From positions 162,680-226,679 of the forward strand of contig JAHBYV010000004.1 of the NCBI GenBank assembly GCA_019635795.1: a stretch of DNA of 64,000 bases. Reading direction: 5' to 3'. Every line of letters starts with the position of its first letter. Position 1 is the first letter of the stretch. The notes below the pieces were generated by a model that searched no databases, was not told the DNA's origin, and worked only from the letters and a program-made list of their open reading frames with translations. The translations under genes and the position numbers were made by a program. Below are positions 1-64,000 of the stretch, piece after piece. The stretch comes from Rhizobiaceae bacterium (GTDB taxonomy: Bacteria; Pseudomonadota; Alphaproteobacteria; Rhizobiales; Rhizobiaceae).

Positions 1-1
1 T

Positions 2-1573
2 CTCTCATTCTACCCCGATGCCAAGATCGGCATTTTGGGACCGAACGGTGCCGGTAAATCTACCATTTTGCGCATCATGGCGGGAATGGACAAAGAATAT
101 TCCGGCGAAGCTTGGCTCGCCGAGGGGGCGACCGTCGGCTATCTGGCACAGGAGCCGCAGCTTGACCCATCCAAGAACGTTTTTGAGAACGTCATGGATG
201 GCGTAGCGAAAAAGACGGCCATCATTGAGCGCTACAATGAGCTGATGATGAATTATTCCGACGAAACTGCGGATGAATCGGCCCATCTCCAGGACGAGAT
301 GGATCGGCTGAACCTGTGGGATCTGGAACAGCAGGTCGAAATGGCGATGGACGCGCTGGCTTGCCCGCCGAAAGACGCCGATGTGACCAAGCTTTCCGGT
401 GGTGAACGCAGGCGTGTGGCGCTGTGCCGTCTGCTTCTGGAACAGCCGGACCTGCTTCTGCTCGACGAACCTACCAACCACCTTGATGCAGAAACTACCG
501 CATGGTTGGAAAAGCATTTGCGCGCCTATCCCGGTGCTGTGTTGATCATCACACACGACCGATACTTCCTCGATAATGTTACCGGTTGGATTCTCGAGCT
601 CGATCGTGGTCGCAGTATTCCATACGAGGGGAATTACACCGCCTACCTTGAGGCAAAGGCGAAACGCTTGCGTCAGGAAGGACGCGAGGACGATGCACGA
701 CAGAAGGCTATTTCTCGCGAGAGGGAGTGGATTGCTTCCAGCCCGAAAGCGCGGCAATCCAAATCCAAGGCGCGTATCAAGGCGTTTGAGGAATTGCTGG
801 AACAGGCGGATAGCCGCAGGCCCACCGATACGCAGATCGTCATTCCGCATGGGGAACGGCTTGGCAATGTTGTCATCGAAGTTGAAGGACTTTCCAAGGG
901 CTATGGCGACCGACTGCTGATTGAGGACCTTTCCTTCAAGCTCCCGCCCGGCGGCATCGTCGGTGTGATTGGTCCAAACGGTGCGGGCAAAACCACATTG
1001 TTTCGCATGATTACCGGTCAGGAAAAGCCAGATCAGGGTTCGATCCGGGTCGGTGAAACCGTCCGTCTGGGCTATGTGGATCAAAGCCGCGACGCGCTGG
1101 ACCCTAACAAGACCGTTTGGGAGGAAATCTCTGGCGGCGCGGAAGTGGTGAAGCTTGGAAAGTTCGAAGCCAATACGCGTGCGTATTGCTCCTCGTTCAA
1201 TTTCCGCGGCGGCGACCAGCAGCAAAAGGTCGGGAATTTGTCAGGTGGTCAACGCAACCGCGTTCACCTTGCAAAGATGCTGCGCACCGGCGGCAATGTC
1301 CTTCTGCTCGACGAACCGACAAACGATCTGGACACCGAAACACTCGCGGCGCTGGAAGATGCGCTTGAGAATTTCGGCGGCTGCGCGGTTATCATCAGCC
1401 ACGACCGTATGTTCCTCGATCGTCTTGCCACCCACATTCTGGCTTTCGAAGGCGATAGCCATGTTGAATGGTTCGAAGGAAACTTCGAGGATTATGAACA
1501 GGATAAAATCCGTCGCCTTGGTCCCGAAGCGGTCAACCCGCACCGCATGACCTATAAGCGTCTGACACGCTAA
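2..1573 (+). CDS. ettA: EttA-type ABC-F ATPase (5' end outside window)
   Basis: This is the 3' part of an ABC-F protein; the reading frame is open from base 2, so the true start lies upstream and roughly 30 residues are missing. Two ATP-binding cassettes are visible: Walker A GPNGAGKST and signature LSGGERRR in the first, GPNGAGKTT and LSGGQRNR in the second, each with a DEPTNxLD Walker B. There are no membrane segments, as expected for ABC-F proteins. The length and the close spacing of motifs fit EttA, the energy-dependent translational throttle that binds the ribosomal E site and gates early elongation by ADP/ATP ratio. The assignment to EttA rather than Uup or another ABC-F rests on overall similarity. 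A strong hairpin terminator follows the stop codon. Confidence 0.93.
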   Translation, partial: LSFYPDAKIGILGPNGAGKSTILRIMAGMDKEYSGEAWLAEGATVGYLAQEPQLDPSKNVFENVMDGVAKKTAIIERYNELMMNYSDETADESAHLQDEMDRLNLWDLEQQVEMAMDALACPPKDADVTKLSGGERRRVALCRLLLEQPDLLLLDEPTNHLDAETTAWLEKHLRAYPGAVLIITHDRYFLDNVTGWILELDRGRSIPYEGNYTAYLEAKAKRLRQEGREDDARQKAISREREWIASSPKARQSKSKARIKAFEELLEQADSRRPTDTQIVIPHGERLGNVVIEVEGLSKGYGDRLLIEDLSFKLPPGGIVGVIGPNGAGKTTLFRMITGQEKPDQGSIRVGETVRLGYVDQSRDALDPNKTVWEEISGGAEVVKLGKFEANTRAYCSSFNFRGGDQQQKVGNLSGGQRNRVHLAKMLRTGGNVLLLDEPTNDLDTETLAALEDALENFGGCAVIISHDRMFLDRLATHILAFEGDSHVEWFEGNFEDYEQDKIRRLGPEAVNPHRMTYKRLTR

Positions 1574-1581
1574 GTGTTGTT

Positions 1582-1620
1582 CCACCGCGCCCGCTCAGTG
1601 TCGGCGCGGTGGGCTTTCTT
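1582..1620 (+). terminator. Terminator after ettA
   Basis: A 10-bp perfect stem (arms at 1582-1591 and 1603-1612, CCACCGCGCC with its complement) encloses an 11-base loop and is followed by GCTTTCTT. It starts 9 bases after the ettA stop, so it is a likely intrinsic terminator. Confidence 0.8.
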
Positions 1621-1702
1621 CTGACGCAGTTCTGGCGTAAACGGCGCTTGCAGCTGCGAGTCGCGCGGTGAATCAGAGCCTCGTGAGTGAAAGAAGACCT
1701 GC

Positions 1703-2818
1703 ATGAATCGTGTTATCATCAGCGGAATTGGCATCGAAATTCCCAAAGCGGTGGTAACCAACGATGAGCTGGTCGCCAGTTTCAATGCCTGGGTCGATCA
1801 GGAAAATGCGCGGCGGGTTGGAACCGGCCTCGAACCGCTGCAAAAATCCTCTGCCGAGTTTATTGAACATGCTTCGGGCATTCGCGAACGTCATATGATT
1901 GATCGCGAAGGTGTGCTGGATCCCAGTCGCATGGCCCCTCTAATCGCACAGCGGGACGATGACGAGCTTTCAGTTGAGGCCGAGTTCGGTTTGGCAGCGG
2001 CCCGCCGTGCCATTGAACATGCTGGGTGCAAGGCGTCAGATATTGATCTGGTAATCTGTTCATCGTCGCACCACCAACGCCCATATCCAGCCATTGCGAT
2101 CGAGATTCAGAATGCGCTCGGTACATCAGGGGCTGGGTTTGACATGGGGCTGGGCTGCTCATCCGCAGCAGCAGCGCTGCATGTCGCCAGCAATATGATC
2201 CGTTCGGGCGCTCACAAGCGAATTCTGGTTGTCGTTCCAGAGATAGTGACCTCGCCATTGGATTTCCGTGACCGCCAAACCCATTTCATTTTTGGAGACG
2301 CTGCTGTCGCGATGGTTGTTGAACCGCGGAACGGCAGACGCTCTGGACGCTTCGAAGTAATCGACACGCGGGCATGGACGCAGTTCTCATCCAACATTCG
2401 CAATAATCTGGGCTTTATCACGCGGTCTGAGCAGGAAAATCCATATCGGATTGACCTCGAAGGAAACCTTATCAAGCAGGTTGGGAACAAGGTGTTCAAG
2501 GAAGTGACCGTGGCGGGCCACAAATTTATCGTTGATTTCCTGCACCATCACGATTTGACGCCAAACGATATGCGCCGGTTCTGGTTGCATCAGGCAAATG
2601 CACGCATGAATGCGATGATCCTCAAGCTGGCATTTGGGCAGGAGGTTGGTCATGATCGTGCGCCGATGGTGCTGGATCGATATGGCAACACGGCCGGCGC
2701 GGGCGCTGTGATTGCACTCAAGGAGAATCACGAAGATATGCAGACGGGTGACTATGGCCTGCTGTGTGCTTTCGGTGCGGGCTATTCTATTGGCGGCGCT
2801 CTGTTGCGAATGATGTGA
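1703..2818 (+). CDS. Beta-ketoacyl-ACP synthase III-like (FabH family) enzyme
   Basis: This is a thiolase-fold condensing enzyme of the FabH family, 371 residues, longer than the ~320 of housekeeping FabH. The catalytic triad is visible: Cys152 in GLGCSSAAAA, a His near residue 296 in WLHQANARMN, and an Asn near 329 in YGNTAGAG. FabH enzymes condense an acyl-CoA with malonyl-ACP. The extra length between residues 30 and 90 and the isolated position away from plsX or fabD suggest a specialised paralogue, perhaps for unusual or very-long-chain acyl groups, but the substrate cannot be read from the sequence. It is monocistronic between the ettA terminator and a convergent DUF2293 gene. Confidence 0.85.
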   Translation: MNRVIISGIGIEIPKAVVTNDELVASFNAWVDQENARRVGTGLEPLQKSSAEFIEHASGIRERHMIDREGVLDPSRMAPLIAQRDDDELSVEAEFGLAAARRAIEHAGCKASDIDLVICSSSHHQRPYPAIAIEIQNALGTSGAGFDMGLGCSSAAAALHVASNMIRSGAHKRILVVVPEIVTSPLDFRDRQTHFIFGDAAVAMVVEPRNGRRSGRFEVIDTRAWTQFSSNIRNNLGFITRSEQENPYRIDLEGNLIKQVGNKVFKEVTVAGHKFIVDFLHHHDLTPNDMRRFWLHQANARMNAMILKLAFGQEVGHDRAPMVLDRYGNTAGAGAVIALKENHEDMQTGDYGLLCAFGAGYSIGGALLRMM

Positions 2819-2821
2819 GGA

Positions 2822-3133
2822 TTAAATTTCCGAATCGTCAGGGTCCAGGAGTCGCGTTGCTCTCCACCTGGTAAGGACTTCATTGGTCTCGTCGATCACG
2901 AAGAAGCGGGCTGAATCGCGATCATATCCTTCTTCGAGCAACTTTTCATAATCTGTGTGCTGGTGGCGGATGTGAGCGACCGTTGCGAGCCAAACAGCAA
3001 CCGACGGCGGAAGCGTTTTCATGTGCGCGCTGTTGGCTTCTGATCGAATGGCCTCAGCATCTGCGTAAGGAGCGAGCGGGATCAGGGCAGTTAAAGCCTT
3101 GGCTAATGCTCGTTGCCTTTGCGTTGCCATCAA
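2822..3133 (-). CDS. DUF2293 domain protein
   Basis: This is a 103-residue soluble protein of unknown function. The central part, around IRHQHTDYEKLLEEGYDRD and the following ARFFV, matches what I know of the DUF2293 family, which is common in Rhizobiales and has a conserved RHxxTxYxxLLxxGxxRxxAR pattern. No signal peptide or membrane segment is present. It converges on the FabH-like gene with 3 bases between stop codons and is divergent from the ArsR-methyltransferase gene. No function is proposed. Confidence 0.7.
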   Translation of the reverse strand: MMATQRQRALAKALTALIPLAPYADAEAIRSEANSAHMKTLPPSVAVWLATVAHIRHQHTDYEKLLEEGYDRDSARFFVIDETNEVLTRWRATRLLDPDDSEI

Positions 3134-3254
3134 ATCGGTCGTCGCGCTTGTGTTGAAACTTGTGTCATCAAATAATGCTTTTTGTCGATGATCGATGTTT
3201 CGTCCAGTTCGTTCGCCAAATTCTTGTCATTCGCTTGCATGGTATCTCTTTTTC

Positions 3255-3274
3255 ACATAAAGATATGTTTATGT
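3255..3274. promoter_or_regulatory. Palindrome upstream of the ArsR-methyltransferase gene
   Basis: Perfect 7-bp inverted arms ACATAAA and TTTATGT flank the 6-base spacer gatatg, ending 19 bases before the start codon of the ArsR-type regulator. The symmetry, the AT-rich core and the position fit an ArsR-family operator, probably used for autoregulation of this gene and metF. Binding is inferred. Confidence 0.65.
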
Positions 3275-3293
3275 CTTTTGTGGATCGGCCGCA

Positions 3294-4295
3294 ATGCGCG
3301 TCTCTTTGAACAGGGTTGTTGATCGCTTGAAGGCTGCGGCTGAAACCAGCCGCATGCGTATTCTCGCGCTCCTGTCTCATGGCGACCTCACCGTTTCTGA
3401 TTTGACAGAGATCCTTAATCAGTCTCAGCCTCGCGTTTCTCGGCACCTGAGGCTGTTGCTTGAGGCTGGGTTGATCGATCGGTATCAGGAAGGATCGTGG
3501 GCATTTTTTCGCATAACGGACGTTGAAGCTGACCGCGCATTTGTAAAAGGTTTGATCGGGCGCATAGATGGCGCTGATGTACAGGTGCAACGCGATCTGG
3601 AGCGATTGGGCGAAGTCAAACAGCGCAGGCAGGATGCGGCACGCGCCTATTTTTCAGAACATGCCGAAAGCTGGGATCAGATCCGTACGCTGCATGCGCC
3701 GGACAAGGCGGTGGAAGCTGCCATCCTCAAGCTCGTCGGCAAGCGCGCTTTCCAGTCAATGCTTGATCTTGGCACGGGAACAGGGCGGCTGCTTGAAATT
3801 CTCGCACCCAACTATACCCGCGGCGTCGGCATAGATCTGTCACGGGAAATGCTTGCAATTGCGCGGGCTAACCTTGATCGGGCTGGTGTTACACATGCGC
3901 AAGTACGGCAGGGCGACATATTTGCGGCCAACGTTGAACGTAACGCGTTTGATCTGGTCACGATGCACCAGGTGCTCCATTATCTGGACGATCCGGCGCG
4001 AGCAATTCGCGAAGCGGCTCGCATGTTGCGGCCTGCCGGACGCCTTATAGTCGTAGATTTTGCACCGCATTCCCTTGAAATCTTGCGCGATAAGCACGCG
4101 CACCAGCGTCTCGGATTCGCAGACCAGCAGATTGGCGAATGGTTCGAGGCGGCAGAGCTGCGGCTCGAAGATACCACAGAGTTTAAGCCTTCGGCTCCCG
4201 CAGACGACAAGCTGACTGTAAAGCTTTGGCTTGGGCGCGATCAGCGCTTGTTGATAGCCGATAATGTCACAGATGAATCACGAGTAGTTGCCTGA
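3294..4295 (+). CDS. ArsR-family regulator fused to a SAM-dependent methyltransferase domain
   Basis: The 333-residue protein joins an N-terminal winged helix of the ArsR family (about residues 5-85, with DLTEILNQSQPRVSRHLRLL as recognition region) to a class I methyltransferase domain (about 110-300) with an intact motif I, LDLGTGTGRLLEIL, and an acidic end of strand 2 (GIDLSREML). No cysteine-rich metal site is evident in the winged helix, so metal sensing is unlikely. Its stop codon overlaps the metF start by one base, so the two are co-transcribed. By analogy with the ArsR-type SahR regulators of methionine metabolism in Proteobacteria, it may sense SAM or S-adenosylhomocysteine through the methyltransferase domain; that part is inference. 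The ATG at 3294 is the first in-frame start after the palindrome. Confidence 0.85.
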   Translation: MRVSLNRVVDRLKAAAETSRMRILALLSHGDLTVSDLTEILNQSQPRVSRHLRLLLEAGLIDRYQEGSWAFFRITDVEADRAFVKGLIGRIDGADVQVQRDLERLGEVKQRRQDAARAYFSEHAESWDQIRTLHAPDKAVEAAILKLVGKRAFQSMLDLGTGTGRLLEILAPNYTRGVGIDLSREMLAIARANLDRAGVTHAQVRQGDIFAANVERNAFDLVTMHQVLHYLDDPARAIREAARMLRPAGRLIVVDFAPHSLEILRDKHAHQRLGFADQQIGEWFEAAELRLEDTTEFKPSAPADDKLTVKLWLGRDQRLLIADNVTDESRVVA

Positions 4296-5218
4296 TGTCC
4301 CAGTCCAGATTTTCGCGCCTTCCTGATCTTGGAGACCGCATCAAGGTTTCTTTCGAGTTCTTTCCGCCCAAATCCGATGAAATGGAAACGCGGCTTTGGG
4401 AGACTGTGAAGCGCCTTGAACCGCTTGATCCGCATTTTGTTTCGGTCACGTATGGGGCAGGAGGCACCACACGAGAACGAACGGCTAGAACGGTCGGTCG
4501 TATTCTGGCCGAAACAACTCTTTCGCCGGCAGCGCACTTGACCTGCATTGACGCCACGCGCGATGAGGTCGATGCCGTTATCCGGCAGTTTGTTGATCTG
4601 GGCGTCAAGCGGTTCGTGGCGCTTCGTGGCGACCCGGCATCTGGAGTTGGCACGCGCTATCAGCCGCACGAAGGTGGGTATACCAATGGTGCAGACATGG
4701 TTGGCGCCATTGCCAGGCATGGAAATTTCGATATTTCCGTTTCTGCCTATCCGGAGAAGCATCCGGAAAGCCCGGATTTTGCGACAGATATTGATATGCT
4801 CAAGCGCAAGGTTGATAGCGGCGCTACGCGGGCGATTACTCAGTTCTTCTTTGACAACGATATTTATGAGCGTTTTGTCGAGCGTGTGCGCAGGGCAGGG
4901 ATTTATATCCCGATCGTGCCCGGCATATTGCCCGTGCATAATATCAAGCAGGTTGGGAATTTCTCAGCGCGCGCAGGTGCTCACGTGCCTGCCTGGCTGC
5001 TGGAACGCTTTGACGGGTTGGAAAACGACCCTCAGACACACATGCTTGTGGCCGCGGCAGTGGCTGCGGAGCAGGTGCTTGACCTTATCGAGCGCGGCGT
5101 GGGCGATTTCCATTTTTACACCATGAATCGTGCCGATCTGGCATTTGCGATCTGCCATATGATTGGAGTCAGGCCGAAGCCGAACCGTGTTGGCGATCTG
5201 ACTTCGGCTGCTGCATAG
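4295..5218 (+). CDS. metF: 5,10-methylenetetrahydrofolate reductase
   Basis: The 307-residue protein reduces 5,10-methylene-THF to 5-methyl-THF, the methyl donor for methionine synthesis, using FAD and NAD(P)H. Family motifs are clear: FEFFPPKSDEME at the N-terminus, VTYGAGGTTRERT, LVALRGDP-type loop (FVALRGDPASG), and ITQFFFDND. Length matches bacterial MetF (about 300). It overlaps the upstream ArsR-methyltransferase gene by one base (TGATG), which makes a two-gene methionine-cycle unit. An intrinsic terminator follows 12 bases after the stop. Confidence 0.96.
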   Translation: MSQSRFSRLPDLGDRIKVSFEFFPPKSDEMETRLWETVKRLEPLDPHFVSVTYGAGGTTRERTARTVGRILAETTLSPAAHLTCIDATRDEVDAVIRQFVDLGVKRFVALRGDPASGVGTRYQPHEGGYTNGADMVGAIARHGNFDISVSAYPEKHPESPDFATDIDMLKRKVDSGATRAITQFFFDNDIYERFVERVRRAGIYIPIVPGILPVHNIKQVGNFSARAGAHVPAWLLERFDGLENDPQTHMLVAAAVAAEQVLDLIERGVGDFHFYTMNRADLAFAICHMIGVRPKPNRVGDLTSAAA

Positions 5219-5229
5219 TCACGGAACGA

Positions 5230-5260
5230 CGAAAGGCCGGGTGATTGACCCGGCCTTTCG
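5230..5260 (+). terminator. Terminator after metF
   Basis: A 13-bp perfect stem starting CGAAAGGCCGGGT (5230-5242) pairs with 5248-5260 across a 5-base loop. The downstream tract is not T-rich, but the stem itself ends in CCTTTCG. It is probably a strong intrinsic terminator and may also serve the convergent small ORF at 5299-5385. Confidence 0.8.
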
Positions 5261-5298
5261 CAATCTTCTGTGCCTGAGAAGTCAAGCTGCCTTTGGGG

Positions 5299-5385
5299 CT
5301 AGGGCAGGACACCCATTATAAGCGCGCCTACAAAAGCGAAAGCAGCACAAAACATGATAGCGTTTAGTGGCCTTGTAAGTCCCAT
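5299..5385 (-). CDS. Small single-span membrane protein (28 codons)
   Basis: This short ORF has a very strong ribosome binding site, GAGGAGG, six bases before its ATG at 5385. The product is only 28 residues: a short polar start (MGLTRPLNA) followed by one hydrophobic stretch of about 17 residues (IMFCAAFAFVGALIMG) and a VLP end, so it would be a small inner-membrane protein. It lies alone between the metF terminator and the decarboxylase gene, read towards metF. I do not recognise a named family; the Shine-Dalgarno strength and membrane-span architecture are the evidence. It falls below the size cutoff of most gene finders. Confidence 0.6.
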   Translation of the reverse strand: MGLTRPLNAIMFCAAFAFVGALIMGVLP

Positions 5386-5671
5386 GCATAGCCTCCTCAA
5401 CCAAAGAGCTATTGGTGTGAGTCTAAGGCAGTTTGCGTCTCCGGCAAGCGTAAATTTTGCTGCATTGCGACAAGTCTGTGACAAAAGCGACCTTATTCAG
5501 GCGGTTTTGTGAGTAGTTCCAAGAACATAACAGACCGAAACATTCTGTGAAAAAAATTTTGATCAACCGATCAAACTGAACCAGATCGGGCAAATTCGTC
5601 GTCATTGGCGGGCAGGTTTCTTCAAATCCAAAAAACAAATAGGCTCTCTGGCGCAGGACACGAGGTCGCCA

Positions 5672-6913
5672 ATGAAGAGATTCGAAAACGCACGCGAAGC
5701 AGCTCTGACGCTGCGGCCGGATGTTCCGGTTTACTGCTTCAGACCGGATGTGCTGAAAGCCGACGCTCGCCGCTTTATGGGCATGTTTCCCGGACGAACA
5801 GCATATGCCGTCAAGACAAATGGTGAGGAATTAGTCTTGCGAACCTTGGCGCAAGCAGGCGTATCGATGTTTGATGTTGCCTCGCCCGGTGAGTTTGAAG
5901 CGGTACGTGCGGTCTCGCCTGATGCCGAGATGATCTATATGCACCCGGTCAAGGCTCAGTCGGACATTCGGCTGGCCCTGGAAACCTACGGAATTCGGGT
6001 ACTTGCAGTCGATCACGAGGACGAGGTCGCCAAATTGACGCCAATCGTCAGGGCTCTCGACATTGATCCAGCTTCAATTACCGTTTTCGTTCGCATCCAG
6101 ACGAAGGGACACGCCGCCTACGAGCTTTCAAAGAAGTTTGGCGCCAGTCCATCTCACGCGGTTGAAATTGGCGAACGTTTGAACAGGATTGGCTACAGGG
6201 TGGGGCTTTGCTTCCATGTTGGCAGCCAAATCGAAGATCCCGACACCTATGAGCGCGCTTTGGCGTCGGCAGATTGGGTGAGAAACAGAATGAGCTTCGA
6301 CCTTGCGGGTCTGGATGTTGGAGGCGGGTTTCCGGCTGATTATGGGCACGACCCAAACAGCAGGAAGCCACCAATGCCTGAACTGGGACAATTGATGTCA
6401 CGGCTGCGCGGAGATCTGAAGGAGTACGGTTTTGAGGGCCTGCCGCTGGTGGCAGAGCCGGGGCGGGTCATAGTGGCTCGCGCATTTTCACTTATCGTGC
6501 GCGTGCTCTTGCGCAAAGGCCGTCGCCTTTACATCAATGACGGCATATGGGCTTCGCTATCGGATAGCTGGACAGGCAAGATAACTCTGCCAGCGCGCTA
6601 CATTCCCGATCCAGCCATCAAGAGCCGCGCGGGAGAGGCGAGTAAGATCGTTCCCTTCCGGGTTTGCGGCGCTACATGCGATTCAGTCGACATACTTTCC
6701 CGGCCGTTCTGGCTGCCTGAAAGCGTTCATACCGGGGACTGGATCGAGATAGGGCACATTGGTGCCTATTCTCTTTCCCTGCGTACGCGATTCAACGGCT
6801 TTTACCCGGACACCTTTGTTGAAGTGGCAACGCCATTTGAAGATGGCGAGGCTCCCGAAGGTTTCGCAAGCCTTGAGACGATGGCTGGAGCGACGGATTT
6901 GCCGTCGAGCTGA
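5672..6913 (+). CDS. PLP-dependent group IV decarboxylase (ornithine/diaminopimelate decarboxylase family)
   Basis: The 413-residue protein has the alanine-racemase-fold decarboxylase layout: the PLP lysine in TAYAVKTNGE (about residue 49), the glycine-rich phosphate site LDVGGGFPADY, EPGR (AEPGRVIVA) and the catalytic CDSVD near residue 335. The CDSVD form is typical of ornithine and related diamine decarboxylases, so putrescine synthesis is the likely role; lysine or another basic substrate cannot be excluded. Family length is about 380-420. The 270-base leader upstream is long enough to hold a regulatory RNA, and alphaproteobacterial ornithine decarboxylase genes are known to carry the speF motif, but I could not confirm it here. 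It converges on the transglycosylase gene with 7 bases between. Confidence 0.85.
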   Translation: MKRFENAREAALTLRPDVPVYCFRPDVLKADARRFMGMFPGRTAYAVKTNGEELVLRTLAQAGVSMFDVASPGEFEAVRAVSPDAEMIYMHPVKAQSDIRLALETYGIRVLAVDHEDEVAKLTPIVRALDIDPASITVFVRIQTKGHAAYELSKKFGASPSHAVEIGERLNRIGYRVGLCFHVGSQIEDPDTYERALASADWVRNRMSFDLAGLDVGGGFPADYGHDPNSRKPPMPELGQLMSRLRGDLKEYGFEGLPLVAEPGRVIVARAFSLIVRVLLRKGRRLYINDGIWASLSDSWTGKITLPARYIPDPAIKSRAGEASKIVPFRVCGATCDSVDILSRPFWLPESVHTGDWIEIGHIGAYSLSLRTRFNGFYPDTFVEVATPFEDGEAPEGFASLETMAGATDLPSS

Positions 6914-6920
6914 GCGGCCT

Positions 6921-8120
6921 TTACAGGCTGCTGAGCAATTGGCGGGTCGGCCATCCATCAACGATGAGACCGAGGCGAATTTGCTCCTGTCTCACCGCCT
7001 CGCGGGTGTTGGTCCCCAACACCCCGTCTACTGAGCCGACATTGTAACCTCGCTCTTCAAGCTTGGTTTGCAGCGCCTTCATTTCTTCAAAGCTGAGACT
7101 GTCCCCGGACTGTCTCTTCTCAAATGGCGGCGCGCCTGCCAACTGAGCGGCGAGATTGGCGGCTGTCAGCGTGTAGGTTCCAGATTGGTTCCACTGCAAA
7201 TAGACGTCATAGTTATCGTAGCTCAGAAAAGCCGGCCCCTGATGGCCCATGGGGAGAACAAGCCCGGCCTTCAAGCCATTGTCGCGAATGGGGGAGCCAT
7301 CCCGGTTGGTGATTCCCCATTTAATCCACTGCGAAACCGGCAGTTTGTTTTCCCTGCCAGTCTGCTCCCAAGGGAGGGTGTCAGGCACCCGCACTTCTTC
7401 GATCCAAGGCTCACCGCGCTTCCACCCACGGGAAAGGATCTTGTTCGCTGTAGTCATGATGACATCGGCGGGGCTATTGCGAAGGTCAATGATGCCATTG
7501 CCGTCGCCATCGATGCCACGCAACAGGTAGTCAGACGGCAATATCTGCGTTTGTCCGACCTCGCCCGCCCATGCGCCCTTGACATCAACCGGCAATGTGC
7601 CGCTGTCGAAAAGCTTGAGCAACGGTATGATCTGCGGGCGGAAAAGCGTAGGTCTGCGGCAATCATGCGCTAGTGTTACAAGCGCGTTCAGCGTTCCGAA
7701 ATTGCCTTGGACCGCACCGAAATCGGTTTCAAGCGCCCAAAAGGCAGCTATTACTGGCCCCGGCACACCGAATTCAGCTTCGGCTCGCGAAAATACATCA
7801 GCATATTTCTTGAGATTCGCCGCACCTTGCTTGAGGCGATAGGCTGAGATCATACGCTCAGAAAATTGCAGGAAGTTTTGTGAGAAAACGCCTTGGGAGC
7901 GGTCGCGCTTAAGGACTTCCGGGTCAATCCTCGCATTGTCCAGCGCGGCCAGGCCGGTTGGACCGACGCCTGCCGCTTGTGCTTCCTCGTGCACGGCTGC
8001 TTTCCATGCAGAAAATTCCCCGCCGCATTCTTGCGCGTAGGCGAGGGAGGTTGAGCCCAGCAAGACAAGAGCAATTGCGCCCGCGCGGCGGGCAACCGAG
8101 GATCGAAGCATTATACGCAT
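6921..8120 (-). CDS. Lytic murein transglycosylase, MltB type, with peptidoglycan-binding domain
   Basis: A periplasmic enzyme that cleaves the MurNAc-GlcNAc bond with formation of 1,6-anhydroMurNAc. The chosen start (ATG at 8120) gives a clean signal peptide (MRIMLRSSVARRAGAIALVLL, ending SLAYA); the longer ORF upstream adds an unlikely leader. An SLT_2 (MltB) catalytic domain follows, with the catalytic Glu in FWALETDFGAVQGN and the family's WAGEVGQTQILPSDYL segment. A C-terminal PG_binding_1 repeat (SFEEMKALQTKLEERGYNVG and GVLGTNTREAVR) ends the 399-residue protein. Its anhydro-muropeptide products would be the substrate of AmpD, encoded 2 kb away. Confidence 0.92.
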   Translation of the reverse strand: MRIMLRSSVARRAGAIALVLLGSTSLAYAQECGGEFSAWKAAVHEEAQAAGVGPTGLAALDNARIDPEVLKRDRSQGVFSQNFLQFSERMISAYRLKQGAANLKKYADVFSRAEAEFGVPGPVIAAFWALETDFGAVQGNFGTLNALVTLAHDCRRPTLFRPQIIPLLKLFDSGTLPVDVKGAWAGEVGQTQILPSDYLLRGIDGDGNGIIDLRNSPADVIMTTANKILSRGWKRGEPWIEEVRVPDTLPWEQTGRENKLPVSQWIKWGITNRDGSPIRDNGLKAGLVLPMGHQGPAFLSYDNYDVYLQWNQSGTYTLTAANLAAQLAGAPPFEKRQSGDSLSFEEMKALQTKLEERGYNVGSVDGVLGTNTREAVRQEQIRLGLIVDGWPTRQLLSSL

Positions 8121-8216
8121 GGTGCGGCTGTTGCCCGGCACTTTCGTCAAAAATGTGATCGAACAGATGCATGGCAGCCATGCAAGAGTTCGGACCAAAT
8201 GACCGTTAATTATTTG

Positions 8217-9044
8217 TCAATGCGCGTTCTGTGCGACCCACTGCTTCCACTCGCGGTGTGTCCCGTTGAAAACGTTGATATCGACCTTGCCTCGAATTCC
8301 GGGAACAACGCCTGTTCCGGTATATTGCCAGAAGGTGAAGGGGTGGCTGCCGTACTTCTCGCTTGGATGTCCGGCAACTGATCGCAACCAGTACCGATAG
8401 CCGTGGAACGTCGAAAGATTGTTGTCGTCAAAGAAATCGATCGACGTGTAGATAACCGGCTTTTTGCCGTAGTGGCGCTCCACGATATCGAGAAATATCT
8501 TCATTTCGCGCCTCACTGTTTCGGCTGGCGGACGAAGCTTGCAGCTGGGTGAATCCGGGTTCCACTCCATGTCCAGAATTGGCGGCAGGGCGCCTTTTTC
8601 GCGTGGAACGTTGCGGATGAACCAGGCTGCCTGTTCAGCGGCAGGGCGACAGAAATAATAGAAATGATAAGCGCCTCGCGGAACACCGGCAGCGCGTGCG
8701 TTGTTCCAGTGTTCACGGAACTTGTCATCCACGCGGTCGCCGCCTTCTGTGGCCTTGATGAACGCGAATGAAATTCCAGCTTCGCGCGCTGCCTGCCAGT
8801 CAACATGCGGCTGATATTTGGAAACATCCGTGCCGTGAACCGCATATTCCCAAGGGGTCCGTGCCTGCCATTCATGTGGGTCAGTGTCGCCAAAGCGCGG
8901 GAACGTTTTTGCAATACTGCCCGTCACAGGTCCAGCGACAGCGCTGTATTTTCCGTCCGGCATCATGTCGTCGACGGTCGAACACGCGCAAAGTGCGCCT
9001 GCGGCCAAGAGAATGCCAAACTTCCAGACTGAGTTGAGCGGCAT
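8217..9044 (-). CDS. GH25-family lysozyme-like lipoprotein
   Basis: A 275-residue protein with a lipoprotein signal (hydrophobic stretch ending LCAC, Cys21) and a glycoside hydrolase family 25 domain. GH25 signatures are visible: HGTDVSKYQPHVDWQAAREAG at the start of the barrel (one active-site Asp), FAFIKATEGG, and the catalytic pair region ILDMEWNPD. Strand ends such as PVIYTSIDFF and FTFWQYTGTG also fit. GH25 enzymes are N-acetylmuramidases. Lipidation would anchor it in an envelope membrane facing the murein. It lies 97 bases downstream of the transglycosylase start on the same strand, so the two may share a transcript. Confidence 0.9.
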   Translation of the reverse strand: MPLNSVWKFGILLAAGALCACSTVDDMMPDGKYSAVAGPVTGSIAKTFPRFGDTDPHEWQARTPWEYAVHGTDVSKYQPHVDWQAAREAGISFAFIKATEGGDRVDDKFREHWNNARAAGVPRGAYHFYYFCRPAAEQAAWFIRNVPREKGALPPILDMEWNPDSPSCKLRPPAETVRREMKIFLDIVERHYGKKPVIYTSIDFFDDNNLSTFHGYRYWLRSVAGHPSEKYGSHPFTFWQYTGTGVVPGIRGKVDINVFNGTHREWKQWVAQNAH

Positions 9045-9178
9045 GCCGTCCCCGAAACCTAACCAGAACCATTATGCAATTTTTGCGCCGCAAAGTCACG
9101 GACACATCAATGGGGTTATGCAGCGCTTATGGTTGATTTTGCGTTGACGTCGTTGCGGTTGGTTCTATGAAGGCCGTT

Positions 9179-9898
9179 ATGTCGATTTGGCAAAGACTCG
9201 GCGAGTTCGCCTCTAAAATTTCTACTGCCGTACGCAGTGGCGCTTCGTCGGTGGTTTCTTCCGTTCGAACCACGTTTGGCGGTGATCCGGAGTTGCGCCG
9301 CAAGGTTGCATTTTCCGTTGCCATGATTGCCCTTTCGGCGAAGATGGCAAAGGCAGACGGCGTGGTGACGCAAGACGAAATTCGTGCGTTTCACGAAATA
9401 TTCTCCGCTCCCGATCATGAGTTGCGCAATGTGGCGCGGCTTTATGATCTCGCGCAGGCCGATACTGCCGGTTTCGAAGCCTATGCAGCCCAAGCGGCGC
9501 GGTTATGCGGATCGGGCGAGTCCAATTGCGTCGTTCTGGAGGATATTCTGGATGGCTTGTTCCATATCGCCAAGGCTGACGGTGTGCTGCATGAAAGAGA
9601 ACACCGCTTTCTTCATAGAATAGCTGAGATTTTTGAGATTGGTGAAGACCATTATCGGACAATCGTGGCACGCCATCTCGATCTGGGGGAGGCGGACCCC
9701 TATGTCGTTCTTGGCGTTAGCCGTGGCAAATCCTTCGCGGAAATACGTTCAGCCTACCGAAAACTTGTTGCGGAAAACCATCCTGACCGGCTGATTGGCC
9801 GGGGGATGCCAGAGGAGTTCGTTGCAATCGCCACGAGGCGGCTATCTGCAATTAACGCAGCGTTTGAACTGATTGAGCGGGAACTGAAGCCAGCATGA
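9179..9898 (+). CDS. TerB/DnaJ-domain protein, DjlA-like
   Basis: The 239-residue protein has a TerB-like helical domain (about residues 40-150, with AKMAKADGVVTQDEIRAF and the repeat HIAKADGVLHEREHRF) and a C-terminal J-domain with the HPD motif (ENHPDRL, about residue 198), which stimulates DnaK-type ATPases. This is the DjlA domain order, but the N-terminal transmembrane segment of E. coli DjlA is missing, so it is probably cytosolic. I chose the ATG at 9179 because GAAGG precedes it at proper spacing; the ATG at 9167 has none. Its last four bases overlap the ampD start. Confidence 0.88.
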   Translation: MSIWQRLGEFASKISTAVRSGASSVVSSVRTTFGGDPELRRKVAFSVAMIALSAKMAKADGVVTQDEIRAFHEIFSAPDHELRNVARLYDLAQADTAGFEAYAAQAARLCGSGESNCVVLEDILDGLFHIAKADGVLHEREHRFLHRIAEIFEIGEDHYRTIVARHLDLGEADPYVVLGVSRGKSFAEIRSAYRKLVAENHPDRLIGRGMPEEFVAIATRRLSAINAAFELIERELKPA

Positions 9899-10671
9899 CG
9901 GGACTGATCTGTGAACATTCCGGTGCGGAATTTCGCGTCTCACCAAATTTCGGGCCGCGTGTCGGTACCAGCAAGCCTGATATGATAATCTTGCATTATA
10001 CCGGCATGGAATCGGGCAGGGCGGCTGAGGAATGGCTTTGCAATCCTGTCAGCGAAGTTTCGTCTCATTATATTGTCCATGAGGATGGGCGAATCGTTCA
10101 AATGGTGCGGGAGGCGGATCGCGCATGGCACGCAGGCAAGAGTTCATGGCGCGGCATGGGCGACATAAATTCTCGATCAATTGGAATTGAGATCGTCAAT
10201 CCGGGTCATGCGTTCGGCTATACCGATTTTGCCGAGGTGCAGATGGCGAGCGTCATCGATTTGTGCACCGGTATTGTGCATCGGCATGGAATTCCGGCTG
10301 AACGCGTTCTGGGTCATTCAGATATTGCACCGGGTCGCAAGGTCGATCCTGGCGAAAAGTTCGACTGGCGGCGACTCGCGAGGCATGGTTTGGGCCTGTT
10401 CGTAGAGCCGGAAGACATCAGTGGCGGGTCAATATTGCAAGTCGGCGATCAGGGCGAAGATGTGCAGAACTTGCAATCGATGCTGTCGGTGTTTGGCTAC
10501 GGCGTTGAAATAAGTGCCGAGTATGATGTTTTGACCGCAACTGTCGTCTCTGCGTTTCAACGACATTTCCGACCTGCCTTGATCAATGGATGCGCCGACG
10601 CGTCAACTATCGCAACTTTGAGGCGATTGTTGCAGGAATTACCTGAGCGCGAAGATTGGGAAGTTGCGTAA
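9895..10671 (+). CDS. ampD: N-acetylmuramoyl-L-alanine amidase (AmpD type)
   Basis: A 258-residue zinc amidase of the Amidase_2 family plus a C-terminal peptidoglycan-binding domain. Zinc ligands can be placed at His34 (ILHYTGM), His141 (LGHSDIAPGR) and Asp151 (KVDPG). There is no signal peptide, as in cytosolic AmpD, which removes peptides from 1,6-anhydroMurNAc in murein recycling. The extra PG_binding_1 repeat (about 180-250, with LQVGDQGEDVQNLQSML) recalls AmiD-type enzymes, but those are secreted. Loss of AmpD is known to derepress AmpR-type beta-lactamases; none is in this window. It overlaps the DnaJ-like gene by ATGA. Confidence 0.92.
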   Translation: MTGLICEHSGAEFRVSPNFGPRVGTSKPDMIILHYTGMESGRAAEEWLCNPVSEVSSHYIVHEDGRIVQMVREADRAWHAGKSSWRGMGDINSRSIGIEIVNPGHAFGYTDFAEVQMASVIDLCTGIVHRHGIPAERVLGHSDIAPGRKVDPGEKFDWRRLARHGLGLFVEPEDISGGSILQVGDQGEDVQNLQSMLSVFGYGVEISAEYDVLTATVVSAFQRHFRPALINGCADASTIATLRRLLQELPEREDWEVA

Positions 10672-10687
10672 AGCGCACCAAACGCAC

Positions 10688-10716
10688 TTGCAAAACATAC
10701 CCATGCACCCTTAATA
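10688..10716 (+). promoter_or_regulatory. Promoter for rnpB
   Basis: TTGCAA (10688-10693), a 17-base spacer, and TTAATA (10711-10716) form a sigma-70-like promoter. The expected start, 6 to 7 bases after the -10 box, falls at the first base pairs of the RNase P RNA. Confidence 0.65.
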
Positions 10717-10720
10717 CGCG

Positions 10721-11130
10721 GTGCCAGCTGGCCGGGCGGCCGCACGCGCAAGCACCGAAAGGTCGCGCGTGAGGAAAGTCCGGGCTCCATGGAACACGGT
10801 GCCGGATAACGTCCGGCGGGGGCGACCCCAGGGATAGTGCCACAGAAATTATACCGCCTGCGCGACCTTCGGGTCACTTGGCAGGCAAGGGTGAAAGGGT
10901 GGGGTAAGAGCCCACCGTGCGGCTGGCAACAGTCCGTAGCAGGGCAAACCCCACCGGGAGCAAAACCGAATAGGGACGGCGCGAGGGGAAACCCTTGGGG
11001 CGCGTTTCAGCCCGCCGTCCGGGTTGGTTGCGTGAGGTGCGTGGTAACGCGCATCCAAGAAGAATGGTCGCCACGTTCCGCCTTGATCGGCGGGGCCATA
11101 CAAAACCCGGCTTACAGGCCAGCTGGCGCT
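10721..11130 (+). ncRNA. rnpB: RNase P RNA, class A
   Basis: The catalytic RNA of RNase P, which matures tRNA 5' ends. Recognised from universally conserved blocks: GAGGAAAGTCCGGGCTCC at 10771-10788 (P4 5' strand region), ACAGAAA at 10842-10848, the segment around GTAAGAGCCCACCG, and the 3' AAACCCGGCTTACAGG. The two ends pair as helix P1: CCAGCTGGCC near 10723 with GGCCAGCTGG near 11118. These fix the limits to within a few bases. It lies between ampD and rsmH, directly in front of the division cluster. Confidence 0.95.
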
Positions 11131-11166
11131 GATGTCCTGAAAACTGAACTGGAACAAGGAATTACG

Positions 11167-11184
11167 ACATCCGGCTGGATGTTT
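11167..11184 (+). terminator. Possible rnpB terminator
   Basis: ACATCC and GGATGT (11167-11172 and 11177-11182) form a 6-bp stem with a 4-base loop followed by TT. It is short, so termination here is a weak call. Confidence 0.4.
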
Positions 11185-11275
11185 GAATCAACTTAGAATT
11201 TTAACGAATCTTTGTAGCGGTCGCACGATAATAACCCTTCGTTAGCCTTAATGGAGCATAAAACGCTTTGGATTC
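11185..11275. promoter_or_regulatory. Three GANTC sites between rnpB and rsmH
   Basis: GAATC at 11185 and 11206 and GATTC at 11271 lie in the leader of the division cluster. GANTC is the target of the cell-cycle methyltransferase CcrM in Alphaproteobacteria. A regulatory role is inferred. The rest of the gap from 11130 to 11339 holds no recognisable gene and no mraZ. Confidence 0.45.
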
Positions 11276-11338
11276 GTTAGCGGGTCTTTTCCTGCGTGCG
11301 ACAACCGTCAAATTTGAGTTGGATTTTACAGAAAGCTG

Positions 11339-12445
11339 ATGGCGCACCGTGCGTATGCACATATTGAAGCGGAAATTACTGGCGAGCCTGCTATCGGTGC
11401 TAGGCTTGACGTACATCGCTTGCGCCCAATCAGCGTGGGCGGTGGCACTTTGACGAGCGAACCTGAAGAGTTCCAGCGCCACGTTCCGGTTATGCTTGCC
11501 GAAGTGATGGCCGCGCTCGATCCATCGCCAGTCGACCTTATTGTGGATGGAACGTTCGGCGCTGGCGGATATTCCCGCGCCATTCTCGATACGGGTTGCA
11601 GTGTTGTGGCTTTTGACCGCGACCCTGAAGCAATTGCTGCTGGACGGGAGTTGGAGGGTCAGGCGCAGGGGCGTTTGCGCCTCGTTCACGCACCCTTTTC
11701 CACGATGGATACGCATGTGGAATCTGCCAATGGCGTCGTGCTCGATATTGGTGTTTCGTCCATGCAGCTGGATCAGGCATTGAGGGGATTTTCATTCCGC
11801 AACGACGGGCCGCTCGATATGCGGATGGCGGGTGAGGGCCTTAGCGCTGCAGATGTTGTGAACACTTTCAAGACGGGTGATCTTGCGCGCATCTTCAATT
11901 TTCTCGGCGAGGAGAAAAATGCTGGCCGTTTGGCACGAATGATTGTGGAACGCAGGCAAAAGCGTCCTTTTGAGCGAACCCTCGATCTTGCGGATGCAAT
12001 CTCGACGCATGTGGGGCGCGGCGCTAAGGACAAAATTCGCCCGGCAACGCGCGTATTTCAGGCTTTGCGTATATATGTCAACGACGAGCTGGGAGAACTG
12101 GCGCGTGCGCTGATTGCTGCTGAGCGCATTTTGCAGCCGGGCGGCAGGCTTGTAGTTGTTTCCTTTCATTCGCTGGAAGACCGGATCGTCAAGCGCTTCA
12201 TTTCCGATCGCGGGGAGTCGCAGGGAGGGTCACGTCATTTGCCGCAGGTCAATGCACGTGTTGCAACTTTTCAGAAAATAGGGGGAGCGGTCTCGCCCGG
12301 TGAAGCTGAAGTCGAGGCGAACCCGCGCGCTCGTTCGGCAAAATTGCGTTCGGCGATCCGCACGGATGCGCCGCCGAGAACGGCCGATCTTTCAATTTTC
12401 GACCTTCCAAAGCTGCCTGAGCTTCAACGAGCGGTGGAGTTGTGA
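11339..12445 (+). CDS. rsmH: 16S rRNA (cytosine-1402-N4)-methyltransferase
   Basis: RsmH (MraW) methylates N4 of C1402 in the 16S rRNA decoding centre using SAM. The family motifs are present: [28 protein letters not shown] (SAM loop), [13 protein letters not shown] and the C-terminal [14 protein letters not shown]. From the ATG at 11339 the protein is 368 residues, about 40 longer at the N-terminus than most homologues, and that leader resembles no RsmH sequence. A later GTG or TTG near 11435-11450 could be the real start; no site has a strong ribosome binding sequence. It opens the division and cell wall cluster. Confidence 0.93.
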
Positions 12446-12448
12446 GCC

Positions 12449-12811
12449 TTGTTTCGTACCACTGACACCTTGTTGATCGCGGTGATGGTTGCAGCAGCAG
12501 CCCTGACCTACAAAACCAAGCACGATGCCGAGGACCGTTTGCGGGAGGTGCGCAAGCTGGAGCGCTCTATTCGCTACGAAGAAGATACCATTAATGTCTT
12601 GAAAGCTGATTGGTCTTTGCTGACCCAACCCGCGCGTCTCCAGAAGTTGGTGGATACCTACCAGTCCCAATTGAATCTGGTTCCGTCAGATCCCAAGCGG
12701 CTGGTGGGGATTGAGGCCATACCTGAAAAGCAGGTCTCAATGGAAGACCTGCTGGCTGGCGAGGCAAAGCCGCAGCAAGATGGGGTCACTACGGGGAGTG
12801 TCTCGCAATGA
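12449..12811 (+). CDS. ftsL: Cell division protein FtsL
   Basis: A 120-residue bitopic protein that bridges the divisome. It has a very short cytoplasmic end, one membrane span (about residues 7-22, LLIAVMVAAAALTY) and a periplasmic coiled coil (about 24-60, rich in Arg/Glu/Leu heptads such as EDRLREVRKLERSI), then the conserved NVLKADWSLLTQPARLQKL block. The start is a TTG at 12449, four bases after the rsmH stop; no ATG is available upstream of the span. Its 3' end overlaps ftsI by ATGA. Confidence 0.9.
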   Translation: MFRTTDTLLIAVMVAAAALTYKTKHDAEDRLREVRKLERSIRYEEDTINVLKADWSLLTQPARLQKLVDTYQSQLNLVPSDPKRLVGIEAIPEKQVSMEDLLAGEAKPQQDGVTTGSVSQ

Positions 12812-14529
12812 TCGGTTGGCTCAGGAAAAGGATTTCTCGCGAAAAGCAATCAGCCGCGTCGGGTATGGTGTTCGAGGCAACGAGCGCACCAACCAGCCGT
12901 CGTTCCCGCAACCGCGCTCTCATGACGATGGGCGTATTCTTCGCGATATATGCAACGATCGGTGGGCGGCTGATCTATTTTGGTTTCCAGGGCCCAAATA
13001 CGGATGGTGGCCCAGCCCCACACATTACCGCGTCTCGGCCGGACATAGTGGATAGAAATGGTGCCGTTCTGGCTACGGACATCAAGACGTTCTCTCTGTT
13101 TGCCGAGCCGCGCCGCATCATTGATGCGGACGAAACAATTGAAAAGCTTTCGACCGTATTGCCCGATCTGCCGATGGAGGAGACCTATCGCAAACTGAAA
13201 AGTGGCAAGGGCTTTATCTGGTTGCGCCGTCAGCTTTCGCCGCGTCAGCAAAATGACATCATGCAGCTCGGTCTTCCCGGAATCGGGTTTCGGACCGAAA
13301 ATCGGCGTTTCTATCCTGCCGGGCCAGCAACCTCTTATATTGTCGGTCTTACCAATCGCGATAACAAGGGCATATCGGGTCTGGAGAAATATATCGACGA
13401 TCAAGGTTTTGCCGATCTTCAGGCCTCAGGTCTGGCAGACCCGCAATCGTTGAAGCCGTTCAAACTATCGATTGATCTTCGCGTACAACATATTGTGCGC
13501 GACGAAGCCATTCAGGCTATGCAACGGTTCCATGCCATCGCTGCCGGGGCTGTCGTGTTGAACGCCAAGACCGGCGAAGTCATCGCTATGGCTTCGGTGC
13601 CGGATTTTGATCCAAACAACCCCGTAGATGCCCAGGATAAGGACAAGCTGAACCGCATGTCCGCAGGCCTCTATGAAATGGGCTCGACCATCAAGAGCTT
13701 CACCACGGCGATGGCACTCGATTCAGGCAAGGTAAACCTGAACAGTACCTTCGATGCCCGAAAGCCAATCACGATTGGCCGCAGAACAATCCGGGATTTC
13801 CACGGGAAGAACCGGATTCTGACCGTGCCAGAGGTTTTTATCTATTCATCCAACATTGGCTCTGCTCGTGAAGCTGACGTTGTGGGGATCGAAGGCCACC
13901 GTGAATTCCTGAAGCGCCTCGGACTGCTGGACAGGATGCAAACGGAGTTGCCGGAAGTTGCAACGCCGACCGAACCCAAAGTTTGGAAGAAGGTTCATTC
14001 TATCACTATCGCCTTCGGTCACGGCATGTCGACAACGCCTTTGCAGACGGCTGTCGGAGCTGTTGCGTTGTTGAATGGTGGCCGCCTAATGCCGCCCACC
14101 TTCCTGCCGCGCACGCTGGATGAGGCAATGGCAGTTTCAAACCAGGTGATCAGTGAAAAGACGAGCGAAGATATGCGCTATCTTTATCGTCTAAACTCAA
14201 CTGCTCCCGGCGGGTCAGGCAAGCGGGCCGCAGTTCCGGGCTACCGCGTTGGCGGAAAGACTGGCACGGCAGAAAAGGTTGTGAATGGCAGATATGCCAG
14301 CAACAAGCGGTTTAACGCATTTTTGGCTGCATTCCCTATGGACGATCCGCAATATGTCGTCCTGTCGATCATTGATGAACCTCAACCTGAAAAGCCGGGT
14401 ATGGGTGCGACGGCTGGTCTGAACGCCGCGCCTATTGTCGCCAACATTATTCGCCGTTCGGCGTCGATGCTTGGCGTTGAGCCTGATTTCGGCCAAGAGA
14501 AGGCGTTTACTGTCGTCTCTTCGGAATGA
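12808..14529 (+). CDS. ftsI: Septal peptidoglycan transpeptidase FtsI (PBP3)
   Basis: A class B penicillin-binding protein of 573 residues that crosslinks septal murein with FtsW. After a basic N-terminus there is one membrane span (about residues 35-52), a PBP dimer domain (about 70-220) and a transpeptidase domain with all three active-site motifs: STIK (about 291), SSN (about 349) and KTGT (about 487). Length matches alphaproteobacterial FtsI. It overlaps ftsL by four bases. Confidence 0.96.
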
Positions 14530-14560
14530 TTCGAGACAACTTTCACTTGTGAGCGGCTGG

Positions 14561-16015
14561 ATGCGCTTTTCTGAATTTCAAGGTATTTTGCCTCCCGAAA
14601 ACGCTCTACCGGCGACCTTCGAGGTTGCGGGCCTGACTTCGGATTCCCGCAAGGTCATTCCGGGTGCTCTCTTTTTTGCCGTTACTGGTTCGAAGAATGA
14701 TGGCTCGTCGTTTGCAGCCGATGCGCAAGCGCGCGGCGCTGCTGCGATTGTTGCGTCCGACGAAGCCGATGTTGGAGCAGTTTCTATCGCTGTGATGCGC
14801 GTGAACGATCCGCGCCGTGCATTGGCGCTGTCCGCTGCGCGGTTTTACGGTTCGCAGCCAAAGACCATGGTGGCCGTGACGGGAACGAGCGGCAAGACAT
14901 CAGTTGCGTCTTTTCTTCGCCAGATTTGGGAATTCAACGGGTTCGCTGCCGCAAGTATTGGCACAACAGGGGTCGTTGCGCCGGGTCGAAACGACTATGG
15001 TTCTTTGACGACGCCTGACCCTGTTAGCCTGCACGCGCTTCTGGCTGAATTGGCAACGAGCGGTGTGACCCACGCTGCGATGGAAGCGTCCAGTCATGGA
15101 CTCGATCAACGCCGACTGGATGGGGTTCAGCTGGCCGCTGCTGGCTTTACGAACCTTGGCCGCGACCACATGGATTACCACCCAACTGTCGACGACTATT
15201 TTCAGGCAAAGATGCGCTTGTTTGAAGCTTTGCTTCCTAAAGGTGCACCGGCAGTTGTTTTTTCAGATGATGCATATTCTGAGCAAGCGATTCAGGCTGC
15301 CGAACGCGCCGGGCTTGATGTGCGAACGGTGGGGCGACGCGGCGATTTCTTGCAACTGAAGCGTGTTGAGCATGAGCGCTATCGCCAGCGCGCCGAAATA
15401 GCTGCAGGTGAAGAAATTTTCGAAGTCGATTTGCCGCTGGCGGGGGATTTCCAGATTTACAACGCGCTGGTTGCGGCTGGTCTCGCAATATCTACAGGCG
15501 TGCCATTTGTCACGGCAATGAAGGCACTTGAGAAGCTCAAGGGCGCATCCGGGCGTTTGGAACTCGTCGGAACCGCGCCAAATGGCGCGCCTGCCTATGT
15601 TGACTATGCGCACAAGCCTGACGCCTTGGAAAATGTGCTCGCTTCTGTGCGACCCTTTACTACCGGACGGGTAATTGTCGTGTTCGGGTGCGGTGGAGAT
15701 CGTGACCGAGGCAAGCGGCCAATCATGGGCGAAATTGCAACACGACTCGCGGACGTGGCGATCGTCACTGACGACAATCCCCGTTCTGAAGTTCCCTCCG
15801 AAATTCGTGCGGCGATCATGGCTGCTGCTCCAGATGCTATCGAGATTGGGGACCGACGTACCGCAATCAGGGAAGCGGTGCGGATGCTCAAGGCCGGCGA
15901 CACGCTGATTGTCGCGGGGAAGGGCCATGAGGAAGGGCAGACGGTGGGCGCGCAAACCTTGCCGTTCTCCGATCATGAAGAAGTGCGCAGGGCACTCAGT
16001 GAGTGGCCGGCATGA
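14561..16015 (+). CDS. murE: UDP-MurNAc-L-Ala-D-Glu:meso-diaminopimelate ligase
   Basis: MurE adds the third stem-peptide residue to UDP-MurNAc-L-Ala-D-Glu. The Mur ligase P-loop GTSGKTSVA is at about residue 110. The DDNPR motif (near residue 407) is the known marker for meso-diaminopimelate over lysine specificity. The ATG at 14561 starts the standard MRFSEF-type N-terminus and gives 484 residues, the family size; the longer open frame upstream lies inside ftsI, and a GTG at 14549 is an alternative. The 3' end overlaps murF. Confidence 0.95.
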
Positions 16016-17460
16016 CGCATCTTTGGACGGCTGAAGAGATCATCGAAGCCACTGATGGGCGACCGCTGGGAACCATACCAGAAGGCATTGGCGGCATATC
16101 CATTGATAGCCGTACGCTCGCACCGGGCGACGCATTCTTCGCCATCAAAGGCGACGCAATGGACGGACATGATTTCGTCACGGCTGCCGCTGCGGCGGGA
16201 GCCGCGCTATTCGTCGTTGCAGAAGGTAAGCTGCCCGCGCTTGGCCGACTGAACATTCCGATGATCGTTGTGCCAGACGTCCTAGTGGCGCTGGAAAAGC
16301 TTGGCGTGGCTGCCCGCAAGCGCACAAAGGCGAAGATTATTGCGGTTACCGGATCTGCTGGAAAAACCAGCACGAAGGAAGCGCTGAGGCATTGCCTCTC
16401 AACCGTTGGAAGTGTTCACGCGTCGGATAAATCTTTCAACAACCACTGGGGTGTCCCACTCAGCCTGGCGAGAATGCGAGCCGACTGCAAATTTGCAATC
16501 TTTGAAATTGGCATGAACCATGCCGATGAAATTCGCCCTCTGGTGAAGATGGTGCGCCCGCACGTTGCGTTGATCACACTGGTGGCTGCGGCACACTTAG
16601 GGCATTTCAAAAGTCTCGCCGAAATTGCCAGAGCAAAAGGCGAGATATTCGATGGTCTTGTTTCGGGCGGTACGGCGCTGATCAATCGTGACGACGCGCA
16701 TTGGAAGACGCTGGAGAAGGACGCGGTATCTGCCGGTGTAAAGAACATCGCCTTTTTCGGCGAGCATGTGCGCTCGACGTACAGGCTTCTCGATTTCAAA
16801 CTCCATTCTGATTACTCGACTATCGCTGCCAGAATTGGCGGCAACGAGATATTGGCGCGTATTGGTGCGCCCGGTCGCCACATGGTGCAGAACGCATTGG
16901 CGGTGCTGGCGTGCGCGCATCTGGTGGGGGCGGCCTTGCCTCCGGTCGCGCTTGCGCTCGGTGATCTGCAGGCTGAAGCCGGGCGGGGAAAGCGCTATCG
17001 CTTGCGGCATCCAAAGGGTGCATTCACCCTTATCGATGAAAGCTACAACGCCAATCCGGCCTCCATGAAAGCTGCGCTTTCCTTGCTGAAGGCAATGCAA
17101 ATTCCGGAGCGGGGAAAGCGCATCGCCGTTCTTGGCGATATGCTTGAGCTTGGAAGCTATTCGGAAAAACTGCATTCCGAATTGGGAGAGTTGATTGTCG
17201 ATGCTGGCGCGCAGCGTGTGTTTCTTGGCGGCGAAGCGATGAAGGCGCTGGCGGGCTCCATGCCCAAGGGACTGAAGTTCGAATATCGCGAGAAGACGGA
17301 CGATCTGTTGCCTCTCGTCATGGCGGCAATACGTCCGGGGGATGCGATCGTGGTAAAGTCATCCAAATCCACCGGCTTTTCCAGAATCGTTGATGCAATC
17401 TTGAAACAATTCCCCGTCGATGACGGGGCTGCCAGAGCGTCTGGACAGGTGCGGGGGTAA
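16012..17460 (+). CDS. murF: UDP-MurNAc-tripeptide:D-Ala-D-Ala ligase
   Basis: MurF adds D-Ala-D-Ala and completes the UDP-MurNAc-pentapeptide. The ATP loop is [10 protein letters not shown] (about residue 111), followed by [15 protein letters not shown] and the family's [10 protein letters not shown]. The 482-residue length is normal. The ATG at 16012 forms an ATGA overlap with the murE stop, which fits the other junctions in this cluster; the GTG at 16003 is less likely. D-Ala-D-Ala comes from Ddl, encoded 7 kb downstream in the same cluster. Confidence 0.95.
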
Positions 17461-17469
17461 GTCAGGCAG

Positions 17470-18552
17470 ATGCTGACATTCTTGGTCAATTTCGCGGATC
17501 ACGTCTCATTCTTCAACGTGTTCCGCTACATAACCTTCAGGACAGGGGGCGCGCTTATCACAGCGGCTTTGATTGTCTTTATATTCGGGCCGCAGATTAT
17601 TGACTCACTGCGTGTTCGGCAGGGCAAGGGCCAGCCCATTCGCGCTGATGGGCCGCAAACCCATTTCAAGAAGGCGGGTACGCCAACGATGGGCGGCCTG
17701 ATGATCCTTAGCGGGATAATCGTATCCTCCCTGCTTTGGACAAATCTTTCCAGCATCTATGTTTGGGTGGTGCTGCTCGTTGCCCTGGGTTTCGGAGCAA
17801 TTGGCTTTTACGACGATTATCTTAAAGTCACGAAGCAGTCGCATCTGGGACTGTCGGGCAAGAAGCGCCTGGGCATCGAATTCCTGATCGCCGCCGTTGC
17901 CGTTTCAGTCGTCACATGGGCAGGGCAATCGCCTTTCTCAACCTCGCTGACATTTCCATTCTTCAAGGATGTCATCCTTAATCTGGGATGGTTCTTCATT
18001 CCCTTCGGCTGCTTTGTTATTGTCGGGGCGGGAAATGCTGTCAATTTGACCGACGGGCTGGATGGTCTGGCGATTGTTCCAATCATGATTGCTGCGGCAA
18101 CTTTCGGGGTTATCGCATATCTTTCAGGTAATGCAGTTTTCGCTGACTATTTGCAGATTCACTTTGTGCCCGGCACGGGCGAACTCGCCGTTGTGCTGGG
18201 TGCGGTTATCGGCGCAGGACTTGGATTTCTGTGGTTCAACGCACCACCTGCCGCAATTTTTATGGGTGACACCGGTTCGCTGGCCCTTGGCGGACTGATC
18301 GGAACCATTGCCGTTGCAATTAAACACGAAATCGTTCTCGCAATTGTTGGCGGCCTGTTCGTGATGGAAGCGCTTTCGGTGATTATTCAGGTGGGTGTTT
18401 TCAAAATGACCGGAAAGCGGGTGTTCCTGATGGCTCCGATCCACCACCATTTCGAAAAGCTCGGCTGGACTGAAAGTCAGGTCGTTATCCGCTTCTGGAT
18501 CATAGCGGTCATTCTGGCTCTTATCGGCCTTTCAACGCTCAAGTTGAGGTAG
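17470..18552 (+). CDS. mraY: Phospho-MurNAc-pentapeptide translocase MraY
   Basis: MraY transfers phospho-MurNAc-pentapeptide to undecaprenyl phosphate to give lipid I at the inner membrane. The 360-residue protein has about ten hydrophobic spans. The catalytic motifs are present: FYDDYLKV (adjacent aspartates), [13 protein letters not shown] and the HHHFEKLGW histidine motif. The conserved GTPTMGG segment ([10 protein letters not shown]) near residue 70 is also seen. It begins 9 bases after murF. Confidence 0.97.
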
Positions 18553-18556
18553 GATC

Positions 18557-19954
18557 GTGATTGCGGCGACGTCTTTCAGCGCAAAGCGAGTAGCACTTTT
18601 TGGACTCGGCGGGTCGGGCATGGCAACTGCTCGCGCGCTGATCGAAGGGGGCGCGCAGGTTGTCTGCTGGGACGACAATCCTGAAAGTGTTGCGAAGGCC
18701 GAAAGCGAGGGTTTGCCTGTCGGAGACCTGCGGGAGGAAGATTGGGCGCGTTTCAGCTCGTTCGTCTTGTCACCGGGTGTGCCGCTTACGCACCCCAAAC
18801 CGCACTGGACGGTTGAGCTGGCTCGCGCCGCCGGAGTGGAAATTATCGGTGACATTGAGCTTTTTGTGCGCGAGCGTAATCTGCGCGCGCCCGATGCTCC
18901 GTTTATCGCTATCACGGGTACGAACGGCAAATCGACGACAACAGCGCTGACTGCCCATATTCTCAGATCTGCAGGCAGGGATGTGCAGATGGGCGGCAAT
19001 ATTGGTCGCGCCGTGATGACGCTGGATGCCCCAGCACCTGGCCGCTTTTACGTGATTGAGTGTTCGTCCTACCAGATCGACCTTGCGCCTTCGATCAACC
19101 CCACCGCCGGCGTATTGCTGAACCTCACCCCGGATCATCTTGATAGGCATGGCACAATGCAGCGCTACGCTGCAATCAAGGAGCAGCTTGTTGCGGGGTC
19201 GCAAACTGCGATTGTTGGTGTAGACGATTCCTATTGTGCGCAGATTGCGGACCGTCTGGACCATGCGGGACATAAGGTGGTTCGCATTTCAAAGCGGCTA
19301 TCCTTGCCCGACGGTTTCTATGCGGAAGGTTCTGATCTGATGGAAGCCAGGGACGGTCATTATAGCCGGATCGCGTTTCTTGAAGGGATTGGCTCCCTGA
19401 GAGGGCAGCACAACGCGCAAAATGCTCTGGCGGCGGTTGCAGCCTGCCTGAGTGTGGGGCTTGAGCTGGGTGAAATACAGTCTGGGCTTGAGAGTTTTCC
19501 CGGACTGGCGCATCGCATGGAGCAAGTTGGCCGCAAAGACAATGTGTTGTTCGTCAACGATTCAAAGGCCACCAATGCCGATGCTTCAGCACCGGCTCTT
19601 TCCAGTTTTTCGCGAATTTACTGGATTGCCGGCGGGTTACCGAAAGAGGGCGGGATTGAGCCGCTGCGGGGGCTCTTTCCACGCATCGCACGCGCCTATC
19701 TCATAGGTGAGGCTGCTCCATCATTCTCGGCAGCACTGGGCGGTTCTGTTCCCTACGAAATCTCCGGTACACTTGCCGCCGCCGTCGAGCACGCTGCGCA
19801 AGACGCGGCGAAAGACGACAATCCAGAGGTTGTCGTCTTGCTTTCGCCTGCCTGCGCAAGCTTCGACCAGTTCAAGAATTTTGAGGTTCGCGGCGATGCA
19901 TTCCGCAAGGCTGTGCGCGCCATTGAAGGTTTAACGCCACTCGGAGGTGAATGA
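18557..19954 (+). CDS. murD: UDP-MurNAc-L-alanine:D-glutamate ligase
   Basis: MurD adds D-glutamate to UDP-MurNAc-L-Ala in the cytoplasm. The N-terminal uridine-binding fold shows [17 protein letters not shown], the ATP loop is [11 protein letters not shown] (about residue 121), and the C-terminal domain contains [13 protein letters not shown] and [12 protein letters not shown], both diagnostic of MurD. The start is a GTG four bases after mraY. Length 465 is typical. The stop overlaps the ftsW start. Confidence 0.96.
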
Positions 19955-21099
19955 TGCTCAGCCGTCTGGATAAAAGCCCCGTCACGACGTGGTGGTGGAC
20001 CGTCGATCGGTGGTTTCTTGCTGCGTTTCTGTCTTTGATGGGGCTGGGGATCATCCTGTCGTTCGCGGCAAGTCCGGCAGTAGCCGACCGCATTGGCCTC
20101 GACACTTTTCATTTCGCAACACGGCAAATCATGTTCATGATCCCGGCGCTGGGAGCAATGCTGGCAGTGTCTTTCCTGACGCCAAGACAGGTCCGGCGGA
20201 TGGCCCTCATCATGCTGGGCGTCTTTCTCGTCATGATGGTTGCGGTATTGTTCATGGGTGTTGAGGTCAAGGGTGCGCGGCGCTGGCTGTCATTTGGTGG
20301 CCTTTCCGTTCAACCTTCCGAATTTCTCAAACCTGCATTTGTCGTGATCTGCGCATGGCTGTTTTCCGAACAAGGCAAGCGCACGATACCCGGAAACTTT
20401 CTCGCCATCTGTCTTCTGGGGATCGTAATCAGCTTGCTCGTTTTGCAACCTGACCTCGGGCAAACCATGCTGACACTTGGAACCTGGGGCGTGATGTTCT
20501 TTCTCGCAGGTATGTCGTGGTTCTGGATTGCGCTATTCGGCGGAGTTGGCGTGTTTGGCGCATTTGCGGCCTATACAATCTTTCCGCACGTAGCGAGCCG
20601 GCTCGATCGCTTCCTCTCGGGAGAGGGTGACATGTATCAGGTCGACATGGGTCGTGATGCGGTCGTTGCAGGCGGCTGGTTCGGCGTTGGTCCGGGAGAG
20701 GGTACTGTCAAGCGCATGATTCCGGACAGCCATGCTGACTTTGTTTTTGCGGTCGCCGGTGAGGAGTTCGGTATCATCGCCTGCATGTTGATCATGCTCA
20801 TATTTGCTTTCATCGTGCTGCGCGGGATGAAGATAGCGCTGAGAGAACATGACGAGTTCACGCGACTGGCAGTGGCGGGTCTGGTGACAGTTTTCGGCTT
20901 CCAGTCGATCATCAATATGGGCGTCAATCTGCAACTGCTCCCTGCCAAGGGCATGACATTGCCCTTTATTTCCTACGGCGGTTCCTCGCTTATCGCGATC
21001 GCTATTTCGATGGGCATGGTTCTGGCGTTGACCCGTCGCGGGCCGGAGAAGCTGAAGAACCATCGCTTGTCGATGCCGCGAATGGTGGCTGCTGAATGA
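19951..21099 (+). CDS. ftsW: Septal peptidoglycan polymerase FtsW (SEDS family)
   Basis: FtsW polymerises lipid II at the septum with FtsI as its transpeptidase partner. The 382-residue protein has about ten membrane spans and SEDS-family motifs: [41 protein letters not shown] and the final [20 protein letters not shown]. Two adjacent ATG codons (19951 and 19954) are possible starts. It overlaps murD and murG by a few bases each. Confidence 0.96.
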
Positions 21100-22226
21100 C
21101 AGAGAAGCGAACCGCACTGCTGGCAGCTGGCGGAACGGGAGGGCACCTCTTTCCCGCCGAGGCGCTAGCACATGAACTCAAAGCACGTGGCTGGGCAGTT
21201 CATCTTGCAAGTGATGAAAGGGCAAATCGATATGCCGGATCATTTCCGGCTGACGCGATACACCCGATTGCATCTGCGACATTGGGATCGAAGAATCCCG
21301 TTGATCTGGCCAGATCATTCTGGGCGATCTGGAAGGGTGTTCGCCAGGCATCTGCCGTTATCAAGAAAATCAGGCCATCCATTGTTATAGGCTTTGGCGG
21401 ATATCCCACATTGCCGCCGGTATTTGCAGCCACGCGGCGCGGTGTGCCAACGGTAATTCATGAACAGAACGCTGTTATGGGCCGCGCCAATCGCGCACTC
21501 GCGACTCGCGTATCGGCAATAGCAGGCGGCTTTCTTGATCCTGCAAGATCAGCATATTCCGAAAAGATTCTGGTTACTGGAAACCCGGTCCGACCCGCTG
21601 TGCTGGCTTTGGCGGGAGCCCCCTATGTGCAGGCGCGTTCTGCCGATCTTTTCCGTCTCCTGGTTTTTGGGGGCAGCCAAGGCGCGCAGTTCTTCTCGCA
21701 GGCATTGCCAGCAGCGATAGCGAAACTCCCGGCGAGTGAGCGCAAGAGACTGGTTCTGACGCAGCAAGCACGCCCGGAAGATGCGGAGAGTGTGATCACC
21801 GCCTTTGCCAGCTTGGGTATAGGCGCTGAGGTGTCACCCTTCTTCACGGATATGGCTCAACGGATAGCGGATGCGCAGTTGATAGTTGCCCGTTCGGGTG
21901 CTTCGACGGTCTCTGAAATTGGGGTAGTCGGGCGTCCGGCACTGCTCGTACCGTATCCGCACGCACTAGATCACGATCAGGCTGCAAACGCGGCAGCGCT
22001 CGAACAGGCGGGGGGGGCGGAGGTTCATCCGCAATCCACCCTGTCGCCAGAGCGTCTTGCAGAATTGATTTTCGCCTTTATGACCAGCCCCACGCGACTC
22101 GCGACAATGGCGGCTGCGTCGCTATCGGTTGGAAAGCCGGACGCGGCGCGGCGGCTGGCTGATCTCGCGGAGGCAGTCGCTCGCGGACAATCACTTGAGG
22201 CATTCAGGAAGGAAGCTGGCTTATGA
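21096..22226 (+). CDS. murG: Lipid II synthase MurG (GlcNAc transferase)
   Basis: MurG transfers GlcNAc from UDP-GlcNAc to lipid I on the cytoplasmic membrane face. The GT-B fold glycosyltransferase of 376 residues carries the glycine-rich [12 protein letters not shown] loop (about residue 10), [23 protein letters not shown], and the C-terminal UDP-GlcNAc site [10 protein letters not shown] followed by [14 protein letters not shown]. It overlaps ftsW and murC by ATGA. Confidence 0.97.
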
Positions 22227-23629
22227 AAATGCCACAGGCAATAGGGCTGGTGCATTTCATCGGCATTGGCGGCATCGGCATGAGCGGCATCGCCGAGGTG
22301 TTGCACAATCTCGGTTATCGCGTTCAGGGCTCAGATCAGGCAGACAGTGCAAATGTACAGCGACTGCGTGAGAAGGGCATTGAATGTTTCGTTGGACACC
22401 GCGCGGAGAACCTTGGAGAGGCTGAGGTTGTCGTTGTCTCAACTGCCATCAAGAAAACCAACCCTGAACTGATTGCCGCGCGTGAAAAGCTGCTCCCTAT
22501 CGTTCGCCGCGCAGAAATGCTGGCGGAGCTCATGCGCTTCCGCCAAGCGGTCGCGATTGGCGGTACGCATGGCAAAACAACGACCACTTCGATGGTTGCG
22601 ACACTGTTGGAGGCTGGTGGGCTGGATCCCACCGTTATCAACGGCGGGATAATCAATGCTTATGGCACGAACGCACGCATGGGCGAAGGCGAGTGGATGG
22701 TTGTTGAAGCCGATGAGAGCGACGGCACCTTTCTGAAACTTCCGGCCGATGTCGCTGTCGTTACCAATATCGATCCTGAGCACCTTGACCACTACGGCAC
22801 GTTCGACAAGGTGCGGGAAGCGTTTCGCCAATTCGTGGAGAACGTCCCGTTTTATGGTTTTGGGGTCATGTGCACAGATCATCCTGAAGTTCAGGCACTC
22901 GTGTCACGCATCGAAGACCGGCGCATCATAACTTATGGCGAGAACGCTCAAGCAGATGTCCGCTTTACCAATCACCGCATGGAGGGGGCGACTTCCCGAT
23001 TCGATGTTGTCATTCGTGAGCGCAAGTCGGGAAAGCAAATAGCGATCGCAGACCTGGCGCTTCCCATGCCGGGGCGTCACAATATGTCCAATGCGACTGC
23101 CGCTATTGCGGTTGCGCATGAACTAGGTCTTACAGACGAAGCGATCAAGCGCGGACTGTCCTCATTTGGTGGGGTCAAACGCCGATTCACACTGACAGGT
23201 AGTTGGAACGGTGTTCAGATTTTTGACGATTATGGCCACCATCCGGTGGAGATAAAGGCAGTTTTGCGGGCTGCGCGCGACGCCACCAAGGGGCGGATCA
23301 TTGCGATAGCCCAACCGCACCGTTACACGCGCTTGCACGATCTGTTCGACGATTTTTCGGCTTGCTTCAACGATGCCGACACAATTCTGGTAGCACCGGT
23401 CTATGCAGCTGGTGAGGAGCCGATTGAGGGCGTCAATTCCAGCACGCTCGTTTCGCGCATACGGTCGGGCGGTCACCGCGACGCGCGGGCGATTGAAGGC
23501 CAATCTGAAATTGCTCCACTCGTTCGGGAACTGGCGAAAGACGGTGATCTGGTCATTTTCCTGGGCGCGGGAAATATTACAAACTGGGCTTATACGCTTC
23601 CTAAGGAACTGAGAGGCGAGGCCGCATGA
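22223..23629 (+). CDS. murC: UDP-MurNAc:L-alanine ligase
   Basis: MurC adds the first stem-peptide residue, L-alanine, to UDP-MurNAc. Seen are the N-terminal [17 protein letters not shown] fold, the ATP loop [13 protein letters not shown] (about residue 113), [11 protein letters not shown], and the C-terminal [12 protein letters not shown] block. Its 468 residues match the family. It overlaps murG and murB by four bases each, so all are translationally coupled. Confidence 0.97.
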
Positions 23630-24591
23630 GTCGAGGTCAGGCGCTTGTTGCGCGTTTGGGGGATGCTCTTTCCGGCATAAGGGGTCGCCTGACACCCGAC
23701 GCGGAAATGGACAAGATTACCTGGTTTCGTGCCGGCGGTATGGCCGACCTGCTGTTTCAACCCGCAGATGAGGCTGACCTGTCTGCATTTCTGAAGGCGG
23801 TACCCCTCGACGTTCCGGTTTTGGTTGTTGGCGTCGGATCAAATCTTCTTGTGCGTGAGGGTGGCGTTCGAGGCGTTGTGATACGCTTGTCCGCCAAAGG
23901 ATTTGGCGAGGCCGTACGGATTTCTGATATCCGGATCAGGGCAGGTGCTGCGTGTCCGGACAAGAAACTTGCAGCCGTCGCGCTGGAAGCAGGTATTGGC
24001 GGTTTTCATTTCTATCACGGCATTCCTGGAGCGATCGGCGGCGCTTTGCGCATGAACGCGGGCGCTAACGGTGTTGAAACTCGCGAGCGTGTTGTTGAGG
24101 TCCGTGCGCTCGATCGCAATGGCGAGGTGCACACGCTTTCAAACGCTGAGATGGGTTATGCTTACAGGCACTCTTCAGTCCCGCCAGATTTGATATTTAT
24201 CTCCGCAGTGTTTGAAGGCTATCCGGAAGAACGTGACGCGATTCAGGCTGCTATGGACGCTGTTCAACATCACCGCGAAACGGTGCAGCCGATTCGGGAA
24301 AAGACTGGCGGCTCAACCTTCAAGAACCCTGAAGGCACGTCAGCCTGGAAAGAAATTGACTCGGCGGGTTGCCGTGGCCTCGCAGTTGGGGGTGCCCAGA
24401 TGTCACCTATGCACTGCAATTTCATGATCAATATGGGCAGCGCTACAGCCTACGACCTTGAATATCTTGGCGAGACGGTGCGGGCGCGGGTGCTTGAGAA
24501 TTCCGGCATCAAGCTCCAGTGGGAAATCAAGCGGATCGGCGACTTCAAGCCGGGGCGCGAGGTGCAGGAGTTTCAGGGCCAAATGCTCTAG
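23626..24591 (+). CDS. murB: UDP-N-acetylenolpyruvoylglucosamine reductase
   Basis: MurB reduces enolpyruvyl-UDP-GlcNAc to UDP-MurNAc with NADPH and FAD. The 321-residue protein has the FAD-binding [20 protein letters not shown] region, [14 protein letters not shown] (about 134), the MGYAYRHSS segment and the [10 protein letters not shown] motif with the catalytic serine. The tail [20 protein letters not shown] is also typical. MurA is not in the window. This is the last gene of the first cluster segment; a 200-base gap with seven GANTC sites follows. Confidence 0.96.
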
Positions 24592-24603
24592 TATATTTCG
24601 TAT

Positions 24604-24743
24604 GATTCGTACCCGGATCAAAAAATATGAATCAATCCGAATCAAAGGCCTTGCGCCTGAATCAAGTCTCTGATTCTTTGGGCTAAGTCGTTTCCTGATT
24701 TGAGTCGTGTGTTTAACTCCCGCTTGCCGGGAAGAGCCGACTC
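24604..24743. promoter_or_regulatory. Cluster of seven GANTC (CcrM) sites between murB and ddl
   Basis: GANTC occurs at 24604, 24629, 24639, 24659, 24672, 24702 and 24739, seven sites in 140 bases, where about one in 256 positions is expected by chance. This is the only sizeable gap inside the division cluster and is the natural place for the promoter of ddl-ftsQ-ftsA-ftsZ. CcrM methylates GANTC late in the alphaproteobacterial cell cycle and GcrA reads it; that this region is so regulated is inference. Confidence 0.6.
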
Positions 24744-24794
24744 TGATTTGTGAAACTGGGATGAGGCGGCCCGATCAGAGGGGTAAGACCGGGT

Positions 24795-25721
24795 ATGGCG
24801 ATGAAGCACGTGGCAGTTCTAATGGGAGGGTTCTCGTCTGAACGCCCGGTTTCTCTTTCTTCCGGGAATGCTTGTGCTGATGCTCTTGAAGCTGAGGGTT
24901 ACAGGGTAACCCGGGTGGATGTCGGGCATGACATCGCGACGGTGCTAACCGAACTGAAGCCTGATGTTGCTTTCAATGCGCTTCACGGTCCTTTTGGCGA
25001 GGACGGCACTGTTCAGGGTGTGCTGGAGTATTTGCAAATTCCCTATACGCATTCTGGCGTCCTTGCTTCAGCGCTGGCAATGAACAAGGAGCTTGCCAAG
25101 ATTGTAGCCCGTACAGCCGGTGTGCCGGTTGCAGAATCCAAAATTGTCGACAGGTTCGCTATCGGGAACAAGCACCCGATGAAGCCGCCCTATGTGGTGA
25201 AGCCGGTCAATGAGGGTTCGAGTTTTGGTGTTGTGATCGTTAAGGAAGACCAATCTCATCCGCCGCAGATTATTTCTTCAAAAGAGTGGCGCTATGGCGA
25301 AAAGGTGATGGTCGAGCGGTACGTTCATGGGCGCGAGTTGACCTGTGCTGTTATGGGCGACGTTGCGCTGGGCGTGTGCGAAATCATTCCGACTGGTCAC
25401 GGGTTCTATGATTACGACTCAAAATATGTGCCTGGCGGCTCGGTTCATGAAGTTCCGGCTAAAATTTCATTAAATATTTACCAAAAGATTCAAACAATCG
25501 CATTGGCGGCTCACCAGGCTATCGGTTGCCGCGGGGTTTCGCGTTCCGACTTCCGTTATGATGATCGTTTCTCGGAGAATGGTGAGCTGATCTGGCTGGA
25601 AATCAATACACAGCCGGGCATGACGCCAACCTCGCTGGTGCCGGACATTGCGAGGGCTGCCGGTCATTCCTTTGGTGAATTGTTACGTTGGTTGGTGGAG
25701 GACGCGTCTTGTTCTCGGTGA
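24795..25721 (+). CDS. ddl: D-alanine:D-alanine ligase
   Basis: Ddl makes the D-Ala-D-Ala used by MurF. The 308-residue ATP-grasp protein shows [16 protein letters not shown] at the N-terminus, [16 protein letters not shown], the ATP-binding [20 protein letters not shown] and the Mg-binding [12 protein letters not shown]-type end ([15 protein letters not shown]). It starts at ATG 24795, or six bases later at a second ATG. Its 3' end overlaps the ftsQ start. Confidence 0.95.
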
Positions 25722-26650
25722 GGCGATTGAATCGAGCGTTGAGGGGCCTTTATCGGTCTGCTCCGGGTTCTCGCCTGGAAGCCGAGCAGGGCTTTGTATT
25801 GCCTCGGCCATTTCGCAAGCCTGTGCGCTTCCTTGCGCGGTATTGCCGTGGTGAAATTCAACCTCCGCGCTATACGAATGCTGCAATGATATCGACGCTG
25901 TTTGCGGCTACTGGAATTTATGGTGCCCTGGTTGGTGGCCATATGCCGAATATCGCGCAGGCTGTTACTGCCCGGACCGGTTTTGCTGTCGATGAAATAA
26001 CAGTCACGGGTAATCGCGAAGTTTCCGAGATTGATGTGCTGGACCGGCTGGAGTTGACTGGCTGGACATCTTTGGTCGGGTTCGATGCGTCGGCGGCGCG
26101 CGACCGGATCAGTAAATTGCCGTGGGTGGAAAACGCGTCGGTTCGCAAGATATATCCCGACACGATTGAAGTGAAGCTGCATGAGCGGACGCCATTCGCG
26201 ATCTGGCAGCATGATGGCCAACTCTCGGTCGTTGAAAAGTCCGGCAATATCATTGCGCCCTACAATTACGCCACTCGCAGCCCGTTGCCGCTGATGTTGG
26301 GATTGGGGGCGCCGGAGGTTGGTGCCAACTTCGTCTCAAAGATGCAGGAATACCCTGACATTGCGGCGCGTGTGCGTGCCTATGTGCGCATCGCGGATCG
26401 GCGCTGGAATCTGAAGCTGGACAATGGCGTGGATGTTCTCTTGCCGGAAGTTGGCATGGAGCGCGCGCTGGAGCTTCTTGGGCAGATGAACCGAGAGCGC
26501 AATATTTTCGATCGCGATGTCGTTTCCATCGATATGCGTCTGGCCGATCGCGTCGTTTTTGCGCTCACGGACGAGGCGTTGGCGCGTCGGGATGCCGAGC
26601 TGAAAGAGCAGGCGGCAGCCAGCAAGAAGAAGCCGGAGGCAAGAACATGA
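25709..26650 (+). CDS. ftsQ: Cell division protein FtsQ
   Basis: FtsQ is a bitopic divisome protein that recruits FtsL/FtsB. It has a basic cytoplasmic tail (about residues 1-60), a membrane span (about 62-78, [18 protein letters not shown]), a POTRA domain beginning [21 protein letters not shown], and a periplasmic beta domain. I place the start at TTG 25709, not at the upstream TTG 25688, because GGAGGA lies six bases before it. This start lies inside the end of ddl, in another frame, with 13 bases of overlap. The protein is 313 residues. Confidence 0.92.
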
Positions 26651-27954
26651 GCTGGCTGGCCGGGCAAAAAGAAGGAACGCAGCGTTCCGGCATAGTTACT
26701 GTGCTGGATGTCGGTTCCAGCAAGGTTTGCTGTATCGTGGCACGGCTCAAGCCGAGTGGCGATAGCCAGCTTCTGCGTGCCCGCACACATAAGGCTCATG
26801 TCATTGGTATTGGACATCAGCGGTCGCAGGGCGTGAAGTCTGGCGTGGTTGTTGATCTTGAGCGCGCCGAACAGTCGATCCGGCAGTGCGTTGATGCTGC
26901 CGAGCGTATGGCGGGGCTGACGGTGGATTCATTGATCGTCAATGTCTCTGCCGGACGTATGCGCAGCGAAACCTTTTCCGCGACAATCAATCTTCGCGGC
27001 GGTGAAGTTAACGAGTACGATATCGATAAGGTGCTGGCCGCAGGCGCCAAGCAGGCGATGAAGGCGGAGCGGCAGGTTCTGCACTCCTTGCCTGTTGCGT
27101 TTTCACTGGATCAGGAGCGGGGAATTCGCGACCCGCGCGGCATGGTCGGCGAAACGCTCGGCGTTGATATGCACGTTCTGACCGGCGACGCTGCACCGCA
27201 GCGCAATCTGGAGGCGGCAATCAACCGTTCTCACCTTAGCGTAGAGCGCATGGTTGCGACTCCCTATGCGAGCGGTCTCGCAGCTCTGGTCGATGACGAA
27301 CTGGAGATGGGCGCGGCCTGCATCGATATGGGCGGTGGAACGACAACCGTCTCTGTGTTCTCGGAAGGAAAATTTGTTTTTGCCGACGCAATTCCTTTGG
27401 GCGGGAATCATGTAACTCTTGATCTTGCGCGGGGGCTATCCGTGCGTATCGAGGATGCAGAGCGTTTGAAAGTAATGCACAGTTCAGCACTGCCGGCAGG
27501 CGGCGACGATCATGATGTGGTGAGCGTGAGCCCCATGAGCGGCGATGAGCATGAGCCGCCCTTGCATGTCCCGCGTTCGGCAATAACGCGCATCGTTCGC
27601 GCTCGCGTCGATGAGACGCTGGAAATGCTGCGCGATCGGCTTGCCAAATCTGGTTATGGAGCGACGGTGGGGCGTCGTGTTGTTCTGACTGGTGGTGCCA
27701 GCCAGCTTTCGGGTTTGCCGGAAGCTGCCCGGCGCATCCTGGGCAGAAATGTGAGAATCGGCCGGCCTCTGGGCGTGGCCGGATTGCCGGAAGCTGCAAA
27801 GGGGCCGGCATTTTCCGCTGCGGTTGGTCTGTTGATCTATCCGCAGCTGGCGACGTTTGAGAGTGAAAGCATAAATAGCAGTACGCGTATGAAGTTGACC
27901 GGAACCGGAGGGCGGTTTCACCGAGTCAGTCAGTGGATACGAGAAAGCTTCTAA
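26647..27954 (+). CDS. ftsA: Cell division protein FtsA
   Basis: FtsA is the actin-like ATPase that links FtsZ to the membrane. The 435-residue protein has the phosphate-1 loop VLDVGSSKVCCIV, an SHS2-type 1C domain (around MVGETLGVDMHVLTG), phosphate-2 CIDMGGGTTTVSVF and the adenosine loop VVLTGGASQLSGL. The C-terminus ends with the membrane-targeting amphipathic helix FHRVSQWIRESF. It overlaps ftsQ by ATGA and precedes ftsZ by 63 bases. Confidence 0.96.
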   Translation: MSWLAGQKEGTQRSGIVTVLDVGSSKVCCIVARLKPSGDSQLLRARTHKAHVIGIGHQRSQGVKSGVVVDLERAEQSIRQCVDAAERMAGLTVDSLIVNVSAGRMRSETFSATINLRGGEVNEYDIDKVLAAGAKQAMKAERQVLHSLPVAFSLDQERGIRDPRGMVGETLGVDMHVLTGDAAPQRNLEAAINRSHLSVERMVATPYASGLAALVDDELEMGAACIDMGGGTTTVSVFSEGKFVFADAIPLGGNHVTLDLARGLSVRIEDAERLKVMHSSALPAGGDDHDVVSVSPMSGDEHEPPLHVPRSAITRIVRARVDETLEMLRDRLAKSGYGATVGRRVVLTGGASQLSGLPEAARRILGRNVRIGRPLGVAGLPEAAKGPAFSAAVGLLIYPQLATFESESINSSTRMKLTGTGGRFHRVSQWIRESF

Positions 27955-28017
27955 TCTAGCGGGGATAGCCCCTAAGCGCCGCGCGGCGAGGCGGCAAAAA
28001 GGCAAAGGACAGAAACC

Positions 28018-29658
28018 ATGACAATCAATCTACAAAAGCCGGATATTACTGAACTTAAGCCGAGGATCACCGTTTTTGGAGTTGGTGGAGGCGGTGGAAA
28101 TGCCGTCAACAACATGATCTCGGCCGGTTTGCGCGGCGTTGAGTTCGTGGTTGCCAATACCGATGCCCAGGCTCTTACAATGTCCAAGGCCGACCGCCTC
28201 ATTCAACTCGGTGCCAATGTTACCGAAGGACTGGGTGCTGGTTCCCAGCCTGAAGTTGGGCGCGCCGCCGCCGAAGAATGCATTGATGAAATCAACGACC
28301 ATCTGTCCAACACCCATATGTGCTTCGTAACCGCTGGTATGGGCGGCGGCACTGGCACAGGCGCTGCGCCAGTTGTTGCACGCGCCGCACGCGAACGGGG
28401 AATTTTGACCGTTGGCGTTGTGACCAAGCCGTTCCATTTCGAAGGAATGCGGCGCATGAAAACAGCAGACCTCGGAATTGAGGAGCTGCAAAAGTGCGTT
28501 GATACGCTGATTGTTATCCCGAACCAGAATCTGTTCCGCCTTGCCAATGACAAGACGACCTTTGCCGATGCTTTCGCAATGGCCGACCAGGTGCTTTATT
28601 CGGGTGTTGCCTGCATCACTGACCTGATGGTGAAAGAAGGTCTCATCAATCTCGATTTCGCAGACGTGCGTTCTGTCATGCGTGAGATGGGCAAAGCCAT
28701 GATGGGCACTGGCGAGGCATCCGGCGAAGGGCGCGCAATGGCTGCAGCCGAAGCCGCGATTTCGAACCCGCTGCTCGACGAAACATCTATGAAGGGCGCA
28801 AAGGGCCTGCTCATCTCGATCACCGGTGGTCGCGACCTGACGCTGTTCGAGGTGGACGAAGCGGCAACCCGCATCCGCGAAGAAGTCGATCAGGAAGCAA
28901 ACATCATTCTCGGTGCTACCTTCGACGAGGATTTGGAAGGGGTCATTCGGGTGTCTGTCGTTGCCACCGGTATCGACAAGACTGCTGCTGAAATTGCCGC
29001 GACACCGATTGCTATCCGTCAACCAGTGAAGCAGCCGCAGCCAGCGCCGCGCCAGGAAGCTCCGGTTGTTGCGCCGAAGCCAATGGCTGATCCAGTCGCG
29101 GAGGCTATGCGCGTAGCGGAGCAGGGCGATTTTGAACCGGCAGTTCAGCGCCCTACCGCACAGGTGGATGACTTTCGCCCCGCCAGCAAAATCTTTCAGG
29201 CCCCCCAGCCAGTAGCAGCAGCTGCACCTCAACACATCGCCCCGCAACCTGTGCCACAAGCACCGGTTCGGGAAGCAGTTGCACCAGTTCAGCAAGCAGC
29301 GCCGCGCATGCCGCGTGTGGAAGATTTTCCGCCCGTGATCCGCGACGCAGTTGAAGCAAAGACCCGTCCCGCCGCTCCTCAGGAAAGTGGGCCTATGAGC
29401 CTTATCAAGAAGCTCACGAGCGGTCTCACCCGTCACGTTGAAGCGCCTGTGCAGCATCCGGTTGCTGAGCAGCCACGGGAGCCGAAGCTGCGTCAGGCCG
29501 CGCCTGAAGCTCGCCGCCTGAACACCGGCGATCCGCAAATCTACGCGCCGCGCCGCGGCCAGCTGGATGATACGGGCCGCCTCACGCCGCAGACTCGCGC
29601 GGTACATGAGGAAGATCAGCTTGAGATTCCGGCGTTCCTGCGCCGTCAGGCAAACTAA
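28018..29658 (+). CDS. ftsZ: Cell division GTPase FtsZ
   Basis: FtsZ polymerises into the Z ring. The tubulin-fold GTPase core covers about residues 12-320, with [12 protein letters not shown], the tubulin signature [10 protein letters not shown] (about 108) and the T7 synergy-loop region [12 protein letters not shown] long Pro/Ala/Gln-rich linker (about 335-515) follows, typical for Rhizobiales (total 546 residues), and the C-terminal peptide [11 protein letters not shown] that binds FtsA and other partners. Only one ftsZ is in this window. A hairpin terminator follows 40 bases after the stop. Confidence 0.98.
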
Positions 29659-29698
29659 GTCTTGCCGCATTGATTAACAGTCGATAACGAAATTGGAG

Positions 29699-29723
29699 AC
29701 GGGCGCAAATAGCGCCCGTTTTG
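29699..29723 (+). terminator. Terminator after ftsZ
   Basis: ACGGGCGC (29699-29706) pairs with GCGCCCGT (29712-29719) across the loop aaata, followed by TTTT. It is a good intrinsic terminator that separates the division cluster from lpxC. Confidence 0.85.
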
Positions 29724-29938
29724 CCGTAGAAAATAACTAGGTTTTTCAACGGCTTATTTGTGCTACCTGCTTTTTGAGTTGGTAACACTGGGTAAGAATC
29801 CGTGATTTGGAAACACGCATCCGGCAAATTATCTTCACGGCGAAACTGAGGGCATTCGTGGTGGAGGGATGCTCTTGCGTGGCAGCGCCAGTGGCGGCGT
29901 TAGCAGGTTAGCGGACAAGTTGGTGTACGGGGATAAAA

Positions 29939-30877
29939 TTGCAGGATTTGCAAACAACGCTTAAATCGCGAGTTTCCCTGTCCGGTACAGGCGTACATAG
30001 TGGACAGCCGGTAAGCATTCATTTCATTCCGGCCGACCCTGATACTGGTATCGTCTTTAACCTGGCGGAGCCAAATGGCGCCACACGTGAGGTGCGTGCA
30101 CTTGTTTCTGAAGTTGGTACTACCGACCTCTGCACCGCACTTGGCGACCGAAATGGAGCCTACGCGGCTACCGTCGAGCATTTGATGGCGGCATTGTCCG
30201 GTCTTGGCATCGATAATCTCATTGTTGAGCTGGACGGCAAGGAAGTGCCGATCCTTGACGGAAGCGCGGCAATGTTTGTCGATGCGTTCGATCAGGTTGG
30301 GTATGAGGTTCAGCCGGTAAAGCGGCGTTACATCCGAATTCTCAAACCTGTGAGAATTGAAAATGGTGCTTCATGGGCGGAGTTCCGTCCGTATTCGGGC
30401 ACGCGTTTTGAGGTCGAGATCGATTTTGAAAATCCGGCAATCGGGCGGCAGGCATTTGCAACTGATATTAATGCTGACACGTTCCGTCGCGAAATTTCGA
30501 GGGCCCGCACATTCGGGTTCATGAAAGACGTTGAGCGGTTGTGGGCCGCAGGGTTCGCGCTCGGGTCGTCGCTTGAGAACTCTGTGGTGATCGGCGATGA
30601 CAGCAAGATCATAAACGCTGATGGATTGCGCTATCCGAATGAGTTCGTTCGGCACAAAATGCTTGATGCGATGGGCGACCTTGCATTGGCGGGTGCGCGT
30701 TTCCTCGGCTGCTTCCGTTCTTATCGGGGTGGTCATCGACTGAATGCCATGGCGCTGGAGCGCCTGCTGTCGGACCGATCGGCGTTTGAGTTTGTTGAAG
30801 CTGATCGTCGGGAGCGTGGGCGGCGGGTTGATCTGGTAGCAGTCAATGCGCCTGTATACGCGCCGTGGGTGCTGTAA
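29939..30877 (+). CDS. lpxC: UDP-3-O-acyl-N-acetylglucosamine deacetylase
   Basis: LpxC carries out the committed zinc-dependent deacetylation of lipid A synthesis. The 312-residue protein has LSGTGVHSGQPVSIHF, the zinc ligand in TVEHLMAALSGLGIDN (His near residue 81), the RTFGF (ARTFGFMKDVE) element, and VRHKMLDAMGDLAL and GHRLNAMALERL with further ligands. The start is TTG 29941-type (TTG at 29939-29941) preceded by GGGGATA. The 215 bases between the ftsZ terminator and this start hold no gene I can support; one GANTC site lies at 29796. Confidence 0.96.
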   Translation: MQDLQTTLKSRVSLSGTGVHSGQPVSIHFIPADPDTGIVFNLAEPNGATREVRALVSEVGTTDLCTALGDRNGAYAATVEHLMAALSGLGIDNLIVELDGKEVPILDGSAAMFVDAFDQVGYEVQPVKRRYIRILKPVRIENGASWAEFRPYSGTRFEVEIDFENPAIGRQAFATDINADTFRREISRARTFGFMKDVERLWAAGFALGSSLENSVVIGDDSKIINADGLRYPNEFVRHKMLDAMGDLALAGARFLGCFRSYRGGHRLNAMALERLLSDRSAFEFVEADRRERGRRVDLVAVNAPVYAPWVL

Positions 30878-31060
30878 GCGCACAGTTGTTTTTAACAAAT
30901 TACGTTTATTTCGGTTTATCAATGCGGCATGGCCGTATATTGCGAGGGTGTTGCCATCGATTGCCACAAAAATGTGCGATTGGCGGATCAATGCGTTTGG
31001 TGAGATGGGTGCGTTGCGGTTTTCCGCAGCATTTCGACCTTTGAGGCGCCCTAAGGCGGA

Positions 31061-31927
31061 ATGGGAAATATGGCATTTGTAATGGTTAAGTCGCGGCTGT
31101 CTCGTATTGCGCTATGTACATCATTAGCGGTTATGGCGCTTGCCACGGCGGGTTGCATGTCATCGGATGACGATATTGATCTGTCCACCTATGTTGAGCA
31201 GACCGAACCGCCAGACGTGCTTTATAATCAGGGGCTCGCAAACCTGAACGCGGGGCGTCTAAGCGAAGCGAGCAAAAAGTTTCAGGCGCTTGATCGCCAG
31301 CACCCTTATTCCGATCAGGCTCGAAAGGCCATGGTTATGGATGCTTTCGCCAGCTACAGGCAGGGAAGATATCAGGATGCCATCAACGCCGGACAACGTT
31401 ATGTCCAGCTTTATCCGTCCTCGCCCGACGCTGCATATGCCCAGTATATTGTTGGCCTAAGCTACTTCCGACAAATTCCCGATGTGACCCGCGACCAGAA
31501 AGCCTCGCGCCGTGCAATAGCGGCTATGGAAGAGGTAGAAGCCCGCTGGCCAGAGTCTGAATATGTTCACGATGCGAATGAGAAGATTCGCTTTGCCCGC
31601 GACCAGCTTGCTGGCAAGGAAATGCAGGTCGGTCGCTACTATCTGGAACGGCGCGAGTACATCGCGGGAATCAAGCGTTTCCGTTATGTGGTGGAAAACT
31701 ATTCCAATACGCGGCACGTTGAGGAAGCCTTGGCGCGCCTTACCGAAGCATACTACGCAATGGGCCTGGCTTCTGAAGCGCAGGCGGCAGCGGCTGTGCT
31801 TGGGCAGAACTATCCAGACAGCGTTTGGTACAAGGATAGTTACAAATTGCTGCAGTCCAAGGGACTTGAGCCGCGCAGCAATGCTGGTTCATGGCTTTCG
31901 AAGGTCGTAAAGCCAGTTACCGGCTAG
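31061..31927 (+). CDS. bamD: Outer membrane assembly lipoprotein BamD
   Basis: BamD is the essential lipoprotein partner of BamA in outer-membrane protein insertion. The hydrophobic signal from about residue 10 ends in the lipobox LATAGC, giving a lipidated Cys. Five TPR-like repeats follow, with the typical [21 protein letters not shown] start and [11 protein letters not shown] in the third. Start choice is uncertain: ATGs at 31061, 31070 and 31082 are in frame, and the last gives the most compact signal peptide. The 180-base upstream gap contains a small TGCGG/CCGCA hairpin but no gene. Confidence 0.94.
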
Positions 31928-31960
31928 CCAGAACACTGGAATCTGAATTAAGAGGTCTCG

Positions 31961-33616
31961 ATGCTTTCGAGACTGTCGATCCGCGACATTATACTCATAG
32001 AGAGGCTGGACATTGATCTGATGTCCGGCCTTTCGGTGTTGACCGGTGAAACGGGCGCAGGAAAGTCGATTTTGCTCGACGCCTTGTCGCTCGCTCTCGG
32101 CGCGCGAGGCGATGCTTCTCTGGTGCGTGAGGGCGCAGGGCAAGGGCAAGTCATTGCGGTGTTCGATGTGCCGTTGGGCCATCCTGTGCGGGTGCTGCTT
32201 GCCGAAAACGCGATCGACGATGATGGTGATGTGATATTGCGGCGCGTCCAAAGTTCAGATGGTCGCACGCGGGTATTTGTCAACGACCAGCCCGCGAGTG
32301 TCACGCTCATGCGTGAACTGGGGCGGGCACTGGTTGAGATACATGGACAGCACGACGAGCGTGCTCTTGTTGAACCAGCCGCGCACCGTGCCTTGTTGGA
32401 CGCTTTCGGTGGCAATGCCGGAGCGCTGAGCACGTGCAAGGCTGCGTGGCGTCAGTGGCGCCAGGCAGAGACCGAGCTGCAGCGGCTGAAGGCGCGGGTC
32501 GAATCCGCCGCACGCGAGGCTGAATTCCTACGTTCGTCTGTCGAAGAGCTCGTGCAGCTGGACCCGCAGCCCGGCGAAGAAACAGCACTGGCTGAAAAGC
32601 GTGCTGACATGATGCGTTCGGAGAAAATCGCAGCGGACATACAGGAGGCGGAAGAAATGCTATCCGGCTCCGGCGCTCCCTCGCCGCAGTTGGCTGGGCT
32701 GCTCCGGCGATTGCAGCGAAAGGCTGCCGATGTTCCGGGGTTGCTGGATGACGTAATACAATCGCTGGATCAGGCTTTGATCTCGCTGGATACCGCGCAA
32801 TCGGGCGTGCAGACGGCATTACGTGCAATCGACTTCGAGCCTCAAGCGCTTGAACGTGCGGAGGAGCGTCTGTTTGCGCTGCGCGCTGTTGCTCGTAAGC
32901 ACAATGTCGCGGTGGACGATCTCGCCGAACTGCGCGACACGATGGCCGCAAACCTTGCGGATCTCGATGCCGGGGCAGACCGGCTGGAAAAGCTGGAGGC
33001 CGAATCAGTGGCCGCGCGACACGTCTATGATGACGCGGCTGCCCATCTGTCGGAATTGCGCGAATCTGCGGCGAAGGCTCTCTCCCAGTCGGTTATGGCG
33101 GAGTTGCCTGCGCTCAAATTGGAGCGGGCGGAATTCATAGTCAGCATATCGACTGACCGCGACAATCGAACGGAAGATGGTATCGATCAGGTTGAATTCT
33201 GGGTGAGGACCAATCCGGGGTCGCGTGCGGGACCGATGATGAAGGTTGCATCCGGCGGCGAGCTTTCGCGCTTCTTGCTCGCGCTGAAGGTTGCACTGGC
33301 AGACAGGGGTTCGGCTCCAACGCTGGTTTTCGACGAAATCGACTCCGGAGTAGGGGGCGCGGTAGCCGACGCAATTGGCCAGCGCCTTGCGCGATTGGCG
33401 GAACGGGTGCAGGTGCTGACCGTTACCCACGCTCCGCAGGTTGCCGCGCGTGCGAGTGCGCATTTCCTCATTTCGAAATCCGGCGCGGACCGGGTTGCGA
33501 CAAGGGTCGAGCAAATGGACGACGAAGCTCGCCGCGAGGAAATCGCGCGCATGTTGGCAGGTGCGACGATAACCGACGAAGCGCGCGCTGCTGCTGCCAA
33601 ATTGCTTGGCGGATAG
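31961..33616 (+). CDS. recN: DNA repair protein RecN
   Basis: RecN is an SMC-like ATPase in double-strand break repair. The 551-residue protein has the Walker A TGETGAGKSILLDAL at about residue 30, a central coiled-coil region (about 155-390, many Leu/Glu/Arg heptads) and the C-terminal signature ASGGELSRFLLALK and Walker B VFDEIDSGVGG. It starts 34 bases after bamD, and the pair bamD-recN-ligA is a common order in Rhizobiales. No LexA box was recognised in the short gap. Confidence 0.96.
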   Translation: MLSRLSIRDIILIERLDIDLMSGLSVLTGETGAGKSILLDALSLALGARGDASLVREGAGQGQVIAVFDVPLGHPVRVLLAENAIDDDGDVILRRVQSSDGRTRVFVNDQPASVTLMRELGRALVEIHGQHDERALVEPAAHRALLDAFGGNAGALSTCKAAWRQWRQAETELQRLKARVESAAREAEFLRSSVEELVQLDPQPGEETALAEKRADMMRSEKIAADIQEAEEMLSGSGAPSPQLAGLLRRLQRKAADVPGLLDDVIQSLDQALISLDTAQSGVQTALRAIDFEPQALERAEERLFALRAVARKHNVAVDDLAELRDTMAANLADLDAGADRLEKLEAESVAARHVYDDAAAHLSELRESAAKALSQSVMAELPALKLERAEFIVSISTDRDNRTEDGIDQVEFWVRTNPGSRAGPMMKVASGGELSRFLLALKVALADRGSAPTLVFDEIDSGVGGAVADAIGQRLARLAERVQVLTVTHAPQVAARASAHFLISKSGADRVATRVEQMDDEARREEIARMLAGATITDEARAAAAKLLGG

Positions 33617-33668
33617 TCAGGAGTGTCGGCCTGTGTCACTTGAAATTACCCTCCGGCTACAACCATAG

Positions 33669-35819
<2,151 letters not shown>

Positions 35820-35908
35820 TTGATCAACTGGAATGGATGGATCCTTCAGCGGAATTTGCGTGACATTGGCGCGCCCATTGCCTAACTCCGCGGCATACGG
35901 AGTTTGAT

Positions 35909-36640
35909 ATGCCAGCCGAAATCGCAATACAGACGCATGGGCCGCGTTCGGCGCGCGCCGAGTTTTTTGACGGCGTGCGAAGGGGTATCCCGATTGTCGT
36001 TGCGTCCTCGCCTTTTTCGCTGCTGTTTGGTGCGCTCGCCGTAGATAACGGCTTATCGGCGTTTGATGCGTTGTTCATGAGTATGACCATTTTCGGCGGT
36101 GCCAGCCAGATGGTCGGGATCGAGCTTTTTGGCCACAGTATTGCGCCGTGGCTCATTGTGTTGTCCGTATTTGCGGTAAACTTCAGACACGTCTTGTATT
36201 CGGCCGCCATTGGCAGGCATTTCAGCCACTGGTCTATCTGGCGACAGGCATTTGCCTACTTCTTGCTGACGGATCCGCAGTTTGCTGAAGCGGAGACCCG
36301 CGCACAGAGGGAAAAAATACCCGCTATCTGGTATTTCGGCATGGGCGTGTTCATCTACATTTGCTGGAACGTGGCGACACTGATCGGCGCGCTATTCGGC
36401 AAACTGATCCCGAACCCATATGCACTCGGCCTCGACTTTCTTTTGCCGATTTATTTTCTGGGCATTGTTATGGGGTTCCGCAAGCGACCGATGTGGTTGC
36501 CCATTGTGCTGGTTAGCGGCGTGGCATCTATCGCTGCATATAAATTCGTTGGCTCCCCCTGGCACGTTTCACTGGGGGCCTTGGCAGGCATCAGTCTTGC
36601 CCTGATTGTCCCGCCTTCTGCGCAGAAAGCAAAGCCATGA
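35909..36640 (+). CDS. azlC: AzlC-family branched-chain amino acid exporter, large subunit
   Basis: An inner-membrane protein of 243 residues with about seven hydrophobic spans. The N-terminal FFDGVRRGIPIVVASSPFSLLFGALA and the loop FGGASQMVGIELFG match the AzlC family, whose members export branched-chain amino acids or analogues together with a small AzlD subunit. The four-base ATGA overlap with the next gene confirms the pair. It is unrelated in function to ligA upstream; a 90-base gap separates them. The substrate is inferred from the family only. Confidence 0.9.
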   Translation: MPAEIAIQTHGPRSARAEFFDGVRRGIPIVVASSPFSLLFGALAVDNGLSAFDALFMSMTIFGGASQMVGIELFGHSIAPWLIVLSVFAVNFRHVLYSAAIGRHFSHWSIWRQAFAYFLLTDPQFAEAETRAQREKIPAIWYFGMGVFIYICWNVATLIGALFGKLIPNPYALGLDFLLPIYFLGIVMGFRKRPMWLPIVLVSGVASIAAYKFVGSPWHVSLGALAGISLALIVPPSAQKAKP

Positions 36641-36930
36641 ACCATATGACATGGGTTATAATCGCAGCTGCGGTTGCGACATACCTCACGCGGGTGGGTG
36701 GACATCTCGTATTGTCACAGTTCCAGACCATTCACCCCCGTGTGGAGGCTGCGCTCAACGCTGTTCCGGCTGCGGTTCTGGCCACGTTGGTCGCTCCCTC
36801 GCTATTGTCGGCAGGTCCGCGGGAGCTGGCAGCGCTGGTGATTTCCGGTGCCGTCGCGCTCCGCGGTGGGCTGATGTCAATGTTTATCGCTGGAGCTGCC
36901 GTGCTGGTGATCTTGCGAAACTTCACCTGA
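36637..36930 (+). CDS. azlD: AzlD-family transporter small subunit
   Basis: A 97-residue membrane protein with three to four hydrophobic segments (WVIIAAAVATYLTR, ALNAVPAAVLATLVAPSLL, LAALVISGAVALRGGLMSMFI). TYLTR near the start and the central AVPAAVLATLVAP region are typical of AzlD. It works with AzlC and overlaps it by ATGA. Its stop codon overlaps the convergent aminopeptidase gene by 8 bases. Confidence 0.88.
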   Translation: MNHMTWVIIAAAVATYLTRVGGHLVLSQFQTIHPRVEAALNAVPAAVLATLVAPSLLSAGPRELAALVISGAVALRGGLMSMFIAGAAVLVILRNFT

Positions 36931-38770
36931 TAGGCGCAGTGGCGGCCTCCAGCCACTTCAATGCCTCACCATCGACCATCGGTCCGATTTCGGCCAGCAC
37001 TCGCGCATGGTAAGCGTTGAGCCAGTCGAGTTCGTCGCTGCTCAACAAATCCGCCTTTATCAACCGTCGATCGAAGGGGGCGAGTGTCAGGGTCTCAAAG
37101 CTGTGCATATCAATATCACCACCTTCCACCGAAGATGGTGCTTCCACAACGATGAGGTTCTCTGACCGGATGCCGTAATGGCCTTCCTTGTAATAGCCGG
37201 GCTCATTTGAGAGGATCATGCCTGCGAGAAGCTTCTCTGTACCTGTTTTGGCCAGTCTTTGTGGCCCTTCATGAACCGCGAGATACGATCCCACACCGTG
37301 GCCGGTACCATGTGCATAATCCAGTCCATGCAGCCAGAGCGCTTGGCGCGCAAAGGAATCAAGGTCACATCCGCGAGTGCCCGCAGGGAATCGCAGGCGG
37401 GAAATGGCAATCAGACCTTTCAACACTAGTGTAAAACGCTGGCACATTTCATCGCTTGGCGCGCCAATCGCAACCGTGCGGGTAATGTCCGTGGTTCCAT
37501 CCTGATATTGAGCGCCTGAATCGAGCAGGAAAAGTTCGCCATTTCCGAGAGTTCGGTTCGAAGCACGTGTCACGCGGTAGTGAATTATGGCACCATTCGG
37601 TCCGGCGCCGGAAATTGTCTCGAAAGCAACATCCTTAAGCGGCTGCTGGGTCTCCTCCCCAACGCGATGGCGAAATTCTTCAAGGCGTGAAACGGCTGTG
37701 ATTTCATCGATGCTGCCCGGGCGCTGCGCTTCCAGCCAGCAGAGAAAGCGCACCATTGCAGCGCCATCGCGACGGTGCGCAGAGCGCGCTCCAGCAAGCT
37801 CAGTGGCGTTTTTTGTAGCGCGGGGCAGGCGGGCGGGATCGGGAGCCTCCACAACCTCACCACCATTGTCCTGCACGATCATGCGTAGTTTTTCGGCTGC
37901 CAGCGCGGGGTCTAGCGCGATGCGCGCGCCAGACCTCGCCAGTGCTGCTACTTCGGTATCCAGAGTTGAGGGCGGGAGAAGCTCGCAAAGCTGCGTAAGG
38001 TATGCCTCAACCTCAATCCCCATCTTGCGCTTGTCCATAAAGAGAAGGTGCGTGCCTTGCGCGGCGATGACGGCAAAGCCAAGCGCAAGCGGGGTGTGAG
38101 GAACATCTGACCCGCGAATGTTGAACGCCCAGGCGATGGAGGATGGGTCAGTGAGGATTGCGTGGGTTGCGCCGGCCTTGCTGATTGCATCGGAAAGCCT
38201 CGCGAGCTTGTCGCGCGCCAGCTCGCCGGCCAGTTCATTCGGTTGAATTGAAATCGCGCCAAGCGGTTGGCCGGGTCGATCACTCCAAATCTCGTCGATG
38301 GGGTTCTTGGCAAGTGCAACCAGTTCAGCGCCAGCGCGCGCGGCGTACTTATTTAATGCTGCCGCGTCTGAAATCGTGTGCAGCCAAGGATCAAAGCCAA
38401 TCCGTGCTCTCTTGCAGATATTTGCGGACACCCATTTAGCGGGCGGGTTGTCGATCAGACTTTCAACGTCAAACAGGCTCATATCTGCCTGATTGCGCAC
38501 TTGAAGCGTGTATCTGCCGTCGACGAAGATGACCGCTTTATCGCGTAATATGATAGCGACGCCTGCAGAACCGGAAAAGCCAGTGATCCAGCGCAGGCGT
38601 TCAGAACAGGGTGCCACGTACTCGCCCTGATGCTCGTCAGACCGGGGTACAATGAAACCATCCAGATCGTGACGTGCGAGCCAGTCGCGAAGCATCGCGA
38701 CTCGAGGTGCCCCGACGGAGGGCTCACCCGTAACTTCAAAAGCCTGATATTGCACCGCGTACATGGTCAT
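36923..38770 (-). CDS. Xaa-Pro aminopeptidase, M24B family, long form
   Basis: A dinuclear metal aminopeptidase that removes N-terminal residues ahead of proline. The 615-residue protein has the long three-domain layout: two creatinase-type N-terminal domains (about 20-160 and 170-320) and an M24 pita-bread domain (about 330-550). Metal ligands are in LLDSGAQYQDGTTDITRT (two Asp), HGTGHGVGSYLAVHEGP (His), LSNEPGYYKEG (Glu) and GIRSENLIVV (Glu). This is the long form similar to eukaryotic XPNPEP1. The start may be the ATG at 38770 or 38764; GGAG sits 9 bases before the second. It has no signal peptide. Confidence 0.93.
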   Translation of the reverse strand: MTMYAVQYQAFEVTGEPSVGAPRVAMLRDWLARHDLDGFIVPRSDEHQGEYVAPCSERLRWITGFSGSAGVAIILRDKAVIFVDGRYTLQVRNQADMSLFDVESLIDNPPAKWVSANICKRARIGFDPWLHTISDAAALNKYAARAGAELVALAKNPIDEIWSDRPGQPLGAISIQPNELAGELARDKLARLSDAISKAGATHAILTDPSSIAWAFNIRGSDVPHTPLALGFAVIAAQGTHLLFMDKRKMGIEVEAYLTQLCELLPPSTLDTEVAALARSGARIALDPALAAEKLRMIVQDNGGEVVEAPDPARLPRATKNATELAGARSAHRRDGAAMVRFLCWLEAQRPGSIDEITAVSRLEEFRHRVGEETQQPLKDVAFETISGAGPNGAIIHYRVTRASNRTLGNGELFLLDSGAQYQDGTTDITRTVAIGAPSDEMCQRFTLVLKGLIAISRLRFPAGTRGCDLDSFARQALWLHGLDYAHGTGHGVGSYLAVHEGPQRLAKTGTEKLLAGMILSNEPGYYKEGHYGIRSENLIVVEAPSSVEGGDIDMHSFETLTLAPFDRRLIKADLLSSDELDWLNAYHARVLAEIGPMVDGEALKWLEAATAPIR

Positions 38771-38937
38771 GTTCTCCGCTCTGGCGGGAAGTGCTAACTG
38801 ATGTGGACGTCGAAATAAAGAAAGCTATGCGCCTCGCGGCTGGGTGGCTTGCAGCAATGGCCGTTCTTGACCGGATATATCTGCACTATATTTCGAAGTG
38901 GGAGGAGCCGTACCAGAACCAGATTGGGAAACAGGAT

Positions 38938-39114
38938 ATGGCCACCAATATCAGCAAACTATTTTACCGCGGCCTGGATGCGCTCATGGCAGCGCGCGAG
39001 CGAGAGGCCGAGGCTCACGTCAGCCGTGCGCTTTTGTGCCTGGATGACGGAACGCTTAAGGCGAACGGCTATGATCGAGCTGCTCTAAGGAGAAGCGCAC
39101 GCTTCATCGTTTAA
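38938..39114 (+). CDS. Small DUF1127-like basic protein
   Basis: A 58-residue protein starting at ATG 38938, which is preceded by GGGAAACAGGAT. The open frame extends upstream to 38791, but that part lies in the promoter region of the divergent aminopeptidase gene and has no ribosome site. The C-terminal half, with [18 protein letters not shown], resembles the LxDxxLxDIGLxRxDL pattern of DUF1127 proteins. Some DUF1127 members affect phosphate, carbon or RNA metabolism in Alphaproteobacteria, but no role can be assigned here. Its stop overlaps prmA by 11 bases, convergently. Confidence 0.6.
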
Positions 39115-39976
39115 GGTGAAGCGTTACCCATCCTTCGCGATGCAATGTTGAAACATGTCGGAACGACTGGCCGACATAGGCTGAAAGCACAGCATCGCGC
39201 TGGCGCTCAAGGATTCCTGAAAGGATAATGGAACCGCCCGCGCTCACTGATTTGGCCATTTGCGGAGCGAGCCGCATCAGCGGCTTTGCGAGTATGTTTG
39301 CGACGATGAGATCAAATGGAGCGCGTCGGGCAAATGCAGGGTGGCTGAAGCCGGTGGCGGTTTGGGTTTCGACATAGGCCGATACCCCGTTCAGCTTGGC
39401 ATTTGCACTGGCAACCCGTGTTGCGATCGGGTCGATATCGGTCGCGAGAATGGGAATGTGTGCAAGTTTGGCGATTGCAATTGCAAGAACCGCACTGCCC
39501 GTCCCAAGATCCAGCGCATTGCGTGGATGTTCCCGGCGAACCACGCGCTCAATCATTTCCAGACAGCCGGCTGTCGTGCCGTGGTGGCCGGTGCCGAAAG
39601 CCAAACCGGCCTCGATCTCAATCGATATATCGCCGATCCGCCGCTTATCCCGGTCATGGGCACCGTGAACGAGGAAACGGCCAGCGCGAACCGGCTTCAA
39701 GCCCTCCAGCGATTTTGCGACCCAATCAATGTCTGGGAGGACTTCCAGTTCAAGCGGGGCCGAAATTTGAAGGTCTGAAAAATTGCGTTCGACGATAGTG
39801 CGGACCGTATCGACATCTTCTTCGACATAGACCGACAATTCGTGGATATCGAGATCTTCATCAATCTCCAGTATAGCGATGGGATAGCCGAACTCTTCGA
39901 GTTCAAGCTCAAGGACAGCAAAGGCGCGCTCGACATCGGCGCGATTCATCCGGGCAAGAATGCGGGTCTGGCTCAT
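39104..39976 (-). CDS. prmA: Ribosomal protein L11 methyltransferase
   Basis: PrmA trimethylates lysines of ribosomal protein L11. The 290-residue protein has the N-terminal substrate-recognition domain (residues 1-100), the linker [20 protein letters not shown] and a class I methyltransferase domain with [17 protein letters not shown] as motif I and [16 protein letters not shown] (the NIL motif of the PrmA family). Length and domain order match bacterial PrmA. It is followed on the same strand, upstream, by the Sco1-like gene only 20 bases away. Confidence 0.94.
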
Positions 39977-39995
39977 AATCGGGCGATAGCCGGAT

Positions 39996-40589
39996 TCACC
40001 CCTCCACCGCTAGTCTTTTCAGCTTTGCAATCGCCGTTTCGCTATTTTCTTCGTATGCGATCGTGCCAAAAAACTGCCCTTGGCGGCCAAGCAGCAAAAC
40101 AGAGGCCGTGTGATCCATCGTGTAGTCGCCGTCTTCCGTCGGCACTTTACGGGCGTAAATCTTGAAGTCCTTTATCACCTGATCAATCTTGGCAGGGTCT
40201 CCGGTTATGCCGGTAATCCTGTCCGATACATTTGTCACATAGTCATTCATGGCCTGGGGAGTGTCGCGCTCGGGGTCTACGGTGACAAAATAGGCGCGGA
40301 TATCCTTGCCTTCATCGCCAAGCTGTTTCAGCCACCCATCCATCTCGAACAGGGTGGTGGGACAAACCTCGGGGCAATGCGTGAACCCGAAGAACACCGC
40401 CGAAGGATGCTCTCGAAATGCTTGCTCGGTTATTGGCTCGCCACGGTTGTCTACCAGTTCAAAAGGGCCGCCAAATGCGACTTCCGCGTTTTGTATCCGA
40501 TACCAGTCGAAAGTTATCCACCCGATAGCAATTGCCATCAGGAAGATGATTCCGGCCAAAACAAATCGCATCATGTCTGGATTCCGCAA
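39996..40589 (-). CDS. Sco1/SenC-family copper chaperone
   Basis: A 197-residue inner-membrane-anchored thioredoxin-fold protein used in Cu(A) site assembly of cytochrome c oxidase or in redox sensing. It has a single N-terminal span (about residues 7-26, [18 protein letters not shown]) and the copper-binding CPEVC motif ([16 protein letters not shown]) plus the distal histidine in [12 protein letters not shown]. All three copper ligands are present, so it should be functional. The exact start among three nearby ATGs is uncertain. It is followed at 22 bases by the small gene upstream on the same strand. Confidence 0.93.
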
Positions 40590-40610
40590 GAACAGGAAAG
40601 GTTTCAGGCG

Positions 40611-40772
40611 TCACATACACCAGGCGAGGCCGGATTCGATCACCGAAAGGAAGATTTCATCGCCATGGTTGAGCCATGCCGCAAATGCAGCACCGGTAGC
40701 ACCTGCGAGCATTGCCGCACCCAGCGTCAATTTAGCCGCAGTCCAGAGGATTGATTTCCGGTTTGAACTCAT
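40611..40772 (-). CDS. Small conserved-type membrane protein upstream of the Sco1-like gene
   Basis: A 53-residue protein starting at the ATG at 40772; the open frame continues upstream but into the divergent cytochrome b561 promoter. It has one hydrophobic segment (about residues 8-28, SILWTAAKLTLGAAMLAGAT) and a C-terminal part AWLNHGDEIFLSVIESGLAWCM. It ends 22 bases before the Sco1-like gene, so it is probably in the same transcript. The single Cys and His near the C-terminus could bind metal, but this is speculation. I do not recognise a named family. Confidence 0.6.
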   Translation of the reverse strand: MSSNRKSILWTAAKLTLGAAMLAGATGAAFAAWLNHGDEIFLSVIESGLAWCM

Positions 40773-40849
40773 TGCAAAAATATAGGCTAAGCCGGTCGAA
40801 AAATGAATACACCATAACGTCGCTACCGATCGTGCTTCGGGATCAGCAA

Positions 40850-41347
40850 ATGGAAGCTCCGGCAGGTTATACCAGGTCGCAAATCGTGCTGCATTGGTTG
40901 ATTGCGGCATTGGTGGCATTCCAGTTTCTGGCATCCGATGGAATCGAAGCCGCGTGGCGTGCTTTCATTCGCACGCAAGTGGTGGGTGACGCGTTTTCCG
41001 CGCTCGCACTCGCGCATATTGTCGTTGGCATAACCATTCTCCTTCTCGTTGGTGCAAGGTTATGGCTGAGGCTGAAGCACGGCGCGCCGGCGCCTGACCC
41101 GGCAGAGCCGCGCGTGTTACAATGGCTGGCGAAATTGGCTCATTTTGCGCTCTATGTTGTATTGATAATTCTGCCTCTGTCCGGGCTTGTCGGCTGGGTT
41201 TTCGGCCAGAGCCAGCCGATCGAAGTGCATCAAATCGCAAAAACAATACTGCTGGTGCTTGTGGGGCTGCACCTGCTTGGGGTTCTGTTTCATCAGTTCA
41301 TATGGAAGACCGGTGTGCTGCGGCGCATGTTCGTTCCCGTGAAATGA
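40850..41347 (+). CDS. Cytochrome b561 family protein
   Basis: A 165-residue four-helix membrane protein of the bacterial cytochrome b561 (YodB/CybB) type, carrying two b hemes and moving electrons from quinol or superoxide. Candidate heme ligands are His in VLHWLIAAL, LAHIVVGITI, LAHFALYVV and LHLLGVLFHQF. The ATG at 40850 is preceded by GGGATCAG; the upstream extension has no start signals. It is divergent from the Sco1-like pair and 66 bases ahead of creA. Confidence 0.9.
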   Translation: MEAPAGYTRSQIVLHWLIAALVAFQFLASDGIEAAWRAFIRTQVVGDAFSALALAHIVVGITILLLVGARLWLRLKHGAPAPDPAEPRVLQWLAKLAHFALYVVLIILPLSGLVGWVFGQSQPIEVHQIAKTILLVLVGLHLLGVLFHQFIWKTGVLRRMFVPVK

Positions 41348-41413
41348 CCCTTGCGTGCGGCCGGTCAGCGTCCCATCTGTTCTCCCACGACCATGAACTG
41401 CGAGGAAGCATTT

Positions 41414-41902
41414 ATGCGGAAAGTCCTGATGGCACTTTTATTGGCAGTCGTTCCGATGCAAGCATCGACTGCATTTGCCGAGCAGGTTGGCGAGATTGGT
41501 GTGGACTGGTTTGGCAACGACATCATCGTTGAGTCCATCAAAGACCCCAAGGTACAGGGGGTAACTTGCCATGTTTCATACTTCGAGCGCGGCATGATCG
41601 ACAGATTGCAAAAAGGCAATTGGTTCGAAGATCCGTCTGACACCGCGATATCCTGCAATCAAACCGGACCGATCAAGATAGGGGATATCAGTCTGGATGA
41701 GAGCGGCGAAGAGGTTTTCAAGCAGGGAATCAGTCTTGTCTGGAAGAAGCAGGTGGTAAACCGCATATTCGACAAGGCGAACAATACGCTGATTTATCTG
41801 TCACATTCCCGGCAGGTGCAGGACGGTTCTGCGAAAATGGCAATCTCAACCGTTCCGTTGTTCGGGCAGAATGTGGTTTGGGAAAAAGGCGCGCCGCAGT
41901 AG
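41414..41902 (+). CDS. creA: CreA-family periplasmic protein
   Basis: A 162-residue secreted protein of the CreA family, function unknown. The ATG at 41414 follows GAGGAAG and starts a signal peptide (KVLMALLLAVVPMQASTAFA). The mature part begins EQVGEIGVDWFGND and contains two Cys (TCHVSYF and SCNQTGP), probably a disulfide, as in family members. Downstream, 32 bases away, is the hexapeptide acyltransferase gene, but no functional link is apparent. Confidence 0.88.
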   Translation: MRKVLMALLLAVVPMQASTAFAEQVGEIGVDWFGNDIIVESIKDPKVQGVTCHVSYFERGMIDRLQKGNWFEDPSDTAISCNQTGPIKIGDISLDESGEEVFKQGISLVWKKQVVNRIFDKANNTLIYLSHSRQVQDGSAKMAISTVPLFGQNVVWEKGAPQ

Positions 41903-41934
41903 CTTCTGCAGGCAGGGCACGCTAATGGGGCGAG

Positions 41935-42558
41935 ATGGAAGACAATCTACGCTTTCAGGATCCTCAGCCACGCATCCATCCAACAGCCGAACTGAAATCC
42001 TGTCGGTTGGGAAAATATGCTGCGGTTGCCGAACGGTGTGTTCTGCGTGAAGTCACGATAGGTGATTTCACATATTTCGAGCGCAATGCTGAAGCGATCT
42101 ATACCACCATAGGCAAGTTTTGTTCGGTCGCGGCAAACACGCGGATAAATGCGCTTGAGCATCCCATCGAGCGCGTGACGCAGCATAAAATCACCTACCG
42201 CCCAAACGAATACTTTCGTTATCAGGGGGTGGATGCTGACTTCCGCCAGTATCGTCGCGCAAAGGCCGTGTCGATCGGCCATGACGTCTGGATCGGACAC
42301 GGTGCTGTTGTTCTACCGGGCATTATAATTGGCACCGGCGCGGTGATCGGCGCGAACGCGGTGGTTACGAAACACGTTGGTGCGTTTGAGATTGTTGCCG
42401 GCGCACCTGCGAAATTCATCCGAAGGCGCTTTAGCGAATCGATTTCTGACCGGATTCAGCAGCTTCAGTGGTGGGATTGGCCTCTGGAAAAGCTGTTTGA
42501 CGCGATTCCCGACATGCAGGCGCTGTCGATCGAGGATTTTATTGAGCGCTGGACCTAG
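41935..42558 (+). CDS. Left-handed beta-helix acyltransferase (phosphonate-type hexapeptide family)
   Basis: A 207-residue protein with hexapeptide repeats: an N-terminal run (residues 15-70, IHPTAELKSCRLGKYAAV and CVLREVTIGDFTYF) and a C-terminal run (VSIGHDVWIGHGAVVLPGIIIGTGAVIGANAV, split here by short loops) with a catalytic-type His in the middle (LEHPIERV). This resembles the hexapeptide transferases linked to phosphonate operons (Phn-type acetyltransferase), but no phn genes are near. Substrate unknown. Its stop codon (TAG) overlaps the GST stop on the other strand within CTAG. Confidence 0.82.
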   Translation: MEDNLRFQDPQPRIHPTAELKSCRLGKYAAVAERCVLREVTIGDFTYFERNAEAIYTTIGKFCSVAANTRINALEHPIERVTQHKITYRPNEYFRYQGVDADFRQYRRAKAVSIGHDVWIGHGAVVLPGIIIGTGAVIGANAVVTKHVGAFEIVAGAPAKFIRRRFSESISDRIQQLQWWDWPLEKLFDAIPDMQALSIEDFIERWT

Positions 42559-43262
42559 TTCGGGCGCTTCGGTATTTCGAGCCCGCGCTGAACCGCCGGT
42601 CGAGATAGTCCGCGATCAAGCCAGGCGGGCACATGCTTCAACTCGTCGAAACGAACAATATCGCGCGCTTCGTAAAAGCCGATCAGGTTGCGAACCCAGC
42701 CCAAGGTTGCAATGTCGGCAATCGTATAGTCGTGGCCCATAAGCCATTCGCGATCTGAAAGCCGAGTTTCAAGAACGCCCAGCAGCCGCTGCGACTCCGC
42801 GCGATAGCGCTCAAGCGGTCGCTTGTCTTCAAATTCACGTCCTGCGAATTTATGGAAGAAGCCGAGTTGGCCGAACATTGGGCCGATTGCCGCCATCTGG
42901 AAAAACACCCATTGGATGGTCTGATAGCGCAGGGCAGGCTCCGTCGAAAGAAATTTGCCCGCCTTGTCGGCTAGGTAAATCAGGATCGCTCCGGATTCAA
43001 AAAGGCCGAGCGGCTGCCCGTCAGGGCCCTTCGGGTCAATGATTGCAGGAATCTTGCCGTTCGGGTTCAGGGACAAGAACTCCGGACCCCACGTCTCATT
43101 TTCGCCGATGTTTATATAGTGCGGTTCGTATGGAAGGCCCGTTTCCTCCAGCATTATGGAGACTTTTACCCCGTTTGGCGTGGGAGCGGAATATAGCTGG
43201 ATCACATCAGGATTCTGCGCTGGCCACCGCCGCGTGATTGGAAACGATGAAAGATTTGACAT
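42555..43262 (-). CDS. Glutathione transferase, YfcG/YghU-like
   Basis: A 235-residue soluble protein with an N-terminal thioredoxin-fold domain (VIQLYSAPTPNGVKVSIMLEE, and NPNGKIPAIID, ESGAILIYLADK) and an all-helical C-terminal domain (from about 130). The Thr-Pro-Asn-Gly start and long loop PKGPDGQPLGLF match the disulfide-reductase subgroup (YfcG/YghU, Nu class) and not a classical Ser/Tyr GST. The ATG at 43262 has GAGGAG seven bases upstream; the longer frame (to 43367) has no signal. It is divergent from the acyltransferase cassette. Confidence 0.9.
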   Translation of the reverse strand: MSNLSSFPITRRWPAQNPDVIQLYSAPTPNGVKVSIMLEETGLPYEPHYINIGENETWGPEFLSLNPNGKIPAIIDPKGPDGQPLGLFESGAILIYLADKAGKFLSTEPALRYQTIQWVFFQMAAIGPMFGQLGFFHKFAGREFEDKRPLERYRAESQRLLGVLETRLSDREWLMGHDYTIADIATLGWVRNLIGFYEARDIVRFDELKHVPAWLDRGLSRPAVQRGLEIPKRPN

Positions 43263-43398
43263 CTGCGCACTCCTCACAAGATGTGCCTGACTCATTGCTC
43301 TAATTCTAAACGCTACACGCCTTCGCGTGGGTGCAAAATTATTTGGCCAGGAAATGCAACCGGTCAAGGAATTGGCTTGATGCTAAATAAAATAATGC

Positions 43399-43411
43399 TA
43401 ATGTAACATTA
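43399..43411. promoter_or_regulatory. 13-bp palindrome in the AT-rich leader of the acyltransferase gene
   Basis: TAATGTAACATTA is an odd-centred inverted repeat with 6-bp arms, in a strikingly AT-rich stretch from about 43379 to 43424. It lies about 30 bases before the start codon, a plausible operator or promoter element. No regulator is encoded nearby. Confidence 0.4.
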
Positions 43412-43440
43412 TCTAATTAAAACTTGTGAGGAGTTGGCAA

Positions 43441-44271
43441 TTGGACCTCGGTGAGGTGGAGGAGCAGTTGCGTAGTCTTGGCGTTTCCTCTGGAGATGTC
43501 CTTTATTTGCGCGCTTCTCTCAGCAAAATGCGGCTTCAGCGTGCTGAGATTGAGACGGTTTTTCTGCGCGCAGTGCTTAATGTAATCGGGGATACGGGAA
43601 CAATAATCGTTCCGGCTTTTGTGCAGCAATACCCGCGCTGGAAACGGCGAATTCCCGTTTCGGACAGCACCACACCGTCAAATGCAGGGGCGCTTGCGTC
43701 GCTGGTTCTCGCTCAGCCAGGCTCAGTGCGATCCGGCCATCCTACGCATTCTTTTGCCGGTTACGGTGCAAAAGCACAGCAGATATTGTCCGGCCATTCC
43801 GGGACGGAACCGTGCTTTGGGCCCATGCGTCACGTCGTTAATCTGAACGGGCTCATGATGGTCTTAGGGTGCACGAATGATAGCCCGGGTTTCTCGACCG
43901 TTCATCTTGCGCAGTACGACCTTGGACTATCCCGCCAGCATTATCTCAAATTTTTATACCACGTGCGGTTCAAGGATACTCAAGACCGCGTTTCGTTTTT
44001 CAACCCTATAGAATCGCCTGGTTGCAGCAAGCAGTTCGGTCGCTTTTATGGAATGTACCCGGGCGAGAAACGAGGGTTTGTAGGCCAGGCAGAAGCAATT
44101 TCAGTGCGCGCCCGACATGCGTACCGTCTGGAAAAATCAATTCTCTCGGAAGATCCCGCATTCACGCTTTGCAAAGACCCGCGCTGTCTGAGCTGCGCCG
44201 CGAGGGGATATAACAAGTCTGGGATGGCCAAATACTTCGCTTCAAAACTCGTTGGAACGAGGGGGCGTTGA
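43441..44271 (+). CDS. AAC(3)-family N-acyltransferase
   Basis: A 276-residue cytosolic protein of the aminoglycoside 3-N-acetyltransferase fold family. Seen are the early DVLYLRASLSKM, the TGTIIVPAF strand, RSGHPTHSFAGYG (the conserved RSxHPxxSFxAxG motif) and NDSPGFSTVHLAQ (compare GxxNxxTLHLAE). The last residues include C-x5-C-x2-C (LCKDPRCLSC), possibly a metal site. TTG at 43441 is chosen since GAGGAG precedes it by seven bases; GTG 43426 has none. Many members acylate sugars or natural products and are not resistance enzymes, so resistance should not be assumed. The next gene begins one base after its stop. Confidence 0.85.
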   Translation: MDLGEVEEQLRSLGVSSGDVLYLRASLSKMRLQRAEIETVFLRAVLNVIGDTGTIIVPAFVQQYPRWKRRIPVSDSTTPSNAGALASLVLAQPGSVRSGHPTHSFAGYGAKAQQILSGHSGTEPCFGPMRHVVNLNGLMMVLGCTNDSPGFSTVHLAQYDLGLSRQHYLKFLYHVRFKDTQDRVSFFNPIESPGCSKQFGRFYGMYPGEKRGFVGQAEAISVRARHAYRLEKSILSEDPAFTLCKDPRCLSCAARGYNKSGMAKYFASKLVGTRGR

Positions 44272-44272
44272 A

Positions 44273-45559
44273 ATGTTCGCGCTGGCCAATTCAGTCGATC
44301 TCACTCCGGAGCGGCACATCAAGCTTGTTGGCTATGCGTCGCCCCCCAGGGTATCAACGGGGATCAGATCAAGGCTCGAATCGAACGCAGTAATATTCGA
44401 TCTCAATGGAGGCAAAGCCATTGTGGTCAGCATTGATGCGTTGTTTATCGGGTCAGCCTTTATTGAGCTTGTGCGTGAAAAGCTGGTTGATCCCACTGTC
44501 GAGTTGATATTCCTCGCCTCTCACACACATTATGGCCCGTCACTCGATCTTTCCAAGCCCAAACTTGGCGAGACGGATGTGGAATGGTTTCAAAATGCTG
44601 CTGAGATCGTAGCTTCCCAACTGAATCAACTGATTCTTGGGTCTCCCATCGCTGTGCAAGCGTCCTACGCGTCTGCCCCGTGCGAATTGAGCATATTCCG
44701 CAGGCGAAAGTTCCTGCATCCCAAGCGACGACCGCCGTTTGTGCAGCGTTCGGTTCAGATGATGCCAAATCCGCGCAAGAGCATCCCCAACGATCTTCAA
44801 CTATTGAAGTTGAGTTCAAGCGATGGAAGTCCAATTGCATTGATTTGGAGTTGGCCATGTCATCCTGTTGAAGCTTCGGACCGAAACAAAATCAACGCGG
44901 CGTTTCCTGGCGCGGTGCGTGCAGCTCTTCGATCAGAGCTTGGTAGTTCCGTGCCGATCATATTCATGCCCGGCTTCTGTGGCGACATTCGCCCGGCGAC
45001 CATTCACGCGTCTGCAGGTACTGCCTTTATAGACAGATTCAAAATTCCGACTGAGGGCGAGGTCGAAGCGTTCGAAGCTGGTGTAAGTGCTGTGGCATTG
45101 GAAACGCTCGCGTCTGGTTCCCCGTTGAACTTACCCCGAAACGCATCATACGGACGCGTTGAGTTACAACTGTCCGATTTGTTGGATGGTGCGGATTCTG
45201 CGATGCCAATCTCTCACCTTTCCTGCGGCCCATTCAGTTTGACCGCACTCGGCGCGGAGGTCTGTTCTCCTTATCTGGGTCATCTGGCTTTTGATGCAGC
45301 CCAGCCGGTATTTTATACTGGCTGTGCCGACGAAACTTTCGGGTATCTGCCAACAGACGTGCAGATTGCCGAGGGTGGCTACGAAGTGGAGCGTTTCAAG
45401 GGCTTTTTCGAGATAGCCGGGAGGTGGAAGCCGGATGTTATCCGAAAGGTTATTTTGAGCGTACGAGCGCTGCAGGACGGTAGGCGTTCCGGCTCAGGCA
45501 GGCTTCACGAATCCGTCGAGGACCTTTTTCTGTCCCGCCTTATCGAAGTCGATGGTTAG
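44273..45559 (+). CDS. Neutral/alkaline ceramidase-fold protein, cytosolic
   Basis: A 428-residue protein I place in the neutral ceramidase superfamily from its motif order: ASHTHYGPS (His84, His86), SWPCHPVEAS (His197), PGFCGDIRPA (residues 234-242), LGAEVCSPYLG (Glu329) and GCADETFGYLPT (Tyr358). Neutral ceramidases bind zinc through two His, a Glu and a Tyr; all four have counterparts. The serine of the GDxSP catalytic motif is replaced by Arg240, so ceramide hydrolysis is doubtful. There is no signal peptide. It forms an operon with the AAC(3)-family gene. Its last 21 codons run antisense across the 3' end of uvrD/pcrA, which suggests the reading frame was extended after insertion here. 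Confidence 0.75.
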   Translation: MFALANSVDLTPERHIKLVGYASPPRVSTGIRSRLESNAVIFDLNGGKAIVVSIDALFIGSAFIELVREKLVDPTVELIFLASHTHYGPSLDLSKPKLGETDVEWFQNAAEIVASQLNQLILGSPIAVQASYASAPCELSIFRRRKFLHPKRRPPFVQRSVQMMPNPRKSIPNDLQLLKLSSSDGSPIALIWSWPCHPVEASDRNKINAAFPGAVRAALRSELGSSVPIIFMPGFCGDIRPATIHASAGTAFIDRFKIPTEGEVEAFEAGVSAVALETLASGSPLNLPRNASYGRVELQLSDLLDGADSAMPISHLSCGPFSLTALGAEVCSPYLGHLAFDAAQPVFYTGCADETFGYLPTDVQIAEGGYEVERFKGFFEIAGRWKPDVIRKVILSVRALQDGRRSGSGRLHESVEDLFLSRLIEVDG

Positions 45560-48049
45560 TTTGTTGCCCTCTATCGCGGAAACGTTGCCATTGCCAAATT
45601 TGAGGTGAAACACACGGTCGCCGATGCTGAAAGGCGAGGGGGAACCCGATACGGACTTGGCGACAAGCTCTCCTTCTATTGTGCGACCTTTTACCGAGCT
45701 GCGACCAGCTCCATATCCAGAATCCGTCTCTCCATAGCCAATTCGTTCGATGCTATGGCCGGATCGTGAACCCCAGTTGCGGTCGGTTGCTTCGCTGCGG
45801 TTTGCCTGAGCGCGCGCCCATCCGGGGGTGGAGTAGGTGCTCGTGAAGCTGCGCTCCTGAACATTATCGAAACGCGAAGCGCCGTAAGGGTTCTGCCGAC
45901 CATAGCCGCCTCGACCGGGGGCGTACCCGGATTGGCCGTAGCCTCCATAGGAATTCCCGGCATCGGCAATTTCCACATGTTGTTCCGGCAATTCCTCCAG
46001 AAAGCGCGATGGAATGGTTGATTGCCAAAGACCATGTATGCGCCGGTTCGAAACGAACCAAAGGTGCAGATTTCGCTTGGCGCGTGTCAGGCCGACGTAA
46101 GCCAGTCGCCGTTCCTCCTCCAGCCCGGACCTTCCACCCTCATCCAGCGCGCGTTGATGCGGAAACAGTCCTTCTTCCCATCCCGGCAGAAAAACGGTTT
46201 CAAATTCCAGACCTTTTGCCGAATGGAGAGTCATTATCGACACTGCATCAAGGTTTTCGTTTTGCTCGGCATCCATTACCAGCGCTACATGTTCGAGGAA
46301 CGAGCGCAATGACTCATATTCCTCCATCGAGCGTATAAGTTCCTTGAGATTCTCAAGTCGGGTCGGTGCATCGGCAGAACGGTCGTTCTTCCACATGTCC
46401 GTATAGCCGCTCTCTTCCAGAATGGTTTCTGCGAGTTCTGTGTGCGGCGTGTTTTCAAGGGCCTTCTGCCAGCGTTCAAAATTGGCCGCAACTTCACGCA
46501 ACGCAGCCCGTGGCTTCGGCTTGAGTTCGTCGCTCTCGGCCAATTTGGCGGCAGCTTCCAGCATTGGTATGCCAAGCGCGCGCGAAGTCGCGTGGATCTG
46601 ACTTACCGTTGCTTCGCCCAACCCTCGCTTTGGCACATTCACGATGCGCTCAAATGCCAGATCGTCAGCCGGTTGGGCAACGACTCTGAAAAACGCCATC
46701 GCGTCGCGGATTTCGAGGCGTTCGTAGAAGCGCGGCCCGCCGATCACCCGATAATTCAGGCCAAGCGTTACAAACCGGTCCTCAAATTCGCGCATCTGGA
46801 ATGATGCTCGAACAAGGATAGCCATATCATTGAGTTTCTCACCCTTGCGCTGGTATTGCTCAATCGCTTCCCCGATTGCGCGCGCTTCCTCTTCCGAGTC
46901 CCAGGCCGCATGAACGTTCACCTTGGGTTCGTCCGGCGCGGGCCTATCAGTAAATAAGGTTTTGCCCAGACGCCCCTCATTGTGGGCGATCAAATGTGAA
47001 GCTGCACCGAGAATATGGGCTGTCGAGCGGTAATTTCGTTCCAGCCGGATCACTGTGGCGCCTGGAAAATCCTTGTCGAAACGAAGGATATTGTCCACCT
47101 CAGCACCGCGCCATCCATATATCGACTGGTCATCATCGCCGACGCAGCAAATATTTACTACCGGAGGGTTCGCCTGATCGCGCACACGAGGGCGCTGCGC
47201 CAGCAAGCGCAACCAGCAATATTGCGCGGTGTTCGTGTCCTGATACTCATCAACGAGAATATATCGAAACCTTCGGTGGTACTCGGCCAGAACATCCGGC
47301 CTTTCGCGGAAAATTTTGATGGGATGAAGTAACAAGTCGCCGAAGTCGCAAGCATTAAGCGTTGAGAGTCTGGCCTGATAGGCTTGATAAAGCTCGCGGC
47401 CCCGACCATTCGCAAATGCCCGTGCGTCGCCTTCCGGAATATCTGAAGGTCCGTACCCCTTATTTTTCCAGCCGTCGATTATTTGCGCGAACTGGCGCGG
47501 AGGCCAACGCTTGTCATCAAGACCTTCCACCTGAATCAATTGCTTTATCAGCCTGATCTGGTCGTCTGTATCGAGAATGGTGAAGTCGTTTCTGAGTCCT
47601 GCCAGTTCGGCATGACGACGCAGGAGCTTCACGCCGATCGAATGGAATGTGCCAAGCCACGGCATTCCCTCGACATTTCCTTCGCCAATCAGCAGGCCGA
47701 TGCGCTGCTTCATCTCGCGCGCGGCCTTATTGGTGAAGGTTACAGCCAATATCTGGCTGGGATAGGCGAGACCAGACGCCAGAATATGCGCGATACGTGT
47801 CGTCAATACCCGTGTTTTGCCCGTCCCGGCACCTGCAAGCACGAGTACCGGACCTTCAGTGGTTTCAACCGCCAATCTCTGTTCGGGGTTCAGCCCTTCG
47901 AGATATGATTGTTGCGCGCCGCGTCGGGCTGCCATTGCGCGCGCGGCAATGCCGCGTGGTTGACCTTCCGGTCGCGCGGGTGGGTCTTCATCAAAGAAGG
48001 GCATATCATCTGAGTAGCCGGACATTTCTCCCGAATGTAGTGATTCCAT
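45494..48049 (-). CDS. uvrD: UvrD/PcrA-type ATP-dependent DNA helicase
   Basis: A superfamily 1A 3'-5' helicase of 851 residues for nucleotide excision and mismatch repair or for removing transcription-replication conflicts. Motifs run in order: Q-motif GLNPEQRLAVE, Walker A AGAGTGKTRVLTTRI (about residue 72), Walker B VDEYQDTN, motif III VGDDDQSIYGWRGA, NYRST, motif V TLHSAKGLEFETVFL and motif VI LAYVGLTRAKRNL. The Gly/Tyr/Arg-rich linker (about 690-800) and a C-terminal tudor-like domain (VFHLKFGNGNV) resemble PcrA/UvrD. Its 3' end is overlapped by the ceramidase-like gene on the other strand. Confidence 0.95.
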   Translation of the reverse strand: MESLHSGEMSGYSDDMPFFDEDPPARPEGQPRGIAARAMAARRGAQQSYLEGLNPEQRLAVETTEGPVLVLAGAGTGKTRVLTTRIAHILASGLAYPSQILAVTFTNKAAREMKQRIGLLIGEGNVEGMPWLGTFHSIGVKLLRRHAELAGLRNDFTILDTDDQIRLIKQLIQVEGLDDKRWPPRQFAQIIDGWKNKGYGPSDIPEGDARAFANGRGRELYQAYQARLSTLNACDFGDLLLHPIKIFRERPDVLAEYHRRFRYILVDEYQDTNTAQYCWLRLLAQRPRVRDQANPPVVNICCVGDDDQSIYGWRGAEVDNILRFDKDFPGATVIRLERNYRSTAHILGAASHLIAHNEGRLGKTLFTDRPAPDEPKVNVHAAWDSEEEARAIGEAIEQYQRKGEKLNDMAILVRASFQMREFEDRFVTLGLNYRVIGGPRFYERLEIRDAMAFFRVVAQPADDLAFERIVNVPKRGLGEATVSQIHATSRALGIPMLEAAAKLAESDELKPKPRAALREVAANFERWQKALENTPHTELAETILEESGYTDMWKNDRSADAPTRLENLKELIRSMEEYESLRSFLEHVALVMDAEQNENLDAVSIMTLHSAKGLEFETVFLPGWEEGLFPHQRALDEGGRSGLEEERRLAYVGLTRAKRNLHLWFVSNRRIHGLWQSTIPSRFLEELPEQHVEIADAGNSYGGYGQSGYAPGRGGYGRQNPYGASRFDNVQERSFTSTYSTPGWARAQANRSEATDRNWGSRSGHSIERIGYGETDSGYGAGRSSVKGRTIEGELVAKSVSGSPSPFSIGDRVFHLKFGNGNVSAIEGNKLTIDFDKAGQKKVLDGFVKPA

Positions 48050-48180
48050 TGCGAAAGGCTAGCAATGTTTCTGGTTTGTACTGAAAATTGACAAAACGTG
48101 TTGGCATTTGGCCTGTGCGCCGCCGATCCTATCTGTAATTGTTCGGCTGATGATTTTTGCGACAACCTCCTGGAGGTAGA

Positions 48181-49584
48181 ATGGCACTGAAAGATTTGCG
48201 TGCGGTGCCTCGGAATGAAGAGGGCATCGCTGCTGTATGCGGGATATTGAAGCAGCGTTTCGGGGAGCGCTTCCATCTGAGTGGCTCTGTTCGCGAACAG
48301 CACGGACACACCACCACATACATTCCGAATCAAATTCCCGACGGCGTGGTCTTTCCTGAATCTGTTGGGGAGGTTCAGGACATTGTGCGCGCGTGCTCGG
48401 AATTTCGAGTGCCGATAATTCCCTTTGGCACTGGTACGTCTCTAGAGGGGCATGTGAATGCTCCTGGCGGTGGAATTTCGGTTGATACATCAAGGATGAA
48501 CAGAATTCTGGGCGTGAACTCAGAGGACCTGGATTGCGTGGTGGAGCCGGGTGTTACCCGTGAACAGCTTAATACTCACCTGCGAGATAGCGGCCTGTTC
48601 TTCCCGATTGATCCAGGTGCAAATGCAAGTCTCGGGGGAATGGCGGCCACGCGCGCATCCGGCACCAATGCAGTGCGCTATGGAACCATGCGCGAGAATG
48701 TATTGGCGTTGACCGCCGTCATGCCCGATGGACGGGCCATCAGCACCGCAAGCCGCGCCAGGAAAAGCTCGGCAGGGTATGATCTGACCCGACTTTTGGT
48801 CGGCTCGGAAGGCACTCTTGGATTAATTACGTCGCTGACGCTCAGGCTTGCGGGCATACCTCAGGCGATTTCTGGCGGCGTGTGCGCGTTTCCGAGCGTC
48901 GAAGCCGCTTGCAAGGCGGTAATAATGACAATTCAGATGGGCATTCCAGTCGCCCGGATCGAACTGGTCAATCAGCTTCAGATGAAAGCGATGATTGCCT
49001 ATTCAAAGCTCAATTATCCGGAAAGCCCTTGCCTGTTTGTGGAGTTTCACGGGTCCGAATCTGGCGTGGCTGAGCAGGCTGAAACGTTTGGAGAGATTGC
49101 ATCTGAAGTGGGAGGCGGCCCATTTCTGTGGACAAGTGTGGCGGAAGAGCGCAACGAGCTGTGGAAAGCGCGACATAATGCCTACTGGGCAGCCCAGAGC
49201 CTCCGGCCGGGTTCAAAGGCCCTTTCAACAGATGTTTGCGTACCTATATCACGGCTGGCGCAATGCATCGCCGAAACCGAAGAAGACATAAAACGCTCTG
49301 GACTCATTGCCCCGATCGTTGGTCACGTCGGTGACGGCAATTTTCATGTGTTAGTGCTTATGAATCCTGATGATTTCAAGGAGATTGAAGAGGCGGAGGA
49401 ATTTGTCGGAAGGCTCAATGAGCGGGCCATTTCAATGGAGGGAACTTGCACAGGTGAGCACGGGATAGGGCAGGGGAAAATAGCCTATCTGCGCCGCGAA
49501 CTTGGCGAAGCTGTGGATTTCATGTTATCGCTCAAAGCGGTCATTGATCCGCACAATATTATGAACCCAGGCAAAATTTTCTGA
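48181..49584 (+). CDS. FAD-linked D-2-hydroxyacid dehydrogenase (D-lactate/glycolate oxidase type)
   Basis: A 467-residue flavoprotein of the vanillyl-alcohol-oxidase fold. The FAD domain (about 35-215) shows IPFGTGTSLEGHVNAPGGG and GGMAATRASGTNAVRYG; the FAD-oxidase C domain carries the substrate/metal site GHVGDGNFHVLVLMNP and CTGEHGIGQGK. This covers cytochrome-linked D-lactate dehydrogenases (Dld-type) and GlcD, and I cannot separate them; no glcE or glcF follows, which favours D-lactate dehydrogenase. GGAGG lies four bases ahead of the ATG at 48181. The ACCTCC and GGAGGT just before the start form an inverted repeat that includes the ribosome site. It is divergent from uvrD. Confidence 0.9.
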   Translation: MALKDLRAVPRNEEGIAAVCGILKQRFGERFHLSGSVREQHGHTTTYIPNQIPDGVVFPESVGEVQDIVRACSEFRVPIIPFGTGTSLEGHVNAPGGGISVDTSRMNRILGVNSEDLDCVVEPGVTREQLNTHLRDSGLFFPIDPGANASLGGMAATRASGTNAVRYGTMRENVLALTAVMPDGRAISTASRARKSSAGYDLTRLLVGSEGTLGLITSLTLRLAGIPQAISGGVCAFPSVEAACKAVIMTIQMGIPVARIELVNQLQMKAMIAYSKLNYPESPCLFVEFHGSESGVAEQAETFGEIASEVGGGPFLWTSVAEERNELWKARHNAYWAAQSLRPGSKALSTDVCVPISRLAQCIAETEEDIKRSGLIAPIVGHVGDGNFHVLVLMNPDDFKEIEEAEEFVGRLNERAISMEGTCTGEHGIGQGKIAYLRRELGEAVDFMLSLKAVIDPHNIMNPGKIF

Positions 49585-49698
49585 CCTAAAAGAGGTTATT
49601 GCTTTAACGACCTGTTGAACCAGATTGTATATTAGCTATTTTGCATACCGTAGAACACGCCGCCTTGTGCGGCCAACCATAATAAGTTTGTAAAGAAT

Positions 49699-52600
49699 AT
49701 GCTTGCTCGAGTTTTTGTCATCGTAGGTGGGTTGATTGTGGTGGCGCTGACGGCGGCGCTGGTCGTACCCTATTTTATCGACTGGTCTACCTATCGTACC
49801 AGTTTCGAAAGGGAGGCGAGTGCCGTTCTTGGCCGCGAGGTCAAGGTGAATGGCGCTGCCACCGCGCGCCTTCTGCCGTTTCCGTCTGTGACGTTCACTG
49901 ACGTCACAGTGGCTGGCATTGACGGTAAGAACGTGGCGATGACTGTGGAGGAATTCTCCATGGACGCCGAGCTTGCGCCGTTTCTCAGCGGTGATGTGCT
50001 GATATTTGATATGCGGCTCGTTCGTCCGCGAGCTGTCGTGAACATTGATGATAGCGGAAGGGTGGATTGGGTCCTGCGCCCCAACACTCCCTTCGATCCG
50101 AAAAATATCACGCTGGAAGACGTTTCTGTAACCGATGGGGAGGTGCGCGTTCGCACCGCAGGTGGTGCCGAGCGTCAGTTCACCCAGATCAATACCGCCG
50201 TCACGGCGCAATCTCTGGCCGGCCCCTGGCGTGCGGATGGAACTTTGCGCCTTGATGGCCGTGAGGCAACAGTCGCAGTGTCCACGGGCATTGTGGATAG
50301 TGAGGGGCTGCGCTTGAAGATCAAGGTTGAGCCGGTCGATGTCGCTATGTCGACTGAGCTGGACGGCGTTGTTTCATCATCGGAGGGCGCGCTAAGGTAC
50401 AAGGGCAAGTTCCATGTCGCCGAACGACTTGCTGCACCCAAAGCCGATCGGGACGGCAATACAGAGGAGCAGGTGCAAGCGGCTGGCAACCGGGCAAGTG
50501 GCCGGTTCGAGATGGATGACCGTCAGTTCGTTGTCGATGAGTTCCGGTTTGAATCTGGTCCCGCGAATGATCCTTATGTTGCGAACGGTAGTGCTTCGAT
50601 TCAGTTTGGCGGGTCGCCACAATTCGCGATAAAGGCAACCGGTCAGCAAATATTTCTGAACGATGGCGGGGATGGCCTTGGCAATGCCCGTCTGGCAGAC
50701 AGAATTTCTGCCTTGTCTGAAGCTTTGGCGCGCGTGCCTGTACCGGGAATTCCCGGTACCGTCGATCTGAAACTTCCGGCGATCGTGACGGGTGACACAA
50801 CAATTCGCGACGTTACGCTGGAAGCCGCAACCGCACCGGGTGGTTGGGACGTCCAAAAACTGACTGCTGTTTTCCCTGGACGCACGACACTTGAGGCTAA
50901 GGGGGCTCTCGTTGCGCGACCTGCCCTGGATTTCAAGGGCCATTTACTTGTTGCTGTGGGGCAGCCGTCAGGTTTTGTTGGCTGGCTCGCCAGCGATATT
51001 GACGCGCCTGTGCGCCGTCTTTCCAAGGCCGGCATAGATGCGAATGTGGAGCTTTCCGCGAATCGTCTGGCATTGAAAGACGTGGAATTGATTCTTGGTA
51101 ACGCAAAGTTTGCCGGGAGCATTGAGCGGGTTGACGGCCAAGGCGCGAAGCCCCGGATTTCGGTTGACCTGATTGGCGCAGCAACATCCGCCGATGAAGC
51201 GTCTGCGCTGGCATCGTTCTTTATCGATGGAAAGGGCGACACTCGCCTTGGTGACTATGATGTCAGCCTCAAGCTGAAAGCCGGACCCGTTGGCGACGCG
51301 CCATTGAGAGCCGATACGGCCGACATTGCCCTTCGCCTTTCCGGACAACGTCTTGAGGTCGATCGCTTCTCAATCGTGGGGGTTGCTGGCGCGTCGGTCG
51401 CTGCAACAGCACGGATCGATCAGATAGACAGAAGCCCGAAGGTTACGCTTGACGCGACCTTGCTTGGCGACGATCTCGCACCCTTCGTTGAGCTGATGAA
51501 CAGCCGGGCGCGAAATCCGCTGACCAATTGGCTAGCGTTGAGCGCGAAAAGCTATACTGGTTTGCTTAAAGGCGCGCGGATCGACATTGTTGGCGACGGC
51601 GAGATGCGCGATGCTTCAAAGGGCGATCTTCGTATTTCTGCGAAAGGTGCGCTGGGCGAAACCTCATTGGATGCAAGTTTGAATGCGTCCGGCCAATTGT
51701 CTGAGCTGGCGGCTGCGGACATTGACCTCAAGGCGAAGCTGTCAGCGCGCGATGGTGGCGCATTGCTAGCCTTGGCGGGAGCTCCGGTGTTGCCATTGGG
51801 GCTGGTTGGCCCAGCCGAATTCGAGTTGGCGTCCAAAGGCAACGCTGCCGCGGGAATGGATGCTTCCTTCAACCTGAAATCACGACAGGGTACCGGGTCG
51901 TTCAAGGGGCTTGTTTCGTCAGCCGCCGATGGATTGCGCGTTAAGGGCACAGCGGTGCTTGATGCGTCAGACATAGAGCCGTGGCTGATGACTACCGGAT
52001 TTTCAGTCCCTGGCTTGGGGACGGGCATGTCTGCGAACGTCAAGGCAAATGTCGAGTTCAGCAAGGGTCTTCTGATTTTAAATGGGCTGGATGGAACTAT
52101 GGCCGGAGGTAAGGTTTCCGGCGATCTCAGTGTGGAAACTCGCGAAGGCTTGCCTGTCGTTTCGGGTGCGCTTGATCTCGGTCAGTTGGATTTGGGGCAG
52201 TTTGCTCTATCTGTCCTCGGACCGGATGTACTGGCTGATAACAGCGGCCAATGGTCCAGTATTCCGTTTCAGCCAACGAACAACGCGCCATTGCGAGCCA
52301 AGATTGATGTAACGACATCAACCTTGGTGTTTGGATCGCTTGAGGCTCAGAACGCTGCATTGTTGCTGCAAGTGGACGACAGCGGCCTCAAGGCTTCAGA
52401 CATCCGCGCGCAGTTGGAAGGTGGCTCGTTGTCTGCAATGTTTGAACTCAAGAACAGTGCGGCGACCGGGCTTTTTTCCGGACAGTTCAAACTCAGCGGT
52501 GCCCAGCTCCAGAGTTTGTTCCAAAAACTGGGGCTTTCCGGTGCTGATGCATCAGGAAAGCTGGATATGTCGGCTTCGCTAACGGCGAGTGGGCGCTCTA

Positions 52601-54726
52601 TCAGTGCGATGGTCTCTTCATTGTCGGGCACAGGCACGGCAAAGATTGGTGGAGCTTCGATCAACGGACTGGATCCTGCCGCCTTTGGCCAGCTGATCCG
52701 CGCGGTTGATGATCTCGGTCATGATGTCGAAGCGATCCGCAAATCCGAGATAGCTCCCGAGATCGTTCAGAAAGGTTTGTTCCGGGCTGACAGCGCCGAA
52801 GTTGCTTATACGGTAGCCGGCGGTGTTGCCCGTATCCCGGCTATCGTGTTTGAACGACCCGACAGCACATTGAATGGCGAGCTGAAACTGGATTTCAACC
52901 AGTTGACTGTTCAGGGCAAGGGCTCGCTGATCTACAAACCCGGCGAAGAGGCGCTCGTGGGGTCAGATCCACAGGTTGACCTGATCCTTTCTGGCACTTT
53001 GGGTTCGCCTGCTTTGAGCATTGATGCTCAGCCACTGACGCACTTCCTTATCCAGCGCGCGCTCGAGATTGAACAGGTTCGCGTAGAGGGTATGCAGGAC
53101 AATATGATGGAAAAGCAGCGCCTTCGGCGCGAGGCGAAGCATTTCGCAACCATCGAGAGCGAGCGCAAACGCGCGATTGAGGAGCAGAAGCAGCGTGAAG
53201 AAGAAGAGGCTCGACAAGCGGAAGAGGCCCGTTTGAAGGCTGAGGCGGAAGTTCGCCGCAAGCTGGAAGAGGAGGCAGCTCGCAAGCTGGCTGAGGAAGC
53301 CCGGATAAAGGCCGAAAAAGAAGCTGCTATACAGGCCGAGGAAGAGCGTTTGAGGGCGGAGGCCGAGGCGCGTCGTCTGGCCGAAGAAGAGGCCGCGCGA
53401 AAAGTCGCCGAAGAAGCTCGACTCAGAGCGGCCGAGGAAGCTGCTCGAAAGGCTGAAGCAGAGCGCTTGAAAGCAGAAGCCGAAGCTCGTCGCATCGCGG
53501 AAGAAGAGGCTGCACGCAAGGCGGCGGAAGAGGAACGCCTGAAAGCTGAAGCCGAAGCACGTCGCTTGGCTGAGGAACAGGCCGCTCGGAAGGCTGCCGA
53601 AGAAAAGCGCCTTGCTGCAGAAGCTGAGGCCCGGCGTATAGCTGAGGAAGAAGCAGCACGTAAATTGGCGGAGCAAGAGCGCGTGAAAGCAGAGGCCGAA
53701 GCGCGTCGATTGGCTGCCGAAGCGGCTGCACTGAAAGCCGCCGAAGAAGCTCGTTTGAAGGCCGAATTGGAAGCGCGCAAGATTGCTGAAGAAAAGCGTC
53801 TCGCGGCTGAGGCTGAGGCGCGGCAACTTGCTGATCAGGAAGCGGCACGTAAGGCTGCCGAGGAAAAGCGTCTTCAGGCAGAAGCTGCGGCTCGCCAGAA
53901 GGCGGAGGAAGAGGCTGCACGGAAGGCTGCTGAAGTCGCGAGGTTGAAAGCCGAGCTTGAAGCTCGCCGTATTGCTGAAGAAAAGCGTGTGGCGGCAGAA
54001 GCAGAGGCCGAACGTAAAGCCGCTGAGGAGGAAAAGAAGCGCATCGCTCAGGAAGAAGCAGATCGCAAGGCTGCCGAAGCAGCGCGCATCAAGGCCGAGG
54101 CCGAAGCGCGCCGTGTTGCAGAAGAGGCGCAGCGCAAAGCGGTCGCGGAAGCGGAGGCCCGGAGAGCTGAGGAAGAAGCTAGACTTAAGGCTGAGGAGCA
54201 GGCCCGACTCGCCGCAGAAGCAGCACGACTTAAGGCCGAAGCGGAGGCGCGGCTGGAGGCAGAAAAAGAAGCTGCACGGAAAGCCAAGGAGCTCGCTCGT
54301 CTGAAAGCGGAAATGGAGGCTGCTCGCGAATCAGAGCAACAGCGTCTTGCTGCAGAGGCCGAAGCTCGGCGTAAAGCGGAGGAGGAACTTGCGCGCAAGG
54401 CTGAGGAGGAAGCGAGGCTGAAAGCGGAGCTTGAGGCCGCGCAGAAGGCTGAGGAAGAGCGCCTCAAAGCTGAGCCGATCACACCCGATCAGGGTCCGAT
54501 TCCAGGCGGGCGTCCTGTCGCTGTTGAAGCAGAGCAGCCAAAGGCCGTTTCAGAACCCGCGCCTGCAGAACAGCCTGCCAAGGAGCAACCCAAGCGGACG
54601 GCGAAGCCCGTGCAGCAGAAGGCGCCGCCGCGCGCCCCGGTCCGGCGCAACGCCCCGGCCAATGGGGATTTCCCTCCAGCGCCAGAGCCATCGCGCGTAC
54701 AGCAGTTCCTGCGATCCCTGCAATAA
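49699..54726 (+). CDS. AsmA-family protein with very long charged helical C-terminus
   Basis: A 1675-residue inner-membrane-anchored protein. The N-terminal span (residues 3-25) and following [24 protein letters not shown] identify an AsmA-family member; such proteins form long lipid-transport grooves in the periplasm. The AsmA-like beta-rich part runs to about residue 1130. From about 1136 to 1592 follows an almost unbroken Ala/Glu/Lys/Arg-rich helix-forming repeat (units like [18 protein letters not shown]), similar to the central domain of TolA, and then a Pro/Ala/Gln-rich tail of about 80 residues. The helical part is much larger than in any AsmA protein I know. It is preceded by a 110-base gap after the flavoprotein gene. 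Confidence 0.85.
53107..54474 (+). repeat. Repetitive coding region for Ala/Glu/Arg-rich helix
   Basis: Within the AsmA-family gene, about 455 codons encode degenerate tandem units of roughly 11 to 17 residues based on (E/K)[20 protein letters not shown]. The DNA repeats itself with many synonymous and conservative changes. Such sequence tends to vary in length by replication slippage, and assembly of the region may be imperfect. Confidence 0.8.
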
Positions 54727-54744
54727 TTGGCTGGCAGTTGAATT

Positions 54745-54881
54745 TCAGGGCCGAGCTTGGCGATCAAGCCCGGTCCTGAATGTCGAAAGCACAAACAGCC
54801 GAAGCGCTGATGACAGGTTTGTTTCGCGACCGCGGTTTTCGTCCATCTAGGATACAGGCGCGGCCAAAGAACAATCGCGCG
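54745..54881 (-). pseudogene. Relic of the 3' end of the ribbon-helix-helix gene
   Basis: Copy 1 of the 182-bp repeat carries about 45 codons corresponding to the C-terminal half of the RHH protein. It has no start region and has an in-frame TAG (fwd CTA at 54847-54849), so it cannot yield a functional protein. The downstream part still reads RETNLSSALRLFVLS-like residues, as in the intact gene. Confidence 0.75.
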
Positions 54882-54926
54882 CAGCAGTTCCTGCGATGAC
54901 TGAAATATTTGGCTGGTAGTCGAATT

Positions 54927-55163
54927 TCAGGACCGAGCTCGGCGATCAAGCTCGGTCCTGAATGTCGAAAGCACAAACAGCCGAAGCGCTGATGACAGGT
55001 TTGTTTCGCGACTGCGTGTTTCGTCTATCTCGGCGATCAGCGCGGCCAAAGAACAATCGCGTGCCGCTGCAATGTCGTGGAGAGCGTCAAAAAATGGCTG
55101 TTCGATAGAGAATGAGGTGCGGTGCCCGCGAATAGAAATAGAGCGTTTGATGACCGCGCTCAT
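54927..55163 (-). CDS. Ribbon-helix-helix domain protein
   Basis: A 78-residue protein with a predicted ribbon-helix-helix fold: the strand KRSISIRGHRTSFSIEQ, helix EQPFFDALHDIAAARD and helix SLAALIAEIDETR, a layout typical of the RHH_4 family. Such proteins bind DNA as dimers. It overlaps the DUF4169 gene upstream by ATGA and is likely in one transcript with it. The 3' half lies in copy 2 of the tandem repeat, so the gene end has been duplicated. Confidence 0.8.
   Translation of the reverse strand: MSAVIKRSISIRGHRTSFSIEQPFFDALHDIAAARDCSLAALIAEIDETRSRETNLSSALRLFVLSTFRTELDRRARS
54928..54960. terminator. Hairpin between the AsmA-family gene and the RHH gene
   Basis: A 12-bp perfect stem, CAGGACCGAGCT (54928-54939) with 54949-54960, surrounds a 9-base loop directly at the RHH stop codon. 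A degenerate version with mismatches is in copy 1 of the repeat at about 54746-54778, just after the AsmA-family stop. Either may act as a terminator for converging transcripts. Confidence 0.6.
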
Positions 55164-55348
55164 TCTTCGTCGCTCTTGATCCGCCTGTGGCCGTCCAAAA
55201 AGCGATCCTTAGCCTCATGTTCAGCCTGAACTGACTGTTTCTCGGCTTTCGTGCGCCCATGAACCGCGCGGTTCGAAGCTGCCGCAACCTGGTCTTTCTC
55301 GCGCTGCTTTCGCTTGCGTTCAAGGCGCAGGTTGAGGATTTCAGCCAT
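55160..55348 (-). CDS. DUF4169 family protein
   Basis: A 62-residue strongly charged protein. MAEILNLRLERKRKQREKD and NRAVHGRTKAEK match the DUF4169 family (pattern MAExxNLRxxRKxxxR...NRxxFGRTKxE) found in Alphaproteobacteria, function unknown. Lys/Arg content may allow nucleic acid contact. It lies 3 bases downstream of sspB on the same strand and overlaps the RHH gene, so sspB-DUF4169-RHH probably form one operon. Confidence 0.8.
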   Translation of the reverse strand: MAEILNLRLERKRKQREKDQVAAASNRAVHGRTKAEKQSVQAEHEAKDRFLDGHRRIKSDEE

Positions 55349-55350
55349 GG

Positions 55351-55899
55351 CTACTTCTTGCGGAATGCATCCAGCGATACGACCTGAGCCCCTTTGCCCG
55401 ACTCTTCAGAAGACTCAATGGAATCTTTGTCTGAGTCTTGATCGGAAGGTGCTGCGGCCTTTGCGGCCTTCTCAGCTTTGCTGGCTGAAGATCTGCTCTT
55501 CTTCGCGGGTGCAATTGCTATCGGCGCTTCTTCAGGCGCCTCAATCTTTACGTCAAACTCAAGCTCGAAGTTCACGGATGGGTCATAGAAGCCACGAACC
55601 GCCGAGAACGGTATCTCAAGCTTTTCGGGCACGTCCGCGAAAGACAATCCAACCTCAAAACCCGTCTCCGTCACCTTCAAATCCCAATATTGGAACTGCA
55701 GGACGATAGTCATTTGTTCCGGATAGCGCTCACGAAGCCGGCTGGATATCCGAACCCCCGGCGCTCCGGTCAGGAAGGTGATGAAAAAATGATGGTTTCC
55801 CGGCAAACCCGTACGGGCGACCTCAGACAGAACCTTGCGCATAACGCCGCGCAAAGCTTCCTGAGCAAGAATGTCATACCGGATTTGGTCTTCCGCCAT
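55351..55899 (-). CDS. sspB: ClpXP adaptor SspB, alphaproteobacterial type
   Basis: SspB tethers ssrA-tagged proteins to ClpXP for degradation. The 182-residue protein has the tag-binding fold (RYDILAQEALRGVMRKVLSEV, HHFFITFLTGAPGVRIS, FEVGLSFADVPEKLEIPFSAV) and a disordered acidic/Ala-rich linker (about 135-170) ending in a short hydrophobic/basic tail, VVSLDAFRKK, expected to bind the ClpX N-domain. The ATG at 55899 starts the typical MAEDQIRYD; the longer frame has no support. It lies next to the tmRNA gene on the same strand, downstream of it. Confidence 0.94.
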   Translation of the reverse strand: MAEDQIRYDILAQEALRGVMRKVLSEVARTGLPGNHHFFITFLTGAPGVRISSRLRERYPEQMTIVLQFQYWDLKVTETGFEVGLSFADVPEKLEIPFSAVRGFYDPSVNFELEFDVKIEAPEEAPIAIAPAKKSRSSASKAEKAAKAAAPSDQDSDKDSIESSEESGKGAQVVSLDAFRKK

Positions 55900-56053
55900 G
55901 GTGTTCGCGTTCTTTCGATTCCGATGCATACGTCTAGTAAACCTTGATGGCGAGGTAAACTGTAAACGCACGGCTGATGAACGAATTTGCCTATATTCCA
56001 GACACGATAGTCGAGAGATGGGGCGCGCTAACGCCAAAACATTCATTGGGGAT

Positions 56054-56390
56054 GAAAAAGTGGAGGTTTCTGTTGCCAGGTACCTCCGAACCCCGCCTGA
56101 GGGTGCTAACCGACAGGGCTTGATTTGAGACTATCGCGCCGCATTAAGCAGCGAGACGTGCCTCAGCATAGTTGTCGTTTGCAACTATAAGGGTAGCCCG
56201 ATAACGGTGGTACAATGCCGAGCAAAAGTCCGATCTTTACACCCTCGTCGATCCTATTTCGCCCCCATCACAAGCCGCTGCATACCCAGCGGTTTATGGT
56301 GGAGGCGCCGGGTACCGCCCCCGGGTCCGAATGGTTTATTTCACCGGCCGTTTATCGCCATAGTCAGTCAAGCTGACGTCCCTGATATAG
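56054..56390 (-). ncRNA. ssrA: Two-piece (permuted) tmRNA
   Basis: The gene encodes the RNA that rescues stalled ribosomes and tags nascent chains. The order is permuted as in Alphaproteobacteria. On the minus strand the acceptor RNA comes first and ends with the encoded CCTCCACCA at 56305-56297; it has a T arm with CCGGG/CCCGG. A 30-base intervening segment with a CCGCTG/CAGCGG hairpin (56267-56296) follows, then the coding RNA starts GGGGGCG at 56266 (pairing with CGCCTCC, one G-U). The tag ORF at 56182-56144 reads ANDNYAEARLAA then TAA. The 5' limit of the acceptor piece is approximate. It is followed by a terminator and then by sspB. Confidence 0.93.
56055..56087 (-). terminator. Terminator after ssrA
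   Basis: On the minus strand GGAGGT (56087-56082) pairs with ACCTCC (56067-56062) over a 14-base loop, followed by CTTTTT at 56060-56055. Stem is only 6 bp, but position after the coding RNA fits. Confidence 0.6.
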
Positions 56391-56511
56391 GCATCATTGA
56401 AGCAAAAGAAAAGTGCCCCAGACTTGACTTGAAGCCATGAAAAATCGCAGCCTCGCGTCTGGGGCGTGGACTGGTGGTTGGACAGCACGCACGGTAGAGA
56501 CGGAGGGAAAT

Positions 56512-56823
56512 ATGGCCGATTATCTGGCAGATGTGAAAAAATACGATGCGACCGCGAGTGCCGAAATCGTAGACAAGATCGTAAAGCACCTTGGAATCGC
56601 GTTGCGAAAGGCAGATTCTTCGCTCGTTTCGTGCACCGATCCGGAAGAGCTGGATCGAATCAAGAAGGGCTTCATCGCAAAGAAGCTGGGTGAATCAGAT
56701 GCCGCGAAGGCCGACTCGATCCTCGAAAAAGTGTGTGAGTCGATGTCTGCGGATCGGACGAAGTCGCGCGTGACATTCTATTATCTGGTTGCAAAGCACT
56801 ACGGAAAGCTGGCAAGCCTCTGA
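56512..56823 (+). CDS. DUF2853 family protein
   Basis: A 103-residue soluble protein. The N-terminal [16 protein letters not shown] and the middle [16 protein letters not shown] and [11 protein letters not shown] match DUF2853, a small family with unknown function widespread in Alphaproteobacteria. The ATG at 56512 is chosen because GGAGG lies 6 bases upstream; the frame to 56437 overlaps the ssrA promoter region. It is divergent from ssrA. Confidence 0.85.
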
Positions 56824-56900
56824 CGGTTGTCTTTAATCAAGGATTGGCGCGGGGCGTAACGCGGTCCGCGTCGATCCGGATACGTTTTGAATCTACTACC

Positions 56901-57698
56901 ATGCGCCAATATCTCGATTTGCTCCAACACGTGCTGGATCACGGAAGTGATCGTAGTGATCGCACAGGCACGGGCACACGCTCTGTGTTTGGCTACCAGA
57001 TGCGGTTCGACCTTTCACAAGGTTTTCCCGTCACGACGACCAAAAAGCTGCATTTGAAGTCTATTATTCACGAGCTTTTGTGGTTTCTTGCCGGTGATAC
57101 CAACATCAAATATCTCAATGATAACGGCGTAACCATCTGGGATGAGTGGGCCGATGAGAATGGCGACCTCGGCCCGGTTTATGGCAAGCAGTGGCGTTCC
57201 TGGCCAAATGGCCGCGACGGCGAGACGATTGACCAAATCCAGAATCTTATCAAGGAGCTGGAACGCAATCCTCATTCCCGCCGTCTGATTGTGACGGCCT
57301 GGAATCCGGCCGAAGTCGATGCGATGGCGCTTCCGCCATGCCATTGTCTCTTTCAATTCTATGTGGCGGACGGCAAGTTGTCCTGCCAGCTATACCAGCG
57401 CTCTGCGGACATATTCCTTGGTGTGCCATTCAATATTGCTTCATATGCGCTGTTGACAATGATGATTGCGCAGGTTCGCGGTCTGGGTTTAGGCGATTTT
57501 GTGCACACGCTGGGCGATGCGCACCTCTATTCAAACCATTTCGAACAGGCGCGCGAGCAGCTCAGCAGGACGCCAAAGGCTTTGCCCACCATGTGGATAA
57601 ACCCGGATGTGAAGGATCTGTTTGAGTTTCGCTTCGAGGATTTCCGCCTCGAGAATTATGTGGCCGACGCATCGATCAAAGCGCCGATTGCGGTGTGA
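56901..57698 (+). CDS. thyA: Thymidylate synthase
   Basis: ThyA methylates dUMP to dTMP with methylene-THF, leaving dihydrofolate that FolA, encoded next, reduces. The start at ATG 56901 gives 265 residues, the same as the E. coli family size (264). Motifs: [32 protein letters not shown], the catalytic cysteine in [13 protein letters not shown], and [18 protein letters not shown]. No strong ribosome binding site is visible before this ATG. thyA-folA are 6 bases apart. Confidence 0.97.
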
Positions 57699-57704
57699 AG
57701 GAAC

Positions 57705-58205
57705 ATGAGAATTGTTTTTTACGTTGCCATTGCTTCCAATGGGGTGATCGGCTTTGAAGGCGATTTGCCTTGGCGACTTTCGTCCGATCTCAAACGGTTC
57801 AAGGCCCAAACAATGGGCAAACCCCTGATAATGGGCCGAAAGACGTGGGAAAGCTTGCCGCGAAAGCCTTTGCCGGGTCGATTGAATATCGTCGTAACGC
57901 GTAGCTTAGATTTTGTAGCTGATGGCGCGACGGTGGCGCATTCGGCTGATGAGGCGCTGGCGGTTGCAGAGCGTTCCGGGGCGGCAGAAGCGGCTGTAAT
58001 CGGCGGTGGGGAGCTCTTTCGAATGCTGTTTGATCGCGCTGACACGCTGAACGTGACCCATGTTCTTGGCGAGGTCGCGGGCGACACGTTCTTTCCGCCT
58101 ATATCTCCCACCCATTGGGAGGTCGTCGAAAGTGCTGACTATCCCGCTGGGGAGAACGATTCGCACGCCACGCGACACGTGATTTACGACCGGATAGCCG
58201 TTTGA
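57705..58205 (+). CDS. folA: Dihydrofolate reductase
   Basis: FolA reduces dihydrofolate with NADPH. The 166-residue protein shows the active-site loop FYVAIASNGVIGFEGDLPWRLSSDLKRF (shown by positions 4-30), IMGRKTWESLPRKPLPGR for NADPH binding, and VIGGGELFRM. AAGGA lies ahead of the ATG. It is coupled to thyA, which is the common arrangement and keeps folate balance. Confidence 0.96.
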   Translation: MRIVFYVAIASNGVIGFEGDLPWRLSSDLKRFKAQTMGKPLIMGRKTWESLPRKPLPGRLNIVVTRSLDFVADGATVAHSADEALAVAERSGAAEAAVIGGGELFRMLFDRADTLNVTHVLGEVAGDTFFPPISPTHWEVVESADYPAGENDSHATRHVIYDRIAV

Positions 58206-58332
58206 ATCGGATTTGCAGGTCACAAAATGCGGCGCAAGCGATTGGCTGCGTTGAAAGGCGCGTTTCCACTCCCTATAGAGTGTGAAAAATATATACGTCG
58301 GCCTCGAAATCGGCGCAGCGGAAAGGAATTTC

Positions 58333-59430
58333 ATGCCCTGGAACAATCAGAGTGGTGGCGGCGGCGGTGGTCCGTGGGGTGGCGGCGGAAACTCCGGAGG
58401 CCCTTGGGGGCAGGGGCCAAAGGGTCCGACTGGACCACAAAACACTCCACCTGATCTTGAGGACATTATTCGACGGGGCCAGGATCGGCTGAAGAATGCC
58501 CTGCCGGGGGGCGGCGCGCCAAGCGCTGCACTTGTTGCGCTGGTGGTAGCTGGTTTGCTGGTCGGCTGGCTTTTCAAGGCCATTTATACGGTGCAGCCGG
58601 ATGAGCTGGCCGTTGAACTTGTTTTCGGAAAGCCTAAGCAGGAGCTGGCGCAGCCAGGTCTTCATTTCCATTTCTGGCCGATTGAGACCGTGGAAAAGGC
58701 CAATACAGCGGAAAAGCTTATCACCATCGGTTCCCGCTCACGCGACGCGGCCACCTCGGGATTGATGCTTTCCGGCGACCAGAACATCGTAGATGTGCAG
58801 TTCTCGATTGCGTATCAGGTAAGCGATCCGCGCGCATATCTATTCGACGTTGCGGATCCTGACGCTATGGTTCGCCAGCTTGGCGAAAGCGCAATGCGCG
58901 AAGTCGTTGGTCGGCGACCGGCTCAGGATATCTTCCGCGATGATCGCCAGGGAATCGCTGACGGTGTTCGCGACATCGTTCAGAAGTCCCTTGATGAATA
59001 TCAGGCTGGTTTGACCGTAAATGCCATTTCGATCGAAGACGCTTCACCGCCGACGGAGGTGGCAGATGCGTTCAACGAGGTGCAGCGCGCAGAGCAGGAT
59101 GAAGACCGGTTCGTCGAAGAAGCGAACCAGTATTCGAACCAGAAGCTTGGTCAGGCACGCGGACAAGCGGCGCAGATTGAAGAAGATGCTGCCGCCTACA
59201 AGAACCGCGTTGTGCAGGAAGCTCAGGGTGAAGCGCAGCGCTTCGTCTCTGTTTATGACGAATATGCAAAAGCGCCTGATGTAACCAGAAAGCGCCTGTT
59301 CCTGGAAACCATGGAGCGTGTCCTGAAAGATTCCAACAAAGTTATCCTCGACGAAAAGAGCGGCTCGGGCGTAGTGCCCTACCTGCCTTTGCCAGAATTG
59401 CAGAAGCGTAACGCCGAGGGAGCGAACTGA
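58333..59430 (+). CDS. hflK: FtsH modulator HflK
   Basis: HflK is an SPFH (stomatin/prohibitin) protein which, with HflC, forms a large cage around the membrane protease FtsH. The 365-residue protein starts at ATG 58333 after AAAGGAA. A Gly/Trp/Pro-rich cytoplasmic tail (residues 2-45), one span (about 63-84), the SPFH domain (about 90-250) and a helical region ending near 350 are seen. It overlaps the hflC start by one base (TGATG). Confidence 0.95.
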   Translation: MPWNNQSGGGGGGPWGGGGNSGGPWGQGPKGPTGPQNTPPDLEDIIRRGQDRLKNALPGGGAPSAALVALVVAGLLVGWLFKAIYTVQPDELAVELVFGKPKQELAQPGLHFHFWPIETVEKANTAEKLITIGSRSRDAATSGLMLSGDQNIVDVQFSIAYQVSDPRAYLFDVADPDAMVRQLGESAMREVVGRRPAQDIFRDDRQGIADGVRDIVQKSLDEYQAGLTVNAISIEDASPPTEVADAFNEVQRAEQDEDRFVEEANQYSNQKLGQARGQAAQIEEDAAAYKNRVVQEAQGEAQRFVSVYDEYAKAPDVTRKRLFLETMERVLKDSNKVILDEKSGSGVVPYLPLPELQKRNAEGAN

Positions 59431-60350
59431 TGTTGAATCGATTTCAAATAGCCCTTGCGGCACTCGGCTTCGTGGCATTCCTGATTTATTCGTCCATCTT
59501 TGTCGTGAATGAACGCGAGCAGGCAATCATCCTGCGGTTTGGCGAAATCGTCGACGTAAAGACTGAACCCGGCGTATATTTCAAATTGCCGTTTGGCATG
59601 TTTGAGGCGGACAATATCCAGATCATCGAAGATCGCCTGATGCGCTTTGATCTGGACAACATCCGTGTTCAGGTCTCTGGCGGTAAATTCTATGATGTAG
59701 ACGCATTCGTCGCGTATCGGATTTCTGATCCCCGCTTGTTCAGGGCCGCTGTTTCGGGTCAGGTCGGGCTTGCTGAGCAGCGTATCCGCACCCGTTTGGA
59801 CGCTGCACTGCGCCGCGTTTATGGTCAGCGCGGATTTGAGGCCGCCTTGTCCGAAGAGCGCGGTATCATGATGCGCGAGGTTCGCGACCAGATCGGCCCG
59901 GATGCAAAGTCATTGGGTCTCACCATTGAGGACGTTCGCATTCGCAGGACGGATTTGACCGCAGATGTATCGCAGCAGACTTATGAGCGTATGAAGGCCG
60001 AGCGTTTGGCGGAAGCTGAAAGACTGCGTGCGCGTGGCCGTGAGGCTGCACAGCGAATCAAGGCGCGGGCTGATCGTGAGGTCGTAGAAACGCTCGCAAC
60101 GGCCCAACGGGATGCGGAAATCGTGCGCGGTCAAGGTGAAGCTGAACGCACGAATATTTTTGCCGAAGCGTTTGGCCGTGACCCGGAATTCTTCGACTTC
60201 TACCGTTCGATGAAAGCATATTCCGAGGCGCTGGACGGGCAGGGAACAACGATGTTGCTTTCGCCCGACTCAGAGTTTTTCCGGTACTTCAAGGAGTCAA
60301 GCGGTCCGAGGGCGTCCGCCACCGCTGCAAATCCTCAACCGGCGCAATAG
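59430..60350 (+). CDS. hflC: FtsH modulator HflC
   Basis: The SPFH partner of HflK, 306 residues, with an N-terminal membrane span (about residues 5-25) and the typical EREQAIILRFGEIVDVKTEPGVYFKLPF segment. The C-terminal coiled region from about 200 (RMKAERLAEAERLRARGREAAQ) forms the cage wall. It follows hflK and precedes DUF2065 by 3 bases and degP, a conserved order. Confidence 0.95.
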   Translation: MLNRFQIALAALGFVAFLIYSSIFVVNEREQAIILRFGEIVDVKTEPGVYFKLPFGMFEADNIQIIEDRLMRFDLDNIRVQVSGGKFYDVDAFVAYRISDPRLFRAAVSGQVGLAEQRIRTRLDAALRRVYGQRGFEAALSEERGIMMREVRDQIGPDAKSLGLTIEDVRIRRTDLTADVSQQTYERMKAERLAEAERLRARGREAAQRIKARADREVVETLATAQRDAEIVRGQGEAERTNIFAEAFGRDPEFFDFYRSMKAYSEALDGQGTTMLLSPDSEFFRYFKESSGPRASATAANPQPAQ

Positions 60351-60353
60351 GCT

Positions 60354-60539
60354 GTGGAATATCTTTTCACGTCGATCGGGCTGGTTCTGGTCTTTGAAGG
60401 GCTGGTCTATGGCGGATTTCCAAACGCGGCGAAGCGTTTGGCCAAAGAAATGTTAGAGATGCCGGAGCCCGTTTTGCGGGTTGCCGGCATCGGCGCAATG
60501 GCGGCAGGCGTTTTAGTAGTCTGGTTGGCGCATGGTTGA
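60354..60539 (+). CDS. DUF2065 small membrane protein
   Basis: A 61-residue protein with two hydrophobic segments (about residues 3-22 and 43-59), GTG start at 60354, three bases after hflC. The YxxTxIGLxLxxEG and final AxGVxxVWLxxG-type residues match DUF2065 (YjeT-like) proteins, regularly found between hflC and a degP-like gene. Function unknown, perhaps in the FtsH/HflKC complex. Confidence 0.85.
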   Translation: MEYLFTSIGLVLVFEGLVYGGFPNAAKRLAKEMLEMPEPVLRVAGIGAMAAGVLVVWLAHG

Positions 60540-60642
60540 AGGCGATGGTGAGGCGGGCCAACCTCACCAGCCGTAAACCTGCCCCATTTCTATCGAAAAA
60601 CCGGCACAACGCGATGTGCCAATATTATGCCGGGAGGCGCTT

Positions 60643-62139
60643 TTGTTAGTTTCCAGAATCCGGAATTCGCTATTAGCAATGTCGGCTGCGGTTGCGCTTG
60701 GCGCTGCCACGCTGCCGGTCACCACGCAGCATGTATTTGCAAGCGGTCCGGAATCTGTTGCTGATCTTGCTGAAGGACTGATGCCATCGGTTGTGAATAT
60801 TTCCAGTTCACAACGAATGAAAGGCGGTGGCGGGCGCGAAAATGTCCCGATGCCAAAGCTTCCTGAAGGTTCGCCTTTTCAGGATTATTTCGACGAGTTT
60901 TTCAAGAACCGCGAAGATGGGGAACAGGATAGTGGCCCACAACGAGCGCAATCTCTGGGCTCTGGCTTCGTTGTTGATGCCCAAAAGGGGCTGATCGTAA
61001 CGAACAACCACGTCATTTCGGATGCGGATGATATTGAGGTCAATTTTTCGGACGGTTCAAAGCTGAAAGCCGAACTGGTTGGAACTGACACCAAGACCGA
61101 TATTGCGGTGCTGAAGGTTGATCCTGCGGCGCGAAAGCTGACAGCGGTCAAATTCGGCGATTCGAATAAGATGCGCGTGGGCGATTGGGTGATGGCCATC
61201 GGCAACCCGTTCGGCCTTGGCGGGACGGTTACTGTGGGCATTGTTTCGGCACGTAACCGCGACATAAATTCAGGCCCATATGATGACTTTTTGCAAACCG
61301 ACGCTGCCATTAATCGCGGCAATTCGGGCGGCCCGCTGTTCAACATGGATGGCGAGGTGATCGGCATTAATACCGCAATCATATCGCCTAGCGGCGGCTC
61401 CATCGGCATTGGCTTCTCAATACCCTCGCAAATTGCGCAGGGCGTGGTGGCGCAGCTTGCCGAATACGGCGAGACGCGGCGCGGCTGGCTCGGTGTTCGT
61501 ATACAGCCGGTGACAGAAGAGATTGCTGAGAGCCTTGGCATGAAAGAGGCCAAGGGCGCGTTGATTGCCGGCATCATCAAAGAGGGGCCGATCAAGGGCG
61601 GCGAAATTCAGGCCGGTGATGTGATCGTCAAGTTCGACGGTCGCGATATCAACGACATGAGGGACCTGCCAAGAATCGTCGCGGAAAGCCCGGTTGGCAA
61701 GGAAGTCGAAATCTCCATCGTTCGCAAAGGCGTCGAGCAGAACGTAAAGGTGAAGCTCGGACGCCTGGAGGACGGGGAAAAGCTTGCGGGCGAACCAGGC
61801 TCTGAAGGCCCGGACCAATCGTCGGGCGAGCAGGGTGAGACGGCCAGCGTGCTTGGCATGACCGTAATGGAGCTTAATGACGAAGCGCGCGAGAAATATG
61901 GTATCGGCAAAGACGTTTCAGGCGTCGTCATCACAGAAGTTGCCCCGGACTCTACCGCAGCAGAACGCGGCGTGGTGGTCGGCGATGTGATCACGGAAAT
62001 CGCGCAGGAGTCTGTAAGGCTTCCCAAGGATGTGTCTGATCAGATTGCAAAGCTGAAGCAGCAAGGTCGAAAGAATGCGCTTTTGATGCTAGCCTCCAAA
62101 AACGGCGAGCTGCGCTTTGTGACCATGCGAATGGATTGA
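60643..62139 (+). CDS. degP: Periplasmic Do-type serine protease (DegP/MucD)
   Basis: A trypsin-fold HtrA protease with two PDZ domains, 498 residues. The TTG at 60643 lies five bases after GGGAGG and opens a standard signal peptide ending HVFA; the upstream ATG at 60616 lacks a site. The triad is His in VTNNHVISDAD, Asp in TDIAVLKVD and Ser in NRGNSGGPLF. PDZ1 covers about 275-370 (GWLGVRIQPVTEEIAESLG) and PDZ2 about 405-495. Following hflKC and DUF2065, it likely belongs to one envelope quality-control operon. Confidence 0.95.
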   Translation: MLVSRIRNSLLAMSAAVALGAATLPVTTQHVFASGPESVADLAEGLMPSVVNISSSQRMKGGGGRENVPMPKLPEGSPFQDYFDEFFKNREDGEQDSGPQRAQSLGSGFVVDAQKGLIVTNNHVISDADDIEVNFSDGSKLKAELVGTDTKTDIAVLKVDPAARKLTAVKFGDSNKMRVGDWVMAIGNPFGLGGTVTVGIVSARNRDINSGPYDDFLQTDAAINRGNSGGPLFNMDGEVIGINTAIISPSGGSIGIGFSIPSQIAQGVVAQLAEYGETRRGWLGVRIQPVTEEIAESLGMKEAKGALIAGIIKEGPIKGGEIQAGDVIVKFDGRDINDMRDLPRIVAESPVGKEVEISIVRKGVEQNVKVKLGRLEDGEKLAGEPGSEGPDQSSGEQGETASVLGMTVMELNDEAREKYGIGKDVSGVVITEVAPDSTAAERGVVVGDVITEIAQESVRLPKDVSDQIAKLKQQGRKNALLMLASKNGELRFVTMRMD

Positions 62140-62168
62140 TTCCGAAAACGGCTCTAACACATTGAGAT

Positions 62169-62204
62169 AAAAGGCAAAGCGGCTAATTCGCTTCGCCTTT
62201 TTTA
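62169..62204. terminator. Bidirectional terminator between degP and serB
   Basis: AAAAGGC-a-AAGCG (62169-62181) pairs with CGCTT-c-GCCTTTT (62189-62201) over a 7-base loop; T- and A-runs flank both sides. It suits both degP and the converging serB. Confidence 0.8.
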
Positions 62205-63089
62205 CTGTGCGAACTCTTCTTGTCTGTATCCCTGAATGTAAAGCAGCGCCGTGAGATCGCCGTGGTCTATCCGAACTCTCGCTTGTTCGGCGACTGAGGG
62301 CTTTGCATGTAGCGCAACGCCTGTCCCGGCCAGTTTAATCATGTCGAGGTCGTTGGCTCCGTCGCCGACCGCGACTGCATCAGCAGGCGTGATGCCGAGC
62401 CGGGTAGAAATTTCGGTTAGTGCTATTGCTTTCGCCTCGCGCCCCAGAATCGGCTCACGGACCGTTCCGGCAAGCTTCCCATCCAGGGTCATGAGTTGAT
62501 TTGCCCGGTTTTCATGAAACCCGAGCTTTGATGCAATGGGGCCTGTGAACACATCGAAACCGCCAGACACAAGCGCCGTCCAGTGACCATGTTTGCGCAT
62601 GGTTTGAACAAGTTCGCGGCCACCGGCGGCGAGGGTGATGCGGTTCGAAATGATGCGGTCGATTACCGCCATTTCAAGCCCCTTCAACAATGCAACTCGC
62701 TCACGCAGCGCGGGCTCGAATGCAATTTCGCCATTCATGGAGCGCGCTGTTATCACTGCGACATGTTCTTTCAGCCCCACTTCATCGGCTAACTCATCGA
62801 TGCATTCCTGATCGATCATCGTGGAGTCCATGTCGGCAATCAGGAGTTGCTTGCGCCGCGTTGCTGCGTCATGCACGACAATATCGATTGGCTGACCGGC
62901 CAGAGCTTCGCGAATGCGCATATTGCATTGTTCGACATTCAATGCTGGATCGGGCGTCAGATCACAGGCAATTCCCGCACCAAGCCAGTTCGGCGAGGTG
63001 CCACCAATTGCATATGCAGCTTTTGCGGCCAGCTCGCCATGCAGGGCAGGTTGGGCCGGGTTGGAAATGAGGGTAATAATCAGCGGCAT
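62202..63089 (-). CDS. serB: Phosphoserine phosphatase
   Basis: SerB hydrolyses phosphoserine in the last step of serine synthesis. The 295-residue HAD-family enzyme has the nucleophile motif DMDSTMI (about residue 90), [11 protein letters not shown], the second motif [11 protein letters not shown] and third motif [10 protein letters not shown]. The N-terminal part (residues 1-80) is an ACT-like extension seen in Rhizobiales SerB. The ATG at 63089 starts the [16 protein letters not shown] region; its codon overlaps the divergent miaA start. Confidence 0.95.
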
Positions 63090-64000
63090 GATGCAGCCCA
63101 AAGCAAATAGGCGCGATGGCCTGTTGAAGAATGCGATCCTGATAGCCGGACCGACTGCCAGCGGCAAGTCGGCACTTGCGCTGCACTATGCTGAATCGCG
63201 CAACGGCATAATTGTCAATGCGGACTCAATGCAGGTCTATGACGGTTTGTCATTGCTTACCGCACGCCCTGACCAGGAGGATTTGCGGGCGGCAGACCAC
63301 AGGCTTTACGGCCACGTTCCGCCGGATCATTCATACTCGACCGCTCAATGGCTGAAGGATGTTGAAAGCCAATCACCCGGCGACCGGACGCCAATATTCG
63401 TTGGGGGCACAGGTCTTTACTTCACGGCTTTGACAGAGGGACTGTCTTCAATGCCGGAGATCCCTGCCAGCATTAGGGATGAATTGCGCGCGCGGCTTAA
63501 TGATGAGGGTTCGGCCGTGCTTTACGCATTACTGCGCGAACGTGATCCTGCTGCGGCTGAGCGCCTGAAGGAAACAGACGGCCAGCGCATTGTCAGGGCA
63601 TTGGAGGTTCTTGAAGCTTCGGGGCAGTCAATTCTGTATTGGCAGCAGCAGCGCGAGAGGCCATTGGTCGATCTCGATTCGGCGCTTGCGATCATTCTGG
63701 AACCCGATCGGCGCGAACTCGCAATGCGCATCAGCCAGCGATTTGACGCTATGGTTGACAAAGGGGCGCTGGACGAGGTGCGCACCCTGCTGGACATGAA
63801 GCTCGATCCGGCCCTGTCGGTTATGAAGGCAATAGGCGTGCGTGAACTTGGTGCCTATCTTGCCGAGGAAATAGACATTCAGGAGGCCATCACCCGCGCT
63901 AAGGCTGCAACGCGGCAGTATTCGAAACGGCAAATGACCTGGTTCCGAACCCAGTTTGGAAGCCAGTGGCGTCGGGTCTCGCTTGAAGAGGTCGCGGCGT
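63088..64000 (+). CDS. miaA: tRNA dimethylallyltransferase (3' end outside window)
   Basis: MiaA adds a dimethylallyl group to N6 of A37 in tRNAs reading UNN codons. The P-loop [14 protein letters not shown], the DSMQVYDGL segment, [11 protein letters not shown] and [13 protein letters not shown] are all typical. The frame is open to the last base of the window, so the C-terminus is missing, but [12 protein letters not shown] is already reached and only a few residues are lacking. Two ATG codons (63088 and 63091) are possible, both inside the serB start region; a TTG further in, at the codon before KNAIL, is another candidate. Confidence 0.95.

Follow-up and report, generated by a model that had tools for sequence, protein, structure and literature searches.

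The window, a 64,000-nucleotide stretch of DNA from a Rhizobiaceae bacterium, encodes a long AsmA paralogue, of a kind widespread in Hyphomicrobiales, whose C-terminal part is a charged helix of unusual length, conserved at its base and at a short tip (Table 1). The ORF, which lies between an FAD oxidase gene and sspB, starts with ATG and is translated into 1675 residues with no internal stop. A frameshift near codon 1130, raised in the earlier note as a possible premature end of the protein, was looked for, and the frame was found open throughout.

Table 1. Parts of the AsmA-family protein, in positions of the window
Feature	Position	Strand	Basis
Whole ORF, AsmA-family protein, 1675 aa	49699..54726	+	ATG start, Pfam AsmA match
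Hydrophobic N-terminal helix, residues 2-25, presumed inner-membrane anchor	49702..49773	+	AlphaFold2 model, pLDDT <50
AsmA core, residues 26-1110, mainly beta-strands	49774..53028	+	AlphaFold2 model, Pfam AsmA
Helix root, residues 1111-1147	53029..53139	+	Within best conserved 37-residue region; begins predicted helix 1111-1199
Arm, residues 1145-1592, helical, with charges patterned as in a single alpha-helix	53131..54474	+	Charge statistics; model reaches residue 1199
Pro-rich linker, residues 1593-1663	54475..54687	+	Sequence composition, orthologue comparison
C-terminal tip, 12 residues, 1664-1675	54688..54723	+	Aligned with orthologue tips

Membership of the AsmA family, already proposed in the earlier note, was borne out by a match to Pfam AsmA PF05170 (63.6 bits against a cut-off of 29.8). 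Besides this match, the protein shares with the AsmA/YhdP/TamB bridge-like lipid transfer superfamily an N-terminal helix and a long beta core. However, it falls outside the models of YhdP and TamB: PF13116 (YhdP) scored 13.9 bits against a cut-off of 46, and PF04357 (TamB C-terminal domain) was not among its Pfam matches up to E 1, the one match in the whole genome being in a different gene. An AlphaFold2 model, built from an input alignment of 28 of the 80 orthologues described below and covering the protein into the first part of the arm (mean pLDDT 79.1, pTM 0.50), contains a helix at residues 2-25 (pLDDT below 50 over residues 1-28), a core in which strands predominate to residue 1109, and then a single unbroken helix from 1111 to 1199, with pLDDT dropping to 56-63 beyond residue 1140; residues 1201-1675 lie outside the model. 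Neither TamB nor other AsmA-superfamily entries were among the 50 matches listed in a structure comparison of this model, and a profile search against the sequences of solved structures returned nothing relevant (best E 0.099, a ribosomal protein). By analogy with AsmA and TamB, the N-terminal helix is presumed to be an inner-membrane anchor, and the protein, which would be periplasmic, probably transfers lipids from one membrane to the other, phospholipids being a putative cargo. In TamB, the strands at the C-terminus are paired with outer-membrane TamA (PMC12800296), whereas the ORF ends in a root helix, a long arm, a linker and a tip. A longer AsmA is also mentioned for Brucella in a paper where the mutant discussed is that of the potentially 'short' AsmA (PMC12436622). 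The text on the longer protein there mentions no helical tail; judging from order and size, it may be the orthologue of the ORF.

Pro and Gly are absent from residues 1132-1592 (461 residues), and the 448 residues between 1145 and 1592 are 32% Ala, 27% Glu and 25% Lys plus Arg, with Arg outnumbering Lys. The extension of about 455 residues claimed previously agrees with the 448-461 measured here. Its description as a helix was right, the model supporting residues 1111-1199 and the charge statistics covering 1145-1592, and the Pro-rich end was likewise recovered after residue 1592. With 125 acidic and 110 basic residues (His excluded), the arm is nearly neutral, its signs alternating. Compared with 500 shuffles of the same composition, the 448 residues contain 143 pairs of opposite charges at i,i+4 (about 60 in the shuffles, sd about 4 per direction) and 6 pairs of like charges (60 in the shuffles, sd 5.9). 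A heptad peak is absent, the hydrophobic power being 4.9 at 3.61 and the Ala peak lying at 3.96, and large hydrophobics make up 11% of the arm. On these statistics, which are our own and not those of a published predictor, the arm has the pattern of a single alpha-helix (SAH), with opposite charges favoured and like charges avoided at i,i+4, and with no heptad. Eukaryotic SAH domains resemble it in their opposite charges along the helix and few hydrophobics (PMC5812594), whereas the arm is about one third Ala and is carried by a presumed periplasmic protein of a lipid-transfer family. Aggregation was seen in designed single helices that had a high Ala content or several Arg in each heptad (PMC5812594), which, given the Ala content of the arm and its excess of Arg over Lys, counts against a single helix.

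The charge pattern was then scored in the longest Pro/Gly-free run of each tail, as opposite pairs above 1.2 times and like pairs below 0.8 times expectation. It was found in all 81 proteins of the set formed by the ORF and its 80 orthologues, in 43 of the 47 remote tails of the order having a run of at least 40 residues (from 56 tails), and in 35 of 36 second-sample tails (from 39). Nine of the 56 remote tails lack a Pro/Gly-free run of 40 residues, and thus a long helix is not required everywhere. The remote long arm of L120 combines the pattern (85 opposite pairs vs 38 and 11 like pairs vs 41 at i,i+4) with a sharp heptad, which indicates that the i,i+4 pattern alone does not distinguish single helices from coiled coils.

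Conservation is concentrated at the two ends of the tail. Among 1638 windows of 37 residues, the highest mean conservation (0.954) corresponds to residues 1112-1148; by regions, the mean was 0.945 for the root (1111-1147), 0.80 for the core, 0.18 for the arm and 0.69 for the last 15 residues. The root bears an amphipathic stripe (peak 3.40), whose power was reached by 61 of 2000 shuffles. Of the 78 Mesorhizobium-type tails, 70 have a helical tip motif (shuffles: mean 1.8, maximum 6), against 0 in two upstream control stretches; among 56 remote tails it occurs in just 1. A different motif, P-[LMF]-x-[LIV]-[TLVRK]-P, was found in 16 of those 56 (shuffles: maximum 4) and in 8 of 39 second-sample tails (shuffles: mean 0.25, maximum 4; one upstream control). 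The narrow tip patterns were derived from the first sample. The broader form of this Pro motif was enriched directly upstream of the tip as well (7 of 48). Many remote tails fit neither motif, and a single universal tip motif was rejected. In these sequences, the tip is conserved within a lineage and varies from one lineage to another.

A tail follows the same core in 80 of 80 orthologues from Mesorhizobium and its kin, and also in 100 of 100 loci chosen across the order. The notion of an arm unique to the ORF was consequently rejected, and the extension, first seen as an addition to one protein, is instead a longer version of a common tail. The region had also been looked for as possibly missing from orthologues; it is present in all of them, mostly shorter. 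Tail lengths are mostly 100-260 residues, within a whole range of 61-964. This lineage has lengthened the tail, which has 553 residues here, whereas two genus mates have 238 and 194. A separate clade has tails of up to 964 residues, and a core tree of 58 order loci indicates two or more separate origins of very long arms.

These counts depend on how the loci were assembled. The 100 order loci comprise a first sample of 60 and a second of 40, and at least two of them are also among the 80 orthologues, L116 and L119 repeating L004 and L031 (matching contig and tail lengths). The first 60 were taken by longest open frame, then by family spread, with two genus mates added, and long tails are over-represented in them. 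All 60 entered the tail-length survey, 52 the charge and heptad comparison (8 were omitted, their antisense frame being longer), 48 remote loci the first tip-motif comparison and 49 the periodicity comparison. The 56 remote tails are the 60 minus the two genus mates of the ORF and two Mesorhizobium-type loci. L049 and L060, which run off their contigs, were counted for tail presence, conservation and charge pattern and left out of the 78-tail tip and periodicity sets; L249 of the second sample, which also runs off its contig, was excluded, so that 39 of 40 were counted. The second sample shares families with the first and is thus not independent of it by descent. Outside the order, 18 loci were represented by their longest frame, unchecked, and for at least one of them (L221) this frame looks wrong.

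How could these features be integrated? We give about even chances to a model in which the protein is a periplasmic AsmA lipid bridge whose stiff spacer, at the far end, presents the tip peptide to a partner in the outer membrane or cell wall. In this model, a periplasmic lipid conduit, built mainly of beta-strands, would be anchored in the inner membrane, and the conserved amphipathic root, at the distal end of the core, would continue into a stiff, self-supporting charged helix, followed by the Pro-rich linker and the short tip peptide. The helix would serve as a spacer, keeping the tip clear of the conduit mouth, and the docking of the tip on its partner would hold the conduit in place. The pairing of TamB with TamA, mentioned above, is a precedent for such a contact. 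Selection would act on the middle only for helix and charge register, leaving its exact length free, which is why the arm could lengthen. If straight, the arm would measure about 67-69 nm, too long to stand upright in the periplasm, and would therefore have to bend or run alongside the membrane or the wall. As shorter versions exist in many related bacteria, the arm looks like a working part. The earlier idea of a tether gains support, at the level of sequence, from the conserved root and tip and the length-variable middle. A wider proposal, which is tentative and on the doubtful side, is that Hyphomicrobiales AsmA proteins would be tethered bridges with no TamA-like barrel partner, having a conserved root at the conduit mouth, a stiff helix free in length, and a lineage-specific tip directed to an outer-membrane or wall receptor. 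Here the helix would have outgrown the periplasm and would lie sideways, so that tip and conduit would be tens of nanometres apart. Long spacers would have evolved on at least two occasions, one giving a charged single helix and another a spacer with coiled-coil-like features.

It is also conceivable, if rather unlikely, that only core and root matter and that a harmless low-complexity arm grows by in-frame duplication, its length being functionless. The wide variation in tail length among relatives, even within the genus, fits such tolerated growth, and the repeat offsets of 15, 24, 39 and 63 residues in the arm suggest duplication. However, nearly all of the tested tails preserve the charge register, even though Glu to Lys is a one-base change, and a conserved tip lies beyond the arm. 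Between repeats at offset 24, 137 pairs had the same sign and 11 the opposite one, and the codons of identical residues were mixed as if independent (0.67 vs an expected 0.64), which led to the rejection of recent slippage. Simulated random substitution at 0.4 per site already lowered the opposite pairs from 144 to 42, with fewer codon changes than observed. Tandem-repeat rows are 70-75% alike, save one 15-base row. In the tail DNA, exact repeats of at least 20 bp are absent, and on this basis, in the assembled sequence, an assembly artefact was judged unlikely.

Another explanation, improbable in our opinion, would have the arms of several AsmA molecules pair as a coiled coil, bundling the conduits. 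The amphipathic stripe of the root is compatible with it, as is L120, whose sharp 3.5-residue period involves hydrophobic and Ala positions, as in coiled coils; two other remote arms show this period weakly. Nevertheless, the ORF's own arm, poor in large hydrophobics, has no heptad peak. Finally, the charged helix might run along the peptidoglycan as a wall-binding polyelectrolyte and anchor the conduit with no need for a specific tip receptor. A straight arm longer than a normal periplasm and dense in charge is consistent with this, but near-neutrality with alternating signs, and a conserved tip that such binding would not need, make it very improbable.

To our knowledge, TamB is the one AsmA-type lipid bridge whose contact with the outer membrane is understood. 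With root and tip conserved and the spacer between them free in length, this contact has a direct, testable handle in a large bacterial order: the tip peptide is short enough to serve as bait for the missing partner, and the natural variants, whose tails range in length from some 60 to more than 900 residues, allow asking what spacer length does. No description of the tail was found in the open-licence papers searched, a scope outside which most subscription papers lie.

The earlier note had presented the protein as an AsmA with a TolA-like arm added. While AsmA, helix and Pro-rich end stood, the resemblance to TolA proved to be one of composition alone. The NCBIfam TolA models scored 35.1 bits against a cut-off of 213 and 22.2 against 59.45, with their best stretches on the low-complexity arm, and the TolA end domain was not among the Pfam matches of the ORF, which is not adjacent to tolB. 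TolA domain II, a helical periplasmic spacer in gammaproteobacteria with a reported length of 110-335 residues (PMC12204202), resembles the arm in the role of helical periplasmic spacer presumed for the latter. However, it has a helix that binds the motor on one side and a globular end domain on the other, whereas no TolA domain was found in the ORF. TolA homology of the arm was rejected in view of the sub-cut-off scores and of a separate TolA match in the genome lacking such a helix. This match, on contig C29, scored 61.2 bits against the cut-off of 59.45, and its middle part is Pro/Glu-rich, with no comparable helix. The frame beside it, recognised by eye, is presumably TolB.

The earlier note had claimed a helical extension of about 455 residues for this 1675-residue AsmA-family protein, and such an extension exists, spanning 448-461 residues, or 67-69 nm as a straight helix at 1.5 Å per residue. 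What did not hold was its standing as an isolated oddity. The orthologue search found 144 sequences, of which 80 (Mesorhizobium and kin, 42-58% identity) were kept, and each of the 80 has a tail behind the shared core. Where complete (78 sequences), the tail measures 121-256 residues (median 181); it is 553 residues long in the window and 238 and 194 in its two genus mates. Across the Hyphomicrobiales the core was matched in 275 of 297 genomes, and tails were inspected in 98 of these plus two genus mates, at least two of the sampled loci belonging also to the 80 orthologues. All 100 loci carry one: 60/60 of the first loci, picked longest open frames first (61-964 residues, median 185.5), and 40/40 of the second set (59-266 residues in the 39 complete ones). 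The window tail is real, an extreme case of a trait that is common across the order. Among the open-licence papers listed in literature searches, no description of such a tail was seen.

Features of the protein, and a gene with an overlapping frame elsewhere in the window
Feature	Coordinates	Numbering
ORF of the AsmA-family protein (+)	49699..54726	window, nt
Core	26-1110	residues
Helix root	1111-1147	residues
Arm	1145-1592	residues
Pro-rich linker	1593-1663	residues
Tip	1664-1675	residues
PF02522 family gene and overlapping frame	43426-45559	window, nt

Longer tails were found in four genomes (621, 628, 780 and 964 residues), all in one supported clade within one family. In a core tree built by a quick method, with several long branches, the window groups with its genus mates (support 100), apart from that clade, so very long arms originated at least twice. 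A sample of 240 genomes of the class, among them the window's own and at least two more from the order, gave 36 matches, 33 of them over the N-terminal part only. No core match at E 1e-10 was obtained in 12 small genomes of the order (0.9-1.5 Mb; G166 and 11 of family f4), for which loss by genome reduction is a guess, nor in some larger genomes.

No exact repeats of 20 bp or more were found in the tail DNA, and an artefact is unlikely. At an offset of 24, identical residues use differing codons in 140/210 cases (0.67; independence predicts 0.64), and charged-residue pairs have the same sign in 137/148. When random substitutions were simulated at 0.4 per site, only 0.27 of the codons of unchanged residues came to differ, yet opposite i,i+4 pairs dropped from 144 to just 42, with about 13 stops introduced. 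If the units came from duplication, as the repeat offsets suggest, the charge register has been kept by selection.

Large hydrophobics make up 11% of the arm, which otherwise consists chiefly of Ala, Glu, Arg and Lys; Pro and Gly are absent throughout residues 1132-1592. The periodicity of both Glu and Lys/Arg peaks at 7.9 residues. At i,i+4 there are 143 opposite-charge pairs (56 + 87) and 6 like-charge pairs, versus about 60 each in shuffles. This pattern resembles that of single alpha-helices, which PMC5812594 describes as charge-rich, monomeric and distinct from coiled coils; the same paper reports that designed single helices aggregated if Ala-rich or with several Arg per heptad, which calls for caution with this reading. 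No heptad was found in the window arm (hydrophobic power only 4.9 at 3.61, Ala peak at 3.96). The same test gave 18.0 and 26.5 at 3.50 for L120, a remote long arm, and is therefore able to detect a heptad; since the i,i+4 excess is present in L120 too, that pattern alone cannot separate a single helix from a coiled coil. L120, with its sharp 3.5-residue period in contrast to the window arm, is one of four loci of family f16 in the order with Ala-rich tails of 621-964 residues; the heptad is clear in L120, weak in L121 and L124 and not clear in L122.

The root is the best conserved part: among 1638 windows of 37 residues in 81 sequences, the top one begins at 1112 (0.954 versus 0.80 for the core), mean conservation being 0.18 in the arm, with gaps counted against it, and 0.69 in the last 15 residues. 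In the window and 52 loci of the order, the root keeps hydrophobic/Ala positions mainly at 1119, 1121-1122, 1126, 1129, 1132, 1134, 1136-1137, 1142 and 1146; the amphipathic stripe (peak 3.40) is moderate, 61/2000 shuffles equalling its power.

At the other end, a helical tip motif occurs in 70/78 Mesorhizobium-type tails (shuffles at most 6) and is absent from two upstream control stretches of these tails; a stricter form occurs in 68 of the 80 orthologues (two of the 80 being cut off) and in 0/3920 core segments. Only 1/56 remote tails has the motif. P-[LMF]-x-[LIV]-[TLVRK]-P, derived from those same 56 tails, ends 16 of them (shuffles at most 4) and 8/39 of a second sample, in which shuffles gave no more than 4 and the control stretch 1. 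The broader P-phi-x-phi-x-P was found in 18/56 (shuffles at most 8) and 12/39 (shuffles at most 7, control 3), and also in 7/48 stretches immediately upstream of the tip; both samples draw on shared families, so the counts exaggerate independent events. A third type of end, Y-x-x-LP-x-G (e.g. RYITLPNGRVVPLPN), occurs in families f41 and f28 (L133, L134, L149, L165, L228, L252, L258, L259). Outside the order, the helical pattern is C-terminal in 8/18 loci (L209-L226; longest frames, unchecked; shuffles mean 0.4, maximum 3), a hint that AsmA proteins of the Alphaproteobacteria may have had a short amphipathic end from earlier on. In one of the 18, L217 (genome G338), the AsmA-type protein has an arm of AAAEK repeats and a C-terminal tip, QQFINDILKSLGGG, closely similar to the Mesorhizobium tip IDNLLKSLDGG, through either convergence or transfer.

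We infer a candidate docking arm. The core would act as a lipid bridge, as is known for the family (PMC12436622). TamB pairs its C-terminal strands with the barrel of TamA (PMC12800296), so the conduit's far end is docked there to a partner in the outer membrane; the assembly of root, arm, linker and tip may by analogy do the docking here. An arm running straight across is unlikely, its 67-69 nm comparing with a model about 250 Å long for a Brucella protein proposed as a membrane bridge (PMC12436622); it would lie sideways or bend. The wide range of tail lengths speaks against a simple ruler, and junk is made less likely by the charge register and by the tip, whereas one receptor common to all tips is hard to reconcile with a tip that changes between lineages.

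The likeness to TolA is one of composition only: TolA models match the arm far below their cut-offs, and homology to TolA was rejected. The genome's own TolA match lies on another contig, next to a frame resembling TolB (judged by eye), and has a Pro/Glu-rich middle, consistent with the report in PMC12204202 that a helical TolA domain II occurs mainly in gammaproteobacteria. The protein is not TamB either, which is a separate gene in the same genome; contig C13 has a further 631-codon open frame with an AsmA match below cut-off (25.6 of 29.8 bits).

At 79/80 orthologue loci the fetched flank includes an FAD-oxidase gene upstream in the same orientation, and at 73/80 sspB follows downstream in the reverse orientation. 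In Mesorhizobium denitrificans (L004) the sspB-DUF2853-thyA-folA block downstream of asmA is inverted relative to the window. Elsewhere in the window, the PF02522 gene (Antibiotic_NAT, 91.6 bits) shares 20 bases with the frame of a sub-threshold alkaline-ceramidase match (22.2 bits, cut-off 32.1), the two forming a possible two-gene unit.
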